DNA from: Lautropia sp. SCN 69-89
GTDB lineage: Bacteria; Pseudomonadota; Gammaproteobacteria; Burkholderiales; Burkholderiaceae_E
Direction of reading: 5' to 3'
Length of the DNA: 64,000 bases
NCBI GenBank assembly: GCA_001724855.1
Contig: MEED01000001.1
Span: forward strand, 124,001-188,000
Part shown: positions 1 through 64,000 of the stretch, piece after piece
Numbering within the stretch: the stretch's first letter is position 1
How the letters are laid out: each line of letters begins with the position of its first letter
Position numbers and translations under genes: made by a program
Notes under the pieces: generated by a model
The model's input: only the letters and a program-made list of their open reading frames with translations
Told to the model about the DNA's origin: nothing
Databases searched by the model: none

Positions 1-1316
<1,316 letters not shown>

Positions 1317-1383
1317 GAAGTCATTCCTTTTCGTGCTCAATCCTCGATGCTAGCGACTGAATAGAACTACATCCTTACGCCGC

Positions 1384-1401
1384 GATTACATTCCGGTCAT
1401 C
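1384..1401. promoter_or_regulatory. Putative copper-response box (site 1)
   Basis: GATTACATTCCGGTCATC, an imperfect 6-6-6 inverted repeat. It lies between the leftward ATPase gene (start 1316) and the rightward gene at 1540, so it could serve both. The same 18-bp pattern recurs before other metal genes in the window (2780, 47781, 57962, 60361; related at 23391 and 47714). A weaker second copy, CATTACACGATCCTCATC, sits at 1418-1435. Binding by a CopR-type regulator is inferred. Confidence 0.6.
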
Positions 1402-1539
1402 TTCAAGAGACCGCACGCATTACACGATCCTCATCCTCCGGTCGCCGTCCCGTCATCCGCGGAAAGGCACGATCGCTGCAACCGCATGGCGCTGCACGTC
1501 GTGTGCGCGTAAGCGGTCAATCCGGAGGAAAGTCGAATC

Positions 1540-1863
1540 GTGTCATTCGTGAAAACCGTTACCGCAGCGCTCGTAGCGAGCCTCTCACTGCCCGTCTTCG
1601 CGGGGCTCGATTTCTGGCTCATCGAGAAGGCGCGCAGCGCACGCCAGGCAGAAGCTCAACGCTCGGGCTCCGACTCGAAAAATGCAGCCGGTTGCCCCCC
1701 GGACAGGCTCGTACTGCCGCTGGATCACGGCCCTCGCGCGCAAACGACGCCCTATCTGAACGAACGGCGCAAACAGCGATACGAGGAGCAACTGCGCAAT
1801 TGTGAGAGTGCGCGAATTCCGGCCGCCCCAGCTGCTTCAGGATCCACAGGCGGCGCGGGCTGA
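1540..1863 (+). CDS. Small exported protein of unknown function
   Basis: 107 residues, starting at GTG 1540 behind a good GGAGGA site. Residues 1-21 are a clear Sec signal peptide ending VFA, so the product should be periplasmic. The mature part is polar, rich in Arg/Glu/Ser, with two Cys and an Ala/Gly/Ser/Pro-rich tail. I recognise no family. Its position divergent from a copper ATPase with a copper box between them suggests a metal-stress role; that is inference from context. Confidence 0.6.
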   Translation: MSFVKTVTAALVASLSLPVFAGLDFWLIEKARSARQAEAQRSGSDSKNAAGCPPDRLVLPLDHGPRAQTTPYLNERRKQRYEEQLRNCESARIPAAPAASGSTGGAG

Positions 1864-1946
1864 TCGGCGCACCAACATCGAGTGCGCCAACGGACGATCC
1901 GCATCTGGCGCCTCCTGGTCAGCTCGTCGCTGCCGCACGCAATGCG

Positions 1947-2768
1947 TCACTTCACGCGCGCCACCGCGATGTTCGAGTGCATGGGGAAGACGAGAAACCC
2001 GTCTTCGCTGAAACCCCTTGTGACGGCCCGCAGGTCGTCGCCGATCGCCTCGACCAATCGTCTTCGCGCCGCTTCGTCGAGCCGGGCAAACGCGGGGATG
2101 GAGGTGGCCGCCCCCGTTGTCGTGAGCTGCACGAAGCGCTCGAGCTCCGGCAGGCGCACGGTAAGCGTATGCGGGACGGTCTCGACCTCCGAGAATCCCG
2201 CCGAAACGAGCAATTCCCGCAACGTCTCCGAGTCGGGCAAGGAAAAGGAGAGGTCCAGATCCGAAACGGACGCACCGAGGTGGCGCGCCGTCGCTTCGAA
2301 GAGCGCCGCGTACAGCGGATGTTGCTCGAGCGACTGCCACACGCTGATCACCGCGCGACCCCGCTCGACCAGCACTCGGCGCATCTCCCGAGCGGCGGCG
2401 CTTCGATCGCGGAAGAACTGCAACCCTTGCTGGCACAAAACGACATCGAAACTCCGGTCCGCCATATCCAACCGCGCAGCATCACCTTGCCGCCAATCGA
2501 TGCGCGCCGCCTGCGCGGGCAGTGCAAGCTTGCTGCCGACAGCGAGCATGTCCTCGTTGATGTCCACGGCCACGACCTTCCCCGAGCGCCCTACCCGAGC
2601 GGCCGCCTGCCGGGCGACGCTGCCAGTGCCAGATGCAACGTCCAGCACACGCTCTCCGCTGCGCAGCGCTGCATGCTCCAACACGACCTGCGTCCACGGA
2701 TCCGCGATCGTGGGCCCGAGATACTCGTCGTATACCTGAGCCGGCGTCGGCTCTCTTCGATCGATCAT
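1947..2768 (-). CDS. Class I SAM-dependent methyltransferase
   Basis: 273 residues with the Rossmann-type motif I DVASGTGS (about residue 45), the acidic motif VVAVDINEDML, and a later FDVVLCQQGLQFF stretch, as in UbiE/type-11 methyltransferases. The substrate is unknown. I chose ATG 2768 because GGAGAA lies 7 bases before it; the longer reading from 2789 would run into the copper box at 2780-2797. The gene is divergent from cusF. A degraded relative of its C-terminal half is found at 57568-57877, which suggests that a methyltransferase of this kind travels with these copper genes. Confidence 0.85.
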   Translation of the reverse strand: MIDRREPTPAQVYDEYLGPTIADPWTQVVLEHAALRSGERVLDVASGTGSVARQAAARVGRSGKVVAVDINEDMLAVGSKLALPAQAARIDWRQGDAARLDMADRSFDVVLCQQGLQFFRDRSAAAREMRRVLVERGRAVISVWQSLEQHPLYAALFEATARHLGASVSDLDLSFSLPDSETLRELLVSAGFSEVETVPHTLTVRLPELERFVQLTTTGAATSIPAFARLDEAARRRLVEAIGDDLRAVTRGFSEDGFLVFPMHSNIAVARVK

Positions 2769-2779
2769 TGCCGTTCTCC

Positions 2780-2797
2780 GATTACACAAACGTAATC
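2780..2797. promoter_or_regulatory. Putative copper-response box (site 2)
   Basis: GATTACACAAACGTAATC is a perfect 6-6-6 inverted repeat between the divergent methyltransferase and cusF genes. It is the most symmetric GATTAC/GTAATC copy in the window, so it defines the half-site best. Confidence 0.65.
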
Positions 2798-2872
2798 ATC
2801 CAGTCAGCGCACTGACCACCGTCGTTCGCCATCCTGCGCACACCGATCCCATTGGACTGGAAACCACGAATC

Positions 2873-3223
2873 ATGAACGACCGCATCCTTCGATCGACGG
2901 CTCTCGCCGTCCTGCTGGGTCTTCCTTTTGGCAGCGCGGCACTGGCGCAAACGCATCATCACGACTCCGGGCGCGCCGCACCGACGAGCTCGGACTCGGC
3001 GAGGCAGGCCGACGGAACGGTGCGGAAAGTCGACACCACGACGGGCAAGCTGACCATCGCACACGGACCGCTCGAAGGGCTCGGAATGCCCTCGATGACG
3101 ATGGCGTTCCGCGTTGCCGAACGCGCGATGCTGGAAATGGTGAAAGTCGGCGACAAGATCCGCTTCGTGCCCGCGCAGGTGGGCGGAGAGCTGGTCGTCA
3201 TCGGTCTCGAAGTCGTTCGCTGA
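2873..3223 (+). CDS. cusF: CusF-like periplasmic copper-binding protein
   Basis: 116 residues with a signal peptide ending ALAQ and a short His-rich linker (THHHD), then a CusF OB-fold domain. The metal loop reads GMPSMTMAF. The two Met of the CusF site (MTM) are present, but the position held by the stacking Trp in E. coli CusF is Met here. CusF carries Cu(I)/Ag(I) to the CusCBA pump, and this gene directly precedes cusC, fitting that role. ATG 2873 is preferred over an in-frame TTG at 2852 because it begins the signal peptide. Confidence 0.85.
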   Translation: MNDRILRSTALAVLLGLPFGSAALAQTHHHDSGRAAPTSSDSARQADGTVRKVDTTTGKLTIAHGPLEGLGMPSMTMAFRVAERAMLEMVKVGDKIRFVPAQVGGELVVIGLEVVR

Positions 3224-3265
3224 CCCTATTGCACCGACAAGAGACCGCCTTCGCGCCCACACGTC

Positions 3266-4594
3266 ATGCGCTTTCCGTCTTCGACACTTGGGCAACACCG
3301 GCGCCGTCGTGGCGTCCAGACGCTCGCCGCGCTCGCCTTCGCCTTCTCCAGCGCTTTCGCATTCGCCACCGACAACGCACCCGACTCGCCGGCGTTGGCC
3401 GAACCGGTGCTTGGAGCAAACGTCGACGAGCTGATCGAATACGCGCGCCGCAATCACCCTGCCTTCGCTGCCGAGCGCGCCGAGGCCGCGGCCGCCCTCG
3501 AGCGGATCGTGCCCGCCGGCGCGCTTCCGGACCCGACCGTCGGGGTCGAGCTGATGGACTTCGGCAACGCGATGCGCAACCGCTCGGCTTCGCTCGTTCC
3601 CGGGCAAGTCGGCGAAACCCGTTACCAGATCTCGCAGCCGCTGCCCGGATGGGGAAAGCGCGAACTCGCGTCGCGCGCCGCCGAGGCGCGAGCCGGGCAA
3701 GCCGCAGCGACACGCGATGCGACGTGGACCGAGCTCGTGGCGCGAATCGAAGCCGCCTGGCTGCGCTACTACGTGGCCGGCCGCGAGCTCGCGCTGAGCC
3801 AGCAGGGGCTCACGCTGCTGCAACGACTCGAAGAGCTCAGCCTGAAGCGATTCGAGCTGGGGCTAGTACCGCAACAGGCGGTGCTGCGCACGCAACGCGA
3901 AATCACCGCGCAGCGCGTCGCGCTGCTCGAGGCCGAACAGCGCAGCAAGGGGCTGGCCGCGGCACTGAACGGGCTGCTTGCGCGCCCGCCACAAGCGCCG
4001 CTCGCCGCACCGTCCGAACCGCCGCCCCTGCCCGAACGGCTCGACGCAGCGGCGCTCTTCGATGCAGCGCGCACTCGCAACCCGGAAGTTCAGACGAGCA
4101 CTGCGGGGATCGAGGTCGCGCGAGCCGAGCGAGAGCGTACGTACCAGGATCGCCTGCCGGACTTCAGCGTCGGGCTCAGGAACGACCGTCCCTACGAAGG
4201 CAAGAGCTCGTGGGCGCTGATGTTCGAAGTGATGGTTCCGTTGCAGCAGGCGAGCCGTCGCGCCAGAGAGCGCGAGGCGGAATACATGATCACCGCTGCC
4301 GAGGCGCGACGCGCCGACGCCCAGGCTCGTGCCAGCGGTGAGCTCGGTCGACTCTGGTCGGCGTTCGCGTCGAATCGAGACAGCCTGCGACTGCTCGAGC
4401 GAACGCTGCTGCCGCAGGCGATCGCCACCCGAGATGCAGCGCGCGCGGCACTGGCCAATGGCAAGGTCGATTTCGACAGCGTGATCGAGGCCGAGCGCCA
4501 ACTCATCGACATCCGCACGCGGGCACTGCAGGCCGAGCAGGATGCGCGGCTGGCGCTGGTCGAGATCGAAAGGATCACGGGAGCACCGAAATGA
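3266..4594 (+). CDS. cusC: CusC-like outer-membrane efflux channel
   Basis: 442 residues, TolC/outer-membrane efflux protein family. The N-terminal signal region is followed by two long helical repeats rich in Ala/Arg/Glu; conserved phrases are ISQPLPGWGKRELASRAAEA and, in the second half, VMVPLQQASRRARERE. It forms the outer-membrane exit duct of the tripartite pump. The stop overlaps the cusB start (ATGA at 4591-4594), so the two are translationally coupled. Metal specificity is taken from the partner cusA. Confidence 0.88.
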   Translation: MRFPSSTLGQHRRRRGVQTLAALAFAFSSAFAFATDNAPDSPALAEPVLGANVDELIEYARRNHPAFAAERAEAAAALERIVPAGALPDPTVGVELMDFGNAMRNRSASLVPGQVGETRYQISQPLPGWGKRELASRAAEARAGQAAATRDATWTELVARIEAAWLRYYVAGRELALSQQGLTLLQRLEELSLKRFELGLVPQQAVLRTQREITAQRVALLEAEQRSKGLAAALNGLLARPPQAPLAAPSEPPPLPERLDAAALFDAARTRNPEVQTSTAGIEVARAERERTYQDRLPDFSVGLRNDRPYEGKSSWALMFEVMVPLQQASRRAREREAEYMITAAEARRADAQARASGELGRLWSAFASNRDSLRLLERTLLPQAIATRDAARAALANGKVDFDSVIEAERQLIDIRTRALQAEQDARLALVEIERITGAPK

Positions 4595-6249
4595 CTCCGA
4601 CCCGGACCGTGGCGTTCGCCACGGCATTCGCGCTGGCCCTGGGCGCCGGCTACTGGATGGGCAGCGGGAAGGTTCTTCTTCCCGCTGCCGTATCGAGCGT
4701 CGCGCAGCACAGCGCGGAATCGGCCCGCTCGACGGCCGCTCCCGCGAATGGCCCCGCAACCGATCCCACGACAACGTCCGGCGGCGCCACCCCCGCCAGC
4801 GAGCGCCAAATCCTCTACTACCGCAATCCGATGGGGTTACCCGACACGTCGCCCGTGCCCAAGAAGGATTCGATGGGGATGGACTACATCCCGGTGTACG
4901 CGGACGACCATCCCGACGACGCCGGCGTCGTCGCCGTAAGCCCGGCGCGAGTCCAGACGCTCGGCGTGCGCACCGCGCTCGTCGAGGAGCGCCCGCTCGA
5001 GGCGACGGTGCGCGCGAGCGGACGCGTCGAGGTGGACGAGCGTGCGCAGATGGTCGTGGCACCGCGTTTCGAAGGGTGGATCGAACGCCTGCACGTCAGC
5101 GCCGTCGGCGACAAGGTGCGCAAGGGGCAGGCGCTGTTCACCACCTACAGCCCGGAACTGCAGTCGGCCGGCGAAGAGCTGCGCATCGCCGAGCGCCTGG
5201 CGCGCGACAGCGAAGGCAACGACGCGATCGCGAACGAATCGGCCCGGCGGCTGGCAGAGGCCACGCGCGGCCGGCTGCGCAATCTACAAGTCGCCGATCA
5301 GACGTCGCCACGCCAGACCTTCCACGCGCCCGCCAACGGAATCGTGCTGGAAAAACCGGCGATCCAGGGGGCCCGCTTCGCAGCCGGCGAAGCGCTGTTC
5401 CGCATCGCTGACCTTTCCCGGGTCTGGATCATCGCCGACGTCTACGAGCGCGATCTGGCGCGTGTGCGCGTCGGCCAACCGGCGCGGGTGACGCTCGACG
5501 CCTTTCCGGGCCGGCGATTCGAAGCCAAGGTCGCCTACCGCTATCCGACGCTGAACGCGGCGACGCGCAGCACCCCCATTCGGCTCGAGCTCGACAACCG
5601 CGAGGGCCTGCTGAACCCGGGGATGTTCGCGCAAGTCGAGCTGCACGTCGGCGGCTCCGCGCCGAGGACGACCGTGCCGGCCTCGGCGATCATCGACGAC
5701 GGCCAGCGTCAGGTCGTGCTGCTCGCGCTCGCCGAGGGTCGCTTCAAGCCTCAAGCGGTGCGGCTGGGCGAGCGTGGGGTCGACGCCGTCGAGGTGCTCG
5801 AAGGAGTGAAACCCGGAGACCGGGTCGTCGTATCGGCGAATTTCCTCATCGACTCGGAAAGCCAGCTGAGGGCCGCACTGGCGAACCTCACCGACAGCGG
5901 CACCGGGCAGGCAGGCAGCGAGGCGAGTGCCGGTGGTGCACAGCCTGGCGCGAGCGCGATCCATCGCGCCGAAGGCACCTTCGATGCGATCGATCGAGCC
6001 GCCGGCAGCGTGACAATCACGCACGGCGAGATTCCCTCGCTGAAGTGGCCGGCGATGACGATGGACTTCACGCTCGCCGACCCTGCACTGTTCGACGGGA
6101 TCACGCCGGGCACTGCCGCGCGCTTCGAGTTCCGGCAGGGCGCACCGGGGGAGTTCGTGATCACGCGCATCGAGCGGCTACCCGCAGGCACCGCCGCGCG
6201 CACCCCAAGCGCCTCGCGCGCCGGCACAGACCGGCACGAGGGCCACTGA
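4591..6249 (+). CDS. cusB: CusB-like membrane-fusion protein with fused C-terminal CusF domain
   Basis: 552 residues. An N-terminal signal/anchor is followed by a heavy-metal-binding segment (YYRNPMG, then KDSMGMDYIPVY, about residues 75-105), the lipoyl/barrel-sandwich and beta-barrel domains of RND adaptors, then residues ~450-530 that form a full CusF domain with the intact site LKWPAMTMDF. It links cusA to cusC in the periplasm and can receive Cu(I)/Ag(I). The gene is longer than E. coli CusB (about 400 residues) because of the CusF fusion. It ends one base before the cusA start. Confidence 0.9.
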   Translation: MTPTRTVAFATAFALALGAGYWMGSGKVLLPAAVSSVAQHSAESARSTAAPANGPATDPTTTSGGATPASERQILYYRNPMGLPDTSPVPKKDSMGMDYIPVYADDHPDDAGVVAVSPARVQTLGVRTALVEERPLEATVRASGRVEVDERAQMVVAPRFEGWIERLHVSAVGDKVRKGQALFTTYSPELQSAGEELRIAERLARDSEGNDAIANESARRLAEATRGRLRNLQVADQTSPRQTFHAPANGIVLEKPAIQGARFAAGEALFRIADLSRVWIIADVYERDLARVRVGQPARVTLDAFPGRRFEAKVAYRYPTLNAATRSTPIRLELDNREGLLNPGMFAQVELHVGGSAPRTTVPASAIIDDGQRQVVLLALAEGRFKPQAVRLGERGVDAVEVLEGVKPGDRVVVSANFLIDSESQLRAALANLTDSGTGQAGSEASAGGAQPGASAIHRAEGTFDAIDRAAGSVTITHGEIPSLKWPAMTMDFTLADPALFDGITPGTAARFEFRQGAPGEFVITRIERLPAGTAARTPSASRAGTDRHEGH

Positions 6250-6250
6250 A

Positions 6251-9200
6251 ATGACCACGACACCCGACGAGGCCCCGCCGAACGACCGCTCGGGCGTGCT
6301 GGGCCGGATCATCGACTGGTCGGCGCGCAACGTCTTCCTCGTGCTGCTGGCTACGCTGTTCCTCGTGGGTCTGGGCGTCTATGCGGTCCGCAACACACCC
6401 GTCGATGCGCTGCCCGACCTCTCCGACGTGCAGGTCATCGTCTACACCGACTATGCGGGCCAGGCGCCGCAGGTCGTCGAAGACCAGGTGACCTATCCGC
6501 TGACCACGGCGATGCTCGCCGTGCCGCGCGCGAAGGTCGTGCGCGGCTTCTCGATGTTCGGCGCCTCGTACGTCTACGTGATCTTCGAGGACGGCACGGA
6601 CATCTACTGGGCACGCTCGCGCGTACTCGAGTACCTGAGCACGGCCGCCGGACGGTTGCCCCAAGGAGTGGCCCCGCAGATCGGACCCGATGCAACCGGT
6701 GTCGGCTGGGTGTTCCAGTACGCGCTGCTCGGCAAGGATATGACGCTCGCCGAGACGCGCAGCCTGCAGGACTGGTACGTGCGTTACCAGCTCACCAAGG
6801 CATCGGGCGTGGCCGAGGTGGCGAGCCTGGGCGGCTTCGTACGTGAGTACCAGGTGGTCGTCGACCCGCAGCGGCTGGCCGGCTACGGCATCTCGATCGA
6901 CGAGGTCACGAAGGCGATCCGCGCCTCAAACCGCGATGTCGGAGGCCGCGTCATCGAGCTCGCCGAGAAGGAATACATGGTGCGCGGCCGCGGGTACCTG
7001 CGCGGCATCGACGACATCGCCGGCATTGTGTTGAAGAGCGAGCGCGGCGTTCCGGTGAGGATCGGCGACGTGGCACGCGTCGAGATGGTGCCGGCCGAGC
7101 GGCGCGGCATCTCGGAACTGAACGGCGAAGGCGAAGTCACCTCGGGAATCGTGATGGCGCGCTTCGGGCAGAACGCGCTCGACGTGATCGCCAACGTGAA
7201 AGCGAAGATCGCCGAGATTGCTCCGGGCTTGCCCGCTGGCGCCGAGATCGTACCGGTCTACGACCGTTCGACGCTGATCGAGCGCGCGATCGACAACCTG
7301 AAATGGACACTGCTCGAGGAAAGCCTGATCGTCGCGCTGGTGTGCATCGTGTTCCTGCTGCACGTACGCAGCGCACTGGTCGCGATCGTCACGCTGCCGC
7401 TCGGCATCCTGGTGGCGTTCATCGCGATGCGGGCGCTCGGGCTGGGGTCGAACATCATGAGCCTGGGCGGTATCGCGATTGCGATCGGCGCGATGGTCGA
7501 CGCCGCCATCGTGATGATCGAGAACGCGCACAAGCGCCTGGAGCACGTGCCGCCCGGTGCCTCGCAGGCCGACCGTGCGGCGGCGATCGTGCGCGCGTGC
7601 AAGGAAGTAGGGCCGGCCCTCTTCTTCTCGCTGCTCATCATCACCGTGTCGTTCCTGCCGGTCTTCACGCTCGAAGGCCAGGAAGGACGGATGTTCTCGC
7701 CGCTCGCCTTCACGAAGACCTTTGCGATGGCCGGTGCCGCGCTGCTCTCGGTGACGCTCGTTCCCGTGCTGATGCTGTTCTTCGTGCGCGGGCGCATCCT
7801 GCCCGAGGCGCGCAATCCGGTGAACCGCCTGCTGGTCTGGCTGTACCGGCCCATCATCCGCACCGTGCTGCGCTTCAAGGTCGTCACGCTGCTGCTGGCC
7901 GCGGTCACGCTCGCCGTCAGCTTCCTTCCGGCGCGCCAGATCGGTTCCGAGTTCATGCCCACGCTGAACGAAGGCACGCTGTTCTACATGCCGGCGGCGC
8001 TGCCGGGCATGTCGGTGACGGAGGCCGGCAGGCTGCTTGCAACCACGAACCGCATCATCAAGACCTTCCCGGAAGTCGAGTCGGTGTACGGCAAGGCCGG
8101 GCGCGCGAACACCGCCACCGACCCGGCACCGCTGGAGATGTTCGAGACGGTGATCAACCTGAAGCCGCCCGCGGAATGGCGCGCCGGCCTGACGGTCGAC
8201 GCATTGATCGCCGAGATGGACGCCGCGCTGAAGTTCCCCGGCCTGGCGAACTCGTGGACGATGCCGATCAAAGCGCGCATCGACATGCTGTCCACCGGCA
8301 TCCGCACGCCGGTCGGCGTCAAGGTGTTCGGCAAGGACCTCGAGACGCTCGAGCAAGTCGCCCGGCGCGTCGAGGCGGCAGTGCGCAAGGTTCCCGGAGC
8401 GAGCAGCGCTTATGCCGAGCGGGTGGCAGGCGGCTACTACGTCGACATCGTGCCGCGACGCGACCAGCTTGCGCGATACGGGCTGACCACCGACATGATG
8501 CAGGACGTGATCGCGACCGCGCTGGGCGGCGAGACGGTAACGACGACCGTCGAAGGGCTCGAGCGGTACGGTGTTTCCGTGCGCTATCCGCGCGCGCTGC
8601 GCGACGATCCGCAGCGGCTGGCCGCCGAGGTTCGCGTACCGACGGCCAACGGGGCGATTCCGCTCAGTCAGCTCGCGGATGTCCGCATCACGCGCGGCGC
8701 TCCGAGCATCCGCACCGAGAACGCGCTGCTCGCCGCCTATGTCTACGTCGACACGCGCGAGGCAGACATCGGAGCGTTCGTCAAGCGCGCGCAGCAGGCG
8801 GTGGCCGATGAAGTCGAATACCCGCCCGGCTACTACGCGACCTGGAGCGGCCAGTTCGAGAACATGGAACGAGCCAAGGAGCGGATGAAGGTCGTGGTGC
8901 CGCTGACGCTCGCGTTGATCTTCGTATTGCTGTACCTGAACTTCCGGCGACTCACCGAGACGCTCATCGTCATGCTGTCGGTGCCCTTCTCGCTGGTCGG
9001 CGGCGTCTGGCTGATGTGGGCGCTGGACTACCAGATGAGCGTTGCCGTGGCGGTCGGCTTCATCGCACTGGCAGGCGTGGCCGCCGAGACCGGCGTCATC
9101 ATGCTCATCTACCTTGACCACGCATGGCAGGAGACCCGCGATCGCTGCATCGCCGAAGGCCGCGAAGCGACGGTGGCCGATCTGTACCGCGCGATCATGG

Positions 9201-9448
9201 ACGGAGCGGCCGAACGTGTGCGGCCGAAGATGATGACCGTGGTCGCGATCATGGCGGGGCTGCTGCCGATCATGTGGAGCAGCGGCACCGGCAGCGAAGT
9301 GATGAGCCGGATCGCTGCGCCGATGGTCGGCGGCATGGTGTCGTCAACCGTCCTGACGCTGGTCGTGATTCCGGCGCTGTATGCACTGGCGAAGCAGGCC
9401 GAACTGCGCCGAGAGCGTAGTTCTTCAAAGGTCCTGCAGCCCGCCTGA
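6251..9448 (+). CDS. cusA: CusA-type HME-RND copper/silver efflux pump
   Basis: 1065 residues, the normal size for the inner-membrane proton antiporter of the HME-RND family. The fourth-helix segment (~residues 404-426) reads GAMVDAAIVMIENAHK, the CusA/SilA signature, unlike the DFG..D form of CzcA. Periplasmic Met clusters such as EFMPTLNEGTLFYMP agree with Cu(I)/Ag(I) binding. It completes a cusF-cusC-cusB-cusA operon on the plus strand. The C-terminal helices (IMAGLLPIMWSSGTGSEVM) are intact. Confidence 0.93.
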   Translation: MTTTPDEAPPNDRSGVLGRIIDWSARNVFLVLLATLFLVGLGVYAVRNTPVDALPDLSDVQVIVYTDYAGQAPQVVEDQVTYPLTTAMLAVPRAKVVRGFSMFGASYVYVIFEDGTDIYWARSRVLEYLSTAAGRLPQGVAPQIGPDATGVGWVFQYALLGKDMTLAETRSLQDWYVRYQLTKASGVAEVASLGGFVREYQVVVDPQRLAGYGISIDEVTKAIRASNRDVGGRVIELAEKEYMVRGRGYLRGIDDIAGIVLKSERGVPVRIGDVARVEMVPAERRGISELNGEGEVTSGIVMARFGQNALDVIANVKAKIAEIAPGLPAGAEIVPVYDRSTLIERAIDNLKWTLLEESLIVALVCIVFLLHVRSALVAIVTLPLGILVAFIAMRALGLGSNIMSLGGIAIAIGAMVDAAIVMIENAHKRLEHVPPGASQADRAAAIVRACKEVGPALFFSLLIITVSFLPVFTLEGQEGRMFSPLAFTKTFAMAGAALLSVTLVPVLMLFFVRGRILPEARNPVNRLLVWLYRPIIRTVLRFKVVTLLLAAVTLAVSFLPARQIGSEFMPTLNEGTLFYMPAALPGMSVTEAGRLLATTNRIIKTFPEVESVYGKAGRANTATDPAPLEMFETVINLKPPAEWRAGLTVDALIAEMDAALKFPGLANSWTMPIKARIDMLSTGIRTPVGVKVFGKDLETLEQVARRVEAAVRKVPGASSAYAERVAGGYYVDIVPRRDQLARYGLTTDMMQDVIATALGGETVTTTVEGLERYGVSVRYPRALRDDPQRLAAEVRVPTANGAIPLSQLADVRITRGAPSIRTENALLAAYVYVDTREADIGAFVKRAQQAVADEVEYPPGYYATWSGQFENMERAKERMKVVVPLTLALIFVLLYLNFRRLTETLIVMLSVPFSLVGGVWLMWALDYQMSVAVAVGFIALAGVAAETGVIMLIYLDHAWQETRDRCIAEGREATVADLYRAIMDGAAERVRPKMMTVVAIMAGLLPIMWSSGTGSEVMSRIAAPMVGGMVSSTVLTLVVIPALYALAKQAELRRERSSSKVLQPA

Positions 9449-9531
9449 CTATTCCGGTTCGGCGACGGGGAGCGGTGCATGCCGGCCTTGTTCAGATTCG
9501 GATCGCCACCGTGCAACGCGCGCCTCCGCCG

Positions 9532-9645
9532 TCATCTCCGCGGCAAAGGCGTGACCACGAGTTCGTCGAAATACTTCAGGCTATCGGCCTTCGTCCACAG
9601 ACCGACCTTGCCGGCTTGAAGCGCAAAGCGCGCGTAGGCCGACAT
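9532..9645 (-). pseudogene. Remnant of a C-terminal lectin-like/DUF1080-type domain
   Basis: A 37-codon open piece whose translation holds GKVGLWTKADSLKYFDELVV before a TGA. This resembles the C-terminal strand pattern (GKVGLWTKADS.T.FDD) of concanavalin-like/DUF1080 proteins. The frame closes at a stop shortly upstream, so only the tail survives. It lies in the short gap after cusA. The family guess is from memory of the motif and is uncertain. Confidence 0.4.
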
Positions 9646-9663
9646 TGAATCCGCCCCGAGACA

Positions 9664-9680
9664 GCCGGTACACTACCGGC
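9664..9680. repeat. Inverted repeat just before the start of the His-rich gene
   Basis: Arms GCCGGTA and TACCGGC with CAC between. The repeat ends 3 bases before the ATG at 9684. It could be an operator, or an RNA hairpin covering the ribosome site, since no normal Shine-Dalgarno is visible there. Confidence 0.5.
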
Positions 9681-9683
9681 CGA

Positions 9684-10043
9684 ATGCGACGCTTTTCCGT
9701 CCTCATCTTCGTGATCGTGAGCCTGCTCTGGCAGGCCGCTGCCATTGCGATCCCGGTGGGGTTGGTTGGCGATGAGGATGCTGCAACGCACGCCATGCTG
9801 CACTGGCACGAGTCGGGACATCACCACCACGACGGTGATGACGCCGATTTTCACGAGGACGATTCCGCGGACTCCCAACAGCACACGCTGCTGGACGATG
9901 CCCTTTCCTCGCCTGCGCTGTACTCGACACATGCTCCTTCGGTCGACGGCTTGGGTAGCGCGGCGCCGCCCGTGCTGGACGACCAACTTGCGCCCACGCC
10001 CTACGCTGACAAGCGTCGACGGCCCCCGCGACAAATCCTCTGA
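9684..10043 (+). CDS. Exported His/Asp-rich small protein, CzcI-like in form
   Basis: 119 residues. A hydrophobic signal segment (residues 1-23) is followed by a metal-ligand-rich stretch HWHESGHHHHDGDDADFHEDD (residues ~40-60) and a basic C-terminus. Architecture and opening MRRFSVLIF resemble CzcI and related periplasmic metal-resistance proteins, but the Cys found in CzcI are absent. It likely binds Zn/Cu/Ni in the periplasm. I start at ATG 9684, where the signal peptide begins, rather than at an upstream in-frame start. Confidence 0.65.
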   Translation: MRRFSVLIFVIVSLLWQAAAIAIPVGLVGDEDAATHAMLHWHESGHHHHDGDDADFHEDDSADSQQHTLLDDALSSPALYSTHAPSVDGLGSAAPPVLDDQLAPTPYADKRRRPPRQIL

Positions 10044-10253
10044 AAAATATTAAGGCGCGGCCGCCGTTTGTAGAGCGCCGCTTTGCCGGTGTGCGCCCTC
10101 CAGGTCGCCGTCGCCGGATACACGTCAGAGGTCCCCTTGAGAACATCATTGCTAGCCCGCGGCTTGGCCCTGGGTATAGCGCTCCGGATTGAGGACTATG
10201 TGTAGCCCGTTCGTCAGTACTGTCGATTGCCCTACTGAAATGGAGTTGCATTG

Positions 10254-11039
10254 ATGGCTCGACGATCGCATAACACCCGTCGTATCGGCAAGCAGGTGCC
10301 GCTGCCGCCGGGTGCGCCGCCGGAATCGGTTTCGGCATGGGAGACAGTCTTGCCCGACGGGAGCGTGCATCTGACCCTTCGTGGCGCGAAGGGTCATGTA
10401 CTGCCTGGGCAATCGCTGCCCGGTGCCGGCAAGCCCGTTGACCTCAACCGGATGCCGCTGTGTCAGCGGCTGAATGAGCGCGACGTGATTCGGGCACTGG
10501 GCGATCTGCAACGGCGCCGCGGGAGGGCTCAAGAGATCGAGCGGCTCCGGGCCCAGGTAGTGATTGCGCCGAATGGGTTGAAACTGGGTGAGCTCGAGGC
10601 GGCTGCGTACTGGAAGGATCGCGCCGATCAGCTGGAGCAGGAGAACATGGAGCTGCGGGCCGGCGCGCCGATCGCAGACCCGGTCCTGCCTGACGACCCT
10701 GACCTCGTCAAACGCTACCTGGCCGCCGGCGGTCACAAGAGTGGTCTGTCAGTCGTCGAGTGGTGGCGGCGTGGCGAGCCCGTGCTCTGGGTCGAGGACC
10801 TGCCGGTCGACGCTGACACGGTGGGTAACCTCAAGAAGCAGCGTGAACAAGCGCGTGCCCAGGCGCGTTACTGGCGCCGCAAGGCGCAAGGGCTCGAGGA
10901 TCCTGAGGATCGCGAAGAATTCGAGCGGCTGGCCGCAGAGAACAAGCGCCTCGCCGCTGCTCTACACGACGCGCTGGCGAAGGCAAATTACTGGAGGTCC
11001 GCGCTCGAGCGGCTACTCGATGCTCAGGGCGCGCTATAG
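10254..11039 (+). CDS. Hypothetical protein with C-terminal coiled coils
   Basis: 261 residues, starting at ATG 10254 with GGAG 8 bases upstream. No signal peptide or membrane segment. The N-terminus is basic (ARRSHNTRRIGKQ), a beta-like stretch follows (WETVLPDGSVHLTLRGAKGH), then long charged helices with heptad character at ~75-145 and ~190-260. YW pairs recur (AAYWKDRADQLE, ARYWRRKAQ, ANYWRSALE), which hints at internal helical repeats. I recognise no family. It sits between metal operons together with another unrecognised gene, so it may belong to the mobile backbone rather than to resistance. Confidence 0.6.
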   Translation: MARRSHNTRRIGKQVPLPPGAPPESVSAWETVLPDGSVHLTLRGAKGHVLPGQSLPGAGKPVDLNRMPLCQRLNERDVIRALGDLQRRRGRAQEIERLRAQVVIAPNGLKLGELEAAAYWKDRADQLEQENMELRAGAPIADPVLPDDPDLVKRYLAAGGHKSGLSVVEWWRRGEPVLWVEDLPVDADTVGNLKKQREQARAQARYWRRKAQGLEDPEDREEFERLAAENKRLAAALHDALAKANYWRSALERLLDAQGAL

Positions 11040-11285
11040 GGACATTGTTCAACCATCAACGAGTCTTCGAGGGGCAGGCCACAGTTGAACCCGAACTTCA
11101 CCGAGCATTTGTCTAGATTCTGATGTAAGGGCGGGCAACGACGCGAACCTGAGGAGAGCATTTCCGCCGGCGGCATCTTGCTCAACGGCCACAGTAGTAG
11201 GATCTATTGCGCGGAAGTTCATGGCGACTCATGTTGTGTAGTCGGAACTCGCCGAGATCACAGAAACGAGTGGAGACGTCCACAG

Positions 11286-11819
11286 ATGTTCAAAAACACG
11301 GAAGGTTTCCTTGGCCTCGGCGCGGTGGGTTTGTTGCTGGTCACGGGCGTAGTGCTGCGCGAGTGCACCTTGCTTGTTGCGGCTGCTGCGGCCGCCTATC
11401 GGTTGTCCCTTTGGCGTATGGATTGCTCGGCGCCGTGGGACGAGTGGCGAGCGGCGTTGCGTTGTCTGGCGATTGGGGCCGGCGGACTTCTGGCGGCCGC
11501 CTTGCTGCTCGTACTGATTACGGCCGGCGCGGTTGGGGTTTGGCGGGTAGACCATGGACATCCGGTTCTTGCTCTTGGGTTGATGGCATTCGTAGCGGCG
11601 CTGATCGTCGGCTTTCAGATCGACAGGGACAGTCGATTGCGGGAAGCGCGACACTGGACGATGCTGATCCTGGTCGCCGTGGCGGGCCTCTGGGCAGCGA
11701 CGCCAGGCAATGCGATCTTGCCTTGCGCCGCCGCTGCCGGCCTCGCTGGATGGCTCGCCTGGGCCAGTTGGCGCCTCACTCGCCGAGAGGCGCGTGAGTT
11801 GCTCGAAATGGGGCGCTGA
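11286..11819 (+). CDS. Hypothetical integral membrane protein
   Basis: 177 residues with about five hydrophobic segments (roughly 7-37, 58-85, 94-108, 124-138, 142-160) and a charged C-terminal tail (RLTRREARELLEMGR). No known motif or metal-binding cluster. ATG 11286 is chosen because it gives a sensible membrane N-terminus; a weak GGAG lies ~10 bases upstream. The 245-bp gap before it shows no feature I can name. It ends 20 bp from the convergent gene at 11840-12235. Confidence 0.55.
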   Translation: MFKNTEGFLGLGAVGLLLVTGVVLRECTLLVAAAAAAYRLSLWRMDCSAPWDEWRAALRCLAIGAGGLLAAALLLVLITAGAVGVWRVDHGHPVLALGLMAFVAALIVGFQIDRDSRLREARHWTMLILVAVAGLWAATPGNAILPCAAAAGLAGWLAWASWRLTRREARELLEMGR

Positions 11820-11839
11820 CCGGTAGCGGCCGGTTTCCG

Positions 11840-12235
11840 CTACTTGAACGAGAACCTGGCCGTCGCGGGGGCCTTGTCTGGCCGCGTGACGACCACGACG
11901 GCCCTGGTTCCCGGCCCGACCTGGAAGCTTCCTTCGGCCTGCAGCTTGCCGCCGGCCGGCTTCAGCTCCACTTCCTGCTTCTTGTCTCCGCTTAGCAGCG
12001 TGAGCTTGGCGCTCGCCTGCATCACGTCGACCGGCTTGCCATGATCGCGCAGGTACAACTCGACCTTCTTTGGGCTGGCCACGAGCTCGTAGTCGATGTC
12101 CTTCGCCTCGACGACCATGCCCCCGTGCCTTGGCTCGAGAGTGTGGCCGTGCGGGCCCGCCGCGTGCGCGACACTGGCCAGGCACAGCACGACGGAAGCG
12201 AAGGTCGTTTGGGCGATCGATGCATTGGTTTTCAC
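11840..12235 (-). CDS. Small periplasmic protein, last gene of the RND operon
   Basis: 131 residues with a signal peptide ending AHAA and a short His-containing N-terminus (GPHGHTLEPRHGG). The rest is a beta-rich domain (YELVASPKKVELYLRDHGKPVDV, then EGSFQVGPGTRAVVVV). The pattern resembles the extra N-terminal domain of CzcB-type adaptors and the separate protein at 16509-17069. It lies 37 bp downstream of the RND pump gene and is probably co-transcribed. A periplasmic metal-handling role is inferred. Confidence 0.7.
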   Translation of the reverse strand: MKTNASIAQTTFASVVLCLASVAHAAGPHGHTLEPRHGGMVVEAKDIDYELVASPKKVELYLRDHGKPVDVMQASAKLTLLSGDKKQEVELKPAGGKLQAEGSFQVGPGTRAVVVVTRPDKAPATARFSFK

Positions 12236-12272
12236 GATGAATCTCTCCTTCGGTTGCGAAACATGATCGGGT

Positions 12273-15200
12273 TCAGAGCGCTTCGCTCGCGCTCTTGTTG
12301 GCGAGCCGCACCGCGTCCGTTCGGCCGAACATCCAGAACATCGCGGGGGTGAGGAAGGTGTCGAGCAGGGTGGAGCTGATAAGGCCCGAAAAGATCACCA
12401 CCGCGACCGGGTGAAGCACCTCGGTGCCGGGCCGCTCCGCTTCGAACAGCAGCGGGGCCAGCGCGAACGCGGTGACCAGCGCGGTCATCAGCACCGGGCT
12501 AAGCCGCTCGAGCGAGCCGCGCACGATCATCTTCCTGTCGAAGGCCTCGCCTTCGAAGCGCATCAGGTTGATGTAGTGGCTGACCTTCAGGATGCCGTTG
12601 CGCACCGAGATGCCGGCCAGCGTGATGAAGCCCACCAGCGCCGCGACCGACAGGGGCTGGCCCGACAGCCACAGCCCTGCCACCGCGCCGACCAGCGCCA
12701 GCGGGATGTTGGCCATGATCATCGCGGACAGGGTGGCCGACTGGTAGCGGCTGTACAGCACCACGAACATCAGCGTCAGCGACACGAGCGACAGCAGCCC
12801 CACCAGCCGCGACGCCTCTTCCTGCGCCTGAAACTGGCCGCCGAGCGTCACGAAGTAGCCTTCGGGAAGCCGGGTCTGCGCCACCGCCGCGCGGATGTCG
12901 GCCACGATCTCCGACAGCGCCCGCCCCGAGGCGTTGGCCGACAGCACGATCCGGCGCTTGCCGTCGTCGCGGCTGATCTGGTTGGGGCCATCGCCGTCCT
13001 CGATGGTGGCGATCTTCGACAGCGGAATCCGGCCGGCCGGGGTGTCGATCAGCATCCGGCCCAGCCCCTCGATCGAGCGGGCCGGCTCGGGCAGCCGCAC
13101 GACCAGGTCGAAGCGGCGTCCGCCCTCCACGATCTGCGCCACCTTCTCCCCCTCGACCAGGCTCTGCAGCGTCCGCAGCGCCTCGGAGGCCGGCAGGCCA
13201 TACCTGGCCGCCGCCTCGTAGTCCACCCGCACCTTGATCTGCGGCGCCAGCACCTGCTTCTCGATCTCCAGGTCGGCGATGCCGGGAATGCCGGCCAGCT
13301 TCGAGCGCAGCGCGTCGGCCTGGCCGCGCAGCGTGTCCAGGTCGTCGCCGAAGATCTTGATCGCGATCTGCGAGCGCACGCCCGACAGCATGTGGTCGAT
13401 CCGGTGCGAGATCGGCTGGCCGATCGCGATCGCGGCCGGCAGGTTGACCAGGCGCGAGCGGATGTCGGCGCCGATCTCGGCCATCGAGCGGGTGAGCTCG
13501 GCGGCGGGCTTCAGCCCCACGTCGAGCTCGCTCACGTGCACGCCCTCGGCATGCTCGTCGAGCTCCGCCCGGCCGCTTCGCCGGCCCACGTGCGTGACCT
13601 CCGGCACCTGCTTGACCAGCACCTCGGCCTGCCGCGCTATCGCGGTCGACTCGGCGAGGGTCACGCCCGGGTTAAGGCGCAGGCCGATCAGCAGCGTGCC
13701 CTCGTTGAAGGGCGGCAGGAAGGTGGTCGGGAAGAGCGGCACCGCGGCCACCGCCAGCGCTACGGTCACCACCGAAGCGCCCAGCGCCGTCCTGGGGTGC
13801 TCGAGCACCGCCTGCAGCGAGCCGCGATAGCGGGCCTTGAGCCAGGCCAGCAGCTTCGTGTCCCCGTGCGCCAGGTTCTTCATGCGGGGCAGCAGGTAGA
13901 AGCTCAGTACCGGCGTGACCGTGACCGACACCAGCAGCGAGGCCAGCGTGGACACGATGAAGGCCACGCCCAGCGGCACGAACAGCCTGCCTTCCAGGCC
14001 CGGCAGCGCGAACAGCGGGATGAACACCAGCACGATGATCACCGTGGCGTACAGGATCGCCGAGCGGACTTCCATCGTGGCGCGGGCCACGACCTCGACC
14101 GGACTGAGCCGGTGCCCGGGGTGCTTCGCGCGGTCTTCCTTCAGGCGCCTGAGCACGTTCTCCACGCCGACCACCGCGTCGTCGACCAGCCCGCCGATCG
14201 CGATCGCCAGCCCCCCCAGGGTCATCGTGTTGATCGACAGCCCGAAGTACCTGAAGACCAGCGCGGTGACCAGGACCGAGACCGGGATCGCGGTCAAGGC
14301 GATCACGGTCGGGCGCAACGTGCCCAGGAAGAAGAACAGGATCACCGCCACGAACACCGACGCGCCGATCAGCTTGCCCTGCAGCGTGCTGATCGAGGCC
14401 TCGATGAAGCTCGCCTGCCGGAAGGTGACCTGGGGCGCCTCCATGCCCTGGGGCAGCGAGGGCTCCAGGTCGGCGAGCGCGGTCTCGATCGCCCGGGTCA
14501 GCGCGATCGTGTCGGCAGTGGGCTGCTTCTGGATGCCTAGGATCACCGCCGGCTTGCCTTCGAAGCCGGCGTCGCCGCGGCGGATCGCCGGCGCGAAGGC
14601 CACGTTCGCGACCTGACGCAGCAGGATCGGCTGGCCGTTCCGTGCGGTCAGCGCGAGGTTGCGCAGGTCGTCGAGCCGGGAGGTTCGACCCAGGTTGCGG
14701 ATCAGGTACTCGCGGCCGTTGAGCTCCAGGAAGCCGCCCGAGGTGTTGCTCGAGAAGCCCTTCAGCGCGTCCTCGAGCTGCGCGTTCGTGATGCCCAGCT
14801 CGGCCATCCTGACCGTGTCCGGCTGCACCTGGAACTGGCGCACCTCGCCGCCGATCGGGATCACCTGCGCCACGCCCTGCACCGACAGCAGACGCGGCCG
14901 CAGCACCCAGTCGGCGAATTCGCGCACCGCCATCGGCGAGATCTTCGCGGTGTCGATCGGGATCGCGATCTGCATGATCTCGCCCATGATCGAGCTGATC
15001 GGGCCCATCCTCGGCACCGCGCCTTCGGCGAGCGCTTCCTCCATCGACGCCAGCCGCTCCGCGACCAGCTGCCGGGCGCGATACAGGTCGGTGCTCCAGT
15101 CGAAGGTCACGTAGATGAAGGACAGGCCCGACGAGGAGGTCGAGCGGATCGACTCCACGCCGGGCAGGCCGTTCATCGCCGTCTCGAGCGGGAAGGTGAT

Positions 15201-15392
15201 CAGCTGCTCGACTTCCTCGGAGGCCATGCCGCCGGCCTCGGTCATGATCGTGACCGTGGGCTTGTTCAGGTCGGGAAACACGTCGACCGGCATGCGCGAG
15301 AGCGTGAAGGCGCCATAGGCCATCAGCACCGCGCTGCCGATGATCACCAGCAGCCGGTTGCCCAGGCTGTTCTCCAGGAGCCACTTGAACAT
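12273..15392 (-). CDS. czcA: HME-family RND efflux pump (CzcA-like, substrate unassigned)
   Basis: 1039 residues, full-length RND permease. The fourth-helix motif at ~391-414 reads GGLVDDAVVGVEN, which is neither the CzcA ([15 protein letters not shown]) nor the CusA (GAMVDAAIVMIEN) form, so the ion cannot be assigned by motif alone. The other hallmarks are normal (RMPVDVFPDLNKPTV near the N-terminus, ISVRNGILKVSHY near the C-terminus). It is last but one in the leftward operon czcI-czcC-accessory-czcB-czcA-periplasmic protein. Zn/Co/Cd/Ni export is likely given czcI, but not proven. Confidence 0.85.
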   Translation of the reverse strand: MFKWLLENSLGNRLLVIIGSAVLMAYGAFTLSRMPVDVFPDLNKPTVTIMTEAGGMASEEVEQLITFPLETAMNGLPGVESIRSTSSSGLSFIYVTFDWSTDLYRARQLVAERLASMEEALAEGAVPRMGPISSIMGEIMQIAIPIDTAKISPMAVREFADWVLRPRLLSVQGVAQVIPIGGEVRQFQVQPDTVRMAELGITNAQLEDALKGFSSNTSGGFLELNGREYLIRNLGRTSRLDDLRNLALTARNGQPILLRQVANVAFAPAIRRGDAGFEGKPAVILGIQKQPTADTIALTRAIETALADLEPSLPQGMEAPQVTFRQASFIEASISTLQGKLIGASVFVAVILFFFLGTLRPTVIALTAIPVSVLVTALVFRYFGLSINTMTLGGLAIAIGGLVDDAVVGVENVLRRLKEDRAKHPGHRLSPVEVVARATMEVRSAILYATVIIVLVFIPLFALPGLEGRLFVPLGVAFIVSTLASLLVSVTVTPVLSFYLLPRMKNLAHGDTKLLAWLKARYRGSLQAVLEHPRTALGASVVTVALAVAAVPLFPTTFLPPFNEGTLLIGLRLNPGVTLAESTAIARQAEVLVKQVPEVTHVGRRSGRAELDEHAEGVHVSELDVGLKPAAELTRSMAEIGADIRSRLVNLPAAIAIGQPISHRIDHMLSGVRSQIAIKIFGDDLDTLRGQADALRSKLAGIPGIADLEIEKQVLAPQIKVRVDYEAAARYGLPASEALRTLQSLVEGEKVAQIVEGGRRFDLVVRLPEPARSIEGLGRMLIDTPAGRIPLSKIATIEDGDGPNQISRDDGKRRIVLSANASGRALSEIVADIRAAVAQTRLPEGYFVTLGGQFQAQEEASRLVGLLSLVSLTLMFVVLYSRYQSATLSAMIMANIPLALVGAVAGLWLSGQPLSVAALVGFITLAGISVRNGILKVSHYINLMRFEGEAFDRKMIVRGSLERLSPVLMTALVTAFALAPLLFEAERPGTEVLHPVAVVIFSGLISSTLLDTFLTPAMFWMFGRTDAVRLANKSASEAL

Positions 15393-15402
15393 TCGCGACT
15401 CC

Positions 15403-16512
15403 TCAGCGGATCTGGTTGATCAGCGTCGCGCCGGTCGTCGCGACCCGGTCGCCGGGCTTCAGGCCCGAGGTGACCGCGGCGCTCACACCGTCCAGCGGCT
15501 CGAGCGTGACGGTGCGCGGCTCGAAGCGCTCCGGCGCGGTCTTGACCCAGACGATCGTCTGGTTGGCCGGGTTGCGCATCAGCGACGCCACCGGGACCGC
15601 GATGCCCTCGACGCGAGTGCGCGTCTGCACGAACACCCTGACCGGCTGGCCCACCGCCAGCCCTTCCAGGCCTTCGCCTTTCGCGACGAAGGTCAGCGGC
15701 AGCGCCTGCTCGCGCAGGCTGCGGGCGGCGCCCACGAAGGAGAGCGGGATGCGGCGGCCGCCGGACGCCAGCGCGGCCTGGTCGATGTCAACTGCCAGCC
15801 CGGGCTCGAAGCTCAGCGCTTCCACGCGCATCCGGCCGGGATCGACGATCTCGAACACCAGCTCGCGCGCGTCGACCACCTGGCCTGCCACCGCGTTGGC
15901 CGAGGCGATCACTCCGGACACCGGCGCGACCAGCGCCTCGCGGGCGGACAGCCCTGTGCCGATGGCGGCGATTCGCGCCGCCAGGCTGCCGACCTCGCTC
16001 TCGGCGGCCTCGATCTCCTTGCGCGGTACCGTGTCGGAGAGCTCGCGCAGGCGCGCCGCGCGCTTCTCGGCCAGCGCCCGCGCGGCCCGCAACTCGGCGA
16101 GTTGCGCCATCTGGTTGGCGCGTTCGATCGGCGCCGCGGCCGGCACCACGTAGGCGAGAACCTCGCCCTTGCGAACCGTCTGGCCCGGGTTCGGCAGGCC
16201 GCGCGGACCGGCCTCGATGCGGCCCATGTTGAGCGCCTGCACCTTGCCGCCGGCGTTCGGATCCATCAGCACCCGGCCGTTGAGCTCGACGGTGCGCGGG
16301 AGGCTGCCGGCCTGGAAGACCAGGGTCCGCACGCCGAGCTGGCGCTGCGCGGGCTTGGGCAGGAAGACGCTGCCGTCGGGCTGGCGCTGCGGGCCGTTGG
16401 CGCTGGGAGAGGCCGGCGCGTCGCCGTGGTCGTGGCCTTCGCCGGCGAGTGCCGGGAGCGGCGCGACGAGCAGGGCAGCGAGGGCGAGTGCGACGAGGCT
16501 GGTGCGGCTCAT
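15403..16512 (-). CDS. czcB: CzcB-like membrane-fusion protein
   Basis: 369 residues from ATG 16512. Signal peptide ends ALAGEGHDHGD, so the mature N-terminus starts with a His/Asp metal-like motif. The core (VRKGEVLAYVVPA, the coiled-coil hairpin RAARALAEKRAARLRELSD, ALVAPVSGVIASANAVAGQVVD) is a standard RND adaptor. It overlaps the preceding gene by 4 bases (ATGA) and ends 10 bases before czcA. The frame is open far upstream inside czcC, but the signal peptide fixes the start. Confidence 0.88.
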   Translation of the reverse strand: MSRTSLVALALAALLVAPLPALAGEGHDHGDAPASPSANGPQRQPDGSVFLPKPAQRQLGVRTLVFQAGSLPRTVELNGRVLMDPNAGGKVQALNMGRIEAGPRGLPNPGQTVRKGEVLAYVVPAAAPIERANQMAQLAELRAARALAEKRAARLRELSDTVPRKEIEAAESEVGSLAARIAAIGTGLSAREALVAPVSGVIASANAVAGQVVDARELVFEIVDPGRMRVEALSFEPGLAVDIDQAALASGGRRIPLSFVGAARSLREQALPLTFVAKGEGLEGLAVGQPVRVFVQTRTRVEGIAVPVASLMRNPANQTIVWVKTAPERFEPRTVTLEPLDGVSAAVTSGLKPGDRVATTGATLINQIR

Positions 16513-17069
16513 TCGGCACCTCCGTCGCGCTTGCCGCCGGTCTCGGCCGGGCGTCGCCGGACGAGGGCGATCAGGGCCAGGCCCGCCAGGCCGGCGCCGC
16601 CTGCCCAGGGCGCCCAGCCTTGCCAGGAAATCTCGCGCACCGGCGCATCGTCGTGTTCGTCCTCGTGGATGTCGAGCTCGCCGGCGAGCAGGTCGATCTC
16701 GTCGCCCACGGTCACCGTGGCGGTGATCGGCAGCACGCCGCTCGCGGGCGGCTCCGGCAACTCGACTTCGAACGCGTCTTCGCCGTGCTTCTCGGCGGTG
16801 AGCCTCGCCCCATCGATCTCGAGCTCGATGCGGGCCTCGGTCACCGGGGCGTTGTCGGCCGCGCGGTCCAGGTAGAGCGTGATCCGCCGGCCGTCGAGCA
16901 CGCCGACCAGCTCGAACAGTTCGGAAGTCGCAGCGAAGCGGGTCATGGCGGGGCCCGCGGCTGCGGGCGGCGCATCGCCGTGGTCGTGGCCTTCGCCGGC
17001 CAGTGCGGCGGCGGGGCCGAGCAGGGCCGCGGCGAGGCTCGTCGCGGCGAGGAATGGAAGGAGTGTCAT
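16509..17069 (-). CDS. Exported, membrane-anchored accessory domain of the RND operon
   Basis: 186 residues: signal peptide (residues 1-24) ending ALAGEGHDHGD, a beta-rich domain (SELFELVGVLDGRRITLYLDR, then LPITATVTVGDEIDLLAGELDIHEDEHDD), one C-terminal transmembrane helix (~150-170) and a basic tail. Its pattern matches the N-terminal extra domain that is fused to CzcB at 36257-37486, so here the same module seems to be a separate anchored protein. The mature N-terminal GEGHDHGD matches its neighbour czcB exactly. It sits between czcC and czcB and is translationally coupled to czcB. Confidence 0.75.
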   Translation of the reverse strand: MTLLPFLAATSLAAALLGPAAALAGEGHDHGDAPPAAAGPAMTRFAATSELFELVGVLDGRRITLYLDRAADNAPVTEARIELEIDGARLTAEKHGEDAFEVELPEPPASGVLPITATVTVGDEIDLLAGELDIHEDEHDDAPVREISWQGWAPWAGGAGLAGLALIALVRRRPAETGGKRDGGAE

Positions 17070-17122
17070 CGTTCGGAATCCAGGATGCTGAGGGTGTTCG
17101 GTAGGGCGGGGCGCGGCGCGGC

Positions 17123-18388
17123 TCACTGTGGCAGCAGGCCGAGGACCTGGCGCAGCGCGGAGATCGCGGCGGCGAGCTCCACCCGGGCGCGTGCCGCCTG
17201 GCGCTCGGCCTCCGCGGCTTCGGCTTCGATGCGCAGCCGGGTGGGCAGGTCGGTTTCGCCGAGCCGGAAGGACTTCTCGAAGAAGCCGCGCGACTCCCGT
17301 GCGAGCTCCAGCCTGCGCTCGGCTGCTGCGAGCTGCATGCGCGCCGAGTCGACGCGCGCGCCGGCGGCCTCGCGCTCGGCCAGCAGGCGCTCGCGCTCGA
17401 GCGCCAGCCGGGCGCGCGCCGCCAGCGCCTCGGCGCGGGCGGCGGCGATTCTCGCGTCGGCCCGCGGCCCCGCGCCGAAGGGGATGCGCACGCCCAGGGT
17501 GATCGATTGCCGGTGGGGCTCGCCGAAGGCGTCGCGCTCGCGGGTGGCCGCGAGCAGGAGCTCGGGGTTCGCCCGCCGTTGGGTCGCCGCGAGGGCGGCG
17601 GTCCGATCGGCCACCTCGGCCCGGTCAGCGAGCTCGCGCAGGGCGCCGTGCTCGGCAGCCTGAGGCGCCGCGCGCTCAGGCAGGGGCTCGGGCGCGGCAT
17701 CGCCGGCATCGGCGGGGCGCAGGGCCAGGCCGGTCACGGCGCGCAGCCGCTGCAGGGCGGTCGACGCCGAGGCGCGCGCCTGCGCCAGGCCGGATTCCGC
17801 CGCGGCGACTGCGCCGTCGGCCTGGTGCCGGTCGGCGCGCGCCAGTTCGCCGGCGCCGACCCGGCGGGCGACGTCGGCAGCGATGCGCCGGGCGTTGTCG
17901 AGTTGCAGGCTCGCCACTTCCGCCTCGATCCGCGCGCGATGCCAGCCCCACCAGGCCTCGCGGACGTCGGCTGCGACGCGCAATCTTGCGCCGAGGGCGA
18001 GGCTGTCGACCGCATCCGATTCGGCTTGCGCCAACGCTTCGCTTCGCGCGCGCTCGCCCGGCAGCCAGAGCGGCATCGCGACGCCGACCTCCAGCTCCTG
18101 GGTGCCCAGGTTGTCGTTCAGCCGGTCGGTCCGTGCGGCGAGCTCCAGCGCCGGCGCTTCCGGCGACCACGCTCGGGAAGCGCGTTGCCGGGCTAGGGCG
18201 GCGTCGCGCCGCGCCGGCAGCGCCTGCGCCTCGGGCTGGCGGGCCCAGGCGGCCTCGAAGGCCTGGCCGAGGCTGGGGGCTTGTCCCGCGGCCGCTGCCT
18301 GCGCGGCCGCCGCGCTTGCGCAGGCCGCCAGCGCAAGCCCTGCGAGGGCGCGCGACACGCGCCCTCGCGTCGATCTTGATTCGTGCAT
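17123..18388 (-). CDS. czcC: CzcC-like outer-membrane efflux channel
   Basis: 421 residues, TolC-family protein. Signal peptide ends AAAAQ; the two helical repeats contain GVAMPLWLPGERARSEALAQAE and GVRIPFGAGPRADARIAAARAEA. It is very Ala/Arg/Glu-rich, as expected for the periplasmic alpha-barrel. First of the three pump subunits in this leftward operon, 142 bp after czcI. It is the outer-membrane partner of the pump at 12273-15392. Confidence 0.88.
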   Translation of the reverse strand: MHESRSTRGRVSRALAGLALAACASAAAAQAAAAGQAPSLGQAFEAAWARQPEAQALPARRDAALARQRASRAWSPEAPALELAARTDRLNDNLGTQELEVGVAMPLWLPGERARSEALAQAESDAVDSLALGARLRVAADVREAWWGWHRARIEAEVASLQLDNARRIAADVARRVGAGELARADRHQADGAVAAAESGLAQARASASTALQRLRAVTGLALRPADAGDAAPEPLPERAAPQAAEHGALRELADRAEVADRTAALAATQRRANPELLLAATRERDAFGEPHRQSITLGVRIPFGAGPRADARIAAARAEALAARARLALERERLLAEREAAGARVDSARMQLAAAERRLELARESRGFFEKSFRLGETDLPTRLRIEAEAAEAERQAARARVELAAAISALRQVLGLLPQ

Positions 18389-18530
18389 CCGATGCTCCAG
18401 TGTCGATAAGCGTCCACGGGAGATCGGCGGGCATAGCGACCATCGGGTCGCGCGACGCCTGCGCGGCCGTCACCGACGGCGCGAGCAGACGCGAACGGGA
18501 GTCAGAAAAGGAGGAGACCCGCCCCGCCGA

Positions 18531-18911
18531 TCAGGCGAGGCGTTGCCACTGCGGGCGTTCGGGCGGAGTAGTCGGTACGGCGTGAGGCCGGTACTCGGGC
18601 TGCGGTGGAGGGCTTAGCGCATGCGTGCCCGCGAGCGGCGCAGTGATCAGAAAGATCGCGCCGGCGAGATGAAGGTGGCAAGTGCTGCAGTCGCCGTCGG
18701 ACGTGCCGAAGAGATTGGCTCCGGTGTCACCGGAACCCTTCGAGCCATCGAACTCGGCGGCGTGACCACTATCGGCGTGATGCTCGTGTTCGTGGTGTCC
18801 GAAGTGCTGGGCCGCCCGATCGGATTCATGTCCGCAATACGATGCGACCGTCGCCCAACCGATCTGAAGCGGCAGCAGTGCGAGAATGAGGACGCTGATC
18901 AGACGGCGCAT
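18531..18911 (-). CDS. czcI: CzcI-like periplasmic metal-resistance protein
   Basis: 126 residues opening MRRLISVLILALLPLQIGWA, the typical CzcI signal peptide. It is followed by SYCGHE, a His-rich stretch HFGHHEHEHHADSGH, a CSTCHLH motif and a Pro-rich tail. In Cupriavidus, CzcI precedes czcCBA and has a regulatory or metal-binding role in the periplasm; here it is also the gene before czcC. Its Cys and His ligands are intact. It lies 54 bp after the SHOCT gene and may be read from the same transcript. Confidence 0.85.
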   Translation of the reverse strand: MRRLISVLILALLPLQIGWATVASYCGHESDRAAQHFGHHEHEHHADSGHAAEFDGSKGSGDTGANLFGTSDGDCSTCHLHLAGAIFLITAPLAGTHALSPPPQPEYRPHAVPTTPPERPQWQRLA

Positions 18912-18965
18912 TTTTTTAGTATATCCCTCAGGACCCGCTGCTCAGGACAATATCCCGATCGGCGT

Positions 18966-19214
18966 TCAGGAAACGAGATCCCGTCGCTTTTCCTCGTATT
19001 CCTGCTTCTCGATCTCCCCGCGTGCGTACCGCTTCTTCAGTATATCGAGGGCGGATTCCTCCAGCGCGGACGAGGAGCCGGCGTCTCGCCTGAGCCAACG
19101 CACGAGTACTGCGATGCCGAGCCCGATCAGGACGAGCCATAGCAGACCATGGACCATTCCCATGAGTCCATAGCCCATGCCCCAGCCGCCGTCATACATT
19201 CCGCCCCACATCAT
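18966..19214 (-). CDS. SHOCT-domain small membrane protein
   Basis: 82 residues: a Met/Gly/Trp-rich N-terminus (MMWGGMYDGGWGMGYG), one transmembrane helix (~24-46), then a SHOCT domain (ALDILKKRYARGEIEKQEYEEKRRDL). Such proteins commonly sit beside copper genes. The start ATG overlaps the stop of the Spy-like gene upstream (ATGA at 19211-19214), so both are likely made together. The function of SHOCT is unknown; an oligomerisation or nucleic-acid role has been proposed for the domain in general. Confidence 0.8.
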   Translation of the reverse strand: MMWGGMYDGGWGMGYGLMGMVHGLLWLVLIGLGIAVLVRWLRRDAGSSSALEESALDILKKRYARGEIEKQEYEEKRRDLVS

Positions 19215-19741
19215 TGCCCGACCCCGCCGTTCATCATCCACATCGGATTGCGGCGTCTGAACTGCTCGCGCTGCTCAGGTGTCAGCAGGCCTTCGACGCG
19301 ATCGGTGGTGTCGAGCATTTGTGCAACGCCTTGCTTGCGAATCTCGTGCATGCGATCCAGGGCCGCGACAATGGCCGTCCGGTCTCGCTTGGCGCCCCAC
19401 ATCGCGTCGCGCATTTTCGCCATCTCGTCCTGCATTCGGCCCATCAGCTCCCAGTGCCTCTTGCGGCTCTCGTCCTGAATCTTGGTCAGTTCGGTGCGCT
19501 GGCTCTCGTTCAGATCCGGCATCCAGGCTCCGCCTGCCGTGCCGCCCATCATTCCCGCTCCCATGCCCGTTCCGTAGCCGCCCATTGTTCCCGGGCTCAT
19601 GCCCATGCTCATTCCGCAGCCGCCCATCATCCCCGGGCCCATTCCCATTCCGTAGCCACCCATCATTCCGGGACCTGGCTGCGCCGATGCAAGCCCCGCG
19701 CCGAGCGCCAAGGCTGCCACAAGGGATCTTCCAGCAGTCAT
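19211..19741 (-). CDS. Spy/CpxP-like periplasmic protein with Met/Gly-rich head
   Basis: 176 residues. Signal peptide ends ASAQ, followed by a low-complexity Met/Gly region with repeated MMGG/GMGMGPG units (residues ~23-72), then a helical domain with LNESQRTELTKIQDES and LTPEQREQFRRRNP, the LTxxQ signatures of the Spy/CpxP (heavy-metal sensor/chaperone) family. The thioether-rich head should bind Cu(I). A Spy-like chaperone would protect periplasmic proteins under metal stress. I start at ATG 19741 before the signal peptide. Confidence 0.8.
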   Translation of the reverse strand: MTAGRSLVAALALGAGLASAQPGPGMMGGYGMGMGPGMMGGCGMSMGMSPGTMGGYGTGMGAGMMGGTAGGAWMPDLNESQRTELTKIQDESRKRHWELMGRMQDEMAKMRDAMWGAKRDRTAIVAALDRMHEIRKQGVAQMLDTTDRVEGLLTPEQREQFRRRNPMWMMNGGVGQ

Positions 19742-19805
19742 CTTCACCACAACCTCGCTTTCAGTTTGGAGCGGTCTCGACCCATTCGACGATTGCGCTC
19801 CTCGA

Positions 19806-19848
19806 CTTGGCTGCCGGATCCTCTTCCTATCGATTCCCGGCAGCCGAG
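19806..19848. repeat. Stem-loop between copI and the Spy-like gene
   Basis: Arms GGCTGCCGG and CCGGCAGCC, extended by wobble to about 12 bp, around a 19-base loop. It lies in the 161-bp gap downstream of copI on the leftward transcript. No U-run follows, so it could be an attenuator, processing site or weak terminator. Confidence 0.45.
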
Positions 19849-19902
19849 AGGAGAGTCGATAGAACGCGATGCCAGACGAGAGGGCTTCGCGTGAGGGCGA
19901 AT

Positions 19903-20469
19903 TTATTCCACCACGATCTGCCCCTTCATTCCGGCCTCGAAGTGCCCGGGGATCAGGCATGCGAAATCGACTGTGCCGGCCTTGTCGAACTGCCAGACCA
20001 GGCCACCACGTTGTCCGGGGGCCAAGGTCTGCATGTTGGACTCCGCATGCTTCATTCCCGGCATCTTGCGCATCGTCTCCGCGTGCGCCTTCAGCGCATC
20101 GATCGATCCAATCACGAATTCGTGTTCCATTGCGCCGGAGTTCTTCAGGAAGAAACGTATCGTCTCGCCCGCCTTCACGCGGACCGCCTGCGGCGTGAAC
20201 CGCATGGCGTCCTGCATGTCGATCGGGATTGTCCGGTCGACCTTGGCGGGGTCTCCGGGTTTACCCGGCGCTGACTCGCTCTGTGGGCCGTGCATGCCAC
20301 TCATTGAGTGTCCATCCATAGAGTGGTCGCCCATGGGGTGGTTGCCCATTGATTGGATATCCGCGCCTGGGGCTTTCGTTTCTGCGACGTGGGAGCCAGC
20401 GTGACCACCGGCCGCGAGCGCGATTGCGGGAAAGACGGCAAGCACGATTGTCGATGCGAACTTGATCAT
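19903..20469 (-). CDS. copI: CopI-like periplasmic cupredoxin
   Basis: 188 residues: signal peptide ending AIALA, a Met/His-rich linker (HPMGDHSMDGHSMSGMHG), then a cupredoxin domain with type-1 copper ligands visible as EHEF, VDFACLIPGHFEAGM (His, Cys, His, Met). CopI of purple betaproteobacteria is a periplasmic copper-tolerance protein. It follows copA-copB in the leftward set. ATG 20469 is chosen at the signal peptide; the longer frame runs into copB. A close paralogue is at 44063-44689. Confidence 0.87.
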   Translation of the reverse strand: MIKFASTIVLAVFPAIALAAGGHAGSHVAETKAPGADIQSMGNHPMGDHSMDGHSMSGMHGPQSESAPGKPGDPAKVDRTIPIDMQDAMRFTPQAVRVKAGETIRFFLKNSGAMEHEFVIGSIDALKAHAETMRKMPGMKHAESNMQTLAPGQRGGLVWQFDKAGTVDFACLIPGHFEAGMKGQIVVE

Positions 20470-20513
20470 GGTCTCGGTATGGCCGCTTTGTATCGGGTTG
20501 ATAGGATGAGAAC

Positions 20514-21467
20514 TCAGAACCACAGGCGTACACCGGCGACCCATCGGGTGTCGCTGACGCGATCGCCTGCGTTGCGCGACAGGTCTGCCGTGTCCCCGAA
20601 TTTGCGGATCCACTCGACACCCACGTAGGGAGCGAACTGCCGGGTGATTTCGTAGCGCAAGCGAATCCCGGCCGCTCCCTCGGACAGGCCGCTTCCGATG
20701 TCGAGAGCGGGATCGGCCTTGCCGTAAGCCGATACCTCGATGCGCGGCTGCAGGATCAGGCGTTGAGTGAGCAACAACTCGTACTCAGCCTCGAAGTTGA
20801 ACGCGGTGCGCCCATCCTTGCCAATGTAGAAGGTCGCGTCGACTTCGAACCAGTACGGTGCAAGTCCCTGGATGCCGAATGCCAGCCACTCCCTGCCGGG
20901 CCCGGTTCCACTGTCATAGCGCAGGCCGAGTTGCGTGTTCCAGTAGCTGGATATGGCGTGACTCCACAGCAGCTCCGCGCTCGCGTGCTCCAGTGTCCCG
21001 CCCGACCGTTCGCCCTCGGCCTTCACGACCGCGCGATCGTAGGTGCGTCCGAACCATGCCTGGGCGTCGTAGGAGAGCCCATTCCCGTCTCGGCCGTCGA
21101 AGCGTTCGAGGCGATCCACCAGCAGCGATGTGAAGCTTTGCTCGTCGGCCAGGGTGAGTTTCGGCACGTTCGTTAACGCGTACTGGCCCGTTCCGCGCAC
21201 GAAGCCCTCCGAGTATGCATCGGGATCCCGTGGTTCTGCGGAGCCTGTCGCGTTGGCAGGGGGCGACATGGCGCCGTGGTCCATGCCGGCGCCTAATTGC
21301 GCATCCGGCTGCGCGGCCCGAACCGGCGCAGTTGCCTCGCCCCGAGAATCGTGATGCGCGCCATGATCGGCAACACCTTCACGGCTCGTCGGAACCTGGG
21401 CCCAGGCGGCTGTGGCGCTGGCCATGGCCGTGGTGACAATCGCCGGGATGATTTGCTTTCCGATCAT
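20514..21467 (-). CDS. copB: CopB outer-membrane copper-resistance protein
   Basis: 317 residues. Signal peptide, a His/Met linker (VADHGAHHDSRG, GMDHGAM), then the CopB beta-barrel with LEHASAELLWSHAISSYWNTQLGLRYD, GIQGLAPYWFEVDATFYIG and a final aromatic strand ending in Phe. CopB lies in the outer membrane and is needed with CopA for copper tolerance. ATG 21467 has a strong AGAGAGGG site; an alternative ATG at 21491 overlaps the copA stop (ATGA). Paralogue at 44725-45714. Confidence 0.9.
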   Translation of the reverse strand: MIGKQIIPAIVTTAMASATAAWAQVPTSREGVADHGAHHDSRGEATAPVRAAQPDAQLGAGMDHGAMSPPANATGSAEPRDPDAYSEGFVRGTGQYALTNVPKLTLADEQSFTSLLVDRLERFDGRDGNGLSYDAQAWFGRTYDRAVVKAEGERSGGTLEHASAELLWSHAISSYWNTQLGLRYDSGTGPGREWLAFGIQGLAPYWFEVDATFYIGKDGRTAFNFEAEYELLLTQRLILQPRIEVSAYGKADPALDIGSGLSEGAAGIRLRYEITRQFAPYVGVEWIRKFGDTADLSRNAGDRVSDTRWVAGVRLWF

Positions 21468-21487
21468 CGATACCCTCTCTCGCTGGC

Positions 21488-23350
21488 TCATGCGACGACC
21501 ACCTCCCGGAACATTCCGGCATCCATGTGGAAGGCCAGATGGCAATGCCAGGCCCAACGACCCAGAGCGTCGGCCGTCACCAGGAAGCTGATTCGCTGTG
21601 CCGGCTGAACCGGAATCGTATGGCGGCGAGCAAGGAATCGCCCCTCGGGGCTCTCTAGCTCGCTCCACAGGCCGTGAAGGTGCATCGGGTGGGTCATCAT
21701 CGTGTCGTTGTGGAGGATCACGCGAGCCCGCTCTCCGTAGCGAAGCCTCACCGGCGTGGAGCTTCCGAACTCCTGGCCGTCGAACGACCAGGTATAGCGC
21801 TCCATGTTGCCGGTCAGATGCAGTTCAATCTCGCGCTCCGCGCCACGCGGATCAAGAGGTCCGCCCGTCGTCTGAAGGTCCGCGAGGGTCAAGACACGCC
21901 TGCCGTTGTTCCGGAGTCCTACCCCGGGGTCATCGAGGTTGCGGCGCGGCATGTCCACCCGCATGTCGGTGCTCGGGCCATACTCGGTTCGCGCATGCCT
22001 GACCAGGCTGCTCGCGGCGGATGCGCCAGTCATCCCCCCATGCATCCCGCCATGCATTGCGCCATGCATCCCCGCGTGCATGCCGCCGTGCTGGTCTCCG
22101 CTTCCTGTGCCAGGCGACCTCGACTTCCGTGCGGCGTCGCCATGATCGACGCCTTTGCCATGGTCCATTTCGCCCATCATGTCCGCCATCGACAGCCATT
22201 GGGGAGGATCCAGGGCCGGCACCTCTGCGGACAAGCCGGCGCGGGTGGCCAGAGTGCCCCGCGCGTAGCCGGTTCGCTCCATCGCTTGCGCGAAGATCGT
22301 GTAGGCCTCGTCGCGAGGCCGAACGATGACGTCGTAGGTTTCGCCAGGGCCGAAGCGAAACTCATCGACGCTCACTGGCTCGACGTCGACGCCATCTGCC
22401 TGCACCACCGTAAGCTTCAATCCCGGTATCCGGACATCGTAGAAAGTATTCGCCGCGCCGTTGATGAAGCGCAAACGGACGCGTTCGCCGGGAATGAACA
22501 CCCCGGTCCAGTTGCCCGCAGGGGTTACGCCGTTCATCAGGTAGGTGAGCGTGTGCGCGGACAGATCCGCCAGATCGGTGGGGTTCATCCGCATCTGGTT
22601 CCACATACGTCGTTCGTCGAGCGCCGCCGAGAGCCCATGTCGCTTCGCAGCGCGAATGAAGTTTCCCAGGGTGGGTTGATTGAAGTTGTAGTAGTCCCCC
22701 TGAACCTTCAGCTTCGCGAACACCCGCATCGGGTCTTCGTCGGTCCAGTCCGACAGTTGAACCACGTATGCACGATCGGAACCATGCCTCTCGCCGTAAC
22801 GGGGCTCGATCACGATCGCGCCGTACATGCCGGTCTGCTCCTGCATGCCCGAATGCGAGTGATACCAATAGGTGCCGCTTTGCTCGACCTTGAATTGATA
22901 GGTGAAGGTCTCTCCAGGAGCGATTCCTGCAAAGCTGATCCCCGGTACCCCGTCCATCTGAAACGGCAGGATGATGCCGTGCCAGTGAATCGACGTGGCC
23001 TCGCGAAGGCGGTTCGTGACGCGTATGGTGACGGTATCGCCTTCCCGCCAGTGCAAGGTGGGGCCAGGAATCGAGCCATTGATCGTCGTGGCCATCCTCA
23101 CGGAGCCGGTGAAATTGACCGGATTCTCGGCGATGACAAGATCGAACTCCGTACCGCGCAGCACGGGCGCAGTGCCCGTGGCGCTCGCTTCCGGGCGCGC
23201 CCAGGCGCGAGCGTTGAGGGCAAGTGATCCGGCAAGCACCCCGCCCGCGGCGAGGCCGTGCACGAAGCGACGCCTCGGGATAGCGATCGCGGATACGTGT
23301 CGTTGGAGTGGAAGCATGCGGCAAGGATCCATGGCGTGTTCTGGAGCCAC
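21488..23350 (-). CDS. copA: CopA multicopper oxidase (periplasmic, Tat-exported)
   Basis: 620 residues in the longest form. Twin-arginine signal RRRFVHGLAAGG, then three cupredoxin domains. Copper ligands are visible: SIHWHGI and YWYHSHSG in domain 1, THPMHLHGLW and WAWHCHLAFHMDAGM in domain 3. A Met/His-rich insert (repeated GGMH/GAMH, ~residues 387-450) should hold extra copper. It oxidises Cu(I) and sequesters copper in the periplasm. The start is uncertain: GTG 23350, ATG 23332 or ATG 23317 all precede the Tat motif. A symmetric copper box lies 41 bp upstream of 23350. Paralogue at 45739-47604. Confidence 0.92.
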   Translation of the reverse strand: MAPEHAMDPCRMLPLQRHVSAIAIPRRRFVHGLAAGGVLAGSLALNARAWARPEASATGTAPVLRGTEFDLVIAENPVNFTGSVRMATTINGSIPGPTLHWREGDTVTIRVTNRLREATSIHWHGIILPFQMDGVPGISFAGIAPGETFTYQFKVEQSGTYWYHSHSGMQEQTGMYGAIVIEPRYGERHGSDRAYVVQLSDWTDEDPMRVFAKLKVQGDYYNFNQPTLGNFIRAAKRHGLSAALDERRMWNQMRMNPTDLADLSAHTLTYLMNGVTPAGNWTGVFIPGERVRLRFINGAANTFYDVRIPGLKLTVVQADGVDVEPVSVDEFRFGPGETYDVIVRPRDEAYTIFAQAMERTGYARGTLATRAGLSAEVPALDPPQWLSMADMMGEMDHGKGVDHGDAARKSRSPGTGSGDQHGGMHAGMHGAMHGGMHGGMTGASAASSLVRHARTEYGPSTDMRVDMPRRNLDDPGVGLRNNGRRVLTLADLQTTGGPLDPRGAEREIELHLTGNMERYTWSFDGQEFGSSTPVRLRYGERARVILHNDTMMTHPMHLHGLWSELESPEGRFLARRHTIPVQPAQRISFLVTADALGRWAWHCHLAFHMDAGMFREVVVA

Positions 23351-23387
23351 GGATCCTATGGGCGCGCCGCTGTCGGTCTGCTGACGT

Positions 23388-23735
23388 CTACATTACCAAT
23401 TCGTAATGGACGGGGTGGCGCATCTGCCGGCTGTGCATGGCGCCGCCGTCAGGCACAGTCGCCTTGCCATCCCGAAGCCGCTTGTTGAGCGATTCTTCGG
23501 ATTCCGACATTCGGCGAAAGCTCGCGTCGTACCCCGCGGCGGCCAGTGCGATGATCATCGTCACGACCCCATACCGGTTCGAGTGCGAACGCGGGCGGTG
23601 CCGCCGGCGGGCGGTGCCGCCGAACAGTTCGACGGAAACCGAAACAACTCCGGGGATGTCTTGCAGCGAGCGGGTAACCGATGCCACGCACGATCCGCAG
23701 TTCATGCCGAGCACGTTCAGTTCGACTCCATTCAC
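23388..23735 (-). CDS. Small HMA-domain metal-binding protein (CopZ-like, variant)
   Basis: 115 residues. The HMA opening LNVLGMNCGSCVASVTRSLQDIPGVVSVSVEL contains the GMxCxxC Cu(I)/Hg(II) site, and the end IALAAAGYDASF fits the last helix and strand. The middle is odd: a basic stretch GTARRRHRPRSHSN replaces the usual short loop and strand. A 40-residue tail follows the domain. The start is GTG 23735 with GGAG 6 bases ahead. No signal peptide, so a cytoplasmic chaperone is likely. Its last codons overlap the copper box that serves copA. Confidence 0.7.
   Translation of the reverse strand: MNGVELNVLGMNCGSCVASVTRSLQDIPGVVSVSVELFGGTARRRHRPRSHSNRYGVVTMIIALAAAGYDASFRRMSESEESLNKRLRDGKATVPDGGAMHSRQMRHPVHYELVM
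23391..23408. promoter_or_regulatory. Putative copper-response box (site 3), inside the end of the HMA gene
   Basis: CATTACCAATTCGTAATG, a perfect 6-6-6 inverted repeat, 41 bp upstream of the longest copA oxidase start. It also encodes the final residues HYELVM of the upstream HMA protein. Core ATTAC-N6-GTAAT matches the other boxes. Confidence 0.6.
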
Positions 23736-23784
23736 GGGATCTCCAGGACGAAGCGAGAGGCTCAAGAGCGGAAGCCCCCCCGTT

Positions 23785-23819
23785 GGGAGCATCCTCCTGG
23801 CTACTAAAAGGAGGCTCCC
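23785..23819. repeat. Stem-loop upstream of the HMA gene
   Basis: GGGAGC-AT-CCTCCT pairs with AGGAGGCTCCC across a loop of ~10 bases. It lies in the 162-bp gap between the ScsB-like gene and the HMA gene. It may end the ScsB transcript or be part of a leader; no clear U-run is seen. Confidence 0.45.
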
Positions 23820-23897
23820 GGCTCCGCCGAGGGAACAGTAGAAGTTTTACCTTTCGGGGTTCACAGAGGAGCTGCGGAGGCAGCGCGTAGAGGCGAC

Positions 23898-26468
23898 TCA
23901 GTGCGCCGAGCCGAGCCCGGCAAGCGCCTCGAGCACGATGCCCTGTGTCAGCAGCTCCGGCAGCACGGCCGGCTGCTCCTGGCCGGGCTGGAATAGCAAA
24001 TACAGGGGCACGGAATTCCGGCCATGGCGGGCCAGCTCTGCGCTGATCTCTGGATCGCGACTCGTCCAGTCGGCGCGCAGACGCAAGACGTCGGCACGGG
24101 CCATCGCCTGCACGACCGACGCCCGATCGAGGACAAGCTGTTTGTTGACTTGACAGCTGACGCACCAGGCCGCCGTGAAATCGACGAACACCGGCCGCCC
24201 AGCAGCGCGCGCGCGCGCGACCGCGTCGACCGACCACGGTTGCCAGGCGGCGGCCGAGCCCGGCAAGCCTTCAGCACCTCGAGTCTCGCTCGTCACGGGC
24301 GCTAGCGCGAGTGTGTCGGCCGTCGGCCAGGCAATGGTGAGCCCCGCGGCAAGTGCCAGCACGGCAAGCGAGGCGGCCAGGATGCGCCGTCGCCGGGCAG
24401 CTGTCAGCGACAGGCGGGCCACTTGGGCGCGCTGAACGAACCGGCCGTACAGCCAGGCGGCTAGCGCCAGCAGCACGGCGCCGACGGCGAGCGCGAGCAC
24501 CGAGTCGATGCCAGCCTGCTGGCCAAGCACCCAGGCAAGCCAGGCCGCGGTGGCGTACATGGGAAACGCCAGCGCCTGCCGCAAGCTCTCCATCCAGCGC
24601 CCCGGTCGCGGCAGCCAGCGCAGCCACGCCGGAAACAGGCCGAGCAGCAGATAGGGCAGCGCCATTCCGAGGCCAAGCGCGGTGAACACGATCACCGTTT
24701 GCACGGCGCTGGCCGACAGCGTGAAGCCGAGCGCCGAGCCCATGAACGGCGCCGTGCAGGGCGTGGCAACGAGCACTGCGAGCACGCCGGAGCCGAACGA
24801 GCGACCCAGCGAGGAGCGGCGTCTGCGCTTGGATGGACGCGGGGCGGAGTCGAACTGTCCGAGCCGGGTCATCGCGGTGCCGAATTCAAACACGCCGGAA
24901 AAGTTCAGGGCGATCGCCACGAACAGCAGCGCCATCGAGGCCACGAATGCCGGTGACTGAAGCTGGAAACCCCAGCCTGCCGCCTGCCCTGCCGCGCGCA
25001 AAGCAAGCAGCGCTGCCGCGAGCACCCAGAACGAAGCGAGGACACCGGCCGAAAACGCCCAAGCGCTCGCGCGCGATGCGCTGCGTGCCGCCTGAATCTG
25101 CGCGGCATCGCCGCTGCCGCCATGGCGAGCAAAGCCCAGCACCTTCAGTCCGATGACCGGAAAAACGCAAGGCATCAGGTTGAGGATCAGTCCACCGATC
25201 ACAGCGAACAAGGCCGCAACGAGCAGATTCACGAGGCCGAAGTCGACGCTCGCGTCCGGTGCACTGCCACGGGCAGCCCGGCCAACTGTCGAATCCGTAT
25301 CGCCGATCGAATTCGTGCCGCCGATCGATTCGCCCCTGGCGTTCGGTCCGATCTGAAGGGCGCCCGGTGTCGGGCCATTCGATGACACCGCACGCTCGCC
25401 GGCGGAGCCGCCCCAGAAGCCGGGCAGCCGGAAGCTCGACGCGCTCGGGGGCGCACGGTCGGGAGCACCGGCCACCCGAGCGATTTCGACGCCCGCCGGC
25501 AGGGGCTGCTCGGCCATGACAGGACGCAGTTCGAAAACACGGTTGTCAGCCACGAGCACGCCTTCGGCAGCCTCGAGCGCCGTCTTCGGTGCGGCCGCAG
25601 CGGCTTTGGCTGTGTCGCTGACCAGCGCGACCTCAAGCCGACGCGGCGGCTGGCCGGCCGCCTCGATCGCATACAACGGCTGAGGCGCGGCGTTGCGAAT
25701 CAGGCCCTCGCGCAGCGGAAAGAACTCGGCCGAGCTCAAGGGCTCAGGCAGGCCGAGCGAAAGGCGCTCGTCTTCGACGGACACCGCCACTTCGAGCAGT
25801 TCGGTCGGCATGCGGGCTTGCGCCGCTTCGAAGAGCGCCGCGTGGGGTGTCGAGGGCGGCGCGGCGCCCTCGCGCACGACCGGCAGGACCAGCGCCACGG
25901 ACGCCTCGCCCGGAATGCAGATGTCGCGGCACATGAGCCAGGAGGCCTTGCCCTCGATGCGCAGTGACGGACCCTCCACCGTCGCGGGCACCTGCACCGG
26001 CACCGGCAGCACCATTTCACCTTCATAGCCATAGTTCGCCAGCGGTGGAATAAAGTGCCGCTGCGGCGCCGGCCACTGGATCGCGCCCGCTTCGAAGCCG
26101 GCGGGCAGGGTCAGTTCAAGTTGGGTCGGCAGACCCGAGTCGCCCGGGTTGCGCCAATAGGAATGCCAGTCCGGGTCATGCTGCAGCCGCAGACCCAGTT
26201 CGAGGGTCTGTCCGGGCGCGACTGCCGATTGCCGGGAAACGAGTTCGACGACGACGGCCTCAACGCGAATCGGGCCGCTGGCCGGCGCCGGCAGTTGTGT
26301 CAGCGCTAGGCCCTGCGTCTGTGCCTGCCCGTGCGCGTTCGTTTGGGGCAGCCCCGACGCAAGTGCGAGGACGATGGACAGCGCGGTCAGCACTGCACGG
26401 GACCGTCGGGCCTGCGCGGCAGGGATTCGTCGAACCGCAGGCAGTCTATTGAAGAGGCTCGGGAGCAT
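23898..26468 (-). CDS. scsB: ScsB/DsbD-like thiol:disulfide interchange protein
   Basis: 856 residues, matching the long ScsB type. Order: signal peptide, large N-terminal periplasmic domain with the pair CRDIC (~residue 190), an eight-helix DsbD-like membrane core with redox Cys in LMPCVFPVIG and VATPCTAPFMG, and a C-terminal thioredoxin domain with AAWCVSCQVNK. It moves electrons from cytoplasmic thioredoxin to periplasmic partners. Scs proteins were named for suppressing copper sensitivity, so the location agrees. No ScsC/ScsD partner is seen nearby. It is divergent from the CDF gene. Confidence 0.88.
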   Translation of the reverse strand: MLPSLFNRLPAVRRIPAAQARRSRAVLTALSIVLALASGLPQTNAHGQAQTQGLALTQLPAPASGPIRVEAVVVELVSRQSAVAPGQTLELGLRLQHDPDWHSYWRNPGDSGLPTQLELTLPAGFEAGAIQWPAPQRHFIPPLANYGYEGEMVLPVPVQVPATVEGPSLRIEGKASWLMCRDICIPGEASVALVLPVVREGAAPPSTPHAALFEAAQARMPTELLEVAVSVEDERLSLGLPEPLSSAEFFPLREGLIRNAAPQPLYAIEAAGQPPRRLEVALVSDTAKAAAAAPKTALEAAEGVLVADNRVFELRPVMAEQPLPAGVEIARVAGAPDRAPPSASSFRLPGFWGGSAGERAVSSNGPTPGALQIGPNARGESIGGTNSIGDTDSTVGRAARGSAPDASVDFGLVNLLVAALFAVIGGLILNLMPCVFPVIGLKVLGFARHGGSGDAAQIQAARSASRASAWAFSAGVLASFWVLAAALLALRAAGQAAGWGFQLQSPAFVASMALLFVAIALNFSGVFEFGTAMTRLGQFDSAPRPSKRRRRSSLGRSFGSGVLAVLVATPCTAPFMGSALGFTLSASAVQTVIVFTALGLGMALPYLLLGLFPAWLRWLPRPGRWMESLRQALAFPMYATAAWLAWVLGQQAGIDSVLALAVGAVLLALAAWLYGRFVQRAQVARLSLTAARRRRILAASLAVLALAAGLTIAWPTADTLALAPVTSETRGAEGLPGSAAAWQPWSVDAVARARAAGRPVFVDFTAAWCVSCQVNKQLVLDRASVVQAMARADVLRLRADWTSRDPEISAELARHGRNSVPLYLLFQPGQEQPAVLPELLTQGIVLEALAGLGSAH

Positions 26469-26551
26469 CGAGCCATTTTACCGGAGCTCTCCGGCCAGCT
26501 ACCCGCGTACGCTGGCTGCAGCAAACCGGCTACCGGGGAGTACGCAATGCC

Positions 26552-26582
26552 TTGACTCTGTAGCTGGTACATGGTTTGCAAT
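26552..26582 (+). promoter_or_regulatory. MerR-type promoter of the CDF gene
   Basis: -35 TTGACT (26552-26557) and -10 TGCAAT (26577-26582) are separated by 19 bp, the over-long spacer that MerR-family activators require. The left part (TTGACTCTGTA) is shared with the mer promoter at 51812 and nearly so with the promoter at 27299. No MerR-family gene lies beside it. Confidence 0.75.
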
Positions 26583-26634
26583 AGAGGCTGGCTTGGCGTC
26601 CGTGGGTCTGGGGCCATTCAAAGAAGGAATTCCA

Positions 26635-27267
26635 ATGAGCGATAACTGCGCCGACGACGAAGGACGCAACCTCGATGCCAGCCAAGCGGCCGATCGCCGC
26701 ACCCTGTGGCTGGTGCTGCTGATCAACCTCGGCCAGAGCCTGGCCGGCGTGGGCGTCGGGCTCTGGGCGTCATCCACCGCGTTGATCGGAGCGGGGCTGG
26801 ACAACCTGGCCGACGCCTCGGTGTACGGCGTGAGCCTCTATGCCGTCAGCCGCTCCCAGGCCGTCAAGGTGCGCGCTGCGCGCCTGTCCGGATGGCTCTT
26901 GATCGGCTTGGCCGTGATGCTGTTCGTCGAGGTGCTGCGCCGGTTCTTTGGCGGCGAGGCGCCGGTGGGGCCCGCGATGATGGTTATGGCGGCGATCAAC
27001 GCGGCGCTGAACATCGTCTGCCTGCGCTTGCTGAGGCGCCACCGTGGGCAGGACGTCAATTTCAAGGCCTCGGCCATCTTCACCAGCAACGACTCGATCG
27101 TGAACCTGTCGATCGTGCTGTCCGGTGCATTGGTGATGTGGTTGGACTCGAACCTGCCGGACCTGGTCCTCGGCCTGGTGGTGTCGGCGATCGCCGCCAA
27201 GGGTGGCCGGGAGATCCTCGCAGAAGCGGCCGAGGCCGGAGAAAAGGCCCAATCCGAGGCCGCCTGA
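26635..27267 (+). CDS. Short CDF-family cation transporter
   Basis: 210 residues with about six hydrophobic segments. The second-helix motif GAGLDNLADASVYGVSLYAV and the fifth-helix SNDSIVNLSIVLSGALV carry the paired Asp/Asn positions of the cation-diffusion family. It lacks the C-terminal cytoplasmic domain of normal CDF proteins (~300 residues), as in a known short subfamily found beside lead/cadmium genes. It would export Zn/Cd/Pb/Co from the cytoplasm. ATG 26635 has an AAGGAAT site. Its MerR-type promoter indicates metal induction. Confidence 0.8.
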   Translation: MSDNCADDEGRNLDASQAADRRTLWLVLLINLGQSLAGVGVGLWASSTALIGAGLDNLADASVYGVSLYAVSRSQAVKVRAARLSGWLLIGLAVMLFVEVLRRFFGGEAPVGPAMMVMAAINAALNIVCLRLLRRHRGQDVNFKASAIFTSNDSIVNLSIVLSGALVMWLDSNLPDLVLGLVVSAIAAKGGREILAEAAEAGEKAQSEAA

Positions 27268-27298
27268 CCAGCGGCGTCCAGAAGAGATGCGCCTGCAC

Positions 27299-27329
27299 TT
27301 GACTCTATATCCACTTTAGGGTGTGCAAT
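27299..27329 (+). promoter_or_regulatory. MerR-type (PbrR/CadR-like) promoter of the four-HMA ATPase
   Basis: -35 TTGACT (27299-27304), 19-bp spacer, -10 TGCAAT (27324-27329). The spacer begins CTATA, as in pbrA-type promoters. Transcription would start about 10-20 bases before the ATPase start codon, so the leader is very short. Confidence 0.75.
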
Positions 27330-27345
27330 CTCAGCCACCGAAAGA

Positions 27346-30300
27346 ATGCGAATCATGAAGATCGATCAGGCCCACAACACCGATGCCGGCGAAAGCACGG
27401 GTACGACGGACCAAGCGCCCCGGGCCCATGGCGCAAGGTCCATCTTGCGCATCCCGAACATGGATTGCCGCAACGAAGAAGCGGCGATCCGCGCGCGGCT
27501 CGCCACGCTGCCGGAGGTCCGGTCACTATCCTTCGACCTTCCCAATCGGCGCCTCACCGTCGAGCATGCGCTGCCAACACCGCAGCCTCTGCTCCAGGCG
27601 TTGAACGAGATCGGCATGCCAGCTTCGCTAGATGCCGAGGGCGAACCGGCAGGCCGTGGCGCTCGTAGCTCTACTGGTTCCTCGTCTCGCCCCAGCAGCC
27701 AGGGCACCCCGTCGACGGATGTCTTCACGATTACGAACATGGATTGCCGCTCCGAAGAGGCGGCGATTCGCGCCCGGCTCGAGCAGCTGGACGGGGTGAA
27801 GTCGCTCGAGTTCGACCTGCCGGCGCAACGGCTGGCCGTCGTGCACACGTTGCTATCGGCGCAGCCCATCCTGACGCAGCTACAGGCGATCGGCATGCAG
27901 GCGAGGCTGGGTGACAACCAGCCGCTAGCGAGCCGCGGGGCGGACTCGGACGCCGGCTGCGGCTCCTGCGGCCAGCTGGCGGTTTTGCCCGCGCCCGCTG
28001 CCAGCGGCAACACCACGCAGTTCTTGATCACAAACATGGACTGCCCGACCGAGGAAGCACTGATCCGCAAGCGCTTGGGCAAGGTCAACGCCATCGATCG
28101 TTTGGACTTCGACCTGATGAACCGCCGATTGGCGGTGCAGCACCGCCTCGTGGACCCCGCACCGGTCCTCGCCGCACTGCGCGAGATCGGCATGAATGCC
28201 ACTGTCGAGCGCGAGGCGGGACCGAGCCCCAAAGGGCAAGCAACCTACCTGATCGAGAAGATGGACTGCCCGACCGAGGAGGCCCTGCTGCGCAAGGCGT
28301 TGGAGGGCATGGCCGGCGTCAGCGCTCTGCAGTTCGACCTGATGAGTCGCACGCTAACCGTCAGCCATTTGCTCCCGGACGAGGCACCGATCACGGCCGC
28401 CATCGAGCGGCTGGGCATGTCGCCGGTACTGCGCGACCGTAACCAGCCGGCACCAGCCGTCACGCGGGAGTTCGGCACCGGCATCTCCAAGGCACAGTGG
28501 CTGCGCATGGGGGCTGCCGGCGTGCTGGCAGTTGGTGCGGAAGTCCTGGCGTTCTCCGGGATGGGCGAATCGGCGTGGCCGGTGGTAGCTGCATCGCTGG
28601 CCGCCATTGCCCTGGGTGGGATCGAGACCCTGAAGAAGGGCTGGATCGCGCTGCGCACGCTGTCGCTAAACATGAACCTGCTGATGACGATCGCCGTCAT
28701 CGGCGCCGCCTTGATCGGCCAGTGGCCGGAAGCGGCGGTGGTTATCTGGCTGTTCGGCATTGCAGAGATGATCGAGGCGCTCAGCCTGGACCGGGCGCGC
28801 AACGCAATCCGCAAGCTAATGGATCTGGCGCCGGAGACTGCCCTGGTCCGGCAAGCCGACGGGCGCTGGGAAGAGGTCAAGGCCGAGATGCTGTCGGTCG
28901 GCGCCATTGTTCGCGTTCGACCGGGCGAACGCATCGCACTGGACGGCGTCGTGGTCTCGGGCGCTTCGGCAGTCAACCAGGCGCCCATCACCGGCGAAAG
29001 CATGCCGGTGGAGAAGAACCCGGGCGACACGGTGTTCGCCGGCACGATCAACGAGCGCGGGACCCTCGAGTTCGAGGTGCGCGCGCGAAAGGGTGAGACG
29101 ACCCTCGATCGCATCGCCCGCTCGGTCCAGGAAGCCCAGGGCCAGCGGGCACCGACGCAGCGGTTCGTCGACCGCTTCGCAAGCATCTACACGCCGTTGG
29201 TCTTTGCACTGGCGATCGCCATTGCCTTGATCCCTCCGTTGTTCTTCGGCGGAGCCTGGTTCGACTGGACCTACAAGGCGCTGGTGTTGCTGGTGATCGC
29301 CTGTCCTTGCGCCCTCGTGATCTCGACCCCGGTGACGGTCGTCAGTGGCCTGGCCGCGGCCGCACGTCGGGGCATCCTCGTCAAGGGAGGCCTGTACCTG
29401 GAACAAGGGCGTCTGCTGCGCGCGATCGCGCTGGACAAGACCGGCACTCTGACCCACGGCCGGCCGGTGCTGACCGACACCGCGCCGCTGGGCTCGCTGT
29501 CTCAGGACGAGGTGCTTCGGATCGCAGCCAGCCTGGATGCCTTGTCCGAGCACCCGGTGGCCACCGCGATTGTCAGCGCCTACGGCGACCGGCCGCACGC
29601 ACCCGTGCAGCGCTTCGAGGCGTTGGCCGGGCGCGGTGTCAAGGGCGACATCGACGGCCAGACCTACTACATCGGCAATCACCGGCTGGCCAACGAGCTC
29701 GGGGTGGCCAGCGAGGAGGTTCGCAAGCTGTTGGAGCAGCTGGAAGCGCAGGCCAAGACAGCGGTGGTGCTGGCGACCGACAAGCAGGCGCTGGCCGTCC
29801 TGGCGGTGGCCGACACGATCCGCGACAGCAGCAAGCAAGCAGTAGCGGCGCTTCAGCGGCTGGGCGTCGAGCCGGTGATGCTCACCGGCGACAACCACAA
29901 GACCGCCCAAGCGGTAGCAGCGCAGGTCGGGATCAACGACGCCCGCGGCGACCTGCTGCCGCACGACAAGCTGGCAGCAATCGAGAAACTCGCCGCACGG
30001 GCGCCGGTAGGCATGGTGGGCGACGGCGTCAACGATGCGCCGGCGCTGGCCAAGTCGAACATCGGTTTCGCGATGGGTGCTGCCGGCACCGACATCGCGA
30101 TCGAAACCGCCGATGTGGCGCTGATGAAGGACGACTTGCGCAAGCTGCCCGAGTTCATTGCGCTGTCGCGCCGCGTGGGCGGCGTGCTGAAGGCCAACAT
30201 CGCGTTTGCGATCGGCACCAAGGCCGTCTTCATGGTGCTCGCCTTCACCGGCCATGCCAGCTTGTGGCTCGCCATCCTCGCCGACATGGGCGCGAGCCTG

Positions 30301-30372
30301 GCCGTGGTCTTCAACGGATTGCGGCTGTTGAGAGGATCAACGTCGGCCAACCGTGATGAGCATGCCGGCTGA
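27346..30372 (+). CDS. pbrA: Pb/Zn/Cd-type P1B ATPase with four N-terminal HMA domains
   Basis: 1008 residues, longer than the ~800 of PbrA/ZntA/CadA. Four HMA domains in tandem carry variant sites: NMDCRNEE (Cys 41), NMDCRSEE (Cys 134), NMDCPTEE (Cys 233) and KMDCPTEE (Cys 308), each with one Cys plus Glu-Glu instead of CxxC. An additional Cys pair (CGSCG) precedes domain 3. The core has CPC at ~653-655, DKTGT at ~697 and GDGVNDAPAL, all intact. It exports Pb(II)/Zn(II)/Cd(II). It is followed by lspA and uppP, as in the pbr operon of Cupriavidus. Start could be ATG 27346 or 27355; the ribosome site is weak. Confidence 0.88.
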   Translation: MRIMKIDQAHNTDAGESTGTTDQAPRAHGARSILRIPNMDCRNEEAAIRARLATLPEVRSLSFDLPNRRLTVEHALPTPQPLLQALNEIGMPASLDAEGEPAGRGARSSTGSSSRPSSQGTPSTDVFTITNMDCRSEEAAIRARLEQLDGVKSLEFDLPAQRLAVVHTLLSAQPILTQLQAIGMQARLGDNQPLASRGADSDAGCGSCGQLAVLPAPAASGNTTQFLITNMDCPTEEALIRKRLGKVNAIDRLDFDLMNRRLAVQHRLVDPAPVLAALREIGMNATVEREAGPSPKGQATYLIEKMDCPTEEALLRKALEGMAGVSALQFDLMSRTLTVSHLLPDEAPITAAIERLGMSPVLRDRNQPAPAVTREFGTGISKAQWLRMGAAGVLAVGAEVLAFSGMGESAWPVVAASLAAIALGGIETLKKGWIALRTLSLNMNLLMTIAVIGAALIGQWPEAAVVIWLFGIAEMIEALSLDRARNAIRKLMDLAPETALVRQADGRWEEVKAEMLSVGAIVRVRPGERIALDGVVVSGASAVNQAPITGESMPVEKNPGDTVFAGTINERGTLEFEVRARKGETTLDRIARSVQEAQGQRAPTQRFVDRFASIYTPLVFALAIAIALIPPLFFGGAWFDWTYKALVLLVIACPCALVISTPVTVVSGLAAAARRGILVKGGLYLEQGRLLRAIALDKTGTLTHGRPVLTDTAPLGSLSQDEVLRIAASLDALSEHPVATAIVSAYGDRPHAPVQRFEALAGRGVKGDIDGQTYYIGNHRLANELGVASEEVRKLLEQLEAQAKTAVVLATDKQALAVLAVADTIRDSSKQAVAALQRLGVEPVMLTGDNHKTAQAVAAQVGINDARGDLLPHDKLAAIEKLAARAPVGMVGDGVNDAPALAKSNIGFAMGAAGTDIAIETADVALMKDDLRKLPEFIALSRRVGGVLKANIAFAIGTKAVFMVLAFTGHASLWLAILADMGASLAVVFNGLRLLRGSTSANRDEHAG

Positions 30373-30856
30373 TCGCACCATTCGCCTTGGCTTCCTGCTG
30401 GCGGGCTTGGTGTTGGCCGCTGACCTCGCTACGAAGGCGGCCATCGTGGCTTGGGTCGAGTACGGCGCGAGCCACGCGTGGCTGCCGGTCCTCAATATCG
30501 TGCACGTGCTGAACCGGGGCGCGGCCTTCAGTTTCCTGCACGACGCCGGCGGCTGGCAGCGGTTCTTCTTCATTGTGATCGCTCTGGCAGCCTCGGTGTT
30601 CCTGGTCTTCATGATTCGGCGTCCCGGCACTTCACGCACGGAACGGATCGGCTTCGGGCTGATCCTGGGCGGCGCCTTGGCCAACATGATCGACCGCGCC
30701 GCGCGCGGAGCCGTGGTGGACTGGATCGACGTTCACTGGGGGGTGCACCACTGGCCAGCTTTCAACGTGGCGGACATCGGCATCACCCTGGGCGCGGCCT
30801 TGATCGTGCTCCATGAGCTTTTCGGCAGGAAGCAGGCACGCGAAGCGAATGGGTGA
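30356..30856 (+). CDS. lspA: Signal peptidase II (LspA), pbr-operon type
   Basis: 166 residues with four membrane helices. Conserved LspA blocks are visible: NRGAAFSFL, GGALANMIDRAARGAVVDWI and FNVADIGITLG, giving the two catalytic Asp residues (NMIDR and NVADI). It overlaps the 3' end of the ATPase gene by 17 bases. In the lead-resistance operon an LspA homologue is paired with an undecaprenyl-pyrophosphate phosphatase, as here, so this is probably an operon copy rather than the housekeeping gene. Confidence 0.88.
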   Translation: MSMPADRTIRLGFLLAGLVLAADLATKAAIVAWVEYGASHAWLPVLNIVHVLNRGAAFSFLHDAGGWQRFFFIVIALAASVFLVFMIRRPGTSRTERIGFGLILGGALANMIDRAARGAVVDWIDVHWGVHHWPAFNVADIGITLGAALIVLHELFGRKQAREANG

Positions 30857-30975
30857 GCGCGAAGCATCCGCCAAGTCAGCGCGGATCCTCGGTCGTGACT
30901 GTGCAATCCATGTCGGCACGGTGAAACCCACAGGCGGCCATCTGCCAACACTGTTAGAACGCACCGGAGCTGCGC

Positions 30976-31821
30976 GTGGATCTGCTACTGCTTGCCAAGG
31001 CGGCCCTACTGGGCGTTGTGGAAGGCTTGACCGAATTCCTGCCGATCTCTTCGACAGGACACTTGATCCTGGCGTCGTCGCTGCTGCGATTCGACAACCA
31101 CTCGGCCCAGGTGTTCGAGATCACGATCCAGGCTGGCGCCATGCTCGCAGTGGTCTGGCACTACCGGGCGCGGCTCGCGGCAACAGCCCTTGGGCTGACC
31201 TCCGACCCATCACGCCGGCAGTTCGCGTTCAATCTGCTGCTGGCATTCCTGCCGGCGGCCATCCTTGGCTTGTTGTTCGGCTCATTCATCAAGGCCCACC
31301 TCTTCAATCCCACGTCGGTCGCCCTGGCCTTCGTGTTGGGCGGTCTCATCATCCTGATGGTCGAACGCTCCCAGCGACAGGGCCTCGTCCGGGCCGCCGA
31401 CCACCTCGAGATCCGGACGGTGGACGACCTTACGCCCCGAGACGCACTTCGCATTGGTCTCGTCCAATGCGCGGCCCTGGTGCCCGGCACCAGCCGCTCC
31501 GGTGCAACGATCATCGGGGCGATGCTCCTGGGAGTGCCGAGACAGGTGGCCACCGAGTTCAGCTTCTACCTCGGCATTCCGACCCTCTTCGCCGCGGCCG
31601 GCTACTCGATGTGGCAACACCGCGATTCGATGCGGACCGAGGACATCCCGCTGTTTCTCACGGGCACCGGGGTGGCCTTCTTCAGCGCGCTCGCCTGCAT
31701 CCGCTGGTTGATCCGTTACGTCTCGACGCACGACTTCAGCCCGTTCGGTTGGTACCGGATCGCGTTCGGTGCACTGATCCTTTTGACATCGGGCATGGGC
31801 TGGATCTCCTGGCCCGCTTGA
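30976..31821 (+). CDS. uppP: Undecaprenyl-pyrophosphate phosphatase (PbrB-like)
   Basis: 281 residues, GTG start. Multi-helix membrane protein with the two UppP/BacA active-site motifs GVVEGLTEFLPISSTGH and LVPGTSRSGATI. It releases inorganic phosphate from undecaprenyl pyrophosphate. In the pbr system, phosphate released in the periplasm is proposed to precipitate Pb(II) pumped out by PbrA; having the ATPase and LspA directly upstream fits this. It could also support cell-wall synthesis. Confidence 0.88.
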   Translation: MDLLLLAKAALLGVVEGLTEFLPISSTGHLILASSLLRFDNHSAQVFEITIQAGAMLAVVWHYRARLAATALGLTSDPSRRQFAFNLLLAFLPAAILGLLFGSFIKAHLFNPTSVALAFVLGGLIILMVERSQRQGLVRAADHLEIRTVDDLTPRDALRIGLVQCAALVPGTSRSGATIIGAMLLGVPRQVATEFSFYLGIPTLFAAAGYSMWQHRDSMRTEDIPLFLTGTGVAFFSALACIRWLIRYVSTHDFSPFGWYRIAFGALILLTSGMGWISWPA

Positions 31822-32100
31822 CGCAGCGATGGCAACTCCTCCCCGGTGAGGCGCGCGGGAAGACCCCGCCGAGCGCCGGCTTGTGGCTGCTGCTCGTGCG
31901 CCCCGTGGTGCCGCTCATCATCGGCATTCACGCGGCCCGGGGTCCGCAAACCTGGCCGTACTCATGAAGGACCGCTGGAGTCTTGAGGCGGCCGCCGCCG
32001 CCTTCCTACGGGAGCAGTTGGCGATCGGCCAATAGCAGGCGCCCGCATGGCATTGCCAGAAGGCCCGAGGACTTCGAAGTCAGTTGTTTGAGAGTGCAAC

Positions 32101-33338
32101 ATGTCCTCTATGCCACGCGATCCTGCCTTCGACAGCACGCTCGCGCTGCTGAACGATCCCTATCGTTTTATCGGCAATCGCTGCAAGCGTCTGAAAAGCA
32201 ACCTGTTCCAGACACGCCTCCTCTTGCAGCCCACGATCTGCATGACGGGCGCCGAGGCAGCCGAGTTGTTCTACGACTCGCGGCGCTTCACGCGCATCGG
32301 TGCGGCGCCCGAACCGGTCCGGGCTACGCTGTTCGGCAAGGGCGGCGTGCAGGGGCTGGACGGCCATCCCCACCAGCATCGCAAGGCGATGTTCCTTTCG
32401 CTGCTCACGCCGCAACGCGTCGAGCATCTGGCCGATGAGGTGGCGGCCGCTTGGTCAGAGGCGACTGGACATTGGCAACAGCAAACGAAAATCGTGCTGT
32501 ATGAGGCTGTGCAGCAGTTGTTGACGCAAGCCGTTTGCCGCTGGGCGGGTGCCCCGATGCCGCCCGTGGAACTGCCCCTGCGGACCGCCAACTGGTGTCG
32601 TTGTTCGATGAAGCGGGATCGCTGCGGCACGTTCGTTCGCGCCTCGCGAGATCAAAGGCCGAGCAGTGGCTGTCCGGCTTGATCGACGACGTGCGGACCG
32701 GCAGACTGAAGGCCCCTGAAGAATCGGCCTTGTCGGTCATCGCGTGCCACCGTGAAGGGAACGACTCCTTGCTGCCGCTGCGCGTGGCGGCGGTCGAACT
32801 GCTCAACGTGCTGCGCCCGACCATCGCGGTGTCGGTCTTCGTTGCCTTCGCGGCCCACGCAATGCACGAGTTCCCGTTCTGCCTGGGGCCGCTGCAAGCA
32901 GGCTATGCCCGCTACCTCGAGTGGTTTGTGCAGGAGGTGCGGCGCTACTACCCATTCTTCCCTGCCGTCGCCGCCCGTGTTCGTGAAACATTCGAGTGGC
33001 AAGGCCTCCGGTTTGAACGCGGGCGGCGCGTCATCCTGGATCTCTTCGGCACTGACCATGACCCAGCCGTGTGGAGCGACCCGGAAGCGTTCCGCCCTGA
33101 GCGGTTCGGCGACCAGAAGGTCACGCCCTTCAACTTCATTCCCCAGGGCGGCGGAGACGTCCGGGCCCATCACCGGTGCCCGGGAGAAGGCGTCGCTGTC
33201 GCCGTGATGAAGGTGTCCGTGAACTTTCTGGTCCGGCTACGCTATCAGGTGCCCTCGCAGGACTTGCGAATCGACTTCCAACGCCTGCCCGCCATTCCGC
33301 GCTCGGGTTTCGTGATCGCCGATGTGACGCCGTCGTGA
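32101..33338 (+). pseudogene. Frameshifted CYP152-type cytochrome P450 (fatty-acid peroxygenase family)
   Basis: Two frames together make one full P450. Residues from 32101 (LNDPYRFIGNRCKRLKSN, then FGKGGVQGLDGHPHQHRKAMF) match the N-terminal part of the CYP152 family. From about 32570 the match continues one frame over: VRRYYPFFPAVAARVRETFEW, FNFIPQGGGDVRAHHRCPGEG (haem Cys) and on to a stop at 33338. The shift equals one lost base between ~32555 and 32600. These enzymes use hydrogen peroxide to oxidise fatty acids. It is either a decayed gene or a sequencing error. The 279 bp before it hold no gene I recognise. Confidence 0.8.
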
Positions 33339-33561
33339 TCGGCCCCCAACCCGTCAGATTGCTGGCGGAATAACCGCTGCAATGGCGCCTCGACGACTGT
33401 CGAGACCCAGTCCACTGCCCGCAACGCGAAATAGCCGGTCCAGCCGCGCACCCGGCTTCTTGAGCGCCTGCTTGCTCGAAGCGAGCCAGGCCGGTCAGCG
33501 AAACTCCATCTCCGGCGCAAACGCGGCGCCCGGAACAGGTATAGGAAGACGAGGTACGGTT

Positions 33562-34906
33562 GTGTCCGTCAAGTTGTGCAAATAGGCGATCAGGGCTGAG
33601 GTCGGGCTGATCAGGCGGCGATCTTCATCGCCGCCTTCCTTTGCTCCTTGAGCAGGTCCATGTTGATGTAGCGGTTGTCCTCCAGCCAGGCCTCGTGCGT
33701 CTCGGCGCACAGCGCCCGCACCAGCCTCAGGCAGGACTCCGGGTTGGGGAAGATCCGAACCACCCGGGTGCGCCGCTTGATCTCTTCGTTGAGCCGCTCC
33801 AGCAGGTTCGTGCTCTTCATGTGCTTGTGGTGCTGGCGCGGCAGCCGGTAGAAGGTCAGCGTCTGGCCGATGTTCTCCTCGGCCCAGTCGGTAAGCTTGG
33901 GGTAGCGCCGCTCCCAGCGCTTGAGCCAGGCGGCCAGGTCGGCCTGCGCTTCCTTCAGATCGCGCCGGTCGTACAGCCAGCGCAGCTCCTGCAGGCAGTC
34001 GTCGTCGGCCTTTCGCGGCAGGTAGTCCAGCGCGTTGCGCAGAAAATGCACGTAGCAGCGCTGCCAGGCGGCCTCCGGCAGCAATTCGGCCACCGCCTTC
34101 TTCAGCCCGTCGTGGTCGTCCGAGACCACGAACTCCACCCCGTTGAGCCCGCGCTCCTTCAGGCGCCGAACGAAGTCCTTCCAGCTCGTGGCCGACTCCC
34201 GGTTGGCCAGCTCCACCCCCAGCACCTGGCGGCGCCCCTCCCAGTTGATCCCGATCGCGATCAGCACCGCCTGCGAGCGGATCACCCCGTCGATGCGCAC
34301 CTTCTCGTAGCGCGCATCCAGGATCAGGTACGGGTACGGCTCCTCGAGCGCGCGCAGCGCAAAGCGCTCCAGCGCCCCGTCCAGCCCCTTGTTAATCTGG
34401 CTGATCGTGCTGGCCGAGAACGCATGCCCGCACAGCTCCTCCGTGATCGCCTTGACCTTGCGCGTGGACACCCCCTGCACGTACATCTCGGCCAGCGCCG
34501 ACACCAGCGCCTTCTCCGAGCGCTGGTAGCGCTCGAACAGCTCCGTGGAGAAACGCCCGTCGCGATCGCGCGGCACTCGTAGTTCCAGCTTGCCGATCCG
34601 GGTCACCAGGCTGCGGCCGTAGTGGCCTGCCCGATAGCCGATCCGCTCGGCACTGCGCTCGCCGGGGGCCGCGCCGATCAGCTCGGTCATCTCGGCTTCC
34701 AGCACCTCCTGCAGCGACTCGCGCAGCAGCTCCTTGAACAGGTCTCGATCCGAGACGAACAGGCTTTCGAGGCTCCCGGCAGTCGGTTTACTCTTGTGCG
34801 TGGCGGTCATGGCAGTCGCCCCTTGTGGGCAGGTTGGCTTCGACAATCAACCTCTTGCCATGATCGCCACCTGCCTTCAAGCAGTTCTGCACATAACTCC
34901 GGACAC
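33562..34906 (-). mobile_element. IS256-family insertion sequence
   Basis: The ends are imperfect inverted repeats: the left begins GTGTCCGTCAAGTTGTGCA, the right, read inward, GTGTCCGGAGTTATGTGCA. They enclose one transposase gene, total about 1345 bp. Exact ends may be off by a few bases. I see no direct target repeat at the two junctions. The element separates the broken P450 from the second czc operon. Confidence 0.75.
33611..34810 (-). CDS. IS256-family (mutator-type) transposase
   Basis: 399 residues from ATG 34810 with GGGG 8-9 bases upstream. Typical blocks are ELIGAAPGERSAERIGYRAGHYGR, the DDE acidic positions in LILDARYEKVR, VVSDDHDGLKKAV and LLERLNEEIKRRTRVVRIFPN, and the C-terminal DNYRYIN-like end. 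It looks complete, so the element may be active. Confidence 0.93.
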   Translation of the reverse strand: MTATHKSKPTAGSLESLFVSDRDLFKELLRESLQEVLEAEMTELIGAAPGERSAERIGYRAGHYGRSLVTRIGKLELRVPRDRDGRFSTELFERYQRSEKALVSALAEMYVQGVSTRKVKAITEELCGHAFSASTISQINKGLDGALERFALRALEEPYPYLILDARYEKVRIDGVIRSQAVLIAIGINWEGRRQVLGVELANRESATSWKDFVRRLKERGLNGVEFVVSDDHDGLKKAVAELLPEAAWQRCYVHFLRNALDYLPRKADDDCLQELRWLYDRRDLKEAQADLAAWLKRWERRYPKLTDWAEENIGQTLTFYRLPRQHHKHMKSTNLLERLNEEIKRRTRVVRIFPNPESCLRLVRALCAETHEAWLEDNRYINMDLLKEQRKAAMKIAA

Positions 34907-35012
34907 TACCGCGCTTGGTCCAATGTCTGGCCGAGCGCAGACCGTCTCCTGGACGGAGACGGTGGACGCCGCACGGCGTCGTGGGTCGCTCTTCGTTACC
35001 CGGAGATCTCTT

Positions 35013-36256
35013 GTGGATTTGCACCGGTTGTGGGTTTGGGTGTTCGTCGGAGTCTGCGGCATCCCCTCGGTACAGGCTGCCGAGCCCCTGCGGCTGGAGG
35101 AAGCGGTGACCCGCGCGTTGGCCTCCAATCCATCCATCATTGCCGAAAGCGCTCAGCTGCGGTCGGTGCAGGCCCGCGCCGAACGCCAGGCTCTGCCACC
35201 TCCTTACGTAATTGGCGGTGAGTTCGAGAACGCGGCCGGCACCGGCAGTCTGGGTGGCATTCGCTCGGCCGAAACTACGTTGCGCATCAGCCGGCTGATC
35301 GAACGCGGCGGCAAACGTGCGGCCCGACAGACGCTAGGCAGGGCCGAGGTAAGTCAGCAGCGGCACCAGGCCGATACAGCTCGAATCGACCTGACCACCC
35401 GAACCACCACCCGTTTCATCAAGGTGCTCGCCAGACAAAAGCGCCTGGACTACGCCGAGGAGCGTGTTCAACAAGCCGAACGTACGCGCCGCGAAGTCGC
35501 CGCCTGGGTCTCGGCCGGCCGCAACCCTGAATCGGATCTTCAGGCCGCCGAGATCGCGCTCGCCGAGATGGAATTGGCACGCGAGACAGCACAGCGTGAG
35601 TTGGCCAGTGCCCGAATGACGCTGGCTGCGAGTTGGGGGGCATTGACGCCCGACTTCGGCCTAGTCGTCGGCGACCTGCTAGCCCTGCCGCCGGTGGAGT
35701 CGTTCGAGAGATTGGCCGCTCGTCTGTCATTGACGCCCGAACTCTGGGCCTCGCGGCTCCAGGCGAACACCATCGCCGCCCGGCGACGAGTTGCCGAAGC
35801 GAGCGCCAAGACGGATATCGACCTCAGCCTCGGCGTGCGCCGCCTGGGAGCTTTTAACGATCAGGGCTTGGTGGTGTCGATCTCGGTGCCGTTGGGCGGC
35901 CCCAAGCGCTCCGGATACTCGATTGCCCAAGCTGACGCCGACCTCGCCGCGCTCGAAGCCCGCCGGGACTCCGAACACTTCGAACGACGTCAAGCCCTGT
36001 TCGACACCTATCAGGAGCTTATGCATGCACGTCACGAAGCCGAGATGCTGCGTACTCGCATCTTGCCGTTGGCCGAAGGCGCACTGGCGAATACTCGCCG
36101 TGGCTTCGAGGCCGGACGCTTCTCCTTTATTTCCCTGGCACAGGCACAAAGGACTCTGTTCGACCTGAACCAGCGCACCGTTGAAGCTGCTGCCCGCTAT
36201 CACCTGTTGCTGGTCGACGTGGAACGCCGCACCGTCACCGTTGAGGAAATGACCCG

Positions 36257-36260
<4 letters not shown>
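35013..36260 (+). CDS. czcC: CzcC-like outer-membrane efflux channel (second czc operon)
   Basis: 415 residues from GTG 35013, which follows GGAG by 7-8 bases and starts a good signal peptide (MDLHRLWVWVFVGVCGIPSVQA). The frame is open further upstream into the IS end, but that extension is not protein-like. TolC-family repeats are visible (GEFENAAGTGSLGGIRSAETTLRISRLIERGGKR and VSISVPLGGPKRSGYSIAQAD). It overlaps czcB by 4 bases. The IS lies 107 bp upstream, so the native promoter may be altered or supplied by the element. Confidence 0.88.
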
Positions 36261-40661
<4,401 letters not shown>

Positions 40662-40984
40662 TGGGTCCAGCGGCCATTTCTCCCAGATCAAGCGCTATCG
40701 GCGTGACGGGCAGGCGCAGCGCTACGGCCGCGAGCGCCGCGTGCGATCAAGCTCGTGAGGGCGCGCAGCAAGCGCTGGAGTTGCTCAGGCAAGAGTAAAT
40801 GTTCGACGCGCAGTCCCTCGGCGATGCGCGAGACGGGCAAGCGGACCGGCGAGTTACGGCTCGGCGCCGAGCTAAATCCCGACTCATCGCGTCATTCGTT
40901 CTCCCTGCTTGCGCCCCTCGGATGCCTGCGTAGAGTGAAAGCCCAAATCCGCAAAGCGTTTCGGCGGCATCCAGCGCTCATCCC
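40662..40984. other. Intergenic region after czcA, no gene recognised
   Basis: 323 bp. Short open pieces (for example one encoding QIKRYRRDGQAQRYGRERR before a stop) look like debris, possibly from a lost transposase or regulator, but I cannot place them. No clear terminator or promoter is visible. The next gene has no strong ribosome site, so its start may be elsewhere. Confidence 0.4.
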
Positions 40985-42229
40985 GTGAACGGTGTAGTCC
41001 CAGTCGATTGGAGCCGCCGGCTCCTGCTGCCACCCGGCGCCGATGCCAGTGCGAAAACCTTGCTGGCCGCCCGAGCGCTGCGTGCAATGGCCGACAGCTA
41101 CATGGCCGTGTTGCTGCCCGCGTACCTGCTGGCCATCGGGCTCGGCACGCTGGAAGTCGGCATCATCGCGACCGCAACGATGATCGGTTCGGCGCTGGCC
41201 ACGCTGGCGATCGGCGCCTGGGGGCACAGGCTTCCTTCGCGCCAATTGCTGCGCGGTGCCGCGCTGCTGATGGCCGCCACCGGCGTGTGCTTCGCCGGAT
41301 CGTCGTCGTTCTGGCCGTTGCTGCTCGTGGCCTTCGTCGGCACCTTGAATCCGGGCTCGGGCGACGTGAGCGTGTTCCTGCCGCTCGAGCACGCTCGCCT
41401 GGCAGCGGCGGCCACCGGCCAGGCCAGAACGGCATTGTTTGCGCGCTACGGGATGCTCGGCGCCCTGTTCGCGGCCTTGGGCGCATTGGCCGCCGGAGTG
41501 CCGGACTGGCTGGTAAGCCATGCCGCGGCCTCTCGGCTCGTTGCGCTGCGTGCCATGTTCCTGCTCTATGGCGCGCTCGGCCTGGTCGTCTGGTGGCTCT
41601 ACAGGAGACTGGCTGCAGATGTCGCAACCGGCCAATCCCGGGAATTTGCGCCGCTGGGCTCCTCGCGTCGCGTGGTGGTTCGGCTCGCGGCGCTGTTCAG
41701 CGTCGACGCCTTTGCCGGCGGCCTCGTCGTGAACTCGCTGATGTCGCTTTGGCTGCTGCAGCGCTTCGGGCTCTCGCTCTCGCAAGCTGGCGCGTTCTTC
41801 TTCTGGACGGGCCTCTTGAGTGCCGTATCGCAACTGGCTGCACCGCGGGTCGCGCAACGCATCGGCTTGCTGAACACGATGGTGTTCACGCACATCCCGT
41901 CCAGCGTCTGCCTCGTGCTGGCGGCGCTGTCGCCAAGCCTCCCTGTTGCCCTGACACTGCTGTTCTTTCGCAGTGCCTTGTCTCAAATGGATGTGCCGAC
42001 CCGCAACGCTTACGTGATGGCGGTCGTCACGCCTGCGGAGCGCCCGGCGGCCGGCAGCTTCACGGCTGTTCCTCGCAGCCTGGCCGCGGCAGTCAGCCCG
42101 GTCCTCAGCGGAGCGCTTTTCGCCGGCGGCTACCTGGCGCTGCCGCTTGTGGTTTGCGGCGTTCTGAAGATCGCCTACGACCTGGCGTTATGGCGCGGCA
42201 TGCGCGGCGAGCGGCTGTCTGCCGAATGA
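40985..42229 (+). CDS. Major facilitator superfamily transporter
   Basis: 414 residues, ~12 hydrophobic segments. The stretches LLAARALRAMADSYMAVLLPAYLLAIGL and MDVPTRNAYVMAVVTPAERPAAGSF are typical of a family of MFS carriers near metal genes. No metal-ligand tail. The substrate is unknown. The start is uncertain: GTG 40985 lacks a ribosome site, and an internal ATG (residue 35, MADSYM) would cut into the first helix. Convergent with the MFS gene at 42317. Confidence 0.8.
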   Translation: MNGVVPVDWSRRLLLPPGADASAKTLLAARALRAMADSYMAVLLPAYLLAIGLGTLEVGIIATATMIGSALATLAIGAWGHRLPSRQLLRGAALLMAATGVCFAGSSSFWPLLLVAFVGTLNPGSGDVSVFLPLEHARLAAAATGQARTALFARYGMLGALFAALGALAAGVPDWLVSHAAASRLVALRAMFLLYGALGLVVWWLYRRLAADVATGQSREFAPLGSSRRVVVRLAALFSVDAFAGGLVVNSLMSLWLLQRFGLSLSQAGAFFFWTGLLSAVSQLAAPRVAQRIGLLNTMVFTHIPSSVCLVLAALSPSLPVALTLLFFRSALSQMDVPTRNAYVMAVVTPAERPAAGSFTAVPRSLAAAVSPVLSGALFAGGYLALPLVVCGVLKIAYDLALWRGMRGERLSAE

Positions 42230-42245
42230 GCGCTGCGTGCAGCGC
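42230..42245. terminator. Short hairpin at the end of the MFS gene
   Basis: GCGCTGC-GT-GCAGCGC begins within the stop codon of the rightward MFS gene, in the 87-bp gap between two convergent genes. The stem is very stable but lacks a T-run, so terminator is a guess. Confidence 0.4.
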
Positions 42246-42316
42246 CCGGTGGACGCCGCCGCTGACAGGCAGAAGAGAACGTGTTTGTCCGCGCTGACGC
42301 ACGGAGCGCTTGGCGC

Positions 42317-43636
42317 TCACGAAGGCCATCTGGGGTGGTCATCGTCGATGACAAAAGCATGAGCATGGCGAGCACCGGCCGAGCTACCGGCTTCGGCCAC
42401 CAGATGCGGATGCCCGGCATCGAGATCATCGTGGCAGTGCTCGAGGATCTGCGGGTCCTCGCGCGGCCACAGCCGGCTGGCCAGCAGCACCGAGGCGCCC
42501 GCGACGGCGGCGAGCACGACGAAGCTGGCCGTCAAGCCTGCCTTGGCACCGACCCATCCGGCCACCGGATAGGTGATGAGCCAACAGGCATGGGACAGCG
42601 CGAACTGCGCGGCGAAAAGCGCAGGCCGGTCGTGTTCCAGCGAGGACCGGCGTAACAGCCGGCCCGACGGCGTTTGCGCGAGTGAGTAGCCTGCCCCAAG
42701 GACGAACCACAACGGCAGCAGTGCGGCGAAGTGCGACGCCATCAGGACACCGGCGAGCAGGCCCGCGGCGATCACGCCGGCACCCGCCAGCATCGCACCG
42801 CGCTCCGGCACCCGGTCGAGCAGACCCGGCAGCGCCAGCGCGACCAGCATGGAACCCGCGCCGAAGACGGCCAGTGCGGCCGCCGTCGCGGTCTGGGTCA
42901 GGCCGAGATCGGATTGCACCAGCACCACGGTATTGACGATCACCATGGAGCCGCCCGAGGCGATCGCCAGGTTGAGGGCGAGCAAGCCCCGCAGCCGTGG
43001 CGTGCGCAGGTAGATGCGCAAGCCCCGGGTCGTGCGTTCAAAGATGCTGCGCTTCGGGGGTACGTCGACCTTGGGCAGCACGGCGGATACGACGAGCGCC
43101 GCAGACGCCAGAAACCCGACGACCGTTCCGCCGAACAGGCTGGAATAGCTGACGATGGTCAGGAGCAAGGCTGCCAGTGCCGGGCTGGCCAGGCTCTCCA
43201 GATCGTAGGCCAGCCGCGACAACGACAGCGCCTTCGTGTAGTCGTCTTCGTCGGGCAGCACGTCGGGAATCGTTGCCTGGAAGGTCGGAGTGAAGGCCGC
43301 CGAAGCCGACTGCAGCACGAAGATGAGGACGTAGACCTGCCACACCTGCGTGACGAAAGGCAGCAGCAGCGCGACGCTCGCGCGGACGACATCGAGGCCC
43401 ACCAGCACCGCGCGCCGGGGCCAGCGTTCAGCGAATGCCGCGGCAAGAGGTGCCACGCCGACGTAGGCCGCCATCTTGATCGCCATGGCCGTGCCCAGGA
43501 CCACGCCCGCACTTGCCCCGGCCAGATCGTATGCGAGCAGGCTCAGCGCGACCGTGGCCAGGCCCGTGCCAACCAGGGCGATGACCTGGGCCAGGAAGAG
43601 ATGCCGATAGGTACGATTCGCGAGGATCTCGAGCAT
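42317..43636 (-). CDS. NreB-like MFS transporter with His-rich C-terminal tail
   Basis: 439 residues with 12 membrane segments and a cytoplasmic C-terminus rich in ligands: EHCHDDLDAGHPHL and HAHAFVIDDDHPRW. This tail resembles that of NreB-type nickel-resistance carriers and related MFS proteins. It would export Ni(II) or another divalent ion. Standard MFS sequences are seen in the N-terminal half (ERWPRRAVLVGLDVVRA). It follows a small membrane gene on the same strand. Assignment to nickel is inferred from the tail only. Confidence 0.8.
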   Translation of the reverse strand: MLEILANRTYRHLFLAQVIALVGTGLATVALSLLAYDLAGASAGVVLGTAMAIKMAAYVGVAPLAAAFAERWPRRAVLVGLDVVRASVALLLPFVTQVWQVYVLIFVLQSASAAFTPTFQATIPDVLPDEDDYTKALSLSRLAYDLESLASPALAALLLTIVSYSSLFGGTVVGFLASAALVVSAVLPKVDVPPKRSIFERTTRGLRIYLRTPRLRGLLALNLAIASGGSMVIVNTVVLVQSDLGLTQTATAAALAVFGAGSMLVALALPGLLDRVPERGAMLAGAGVIAAGLLAGVLMASHFAALLPLWFVLGAGYSLAQTPSGRLLRRSSLEHDRPALFAAQFALSHACWLITYPVAGWVGAKAGLTASFVVLAAVAGASVLLASRLWPREDPQILEHCHDDLDAGHPHLVAEAGSSAGARHAHAFVIDDDHPRWPS

Positions 43637-43651
43637 CGGCTCCCGGTCGGT

Positions 43652-43948
43652 TCAAACCAGCGTCATCACCGCGAGCCAGAGGGCGGACAACAGCGCCGCC
43701 TGCGTCGGGCGCCCTGGCGAGCGCCAGATTGCCGTGCACAGGAACACGTTATAGGGCAGCGGCGCGAAATGAACGGCGGCGACCAGCGCGGAATGCGTTC
43801 CTCGAGCCACCAACATCAGCGCTGCGAAGGTTGCGACCACGTTCAAGGCGGTGCCGATGATCAGCATGTCTCGCCACAGCAGCGTGGACAAGGGCACCTG
43901 CCCTCGCCAACGCCGAGTGAAAAAGTTGCCGCCTATTCCCGCCTTCAT
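43652..43948 (-). CDS. Small hypothetical membrane protein
   Basis: 98 residues with about three hydrophobic segments (roughly 30-54, 57-74, 80-98) after a basic N-terminus (FFTRRWRGQVP). No known motif. 15 bp upstream of the NreB-like gene on the same strand, so likely in its operon. ATG 43948 is chosen at the plausible N-terminus; the frame is open ~10 residues further. Confidence 0.55.
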   Translation of the reverse strand: MKAGIGGNFFTRRWRGQVPLSTLLWRDMLIIGTALNVVATFAALMLVARGTHSALVAAVHFAPLPYNVFLCTAIWRSPGRPTQAALLSALWLAVMTLV

Positions 43949-44062
43949 GAAAGTATCTCGATGAAGCATCGGGGGCACGGCTTCGTCGACCGTTCCTGGT
44001 CCTGCAGTCCGCCTGATTATGCCGGCTCGATGACCGTCATCGAATGAAGCGCGGATTCACGC

Positions 44063-44689
44063 TCACTCCACTTGCACCTTGCCAACCATTCCCGCTTCGA
44101 AGTGCCCGGGCACGAGGCAGGCGAAGTCGACCGTTCCCTGCCGCTCGAACTGCCAGACCACCCCGCCGATCTGGCGAGGCGCCAGCGTAATCGAGTTCGG
44201 CTCCTCGTGCTTCATCTCCGGCATGCGGCGCATCATTTCGGCGTGCTCGCGCAGTTCGTCCATGGACCCGATCACGAACTCGTGCGGAACTTTGCCGGTG
44301 TTCTTCAGGAAGAATCGCACGGTCTCGCCTGCTTTCACCGTGATCCGGTCGGGCGTGAAACGCATCGTGTCGTCCATCGTCATGTCGATGACCCGGCTCA
44401 CCTGTGCCGCATCCCCGGGCCGTCCGTTCACGGCAGCATGCGCGTGGCCGTCCGCCGCGTTGCTGCCGTGCGCCTCGTCCTCGGAGTGCCCATGCTGTCC
44501 CTTGGAGCCGTGCTGTTCGTCCTTCGAATGCTGTCCGTCGTGCTCCCCATGCTGCATGTGCGGTATTTGCTGCCCATGCTGCATGTGTTGCGGATGATCG
44601 CCCGAATGCTGCCCTGCCGCGAACGCGGTAGCAGACACGACCAGTGCAGGCGCCGCTGCGAGGAGGGAAAAGAGAGTCCTGTTCATCAT
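44063..44689 (-). CDS. copI: CopI-like periplasmic cupredoxin (second copy)
   Basis: 208 residues. Signal peptide ends AFAAG; a long His/Gln/Gly-rich linker follows (HPQHMQHGQQIPHMQHGEHD, then more HG pairs to ~residue 90), much longer than in the first copy. The cupredoxin domain has the same ligands: PHEF and VDFACLVPGHFEAGM. Third gene of the leftward copA-copB-copI set. The longer linker suggests greater copper storage. Confidence 0.87.
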   Translation of the reverse strand: MMNRTLFSLLAAAPALVVSATAFAAGQHSGDHPQHMQHGQQIPHMQHGEHDGQHSKDEQHGSKGQHGHSEDEAHGSNAADGHAHAAVNGRPGDAAQVSRVIDMTMDDTMRFTPDRITVKAGETVRFFLKNTGKVPHEFVIGSMDELREHAEMMRRMPEMKHEEPNSITLAPRQIGGVVWQFERQGTVDFACLVPGHFEAGMVGKVQVE

Positions 44690-44724
44690 CGTGTCTCGAG
44701 TAGTAAGGGAAGTGCGGTGGGTGT

Positions 44725-45714
44725 TCAGAACCAGAAGCGGATTCCGGCGACCAGACGCGTGTCGTCGCTGCGCCCGCCGGCCTCCCTTGCCAGATCTTCC
44801 GTCTCGCCGTACCTGCGCACCCATTCCACGCCGACGTACGGCGCAAACTGGCGCGTGATCTCGTAGCGCAGCCGCAGCCCGGCCGCGACGTCCGAAAGTC
44901 CGCTGCCAATCCCGCGCTCCCGGTCGCTCTTTCCGTATGCGTTGACCTCGATGCGAGGCTGCAGGATCAGGCGTTGCGTAACCAGCAGTTCGTACTCGGC
45001 TTCCAGGCGCAACGCGGTTCGCCCGCTCGAGCCCAGATAAGCCGTCGCATCGAGCTCGAACCAATACGGCGCAAGGCCCTGAATACCGACGGCGAGCCAC
45101 TCGCGGTTCGGTCCTTCGCCGCTGTCGTAGCGAATGCCGAGCTGAGCGTCGAAGTAGGCGGTGAGCGCGTGGCCCCAAAGCAGTTCCGTGCGCGCGTGCT
45201 CCAGTGCGCCGCGCGATCGCTCGCCCTCGGCCTTCACGACGAGTCGGTTGTAGCTTGTGCCGAACCAGGCTTGCGCATCGAAGGCAGTCGCGTTGTCATC
45301 CTTGCCGTAGCTGCGCTCGAGCCTGTTCACCAGCAACGCGCCGTAACGGTGCTCGTCGCCCAATCGCAGACGGAAGCCGGGCTCGAGCGAGTACTTCCCG
45401 GACCCGCGCACGAAGCCATCGGAGTAGGCGTGCGGATCGCGCGCGTCCGGCGGCGGGGAGCCGCCCTGCATCTGCATTTCGCCATGATCCATCGCCGGCT
45501 GTTCGCGGGTCGCGGGCGCCGGTGCAACCGAGGGAGGGTCGGAAGCCGTCGGCGCGGCCTCCGAAGGCGGCGAGGCGCGTTCCGACGGTATCGGGGCGGC
45601 GCCATGGTGCGCTCCATGATCGGCTGCGCCAGCGGGGACGCCCTGGGCGAACGCGCTTCCGGACAAAACCAGCACGGTCATCGTGGCGGTGAGGAGATTG
45701 TATTTGTTGGTCAT
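44725..45714 (-). CDS. copB: CopB outer-membrane copper-resistance protein (second copy)
   Basis: 329 residues. Signal peptide ends AFAQ, Met/His linker (ADHGAHHGAAP, MDHGEMQMQGG), then a CopB barrel nearly parallel to the first copy (GIQGLAPYWFELDATAYLG, RLRYEITRQFAPYVGVEWVRRYG). ATG 45714 is used because the signal peptide starts there; an in-frame GTG lies at 45738, one base before the copA stop. Confidence 0.9.
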   Translation of the reverse strand: MTNKYNLLTATMTVLVLSGSAFAQGVPAGAADHGAHHGAAPIPSERASPPSEAAPTASDPPSVAPAPATREQPAMDHGEMQMQGGSPPPDARDPHAYSDGFVRGSGKYSLEPGFRLRLGDEHRYGALLVNRLERSYGKDDNATAFDAQAWFGTSYNRLVVKAEGERSRGALEHARTELLWGHALTAYFDAQLGIRYDSGEGPNREWLAVGIQGLAPYWFELDATAYLGSSGRTALRLEAEYELLVTQRLILQPRIEVNAYGKSDRERGIGSGLSDVAAGLRLRYEITRQFAPYVGVEWVRRYGETEDLAREAGGRSDDTRLVAGIRFWF

Positions 45715-45738
45715 TGCTCGGTTCCCGGTCGAATCCAC

Positions 45739-47604
45739 TCAGGCCACGATGACTTCGCGGAACATTCCCATGTCCATGTGAAATAACAGATGGCAATGCC
45801 AGGCCCAGCGGCCGAGAGCATCGGCGGTCACGAGAAAACTGATTCGCTGCGCGGGCTGGACCGGGATGGTGTGCCGGCGCACCTGAAAACGACCCTCCGG
45901 CGATTCGAGCTCGCTCCACATCCCATGCATGTGCATCGGATGCGACATCATCGTGTCGTTGTGCAAGATGACGCGCAGCCGTTCGCCATAGCGGAAGCGA
46001 ACCGGCGTGGATCGGCCGAACTCCAGCCCGTCGAACGACCAGGTGTAGCGCTCCATGTTCCCGGTCAGGTGCAGCTCGACCTCGCGTTCCGGTCCCCTCG
46101 GATCGATCGGCCCGCCGATCGTGTGTAGGTCGGCCAGCGTCAGGACGCGCCGACCGGTGTCGCGCAGCCCGACACCCGGGTCGTCGAGGTTCGTCCGCGC
46201 CATATCGACGCGCATGTCGGTGCTCGCGCCGTACTCGGTGCTCGCGTGGCGCACGCGCGCCGTCGCCGGCGCACGCGAATCCTGGCCGTGCGCAGCGTGA
46301 TTCATTGCCGCGCCGTGATTCATTCCTGCGCCGTGACTCATCGATGTCCCGTGGCCCGGCGCCGCGCCGTGGTCCATCGGTGCACCGTGGTTGCCGTGCT
46401 GCATGTCTGAAGCCATGCCCCCGTCACCGTGGTCCATGCCGCCCATCATGTCGGCCATCGTCAACCACTGCACCGGGTCGAGCACGGGCACTGGTGCGAC
46501 GAGCCCCGGGCGGGAAGCGAGCGTTCCGCGTGCATAACCTGTGCGGTCCATCGCCTGCGCGAAGATCGTATGGGCGTCCTGAGAGGGCTCGACCAGAACG
46601 TCGTAGGTTTCGCCAGGGCCGAAGCGGAACTCGTCGACGGTGACCGGCTCGACGTCGACTCCGTCGGCCTGGACGACGGTCAGCTTCAGTCCCGGAATAC
46701 GGACGTCGTAGAAAGTGTTTCCCGCACCATTGATGAAGCGCAGACGCACGCGTTCACCGGGCCGAAACAAGGCGGTCCAGTTGCCTGCGGGCGTGACGCC
46801 GTTCATCAGGTAGGTGAGCGTGTAGGCGGACAGGTCGGCCAGATCGGTCGGACTCATCCGCATCTGGTTCCACATCTGCCGTTTGTCGATTGCCGAACGC
46901 AGCCCATCGCGGGACACGTCGCGGAAAAAATCGATGACCGTGGGCTGGTTGAGGTTGAAGACGTCGCCCTGGATCTTGAGTTTCGCGAGCACGCGCATCG
47001 GGTCGTCGTCGGTCCAGTCCGACAGCTGCACGACATAGTCGCGATTCGCGCGGATGGTTTCGCCATCCGCTGGCTCAATGACGATTGCGCCGTACATGCC
47101 GGTCTGCTCCTGCATGCCGGAGTGCGAGTGGTACCAGTAGGTGCCGCTTTGTTGAACGCGAAATCGATATGTAAAGGTCTCGCCGGGCGCGATGCCCGGG
47201 AAGCTGATACCGGGCACTCCGTCCATCTGGAAGGGCAGGAGGATTCCGTGCCAGTGAATCGACGTCGCTTCGGCCAGCCGGTTGGTCACGCGAATCGTGA
47301 CCGTATCGCCCTCGCGCCAATACAACGTCGGCGCGGGAATCGAACCGTTGATCGTGGTCGCGACGCGCGCGGTGCCGGTAAAGTTCACCGGCAATTCGGC
47401 GATGACGAGGTCGAACTCGGTCCCGCGAAGCACGGGCGCGGAGCCGGTTGCCGTATCGCCATTTTGCGACCAGGCCCGCTCCGCGAGAGAAGCTGCGCCA
47501 CCGAGGAGGACGCCCCCCGCCGCGAGGCCTTGCACGAAACGGCGACGCGAAGCGAGCGGCAACGCAAGCGCCGAACCGGAATGCGGAAAGGAATATCTCT
47601 TCAT
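45739..47604 (-). CDS. copA: CopA multicopper oxidase (second copy)
   Basis: 621 residues from ATG 47604, behind GGAG. Tat signal SRRRFVQGLAAGGVLLGG; copper sites IHWHGILLP, YWYHSHSGMQ, HPMHMHGMW and WAWHCHLLFHMDMGM. The Met/His insert (repeated GHGTSMSHGAGMNHGA-type units) differs in detail from the first copy. Leads the second copA-copB-copI set. Upstream at 47714-47742 are box-like sequences. The framework is highly similar to the oxidase at 21488-23350, so the two sets are paralogous. Confidence 0.92.
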   Translation of the reverse strand: MKRYSFPHSGSALALPLASRRRFVQGLAAGGVLLGGAASLAERAWSQNGDTATGSAPVLRGTEFDLVIAELPVNFTGTARVATTINGSIPAPTLYWREGDTVTIRVTNRLAEATSIHWHGILLPFQMDGVPGISFPGIAPGETFTYRFRVQQSGTYWYHSHSGMQEQTGMYGAIVIEPADGETIRANRDYVVQLSDWTDDDPMRVLAKLKIQGDVFNLNQPTVIDFFRDVSRDGLRSAIDKRQMWNQMRMSPTDLADLSAYTLTYLMNGVTPAGNWTALFRPGERVRLRFINGAGNTFYDVRIPGLKLTVVQADGVDVEPVTVDEFRFGPGETYDVLVEPSQDAHTIFAQAMDRTGYARGTLASRPGLVAPVPVLDPVQWLTMADMMGGMDHGDGGMASDMQHGNHGAPMDHGAAPGHGTSMSHGAGMNHGAAMNHAAHGQDSRAPATARVRHASTEYGASTDMRVDMARTNLDDPGVGLRDTGRRVLTLADLHTIGGPIDPRGPEREVELHLTGNMERYTWSFDGLEFGRSTPVRFRYGERLRVILHNDTMMSHPMHMHGMWSELESPEGRFQVRRHTIPVQPAQRISFLVTADALGRWAWHCHLLFHMDMGMFREVIVA

Positions 47605-47713
47605 GCAGGCGAGCTCCATCCGAAGGTGTGCACGATAAACGGGGCCGCGCAGCGTCGCCCGCGTTCGAATGCGACATTCTGCAGGCGGCAATCCGTCGGG
47701 AAGATGGCGACTG

Positions 47714-47742
47714 GATTACGGAGACGTAACGTCCCGGTCATC
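47714..47742. promoter_or_regulatory. Putative copper-response boxes (site 4, two overlapping)
   Basis: GATTACGGAGACGTAACG (47714-47731) and CGTAACGTCCCGGTCATC (47725-47742, 13 of 18 bases as in site 1) overlap, 110 bp upstream of the second copA oxidase. Both are weaker than sites 1-3. Confidence 0.5.
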
Positions 47743-47780
47743 GCTGCGACGTGTTTCGGACAGCGCGGTCCGATGCGCGA

Positions 47781-47798
47781 GATGAACGCAATGTAATC
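47781..47798 (-). promoter_or_regulatory. Putative copper-response box (site 5)
   Basis: On the minus strand GATTACATTGCGTTCATC, close to sites 1 and 7. It lies 125 bp upstream of the DUF4148-like gene at 47923. Confidence 0.6.
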
Positions 47799-47922
47799 GA
47801 AGAGTCAGCTCCTTGTCGGCGGTGCGTCCCTACACTTTTCATCGTGATGCGCACCGCGCGTTTCGAGCAGCGAACAAGGTGCTGCGAACCATCCATCCAC
47901 CCCCCGACAAGGAGTACCGAAG

Positions 47923-48255
47923 ATGACCTCGAAAGCCCTGCTTCTCGCCGCGTTCGCGTTGTCGGTAAGCGCCCCCGCATTCGCGAGCAACGGCGCCACG
48001 TTCGTGAACAACGAAATTGGCTGGGAAACACACGCGACGCCGAGCACGAAGAGCCGTGCCGAAGTCGTTGCTGAATTGAAGGCCGCGCAAGATGCGGGCG
48101 TCCTCGCAAACTCGTACGAGTTTCCGGCAGCGACGAAGGCTTCTCCTTCCAAGCTCAGCCGTGAGGGGGTCCAGCGCGGCGTCACCGAAATGACCGACGC
48201 CGAGCGCGATGCCGTACACCGCATCTACGGCCCGGTGCACGGCCGCGATTCTTGA
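47923..48255 (+). CDS. DUF4148-like small exported protein (copy 1)
   Basis: 110 residues. Signal peptide (1-22, ending AFA), then SNGATFVNNEIGWETHATPSTKSRAEVVAELKAAQDAG, which has the TRAEV..EL..A..AG pattern of DUF4148 proteins common in Burkholderiales. The C-terminus ends AVHRIYGPVHG. A clear paralogue is at 58092-58427 (same VNNEIG, RAxVxAEL, HRxYGPxH). Both are preceded by a copper box at the same distance (~112-125 bp), so both are probably copper-induced. Function unknown. Confidence 0.75.
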   Translation: MTSKALLLAAFALSVSAPAFASNGATFVNNEIGWETHATPSTKSRAEVVAELKAAQDAGVLANSYEFPAATKASPSKLSREGVQRGVTEMTDAERDAVHRIYGPVHGRDS

Positions 48256-48537
48256 GCCCCGATGACGCCCTCGGCCGCCTTTCGGCGCCCGCGGGCGTAC
48301 TTGTTATCCGCCTACCCGGCCTGATGCCCTTCGGCGTCCCTCTTTACCTTCGCCTCGGCCGTCTTCGCCGCGGCCTTCGCGTACGGGAGCGGTCATGCCG
48401 TTGCTGCCTGAACTGCTTGCCCCGCTGGTGCCGCAGTCTTCGGTGGAGGCGCATTCCTTGTTCCACCTTCGCCGCGCTGGCTGTGTCGCAGTAGTGGCTG
48501 ACGCAGCCACGCTAACCTTTACCTGTGGAGTCGAGCC

Positions 48538-48681
48538 GTGGAATGGCTATCCGAGAACTGGACTTTCTTGCTGATCGCGGTTGCGTTCGTGGCCATGCAT
48601 CTGTTCGGGCACGGCGGACATGGAGGCCATGGGGGCGGACAGAGGGGCAATACTCGCAAGGGCGACGCCCATCGGCATTGA
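48538..48681 (+). CDS. Small His/Gly-rich membrane protein (DUF2933-like)
   Basis: 47 residues, GTG 48538 with GGAG 7 bases upstream. VEWLSENWTFLLIAVAFVAMHLF is one membrane helix; the tail HGGHGGHGGGQRG...HRH is metal-ligand rich. Small DUF2933-type proteins of this form sit beside copper ATPases, as here. The 282 bp before it contain no convincing gene. Confidence 0.65.
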   Translation: MEWLSENWTFLLIAVAFVAMHLFGHGGHGGHGGGQRGNTRKGDAHRH

Positions 48682-48720
48682 CTGCAGCGGATGACGACGA
48701 AGTGCGGAAGTGGAACTGAT

Positions 48721-48975
48721 ATGAGCCTGAAAACAGTGACCTGGGCACTCGCGTTGACGGGCGCCGTTCTGTACCTGCTGTGCATTGCGTATGGATTGAC
48801 CAATCCGGCGGCCGGCCACATGCGCGAATTTTTGACGATCGCGCTGCCTGGCTTCGAATGGCTGACTCCGAAAGGATTCGGCATCGGACTTCTCAAGAGC
48901 TTCCTGTACGGGGCGCTGATCGGTCTGGTGTACGTGCCTATCTACAACGGCCTTGCGCGCCGCTGGGGGAACTGA
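48721..48975 (+). CDS. DUF5676-like small membrane protein
   Basis: 84 residues with two hydrophobic segments (5-27 and ~56-76) and the stretch FGIGLLKSFLYGALIGLVYVPIYNGLARR, which resembles DUF5676 proteins encoded next to copper P-type ATPases. 14 bp before the ATPase gene, so probably co-transcribed and perhaps a partner of the pump. Function unknown. Confidence 0.7.
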   Translation: MSLKTVTWALALTGAVLYLLCIAYGLTNPAAGHMREFLTIALPGFEWLTPKGFGIGLLKSFLYGALIGLVYVPIYNGLARRWGN

Positions 48976-48989
48976 ACGGGAAGAGCGAA

Positions 48990-51281
48990 ATGAAGAGCGT
49001 GAACATCGAGGTGAAGGGCCTGTTCGAGCCGCTCGATCACCTCGGCGTGGAGAAGCGAGTCAGCGCATTGCCCGGCGTACATCACGCCCATGCCAATCCC
49101 GCCTCGGGAAGCGTCACCGTGCACTACGACGCTGCGGTGGTGTCCGAGCCGGAGCTGCGCGAGTCCGTGCGCCAGTGCGGCTATCACTGCCGCGGCGAGG
49201 TGCAGCCCGATCACGTCTGCCGAGTGGCCGAGCCGGACATGCACGCCGCTCATGCGAAGCACGCCGCCCAACCGGGCGCCATGGACGAGATGGCGCACGA
49301 CATGGGCCACGGCGCCGGGATGGACATGGCGGGAATGGTGCGCGACATGCGCAACCGCTTCCTCGTCTGCCTGTTCTTCAGCGCGCTCTTGTTCCTCTGG
49401 GCGCCGATGGGTTTGCCGCTGCCCACGCCGCCGGTGCCGTTCGGCCTGGAGCTCGACCACTGGCTGTTCGTGCTCGCGAGCGGCGCCGTCCTCTGGCCGT
49501 CGTGGCCGTTTTTCGTCGCCGCCTGGCGCGCCTTGCGCAATGGCGTCCTCAACATGGCAGTGCTCGTCGTGCTGTCGGTCGGCACCGGCTACCTCTTCAG
49601 CGTGGCGGCGACCTTTCTGTTCGAAGGCGTGCAGTTCTACGAAGCGGTGTCAGTGCTGCTCGTGTTCATCCTGCTCGGTCATTGGCTGGAGATGCGGGCG
49701 CGCGCAGGTGCGAACGACGCGATCCGCGCGCTGCTCAACCTTGCGCCTCCGATGGCGAATGTCCTGCGCGAGGGAAAGGAAGTGCAGGTGCCGACGGCCG
49801 ACGTGCTGGCGGGAGACATCGTCATCGTGCGCCCCGGCGACCGCATTCCCGTCGACGGGGTCGTGACCGAGGGCGAAACGCAGGTCGACGAGTCGATGCT
49901 CACCGGCGAATCGATGCCGGTGAAGAAGGTGGTCGGCGCGGACGTCGCCGCGGCCACCATCAACAAGAGCGGCGCGTTTCGCTTCCGTGCGACCAAGGTG
50001 GGTGCCGACACGGCGCTCGCTCAGATCGTGAAGCTCGTGCAGGAAGCGCAGAACTCGAAGGCGCCGGCGCAGCTTCTCGCCGATCGGGCCTCGCAATGGC
50101 TGGTGCTCATCGCCATCGTGATCGGCCTTGCCACGTTCGCGGTCTGGTTCTGGCTGATCGGGCAGACGCTGCTGTTTGCGGTAACGCTCACGATCACCGT
50201 GTTCGTCATCGCCTGCCCCGACGCGCTCGGGCTTGCGACCCCGATGGCGATCATGATCGGCACCGGCCGCGGCGCGCAGAACGGCATCCTGATCAAGAAC
50301 GCCGCGGCGCTCGAGAACGCAACGCATCTGGACGTCGTGATCTTCGACAAGACCGGGACGTTGACACTCGGCAAGCCCGAAGTGGTGGAAGTGGCGGCCG
50401 CGCCAGGACGAAGCGAAGCCGATGTGCTTACTCTCGCAGCCGGCATGGAGCAGCACTCGGAGCACCCGCTCGCCCACGCGATCCTCGAGAGGTCCAAAGG
50501 AATGCAGGCCCTGCCCGCGGAGGGATTCACCAACATCGACGGAATGGGCGCTCGCGCACGTTCCGAAGGCGAGCCGGCGCTGGTCGGTAACCGCCGGTTG
50601 ATGGACGCGGAGCGCGTCGATCTGGCCGGGATGGAGGCCACGGCGGAGCGGATGGCCGGCGGGGGACGCACGGTGGTGCACGTGGCGCGGGGCGGCAAGC
50701 TGTGGGGGCTGATCGCGATTGCGGATGCGGTTCGACCCACTTCCGCAGCGGCGGTCGCGGCGCTGAAGAAACGCGGCGTCGACGTCGCCATGCTGACCGG
50801 CGACAACCGTGCCACGGCTGAGCGAATCGGACGCGAGCTGGGCGTCACCATGGTGCTCGCCGAAGTCCTACCCGGTCAGAAGGCCGACCAAGTGAAAGCG
50901 CTCCAGGCGCAGGGAAAGAAAGTCGGCATGGTCGGCGATGGCATCAACGATGCGCCGGCGCTCACGCAGGCCGACGTCGGATTCGCGATCGGCGCGGGTA
51001 CCGATGTGGCGATGGAGAGCGCCGACGTGGTGCTGATGAGAAGCGATCCGTTCGACGTGGTCGCCGCCGTGGGCCTGTCGCGCGTCACCCTGCGCAAGAT
51101 GCACCAGAACCTGTGGTGGGCGGTGGGTTACAACGTCATCGCCTTTCCCTTCGCCGCGGGCGTCTTCTACCCGCTGACGATCAGCCCGGAGATGGCGGCG
51201 CTTGCGATGTCCGGCAGCTCGCTGATCGTCGCGGCCAATGCGCTGCTGCTCAAGCGTGCGAACGTGGAGGGGCTGAAGTAA
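48990..51281 (+). CDS. Copper-type P1B ATPase with CPD instead of CPC
   Basis: 763 residues. An HMA-like fold at the N-terminus lacks CxxC (KGLFEPLDHLGVEKRV), followed by a Met/His linker (residues ~86-118: HAAHAKHAA, MDEMAHDMGHGAGMDMAGM). The catalytic parts are complete: TGESMPV, DKTGTLTLGKPEVV, HSEHPLAHAI, GDGINDAPALTQ. The membrane motif is ACPDALGLATP (Cys 409, Pro 410, Asp 411), so the second Cys of the usual CPC is Asp. The C-terminal helices keep the Cu-type NxxxxFPFAAG and MxxSS signatures. Most likely still a Cu(I) pump or a variant with altered ion use. Operon with the two small genes upstream. Confidence 0.88.
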   Translation: MKSVNIEVKGLFEPLDHLGVEKRVSALPGVHHAHANPASGSVTVHYDAAVVSEPELRESVRQCGYHCRGEVQPDHVCRVAEPDMHAAHAKHAAQPGAMDEMAHDMGHGAGMDMAGMVRDMRNRFLVCLFFSALLFLWAPMGLPLPTPPVPFGLELDHWLFVLASGAVLWPSWPFFVAAWRALRNGVLNMAVLVVLSVGTGYLFSVAATFLFEGVQFYEAVSVLLVFILLGHWLEMRARAGANDAIRALLNLAPPMANVLREGKEVQVPTADVLAGDIVIVRPGDRIPVDGVVTEGETQVDESMLTGESMPVKKVVGADVAAATINKSGAFRFRATKVGADTALAQIVKLVQEAQNSKAPAQLLADRASQWLVLIAIVIGLATFAVWFWLIGQTLLFAVTLTITVFVIACPDALGLATPMAIMIGTGRGAQNGILIKNAAALENATHLDVVIFDKTGTLTLGKPEVVEVAAAPGRSEADVLTLAAGMEQHSEHPLAHAILERSKGMQALPAEGFTNIDGMGARARSEGEPALVGNRRLMDAERVDLAGMEATAERMAGGGRTVVHVARGGKLWGLIAIADAVRPTSAAAVAALKKRGVDVAMLTGDNRATAERIGRELGVTMVLAEVLPGQKADQVKALQAQGKKVGMVGDGINDAPALTQADVGFAIGAGTDVAMESADVVLMRSDPFDVVAAVGLSRVTLRKMHQNLWWAVGYNVIAFPFAAGVFYPLTISPEMAALAMSGSSLIVAANALLLKRANVEGLK

Positions 51282-51335
51282 GGCCCGGGATCAGGTGCTG
51301 TTCTACTGGGATCGCGGTGATGCAACGCGATCAAA

Positions 51336-51347
51336 CCGGTATACCGG
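51336..51347. repeat. 12-bp perfect palindrome between convergent genes
   Basis: CCGGTATACCGG in the 90-bp space between the ATPase stop and the merR stop. Too short for a strong terminator. Confidence 0.35.
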
Positions 51348-51371
51348 CACTCTCGGCTCTCCGCTGGACCC

Positions 51372-51797
51372 TCAGGCGGCCTTCCTCCCGAACAGCGTCT
51401 CGATCAGCGGGCATTCCGGCCGTGTGCCGTCCGCACATCGGACGACGACGTCCTTCAGCACTCGCTCCATGCGCTTCAGGTCGGCGATCTTCGCACGCAC
51501 CTCGGCGAGATGAGCCGCGGCCAGATCCCGCGCCTCGGAACAGGGCTGGTCGCTCTCATCGACGAGACGCAAGAGCGTGCGGACCTCGTCGAGGCAGAAG
51601 CCCAGCTCGCGCGCCCGCAGGACGAAGCGAAGCCGCCGCTCATGATTGGCGTCGTAGCGACGATAGCCGGCGGTCGTGCGCGGCGGCGCGGGCAGCAGCC
51701 CGACCTTCTCGTAATAGCGCACAGTTTCGAGATTGCAGCCTGTTCGCCGGGCGAGCTCGGCCCGCTGAAGGCCCTTCATATCGGAACCGTCGGACAT
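51372..51797 (-). CDS. merR: MerR mercury-responsive regulator
   Basis: 141 residues from ATG 51797 (GGGAAG site). N-terminal winged-helix with LARRTGCNLETVRYYEKVGLLPAPPRTTAGYRRYD and a dimerisation helix. The three Hg(II)-binding Cys are visible: DQPCSEA, VVRCADG and ECPLIETL; the last two are 7 residues apart, against 8 in Tn501 MerR. It represses and activates the divergent merTPA promoter at 51812-51842. It is the only MerR-family gene in the window. Confidence 0.88.
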   Translation of the reverse strand: MSDGSDMKGLQRAELARRTGCNLETVRYYEKVGLLPAPPRTTAGYRRYDANHERRLRFVLRARELGFCLDEVRTLLRLVDESDQPCSEARDLAAAHLAEVRAKIADLKRMERVLKDVVVRCADGTRPECPLIETLFGRKAA

Positions 51798-51811
51798 TGC
51801 GAACTTCCCGC

Positions 51812-51842
51812 TTGACTCTGTAATCGCTACAGACTTCAAAGT
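51812..51842 (+). promoter_or_regulatory. mer operator/promoter
   Basis: -35 TTGACT (51812-51817), 19-bp spacer, -10 CAAAGT (51837-51842). The spacer holds the dyad CTGTA-ATCGC-TACAG, the MerR site. It drives merTPA and overlaps the merR promoter region. Confidence 0.8.
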
Positions 51843-51883
51843 ACCGTGCAATAAGGGTTTCAGCAAGGAAGGCAAGGTCCGAC

Positions 51884-52309
51884 ATGGATGCATCGCGACA
51901 GGGAACGGCAGAAATCTTGTCGACCGCAGGGAACGTGATGACCTCGGCGCGTGACGAGAGCGGTCGGCAGCGCCTGGTCGCCCTCGGCGGCATACTCGGC
52001 GCGCTCGCGGCCTCGTCGTGCTGCGTCGTGCCGCTCGTCCTGTTCAGCCTCGGCGTCGGTGGCGCCTGGGTCGGCAATCTGACGGCGCTCGCGCCGTATA
52101 AACCATTGTTCGTCGCTGCAACCACTGGCGTCCTCGGATACGGCTTCTACCTCGTCTACTGGAAGCCGCGGAGAGCCTGCGCCAACGGTGCCGCCTGCGC
52201 AACGCTCGTCCCCAGCCGCCTCGTCCGGACCGCACTCTGGATTGCGACGGTGCTCGTTGCAGCCGCCTTCGCGTTCGATTACGTCGCCCCGCTGTTGCTG
52301 CCCGTTTGA
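51884..52309 (+). CDS. merT: MerT mercuric transport protein
   Basis: 141 residues, inner-membrane Hg(II) importer. The first-helix Cys pair is in ASSCCVVPLVLFSLGVGGAW; the second pair is spread as CANGAAC in the cytoplasmic loop. Three helices. The N-terminus is ~25 residues longer than the usual 116-residue MerT; ATG 51884 has AAGG 7 bases upstream, but ATG 51938 would give a more usual length. Confidence 0.9.
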   Translation: MDASRQGTAEILSTAGNVMTSARDESGRQRLVALGGILGALAASSCCVVPLVLFSLGVGGAWVGNLTALAPYKPLFVAATTGVLGYGFYLVYWKPRRACANGAACATLVPSRLVRTALWIATVLVAAAFAFDYVAPLLLPV

Positions 52310-52325
52310 TGTCGAAGGAACTCCC

Positions 52326-52619
52326 ATGAAGAAGCGCTCGAGCACCATTGCCCTGATCGTCTCGATGATGACGACTCCCGCCGCGTTTGCCGCGGAACGT
52401 ATCGTGACCTTCGGCGTCGACAACATGACCTGCGCCTCGTGTCCCTACATTGTGAAGACCGCGATGGCGGCGGTTCCAGGCGTCGCGAACGTGACTGTCT
52501 CCTTCGAGTCGAAGACCGCAACAGTGACGTTCGACGACGCGAAGACGAACCCCGGTGCGATCGCGGCCGCGAGCAGCAGTGCCGGCTTCCCTGCCCACGA
52601 GAGGTTGCAGGGTAGTTGA
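52326..52619 (+). CDS. merP: MerP periplasmic mercury-binding protein
   Basis: 97 residues. Signal peptide ends AAFAA; the HMA domain has VDNMTCASCPYIVKTAM, the GMTCxxC-type Hg(II) site. It passes Hg(II) to MerT. Starts 16 bp after merT. Confidence 0.93.
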   Translation: MKKRSSTIALIVSMMTTPAAFAAERIVTFGVDNMTCASCPYIVKTAMAAVPGVANVTVSFESKTATVTFDDAKTNPGAIAAASSSAGFPAHERLQGS

Positions 52620-52620
52620 G

Positions 52621-54030
52621 ATGAACGACGCACCACGCACCTGCGATCTCGCCGTGATCGGCGCCGGCTCGGCCGGCTTCTCAGCCTCGATCACGGCCGC
52701 CGATCAGGGCGCACAGGTCGTGCTCATCGGCAGCGGCACCATCGGCGGCACTTGCGTCAATATCGGCTGCGTACCGTCGAAGACCCTGATCCGCGCCGCC
52801 GAGACGCTTCACAACGCTCGCGTGACAGCGCGCTTCGCCGGCATCACGGCCAAGGCCAAACTGACCGACTGGCGCAGAACCGTTCAGCAGAAGGACGAGC
52901 TCGTTTCCGCACTGCGCCAGGCCAGGTACATCGATCTGCTGTCGGCCTACAACGGGATCACCTATCGCGAAGGTTTGGCACGCCTCGTCGAAGGCGGTGT
53001 CGAGGTGGACGGCACGAGCATTCCCGCTGCGAAGATCATCATCGCAACCGGTGCGCGACCGGCGGTCCCTGCGATCCCGGGGATCGAGACCGTACCGTAC
53101 CTCACGAGCACGACGGCGCTGGACCTCCAGGAGCTGCCGCGCTCGCTGCTCGTCATCGGCGGCGGCTACGTCGGGGCTGAACTGGCGCAGATGTTTGCCC
53201 GCGCCGGGGTCGAGGTGACGCTCGTCTGCCGGTCGCGGCTGCTCCCCCAGGCCGAGCCCGAGATCGGAGCGGCGCTGCAGCGGTATTTCGAGGAGGAAGG
53301 GATCACGGTGGTATCCGGCATCGCCTACCGGGCGATCCGCAAGACCGAGGGCGCTGTTTCCTTGACCCTTGCGCGCGACGGCCAAGACGTTTCGATCAGC
53401 GCCGAGCAGGTGCTGATTACCACCGCGCGTAGCCCCAACGTCGAAGGCCTGGGGCTCGAGGACTGCAGTATCGCCGTCTCGCCAAAGGGACCCATCATCG
53501 TCGACGACTACATGCGCACGACGAAGGCCGGCGTCTATGCTGCCGGCGACGTTACCGGCCGCGACCAGTTCGTCTATATGGCCGCCTACGGGGCCAAGCT
53601 CGCGGCCAGGAACGCACTCAACGGCGACAGCCTGCGCTACGACAACAGTGCCATGCCCGCCATAGTGTTCACCGACCCGCAGGTGGCAAGCGTCGGGCTG
53701 ACCGAGGCGGCGGCGCGAGCTGCCGGTCATCCCGTCCGCGTGTCGACAATCGGTCTCGACGTGGTGCCGCGCGCTCTTGCCGCACGCGACGTGCGCGGTC
53801 TCATCAAGCTCGTGGCCGACGCCGGAAGTGCTCGCCTGCTCGGCGCGCACATACTCGCCCCCGAAGGCGCCGACAGCATTCAGACCGCGGCGCTCGCAAT
53901 CCGTCAGAGCCTTACCGTCGATGACCTCGCGGACATGATCTTTCCGTATCTCAGTACGGTCGAGGGGCTGAAGCTCGCCGCACTCGCATTCGACAAAGAC
54001 GTAACCAGGTTGTCGTGCTGCGCAGGATGA
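52621..54030 (+). CDS. merA: MerA mercuric reductase (no N-terminal HMA domain)
   Basis: 469 residues, FAD/NADPH disulfide oxidoreductase. FAD site GAGSAGFSA, redox pair in GGTCVNIGCVPSKTL, NADPH site GGGYVGAEL, C-terminal Cys pair LSCCAG that takes up Hg(II). It reduces Hg(II) to Hg(0) in the cytoplasm. It lacks the NmerA domain of Tn501 MerA, as in other short MerA proteins. Starts one base after the merP stop. No merB, merC or merD follows. Confidence 0.95.
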   Translation: MNDAPRTCDLAVIGAGSAGFSASITAADQGAQVVLIGSGTIGGTCVNIGCVPSKTLIRAAETLHNARVTARFAGITAKAKLTDWRRTVQQKDELVSALRQARYIDLLSAYNGITYREGLARLVEGGVEVDGTSIPAAKIIIATGARPAVPAIPGIETVPYLTSTTALDLQELPRSLLVIGGGYVGAELAQMFARAGVEVTLVCRSRLLPQAEPEIGAALQRYFEEEGITVVSGIAYRAIRKTEGAVSLTLARDGQDVSISAEQVLITTARSPNVEGLGLEDCSIAVSPKGPIIVDDYMRTTKAGVYAAGDVTGRDQFVYMAAYGAKLAARNALNGDSLRYDNSAMPAIVFTDPQVASVGLTEAAARAAGHPVRVSTIGLDVVPRALAARDVRGLIKLVADAGSARLLGAHILAPEGADSIQTAALAIRQSLTVDDLADMIFPYLSTVEGLKLAALAFDKDVTRLSCCAG

Positions 54031-54175
54031 GCAGAGGCGCAATACCCTCGTCGGAAGCGGTCCGCGACGGTTTCGCTTTGGGAGCTGCGTCGCACGCGTC
54101 CGGGCACAAGCGTTGCGCGCGACGAACAACCGTGGCAGTAACATTTCCGGTTCCGATCACTACAATCGGACACCA

Positions 54176-54583
54176 ATGAGAGCCTTCCGCCGTTCGGTCT
54201 TTGCCTGGATTGCGCTGCTCGGGATCCTGTTCACGCAGTTCGCAGTGGCCGCATACGCGTGCCCGTCGTTGCCGCATACGACAAGCGAACAGACTCTGGC
54301 TGCGTCCGACTCGCACGGACTTCCCTGCCCGGAGATGGCGACGCAATCAAACGGCGCGTTCGATGCGCAATCGCCGGACCTTTGCAACGAGCACTGCGCG
54401 CGCGACGGGCAAACCTCCGAATCGCGGTCGGTTGCCCCCATTCACCAGACGTTTGTCCTGGCCTTCGTTCTTCCCGCACCGGATCCTTCCGAACTCGCAG
54501 GCGTGAGACACGCGCAACAGCCCGAATTGCTGCGACCCACCACACCACCCCCTCTTTGGCGCACCGGTCGGCTGCGCATTTGA
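54176..54583 (+). CDS. Small exported Cys-containing protein, unknown function
   Basis: 135 residues. Signal segment MRAFRRSVFAWIALLGILFTQFAVAAYAC, then four further Cys and several His (HGLPCPEM, DLCNEHCARD), and a second hydrophobic stretch TFVLAFVLPAP. Similar small proteins (DUF2946-like in form) occur near copper genes. ATG 54176 fits the signal. Function unknown. Confidence 0.6.
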   Translation: MRAFRRSVFAWIALLGILFTQFAVAAYACPSLPHTTSEQTLAASDSHGLPCPEMATQSNGAFDAQSPDLCNEHCARDGQTSESRSVAPIHQTFVLAFVLPAPDPSELAGVRHAQQPELLRPTTPPPLWRTGRLRI

Positions 54584-54740
54584 TCCTGCGGTGTGCGGTG
54601 TAACGCCCGCTGGTGAAGCCGCGCCCGCTTCGCGGCAACGGAACGACCTGCTCCCGCTGATCAGCGCGAACGCAAGCCGTTCGCTCGCCTCAACTCCTTC
54701 AGCGGCCAGGCAGCTTTTTCATCGACGACCAAGGATCGAC

Positions 54741-55650
54741 ATGCTCTCCAGAAAGAAGGGCTTTCACGCCTTCCCGCTCGCGCTGGCACTGACGGTGTTC
54801 GCCACAACAGTGTTTGCCGACCCTGCGATCACGCTGACGCACGTTCACGGCCTGTCCTACAGCGCGGACGGTTCAGCAACTCCTCATTCCCAGCCACCAT
54901 GGCCTCGCCATGTTCAGCGAGGGGCGCTGGTCCAGGGCTGCAGGCCCTGCGCACGACTACATGGGCTTCTCGGCGACGCGCGATGCGTTGTACAGCAGCG
55001 GCCATCCGGCGCCGCGCTCCGGACTGCCGAATCCGTTCGGCCTCATCAAGAGCAAGGACGGAGGAAAAACGTGGCAGAAACTCGGCCTGGAGGGCGAGTC
55101 TGATTTCCACTCGCTGGCGACCAGCCACAGGACCAACACGGTGTACGTGTTCAACCCGCACCCGAACTCGCGCATGAAGCAGTCCGGCATCTACTACACG
55201 CGCAATGACGGCCTGCAGTGGAAGCGCGCTGCGGCCCGGGGGCTGAGCGGAGAGCTGAACAGTCTCGCTGTGCATCCCACCGATTCCGGCGTCGTGGCCG
55301 CCGGTACTGAGCAGGGCCTGTATCTGTCGCGCGACGCCGGTGAGAACTTCGAGCAACTCGTGGGCGAGATGCGCGTATTCGCCGAAGCCTTCGACCTCGA
55401 CGGCCAGCAGCTGTGGTTCAGCACGTATGCCGGCAAGGCGGAGCTTGCCCGCATCGCGTTGAAGCCCGGCACCGCACCAGAAGCGCTTTCGATCCCCGCG
55501 GTAGGTGAAGACGCGGTGGCCTACATCGCGCAGAACCCGGTGCAGCCCGACGAGTTCGCGATTGCGACCTTCAAACGAAGCGTCTTCGTTAGCGAAGACC
55601 GGGGCCGAAGCTGGACGCAGATTGCCAGGGACGGAGCGACGCTCCCGTGA
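54741..55650 (+). pseudogene. Frameshifted BNR/sialidase-like beta-propeller protein, exported
   Basis: Starts at ATG 54741 (AAGG site), signal peptide ending VFA, then ITLTHVHGLSYSADG. At 54872-54873 an extra T breaks the frame; removing it gives DGQQLLIPSHHGLAMFSEG and the reading continues to 55650. Repeated SKDGGKTWQKL, TRNDGLQWKRA, SRDAGENFEQL and SEDRGRSWTQI are BNR/Asp-box repeats of a six-bladed propeller. Such proteins (annotated F510_1955/exo-sialidase-like) occur next to copper oxidase genes; the role is unknown. Pseudogene or a sequencing error. Confidence 0.75.
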
Positions 55651-55666
55651 CCGCGAGGCGAACGAC

Positions 55667-55780
55667 GTGCTCAAGGTAATCGTGATCGTGCTCGCCACCA
55701 TCGGCGGGCTGGTCGTGCTCGGCGTCGGCATCATGGCGCTGATGCATTTCGAAATGGCCGGCGGCATCGGCTGCTGCTAG
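55667..55780 (+). CDS. 37-residue membrane peptide
   Basis: GTG start with GAGG ~8 bases upstream, one helix (LKVIVIVLATIGGLVVLGVGIMALM), then HFEMAGGIGCC with a C-terminal Cys pair. It lies tightly between the propeller gene and the copper oxidase. The Cys-Cys, His and Met suggest metal binding. Confidence 0.5.
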   Translation: MLKVIVIVLATIGGLVVLGVGIMALMHFEMAGGIGCC

Positions 55781-55817
55781 GCCCGTCGGCTGCGCCAACG
55801 GATTGGGGATCGATCTC

Positions 55818-57473
55818 ATGGACCATCGAAGGCGACGCGTCGTCGTCGGCACCGCCACCGCTGCAGCCGCCGCCACGCTCGGGCTGCCGCAATCGGGCGC
55901 ACGCGCCGAGCACAAGGAGGAGGCCGACACCGGTGTCGACATCCACATCGAGCTGCATGCGGTGCAGGAACATCTCGCTCTTCGTCCGGGCGCCCCGACT
56001 CGGGTATGGCGCTACCGCGGCAAGGTGCTAAGAGGTGATGCAAGCACGCTCGAGGCGTCCGATGCCACGTATCTCGGGCCGATCATCCGGGTGCGCCGCG
56101 GCCAGCGCGTGCGGATCGACCTGATCAACGAACTGCCGGAGCCGACAATCGTTCATTGGCACGGCCTGCACGTTCCCGACACGATGGACGGGCATCCACG
56201 CCATGCAATCGCACCCGGCCAACGCTACGTCTACCAGTTCACCGTGTTGAACAGAGCGGGCAGCTACTGGTTCCACCCGCATCCGCATGGTCGGACAGGC
56301 GCACAGGTCTACTTCGGTCTGGCCGGGCTGTTCCTGGTCAGCGACGACGAGGAAGCGGCGCTTGGGCTGCCCAGCGGCCGATACGATATTCCACTCGTCG
56401 TGCAGGACCGCAGCTTCGACGGCGACAACCAGTTCGTCTACCTGGGGTCGAGTCTGCTCGACAGCTCTCCCACCGACAACCTGGACCAGCCCCCGATGAT
56501 GGGCGGTGCAATGATGGGCGGCGGAATGATGGGCCGCGGCATGATGCGCGACGGCATGGGCTCGATGATGGGGCGCATGATGGGTGTGCTCGGCGACGAC
56601 ATCCTCGTCAACGGCAGACCCAGCGCCAGCCTCTCGGTCGAGCGGCGTCCCTATCGCCTGCGAGTGCTCAACGGTTCCAACACGCGCACTTACAAGCTTG
56701 CCTGGCACGATGGCTCGCCACTGATCGTGATCGGCACCGACGGCGGGCTTCTGGCAGCACCCGTGCGGCGTGATTACGTCATGCTCGCGCCGGCAGAGCG
56801 CCTTGATCTATGGGTGGATTTCGCTCGCTGGGCCGCAGGCAGCCAACTGTCGCTGCAAAGCCTAGCCTTCAATGGCGGAATGAACATGGGCGGCATGATG
56901 ATGGGCCGGGCGGCGCTGCCCGACGGCGCGCCGTTCCGGGTGCTCGCGCTGCGCGTCGAGGACGGCTCACAGGGCGCGCAGGAGATAGCGCCGCCGGCAC
57001 GCCTGTCCGAGGTGCCATCACCGAACCCGAGCGTAGCCGTCAACTTCGATCGCCCGAAGATCTTCGAGCTCACGATGGGAATGATGGCTTGGGGAATCAA
57101 CGGTCAGAGCTTCGAGATGCTCGATGCCCGTCCGTACGAGACCGTCCGGCTCGGCACCCACGAGCTATGGGAATTCCGCAACGACGCAACGAGCGGGATG
57201 ATTGGCATGGCGATGCCCCATTCGATGCATGTGCACGGCGTGCAGTTTCGAGTCATCGATCGCTCGGTCTCGAGCCGATTCGCCGGTTATCGCAACACCG
57301 TAGACGCGGGCTTCGTCGACGACGGCTGGAAGGACACCGTACTGGTGATGCCGGGCGAGCGTGTTCGCATCCTGGTGCACTTCGCCGACTACCCGGGACT
57401 GTTCCTGTACCACTGTCACATGCTTGAACACGAGGACGGCGGCATGATGCGCAATTACAGGGTGATGGTGTAG
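55818..57473 (+). CDS. CueO/CotA-type multicopper oxidase
   Basis: 551 residues. Tat-like signal HRRRRVVVGTATAAAAATLG. Copper ligands: IVHWHGLHVP, YWFHPHPHG, HSMHVHGVQF and LYHCHMLEHEDGGMM. A Met-rich insert (MMGGAMMGGGMMGRGMM at ~residues 230-255) recalls the Cu(I)-substrate region of CueO. It oxidises Cu(I) to Cu(II) in the periplasm. It is of a different subfamily from the two CopA oxidases (single-chain, shorter). A smaller Met cluster (NMGGMMMG) follows at ~355. Confidence 0.9.
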   Translation: MDHRRRRVVVGTATAAAAATLGLPQSGARAEHKEEADTGVDIHIELHAVQEHLALRPGAPTRVWRYRGKVLRGDASTLEASDATYLGPIIRVRRGQRVRIDLINELPEPTIVHWHGLHVPDTMDGHPRHAIAPGQRYVYQFTVLNRAGSYWFHPHPHGRTGAQVYFGLAGLFLVSDDEEAALGLPSGRYDIPLVVQDRSFDGDNQFVYLGSSLLDSSPTDNLDQPPMMGGAMMGGGMMGRGMMRDGMGSMMGRMMGVLGDDILVNGRPSASLSVERRPYRLRVLNGSNTRTYKLAWHDGSPLIVIGTDGGLLAAPVRRDYVMLAPAERLDLWVDFARWAAGSQLSLQSLAFNGGMNMGGMMMGRAALPDGAPFRVLALRVEDGSQGAQEIAPPARLSEVPSPNPSVAVNFDRPKIFELTMGMMAWGINGQSFEMLDARPYETVRLGTHELWEFRNDATSGMIGMAMPHSMHVHGVQFRVIDRSVSSRFAGYRNTVDAGFVDDGWKDTVLVMPGERVRILVHFADYPGLFLYHCHMLEHEDGGMMRNYRVMV

Positions 57474-57567
57474 CAACGGGTTGCTCGACCCAGGCTAGCT
57501 GCCCAGACTTCGGCCGTGGCGATCGCGGTGCCAACCTTCGGTGTGTCAACGTGGACGTGCTTGGCTG

Positions 57568-57877
57568 ATGTGGAGAACGTTTGCATTGTCGTTTTCACTC
57601 GGGAGCGCTCACGATCTGAAGAGCCTGCTCATCGAAGCGAACTTCCGCGACGTACAGGTAATACCGCGGTCGCACGAGGTCGCCCGAGCGCTTCGTCGCG
57701 TTCACGGTCCTGGGCGCCGCGACTTCCGTGCCGGCGTTCGCGGCGGTGGACGAACCCCGGCGGGCGGCGCTGATCGACGCGATCGCCCGGGACACACGGG
57801 CTGCGGTAGAAACGTTTCGCAGGGGAGATGAACTGGTCTTTCCGATGTCGGCGAACATCGCGATCGGGCGCAAGTAG
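57568..57877 (+). pseudogene. Degraded C-terminal half of a SAM methyltransferase
   Basis: Frame 1 from 57568 gives ALSFSLGSAHDLKSLLIEANFRDVQV; after about 57680 the next frame gives SPERFVAFTVLGAATSVPAFAAVDEPRRAALIDAI, then LVFPMSANIAIGRK and a stop at 57877. This aligns with the end of the methyltransferase at 1947-2768 (FSLPDSETLRELLVSAGFSEVETV; TTTGAATSIPAFARLDEAARRRLVEAI; LVFPMHSNIAVARVK). The catalytic N-terminal half is missing and one frameshift is present. The rest of the 618-bp gap 57474-58091 shows only the box at 57962. Confidence 0.75.
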
Positions 57878-57961
57878 CCGACGCTACTCCGGCGAGAGAG
57901 GGCCGATGGATTGCGGGTTGAGCAACGATGCGCACTTGCTCGGGGACATGCACGTTGGAAA

Positions 57962-57979
57962 CATGATTCAGATGTAATC
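57962..57979 (-). promoter_or_regulatory. Putative copper-response box (site 6)
   Basis: On the minus strand GATTACATCTGAATCATG, 112 bp upstream of the second DUF4148-like gene. Confidence 0.55.
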
Positions 57980-58091
57980 GTCGTGAAACCTTGCGGTTGG
58001 GGATGCATCGCTACAGTCGTGACCGTGATGTCCGAAACGCGTCACACGCACCGACCGATGTTGCAGACCATGAACTGAAAGGAGTAGCGAA

Positions 58092-58427
58092 ATGCCCTCG
58101 AAAGCCTTGTTGTTCGCAGGAGTCGTGTTGTCTGTGAGCCTGCCCGCCTTCGCCGACAGTGGCGTCGAATTCGTGAACAACGAGATCGGATTCCAGACGA
58201 CCCATGTGACTCCGAGCAAGACGACGCGCGCGCAAGTGACCGCCGAACTGCAGGCCGCACAGCGCGCCGGAAGCATTCCGGGTTCGTTCGAATTCGTCGC
58301 GGCGAAGGAGGCGTCGGCATCCTCAACGACGCGGGAGCAAATTCAGCGCGAAGCATCCCAAGCGACGCGAGCCGAGCGTGAGGCAGCCCACCGGCTGTAC
58401 GGGCCCGATCACGCTCTCGAGTCCTGA
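58092..58427 (+). CDS. DUF4148-like small exported protein (copy 2)
   Basis: 111 residues. Signal peptide ends AFAD, then SGVEFVNNEIGFQTTHVTPSKTTRAQVTAELQAAQRAG and a C-terminus AHRLYGPDHALES. Paralogue of 47923-48255 over its whole length. 71 bp upstream of the phospholipase-D-type gene, probably one transcript under the box at 57962. Confidence 0.75.
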   Translation: MPSKALLFAGVVLSVSLPAFADSGVEFVNNEIGFQTTHVTPSKTTRAQVTAELQAAQRAGSIPGSFEFVAAKEASASSTTREQIQREASQATRAEREAAHRLYGPDHALES

Positions 58428-58498
58428 TAGCCGATCGGAGCGGGGAGTCGCTCTCCGATTCCCCCGGTCTCCGACAACAAATCACGGGCGAGAACCCG

Positions 58499-59584
58499 AT
58501 GCCCATCGAGCCAGGGAGCGGGGCGTCGGGGCTGTCGAGGGTCTACATCGAGGGCGATCTCCTGTTCGACGACATGCTGCGCGACATCGAGTGCGCGCAG
58601 CGAAGCGTTCGGTTCGAGAGCTACATCTTCACTTCCGACCCGGTCGGCCGGCAATTCGTCGATACGTTGGCCCGTTGCGCCACGAGGGGTCTGGACGTGC
58701 GATTGCGCGTCGATCACCTTGGTTCCTGGCGCGATCTCTCCAATGCGGATATCGAGCGACTGCGGGCGGGCGGAGTTCACTTCGAATGGAGCCGGCCCTG
58801 GAGCGTTCGTCGGCCGCTTGCAATCAACCGACGCAACCATCGGAAGCTGCTCGTGGTGGACGAGGCGATCGCGTATGTCGGCGGCTTCAATGTCCATGCG
58901 GCCAGTTCGCTGCGGTCGTTCGGGTCCGCCCGCTGGCGCGATACGCACGTTCGGTTCGTCGGCAAACCGGCTGCCGCGGCTGCGATGGTTTTCGACTGCT
59001 ACCGCGACGTCCCACCCGACTGGCTGCCACCGGTGACCGGCTCGCTATGGCTGCTGCCGAATCGCTCGCGCGCATGCCGCCACCGGCTGCGGTGCGTCCT
59101 CAATGACACGATGATCGCGGCGCGCTCGCGCATCTGGGTAACCACTCCGTACTTCGTGCCCGACAGCCGCACCCAGCGACTGATGCGCGAGGCAGCGGTG
59201 CGTGGCGTCGACGTCCTGCTGCTCGTCCCCGGGAATAGCGATGTGCCGCTGGCCCAGTGGGCGGCTCGTGCGGCCTATTCCCGCCTGCTGTCCTGCGGCG
59301 TGCGGATCTTCGAGTACGTTCCTCGGGTTCTCCACGCGAAAACGCTGCTCGTGGACGACCGGTGGGCGACCGTCGGTACTGCCAACCTCGACTATCGAAG
59401 TCTTTTCGTCAACGACGAGCTGAACTTGATGGACGAATCCGGAGAATTGAACGCCTTACTGGCGGAGAGCTTCCTCGCGGCCCTGTGCGAAGCCGAGCCG
59501 ATACGCGCCCACGCGTGGAGCCAGAGGAAGTGGCCGCGGCGCGTCGCCGAATCGATCGGTTGGTGGGCGCGTCGATGGCTGTAA
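58499..59584 (+). CDS. Cardiolipin-synthase-like phospholipase D family protein
   Basis: 361 residues with two HKD motifs: NHRKLLVVDEAIAYVGGFN and HAKTLLVDDRWATVGTAN, as in bacterial cardiolipin synthases (ClsB type, without N-terminal membrane helices). It would join phosphatidyl groups to make cardiolipin in the inner membrane. The inter-motif segment (VTTPYFVPDSR) is typical. It follows the DUF4148-like gene and a copper box, so envelope remodelling in metal stress is a reasonable inference. The real substrate is not certain. Confidence 0.85.
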   Translation: MPIEPGSGASGLSRVYIEGDLLFDDMLRDIECAQRSVRFESYIFTSDPVGRQFVDTLARCATRGLDVRLRVDHLGSWRDLSNADIERLRAGGVHFEWSRPWSVRRPLAINRRNHRKLLVVDEAIAYVGGFNVHAASSLRSFGSARWRDTHVRFVGKPAAAAAMVFDCYRDVPPDWLPPVTGSLWLLPNRSRACRHRLRCVLNDTMIAARSRIWVTTPYFVPDSRTQRLMREAAVRGVDVLLLVPGNSDVPLAQWAARAAYSRLLSCGVRIFEYVPRVLHAKTLLVDDRWATVGTANLDYRSLFVNDELNLMDESGELNALLAESFLAALCEAEPIRAHAWSQRKWPRRVAESIGWWARRWL

Positions 59585-59892
59585 ACAGACCCGTACGGCA
59601 TTCCCGGTCGGCGGTGCTCCTTCCGGTCGCTGCGCGGCTTCCACGGTCCGCCCTGCAGTGATCCGATTTCACCTGGCTTGCAGGGCAAGGATATATCCGC
59701 GTCACAGGCCACCATCGCCATTGCAATAGCGGTTTTGGCAGCAGTTCTCGCGACTTGAACGCCGCACCCGCTCGGAGGAACCGCGGAAGCGAACCCCGCC
59801 ACCCTGGGGGGGCATGCGCCGCTGTCGGAGGCGCACCGAAACCGAGCGGGCGGAAGGCGCTCGGTATCGATGCCGCAGCCGCTCCTGTGCGT
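59585..59892. other. Intergenic region, nothing recognised
   Basis: 308 bp between two convergent genes. No open frame with protein-like content, no clear terminator. Confidence 0.4.
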
Positions 59893-60249
59893 CTATCGTT
59901 TCTGTTGTTGATGCGGATGGTCCGGCATTTCGCCTTGGCCGCCCGGCATGTTCGCGCCACGGTGCGTCATCGTTTTGCCCGGGTCGGGCGATGCCGACGT
60001 ATGCGGGTGGTCGGGCATTTCGCCCTGACCGCCCGGCATGTTGGCGCCGCGATGCGTCATCGCCTTGCCTGAAGCCGGTAACTGGTTTTCCGGTGGGTAT
60101 GCGGAGCCTTCTCCGATCGGGAGGTACTGAATTCCGCTTCGTTGTTGGGCTTGCGCGAGGTCTGGCGCGTTCATGAACGTCGAATCGGGACCCGCAAAGA
60201 CCGGAGCGGTTACCGCGATCGCTACCGAAAACACTAGAAACCTGTGCAT
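59893..60249 (-). CDS. Exported Met/His-rich protein with a duplicated motif
   Basis: 118 residues. Signal peptide MHRFLVFSVAIAVTAPVFAG, then a variable part (IQYLPIGEGSAYPPENQLPASG) and two copies, 30 residues apart, of MTHRGANMPGGQGEMPDHPH. Each copy carries three Met and three His, a good Cu(I)/Cu(II) ligand set. The copper box at 60361-60378 lies 112 bp upstream. A periplasmic copper buffer is inferred. I do not recognise the family. Confidence 0.7.
   Translation of the reverse strand: MHRFLVFSVAIAVTAPVFAGPDSTFMNAPDLAQAQQRSGIQYLPIGEGSAYPPENQLPASGKAMTHRGANMPGGQGEMPDHPHTSASPDPGKTMTHRGANMPGGQGEMPDHPHQQQKR
59911..60068 (-). repeat. Tandem 90-bp repeat inside the Met/His-rich gene
   Basis: Two units of ~68 bp (59911-59978, 60001-60068) at a 90-bp period encode the repeated peptide. 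They differ at several third positions, so the duplication is not very recent. Confidence 0.65.
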
Positions 60250-60360
60250 GACACGAACTCCTATCGGACTCGGGGGAACCCGTGAGTCGAAACCGGGTCG
60301 GCGGCAACGCGCCGATGCCGCCAAATTGCGCCTTCGTGCCCGACACGAAAGTGTTCGGCC

Positions 60361-60378
60361 GATTACATTTCGGTCACG
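60361..60378. promoter_or_regulatory. Putative copper-response box (site 7)
   Basis: GATTACATTTCGGTCACG, very close to site 1. It lies between the leftward Met/His-rich gene and the rightward alcohol dehydrogenase (147 bp upstream of its start), so it could control both. Confidence 0.6.
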
Positions 60379-60524
60379 TAGCGGCCAGGCGCGTTTCAGG
60401 AAGTCGTGCAAAGGAAAAATCGAAGATTACGGAGTGGCAATGAGACGGTCATCCTCGCGTTCCCTCTGCTCGGGATACTGATGGCTGTCCGTTTGCTATC
60501 GATTTGCCGATCAAGGAGTTTTTC

Positions 60525-61625
60525 ATGCCCGCGATGATGAGAGCAGCCGTGTTCGTCGAGCCAGGCCGCATCGAACTGGCCGACAAGCCCATCCCCGACG
60601 TCGGCCCCAACGATGCGCTGATCCGCATCACCACGACGACAATCTGCGGCACCGACGTGCACATCCTGAAGGGTGAATACCCGGTGGCCAAGGGGCTGAC
60701 AATCGGGCACGAGCCGGTCGGCGTCATCGAGAAACTGGGCAGCGCCGTGCAGGGCTACACCGAAGGCCAGCGTGTGATCGCCGGCGCGATCTGCCCGAAC
60801 TTCAATTCCTACGCCGCGCAGGACGGCGCCCCGTCGCAGGACGGAAGCTATCTGGCGGCGAGGGGTCAGTGCGGCCACCATGGCTACAAGGCGACGGCGG
60901 GCTGGCGCTTCGGCAATCTGATCGACGGCACCCAGGCCGAGTACGTGCTCGTGCCCGACGCGCAAGGCAATCTCGCGCCGATTCCCGAAGGGCTCACCGA
61001 CGAGCAGGTGCTGATGTGCCCGGACATCATGTCCACGGGGTTCAAGGGCGCCGAGAACGCCGGTGTGCGAATCGGCGACACGGTGGTCGTGTTCGCGCAG
61101 GGGCCGATCGGGCTGTGCGCGACCGCCGGAGCCAGACTGCTGGGCGCGACGACCATCATCGCAGTGGACGGCAACGACCACCGATTGGACATCGCGAAGA
61201 AGATGGGCGCCGACGTTGTGCTCAACTTCCGCAACACCGACGTCGTCGACGAGGTGATGAAGCTCACTCACGGCCGAGGCGCCGACGCGTCGATCGAGGC
61301 GCTCGGCACGCAAGGCACCTTCGAGTCGGCGCTGCGGGTGCTCAAGCCGGGGGGCACGCTGTCGAGCCTCGGCGTGTATTCAAACGACTTGAAGATTCCG
61401 GTGTCGGCCTTCGCCGCTGGTCTCGGCGATCACCGGATCGTCACCGCCTTGTGCCCTGGCGGCAAGGAGCGGATGCGTCGCCTGATGAACGTGGTGGCAT
61501 CGGGCCGCATCGACCTCGGCGTGCTGGTCACGCACGAGTACAAGCTCGATGACATCGTGGCGGCCTACGAGTTGTTCGCGAACCAGCGAGACGGAGTCCT
61601 GAAGATCGCGATCAAGCCTCGTTGA
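60525..61625 (+). CDS. Zinc-dependent alcohol dehydrogenase (MDR family)
   Basis: 366 residues from ATG 60525 with AAGGAG 6-7 bases upstream. Catalytic-zinc region TTICGTDVHILKG and GHEPVGVIEKLG; nucleotide fold VVVFAQGPIGLCATAGARLLGA. The loop CPNFNSYAAQDGAPSQDGSYLAARGQCGHHGY lacks the four-Cys structural zinc lobe, as in secondary-alcohol/isopropanol dehydrogenases. It interconverts an alcohol and its aldehyde or ketone using NAD(P). Heads the metabolic block that continues with GAPDH and PGK. Confidence 0.87.
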   Translation: MPAMMRAAVFVEPGRIELADKPIPDVGPNDALIRITTTTICGTDVHILKGEYPVAKGLTIGHEPVGVIEKLGSAVQGYTEGQRVIAGAICPNFNSYAAQDGAPSQDGSYLAARGQCGHHGYKATAGWRFGNLIDGTQAEYVLVPDAQGNLAPIPEGLTDEQVLMCPDIMSTGFKGAENAGVRIGDTVVVFAQGPIGLCATAGARLLGATTIIAVDGNDHRLDIAKKMGADVVLNFRNTDVVDEVMKLTHGRGADASIEALGTQGTFESALRVLKPGGTLSSLGVYSNDLKIPVSAFAAGLGDHRIVTALCPGGKERMRRLMNVVASGRIDLGVLVTHEYKLDDIVAAYELFANQRDGVLKIAIKPR

Positions 61626-61725
61626 TCGCCGATCCGCATTCCGGCGGTTCAAACGGTTCAGGCCGTCGCTGGCGGCCTCTCAGTTCTTTCGATCCATGTC
61701 TGGCACTCATACTCCATCAGGCACG

Positions 61726-61749
61726 CATGCGCGCGTGTACGCGCGCATG
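61726..61749. repeat. 24-bp near-perfect palindrome upstream of GAPDH
   Basis: Arms CATGCGCGCGT and ACGCGCGCATG around GT, in the 228-bp gap before the GAPDH gene. It could be an operator for a dimeric regulator or a terminator of the dehydrogenase transcript; no T-run follows. Confidence 0.6.
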
Positions 61750-61853
61750 TCTGAAGACGGAGGACATGGCCGCCGCGCGCCCCGGAATCCATCGACTGGT
61801 AGGCGCGCCAATGGCTTTAGCATATTCCTTCAGCATCTCCGAGGAGACGGGCC

Positions 61854-62894
61854 ATGGCATCACGAACGGAAATCCGCGTTGCGGTGAACGGGTACGGCGT
61901 GATCGGCAAGCGTGTAGCCGAGGCAGTGGCGAAGCAGGAGGACATGCGGCTGGTCGGCGTTGTGGATGTCGCCAGCGACTGGCGACCGCGCGTCGCCCTC
62001 CAACGCGGTTTCGCCTTGTACGGCCCTGCCAGGGAGCAGGTCGAAGCGATGCGCAACGCAGGCTTGGCCGTGGCGGGTACGCTCGAGTCGTTGCTGGGCG
62101 ATGTAGACGTCGTGGTCGACTGTACGCCGAAGAAAGTTGCGGCGACGAACGTCGAGACGTACCGTGCGCGCGGCATCAAATTCATCGTCCAGGGTGGAGA
62201 GAAGCATTCGGTCACGGGGCACTCTTTCGTAGCGGAATCGAATTACGCCAGCGCGCTCGGCCGCGACTCCACGCGCGTGGTCTCGTGCAACACCACCTCG
62301 GTCGTGAGGACGCTCACCTCGCTCAAGAGCGCGGGGCTCTTGCACAAGGCCAGAGGTACGCTGCTGCGACGCGCCACCGACCCATGGGAGAGTCATCAGG
62401 GCGGGATCATGAACACCTTGGTTCCCGAGGAGGACATCCCGAGCCACCAGGGACCGGACGCGCAGTCGGTAGACCCCGATCTCGACGTCGTGACCATGGC
62501 GGTGAAGGTGCCCGAGACGCTCGCTCACCTGCACTACTGGGTGGTCGAGATGACCCGACCCACCTCGAAGGAAGAAGTGCTCGATGCTTTCAGCGCGTCG
62601 TCGCGCATCAAGTTCATCCGCTACTCGGACGGGCTCTCCGCGCTCAACACTGTGAAGGAGTTCATGTCGGACGCCGGCCGGCCGCGCGCGGATCTGTACG
62701 AAGTCGCGCTGTGGGAAGACATGCTAAAGGTGCAGGGCAACGAACTCTTCTACGCCTACATGGTGGACAACCAGGCGATCGTGGTGCCCGAAACCATTGA
62801 TGCGATCCGCGCCTTGACGCAAGCCGAAAGCGAGGCGCAGGCCTCGATCGCCAGGACCGACGCCGCCATGGGAATCGGGAAGCTGCCGCGATGA
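61854..62894 (+). CDS. Archaeal-type (type II) glyceraldehyde-3-phosphate dehydrogenase
   Basis: 346 residues. Rossmann start IRVAVNGYGVIGKRVAEAVAKQ, GVVDVASDW, DCTPKK, FIVQGGEKHSVTGHSFVAESNY and the active-site Cys in VVSCNTTSVVRTL. This is the archaeal type II family, quite different from bacterial GapA (SCTTNC). It usually accepts NADP or NAD and interconverts glyceraldehyde 3-phosphate and 1,3-bisphosphoglycerate. ATG 61854 has GAGGAG 7 bases upstream. Uncommon in proteobacteria, so likely acquired by transfer. Directly followed by PGK. Confidence 0.9.
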   Translation: MASRTEIRVAVNGYGVIGKRVAEAVAKQEDMRLVGVVDVASDWRPRVALQRGFALYGPAREQVEAMRNAGLAVAGTLESLLGDVDVVVDCTPKKVAATNVETYRARGIKFIVQGGEKHSVTGHSFVAESNYASALGRDSTRVVSCNTTSVVRTLTSLKSAGLLHKARGTLLRRATDPWESHQGGIMNTLVPEEDIPSHQGPDAQSVDPDLDVVTMAVKVPETLAHLHYWVVEMTRPTSKEEVLDAFSASSRIKFIRYSDGLSALNTVKEFMSDAGRPRADLYEVALWEDMLKVQGNELFYAYMVDNQAIVVPETIDAIRALTQAESEAQASIARTDAAMGIGKLPR

Positions 62895-62955
62895 CGCGGG
62901 CGGCGAGTTTTTGCGGGCGAATTTCAACAGCCTGCTAACTCAGGTGACGGCCAGC

Positions 62956-64000
62956 ATGTCCACTTACCGTACCCTCGACGATGTGGACGTTACCGGACAA
63001 GCGGTACTGGTCCGGGTCGATCTGAACGTGCCAGTCAAGGGCGGCAAGGTTACGGATGTGACTCGAATCGAGCGCATCCTGCCTACGCTACGCGAGCTCG
63101 GAAGCAAGGGAGCGAAGGTTATCGTTCTTCTAGCCCACTTCGGCTGTCCGAAGGGCAAGGTCGTGCAGCAGATGAGCCTGGAACCGATCACCGACGCCCT
63201 GCAACCGATGATAGGTCGGCCGGTCGAGTTCGTCGCGACCGACTGGTACGACGGCCGCGCCGAAGACGCTCTCGGGCACGCGCACGCCGGCGACATCCTC
63301 CTCATGGAGAACACGCGCTTCCACCCCGGCGAGGAGACGAACGACCCATCGTTCGCGGCGCAGCTCGCGCGCCTGGGGGATGTCTACATAAACGACGCCT
63401 TCTCGGCCGCTCACCGCGCGCATGCCTCGACCGAAGGCGTAGCCCGACTGATCCCCTCGGCGGCCGGGCGCGCGATGCAAGCCGAGCTCGAGGCGCTCAC
63501 GAGCGTCTTCGATGCGCCTGCCCGCCCGATCTTCGCCGTCGTCGGCGGCGCCAAGGTCTCGACCAAGATCGAGCTTCTGCGCAATCTGGTGCGGAAGGTC
63601 GCGACGCTCACCCTCGGGGGCGCCATGGCGAACACTTTCCTTGCGGCGCAGGGAAACCCCATCGGGAAGTCGCTCGCCGAGCGTGACATGCTCGGCACTG
63701 CGCGAAGCGTTATCGCCGCTTCCAGCGCTTCGGGCTGCGAAATCGTCCTTCCGATCGACGCCGTGGTTGCGCAGGAGTCAGACGCGGGCGCGGCGTGGAG
63801 TGTTGTACCGGTTCAGGCGGTGGGTGCGGAAGAAATGATCCTGGATATCGGACCCGATACCGTAACCCTCATTGGCGAGCGCCTCGCCGGCGCACGCACG
63901 CTCGTGTGGAATGGCCCGCTCGGCGCCTTCGAAACCACGCCTTTCGACCGTGGAACGACCGCGATCGCCCGAACGGTGGCGGGTTTGACGCGAACAGGCG
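62956..64000 (+). CDS. pgk: Phosphoglycerate kinase, 5' part (cut by the window end)
   Basis: About 348 codons visible. Typical PGK blocks: VLVRVDLNVPVKGGKVTD, LLAHFGCPKGK, ENTRFHPGEETND, YINDAFSAAHRAHAST, VGGAKVSTKIELL and TLVWNGPLGAFE. Transfers phosphate from 1,3-bisphosphoglycerate to ADP. It starts 61 bp after the GAPDH gene, making a two-step lower-glycolysis unit. The C-terminal ~40-50 residues are outside the window. Confidence 0.93.
   Translation, partial: MSTYRTLDDVDVTGQAVLVRVDLNVPVKGGKVTDVTRIERILPTLRELGSKGAKVIVLLAHFGCPKGKVVQQMSLEPITDALQPMIGRPVEFVATDWYDGRAEDALGHAHAGDILLMENTRFHPGEETNDPSFAAQLARLGDVYINDAFSAAHRAHASTEGVARLIPSAAGRAMQAELEALTSVFDAPARPIFAVVGGAKVSTKIELLRNLVRKVATLTLGGAMANTFLAAQGNPIGKSLAERDMLGTARSVIAASSASGCEIVLPIDAVVAQESDAGAAWSVVPVQAVGAEEMILDIGPDTVTLIGERLAGARTLVWNGPLGAFETTPFDRGTTAIARTVAGLTRTG

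Follow-up and report, generated by a model that had tools for sequence, protein, structure and literature searches.

A repeat-built Met/His protein of Lautropia that appears to descend from the DUF4148 family, a candidate copper/silver sponge of the periplasm

How does a short exported protein come to end in two copies of the same Met/His-rich sequence, and what might such a protein do in the periplasm? The question is raised by a gene of Lautropia sp. SCN 69-89, located in a stretch of 64,000 nucleotides of contig MEED01000001.1 (positions 124,001 to 188,000) that is called the window throughout. Small periplasmic sponges for copper and silver readily escape notice, since their short, fast-diverging sequences do not match any family model.

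The gene is real, conserved and built from a repeat. Its open reading frame starts with ATG and encodes a protein with 8 Met, 7 His and no Cys (Table 1), in which the 20-residue sequence MTHRGANMPGGQGEMPDHPH, hereafter the unit, contributes three Met and three His per copy. The first-pass annotation had described two identical units of this composition spaced by 30 residues, and this description is correct: the copies start 30 residues apart, and within the mature protein the longest stretch that is repeated exactly comprises 20 residues as compared to at most 6 in 1000 residue shuffles. The N-terminus, read by eye, resembles a signal peptide that ends in VFA, followed by G. No Pfam family matches the protein at E ≤ 1, and the single NCBIfam line (E 0.32, far under the cut-off) was rejected as chance. 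The protein is indeed exported-looking and unclassified, as had been proposed. Tandem Repeats Finder does not report the repeat, probably because there are just about two diverged copies. AlphaFold2, working from a two-row alignment, gave a mean pLDDT of 55.3, too low for a reliable structure, and a scan of 59580-60560 for the sigma-70 consensus yielded no promoter-like site.

Table 1. Coordinates of the unit gene, its parts and related features in the window
Feature	Position	Strand	Remarks
Unit-protein coding sequence	59893..60249	-	118 aa; signal peptide, linker apparently derived from DUF4148, two Met/His units, tail QQQKR
Likely signal peptide	60193..60249	-	residues 1-19, MHRFLVFSVAIAVTAPVFA; by eye
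Linker	60061..60192	-	residues 20-63 (44 residues); QAQQRSGIQYLPIGEGSAYP aligns with the end of DUF4148 in G008, QAQRRSGVQYAEVGEDSSYP
Unit 1	60001..60060	-	residues 64-83, MTHRGANMPGGQGEMPDHPH
Unit 2	59911..59970	-	residues 94-113, amino acids identical to unit 1
AGGAG, resembling a ribosome-binding site	60258..60262	-	few bases 5' of the ATG; from the sequence
Box of the unit gene	60362..60377	-	16 bp, GTGACCGAAATGTAAT; 2 mismatches to ATKACANNNNTGTMAT; 112 bp before the ATG
DUF4148 gene	58092..58427	+	Pfam 4.9e-11; 1.5 kb from the unit gene
Box of this DUF4148 gene	57963..57978		2 mismatches; 113 bp before the gene
Second DUF4148 gene	47923..48255	+	Pfam 3.3e-9; divergent from a copA oxidase gene
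Box of the copA/DUF4148 divergent pair	47782-47797		
Box before cusF-cusCBA	2781..2796		1 mismatch; reference site of the regulon
Box before copA oxidase	23392		
Two boxes before ORF 1540	1385, 1419		1 and 2 mismatches, respectively
Multicopper oxidase	55803..57473	+	Pfam above cut-off; best NCBIfam model, CueO, under its cut-off; nearest clear copper enzyme

How widely is the protein distributed? Four of the 18 genomes of the genus, several of which are incomplete, contain the unit: that of the window and three others, G002 (with a contig of Burkholderiales bacterium 70-64), G008 and G016. Its absence from the remaining 14 marks the unit protein as accessory. G002 encodes a protein-identical copy as well as the closest paralogue, G002b (L024:12147-12506, 74% identical in protein), with two units each, and an 8.4-kb contig filed under another organism, which may be misbinned, encodes the same protein with DNA 98.2% identical over 3.4 kb (L004). 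The comparison of repeat number among homologues that the first reading had called for gave one unit in G008, two in the window protein, two in G002b and three, the first of them degenerate, in G016; among the few copies compared, unit number did not vary inside a species. Like the window protein, its three distinct relatives are devoid of Cys.

In the genomes sampled the unit protein is restricted to one genus. Searches with the exact DNA pattern found the unit in none of 56 other genomes of the family and only in its own genome among 369 of the class, and a profile of the unit matched 2 of 399 genomes of the order, both inside the genus, and 1 of 398 genomes of the phylum, its own. A scan of genome contigs with peptides of the window protein, which is blind to divergent relatives such as those in G008 and G016, matched 23 stretches; in two of these a relative was encoded, each time with 100% identity in protein. 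Viral contigs gave no match, and among solved structures no sequence relative was found. The genus search reached 11 of the 18 genomes at E ≤ 1, and dropping 17 of its 27 rows (E 0.08-0.97) as chance left the four named above; in a search of 61 genomes, 28 of which matched at E ≤ 0.1, only the strong rows were kept (G000, G002, G008, G016) and the remaining ones (E 0.001-0.1, 25-45% identity) were treated as chance. Among plasmids, seven tblastn matches in Rhizobium (E 0.09, 39% identity over 43% of the query) and two weak ones in an Acidovorax stretch (E 0.003 and 0.074) were taken as chance as well, and tblastn with the G016 and G008 proteins gave none.

Are the units under selection? The two units of the window gene differ at 7 of 60 bases, and all 7 differences are synonymous with none being non-synonymous, which indicates that the repeat is a selected protein sequence and not a fresh DNA duplication; the duplication looks old. 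When the window gene is compared with G002b, 25 codons in the units are identical, 14 silently altered and one changed, as opposed to 30 identical, 18 silent and 30 changed codons elsewhere. This contrast between silent and changed codons (14/1 versus 18/30; Fisher p = 0.0002) indicates that the units are held while the remainder of the protein drifts. The two units of G002b itself are only 3 bases apart, so copying or homogenisation of units inside one gene may also occur.

Across the eight distinct units, counted without the protein-identical copy of G002, nine of the 20 positions are invariant, namely P9, G10, Q12, G13, M15, P16, D17, P19 and H20. Only two of these are Met or His, and the frame of Pro, Gly, Gln and Asp is therefore conserved at least as strictly as the ligands. 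The first-pass annotation had let its copper proposal depend on conservation of the Met/His positions in homologues, and these are kept: M15 and H20 in all eight units, M1, M8 and H18 in seven and H3 in six, whereby the degenerate unit of G016 explains the missing M1, M8 and H18 and one of the two missing H3. That the unit reflects chance composition in a drifting lineage-specific orphan, as the lack of a recognised family and the narrow range in the genomes sampled might suggest, is already disfavoured and hardly credible in view of the selection on the units, the independent copies with the same unit and the promoter layout that these copies share.

Where does the protein come from? The homologue in G008 matches DUF4148 (PF13663), a domain of unknown function, over residues 4-73 (4.3e-9, 37.1 bits against a cut-off of 27) and then carries a single C-terminal unit, whereas the other DUF4148 proteins that were read have no unit. 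In tblastn comparisons its first 57 residues are 52-55% identical to DUF4148 proteins of G002, and across linker and unit it is 38-43% identical to the unit proteins of G002. Pfam finds no DUF4148 match at E ≤ 1 in the window protein, G002b or the G016 protein; the window protein is short of about 19 DUF4148 residues just before QAQQRSGIQYLPIGEGSAYP, and the G016 protein retains no recognisable DUF4148 portion. It is by way of the domain-bearing homologue that common descent with DUF4148 can be traced, and judged from sequence comparison the unit protein appears to descend from this family. The earlier suggestion that the protein may be new stands insofar as it belongs to no recognised family, but it does not seem to be purely new. 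DUF4148 genes also occur nearby, in the window (Table 1) and, at a distance of about 2 kb, beside G002b; close to the unit gene of G016 there is a DUF4148-like stretch (L025 979-1215, E 1e-9).

One may go further and imagine, tentatively, that a metal-regulated DUF4148 scaffold turned into a modular copper sponge by addition of a 20-residue HPH/Met unit, which then multiplied from one to two and three as the scaffold decayed. If this were true, unit number would set metal capacity, and some DUF4148 proteins would be metal-stress proteins of the periplasm. The consulted parts of papers that name both DUF4148 and copper contain no description of such a link, and a literature text search for MPDHPH returned none.

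What switches the gene on? AgrR, a silver-resistance regulator of C. metallidurans, also binds the copA2-copR2 region, and the part of the report consulted gives ATKACANNNNTGTMAT as its consensus (PMC7380067); a GTAAT half-site is common to CopR, CusR and CzcR of Pseudomonas according to the consulted part of a further source (PMC11195947). A box of this type precedes the unit gene (Table 1), with its TGTAAT half intact and the other half poor, and is placed between the unit gene and a divergent dehydrogenase gene, which it could also serve. The window contains nine boxes with at most 2 mismatches as compared to a mean of 1.4 and a maximum of 5 in 60 Markov controls, and 48 of 2000 random 200-base segments reach this level; seven of the nine precede genes, and two (17054 and 53639) lie inside ORFs. 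The enrichment supports the claim of the first reading that the gene lies downstream of a copper box, and the upstream site makes the gene a predicted member of a CopR/CusR/AgrR regulon. Perhaps another member of the metal regulon is the small exported-looking ORF at 1540-1863 (+), which has a GTG start and lacks a Pfam match.

In all four unit genes a TGTAAT/TGTAAC half-site precedes the ATG; it ends at a distance of 112 bp in the window gene, 112 bp in G002b, 108 bp in the G016 gene and 119 bp in the G008 gene, and in none of the 96 window ORFs of at least 200 aa is one found in the slot of 100-130 bp, for which its density predicts 0.002 per slot. Measured against the whole consensus these positions have 2, 3, 5 and 3 mismatches, respectively; in G016 only the half-site remains, and the G008 gene has a site with 2 mismatches at 175 bp in addition to that at 119 bp. 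In G002b and G016 the half-site stays with the unit gene despite different neighbours. Three of the four DUF4148 genes in the window's genome have a box as well, at 113, 125 and 116 bp, the one on contig C8 being without. The supposition that every DUF4148 gene carries a box failed, as it holds for these 3 of 4 and, among eight loci from three further genomes of the order, for two (L058 and L059, each with a 1-mismatch box within 150 bp; two second matches in the same frames were dropped from the count). All four unit genes have this layout in common with a subset of DUF4148 genes, which supports a shared ancestry of both gene and promoter. On plasmid p1-T1 of Acidovorax sp. T1 a DUF4148 gene follows genes for a copper oxidase, a cupredoxin and a copper-binding protein (L051, 2682-6309), with a 2-mismatch site 113 bp before its ATG.

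A stricter palindrome, GATTACANNNNTGTAATC, has five sites with at most 2 mismatches in the window's own genome and none for the reversed control. The box of the unit gene is absent from these five, as it has 4 mismatches, all in one half. Two of them are window sites, upstream of cusF and of ORF 1540; the others precede a response-regulator gene (L044) and a TolC/efflux-like locus (L045, by eye) or adjoin a thiolase-like gene that has a P-type ATPase end nearby (L046, by eye), where the site may be chance. At L044:3000-5108, on contig C1 and outside the window, one open frame joins a response-regulator receiver domain to a CusS-type sensor domain; the usual DNA-binding part was not recognised in the stretch searched, and the frame is read as a copR/copS pair that is broken or fused. 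In L025 (~1990-2010) the G016 unit gene is preceded by the inverted repeat TACCCCCACACTATGGGGG, which we take to resemble a CsoR-type operator.

Which metal would such a promoter answer to? The unit gene is 2.4 kb from the multicopper oxidase gene, and the window also contains cusF together with cusCBA, as well as two CopA-type oxidases that score over cut-off. The directly adjoining genes, for a cardiolipin-synthase-like protein and the divergent zinc-type dehydrogenase, are not copper genes. In G008 the unit gene separates a copper P-type ATPase and CusF from cusCBA-type genes, a heavy-metal response regulator as well as a sensor kinase being found nearby, and in G016 it is located on a 3.8-kb contig that also bears the end of a Cu P-ATPase. 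No copper gene adjoins G002b; its neighbour is an ftsH-like gene, recognised by eye, and the oxidase lies about 8 kb away. Copper genes are thus near three separate unit genes. The units could nevertheless bind another metal first (silver, mercury, gold, nickel or zinc), copper being a matter of the neighbourhood only: the box consensus comes from a silver-resistance regulator (PMC7380067), and the consulted parts of both promoter studies indicate that Cu- and Zn-responsive regulators have a site of such kind in common (PMC7380067, PMC11195947). The window moreover contains a ZntA-like ATPase gene and, by eye, a MerA-like one, but in the stretches examined it is copper genes that are shared by the three unit-gene loci. 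Met-rich sites, in addition, favour Cu(I) and Ag(I), and this alternative is quite improbable. As the ligand we infer copper rather than silver.

Three further features of these surroundings were recorded. Bases 21797-23773 of the window are 100% identical over 1977 bases to L026:1-1977 of G008, while other stretches of L026 that match the window are 70-84% identical, so that the shared copA segment looks like a recent transfer. A glycosylhydrolase-like ORF of F510_1955 type (54591-55650, NF045728) has its N-terminal part in another frame, and its counterpart in G002 is uninterrupted (314 aa, L024:1569-2513). A small exported-looking ORF with scattered Cys, Met and His follows the MerA-like gene (54113-54583, by eye) and has neither a Pfam match at E ≤ 0.01 nor an NCBIfam match at E ≤ 1.

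How could the protein act? We consider it probable that the unit protein is an exported periplasmic copper/silver sponge that is induced by metal stress and derives from DUF4148. Under copper or silver stress a response regulator of the CopR/CusR type would switch the gene on, the protein would be exported to the periplasm, and its flexible C-terminal MTHRGANMPGGQGEMPDHPH units would bind Cu(I), and probably Ag(I), via Met thioethers and His, whereas the HPH pairs may possibly bind Cu(II). The protein would then serve as sponge or hand-over depot until multicopper oxidases oxidise the metal or CusCBA exports it. As to its origin, a metal-regulated DUF4148 protein would have gained one C-terminal unit, a state kept in G008, and later the unit would have multiplied and the DUF4148 core been lost.

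The strictly conserved frame of the unit suggests an alternative, namely that the protein is a metallochaperone whose units hand copper to one partner, such as CusB/CusF, a CopA-type oxidase or an outer-membrane part, with the Pro/Gly/Gln/Asp frame as docking surface. The non-ligand residues P9, G10, Q12, G13, P16, D17 and P19 kept in 8/8 units, the G008 copy directly before cusCBA-type genes and the fusions of CusF domains to a CusB-type adaptor in G008 and in the window would all be compatible with such a partner. However, a unit number between 1 and 3 and immediate neighbours that are not the same from locus to locus fit a sponge better than one fixed partner, and we regard dedicated delivery as doubtful. 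The ancestry, in turn, invites the idea that the protein is a metal-regulated envelope-stress protein of DUF4148 type whose units do not serve metal at all but act, for example, through Met as sacrificial oxidant or through contact with the cell envelope. The many Met would suit this idea, as would descent from a domain of unknown function, and in Achromobacter both As(III) and Sb(III) induce an operon that encodes a DUF4148 protein, according to the consulted part of its description (PMC11719878), which we count in favour of the idea. But His is kept alongside Met (H20 in 8/8, H18 in 7/8 units), and it is the units that are constrained while the part derived from DUF4148 drifts or is lost, so that a role in envelope stress without metal is unlikely.

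If the protein is a sponge, a single genus displays plausible steps from a metal-regulated exported protein to the addition of one Met/His unit and on to forms with two and three units. The series of one to three units is a natural set for asking whether metal capacity is set by the number of units; growth of capacity by added units, as first suggested from the repeat, is an attractive hypothesis. Moreover, DUF4148 would thereby be linked to the copper/silver response in the lineage studied, as far as genomic sequence can indicate.

How does the unit protein compare with known systems? CopK of C. metallidurans is, by annotation and sequence, likewise a small periplasmic Met-containing copper binder, but it is without a repeat unit and gave no tblastn match. 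Bufferins, copper peptides modified by MNIO enzymes, are small exported copper-handling peptides as well and use modified Cys, in contrast to the window protein and its three distinct relatives. Nothing useful on SilE, CopK, CopJ or CopQ came from PMC10304878.

CopQ/PrsQ of Cupriavidus are small exported repeat proteins linked to the metal response (PMC2864759, PMC7380067, PMC7563307, each as far as consulted), metal-induced and lineage-restricted with 3-4 copies of a short motif (PMC2864759, same part), and prsQ2 is listed as AgrR target in the part consulted of the AgrR report (PMC7380067). An ORF of pMOL30 that is annotated as hypothetical and fits the description of CopQ repeats RDPFTDGAHSMG. 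Its RDxxTDG-based unit is unrelated in sequence to that of the window protein: when the window and ten loci were searched in six frames, RDxxTDG turned up solely in pMOL30 (L050), thus not in the window protein, and tblastn of the four unit proteins against 37 kb of pMOL30 gave nothing at E ≤ 0.1.

SilE and PcoE are small exported Met/His-rich proteins with repeated Met/His motifs, as is the window protein. In the consulted part of its description SilE is a disordered Met/His silver binder, and PcoE, which is controlled by CusRS, is believed to be unstructured without metal (PMC5008109). A disorder that gives way to folding upon metal binding is characteristic of the pair, with six Ag+ bound per SilE and up to nine Cu+ per PcoE. 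They contain ten His each, whereas the unit of the window protein arranges MxH, MxxH and HxH with Pro/Gly turns, and the motifs MxxHxxxxxHxxMxx and HxxMxxxHxxMxx given for SilE in the same part (PMC5008109) were absent from the 118 aa on reading. Pfam, solved structures and tblastn with pMOL30 gave no homology to SilE/PcoE or CopQ/PrsQ, SilE and PcoE being compared by the motifs published for SilE. By analogy, and without detectable homology to them, we judge the unit protein to be a lineage-specific sponge that may work like SilE, PcoE or CopQ.
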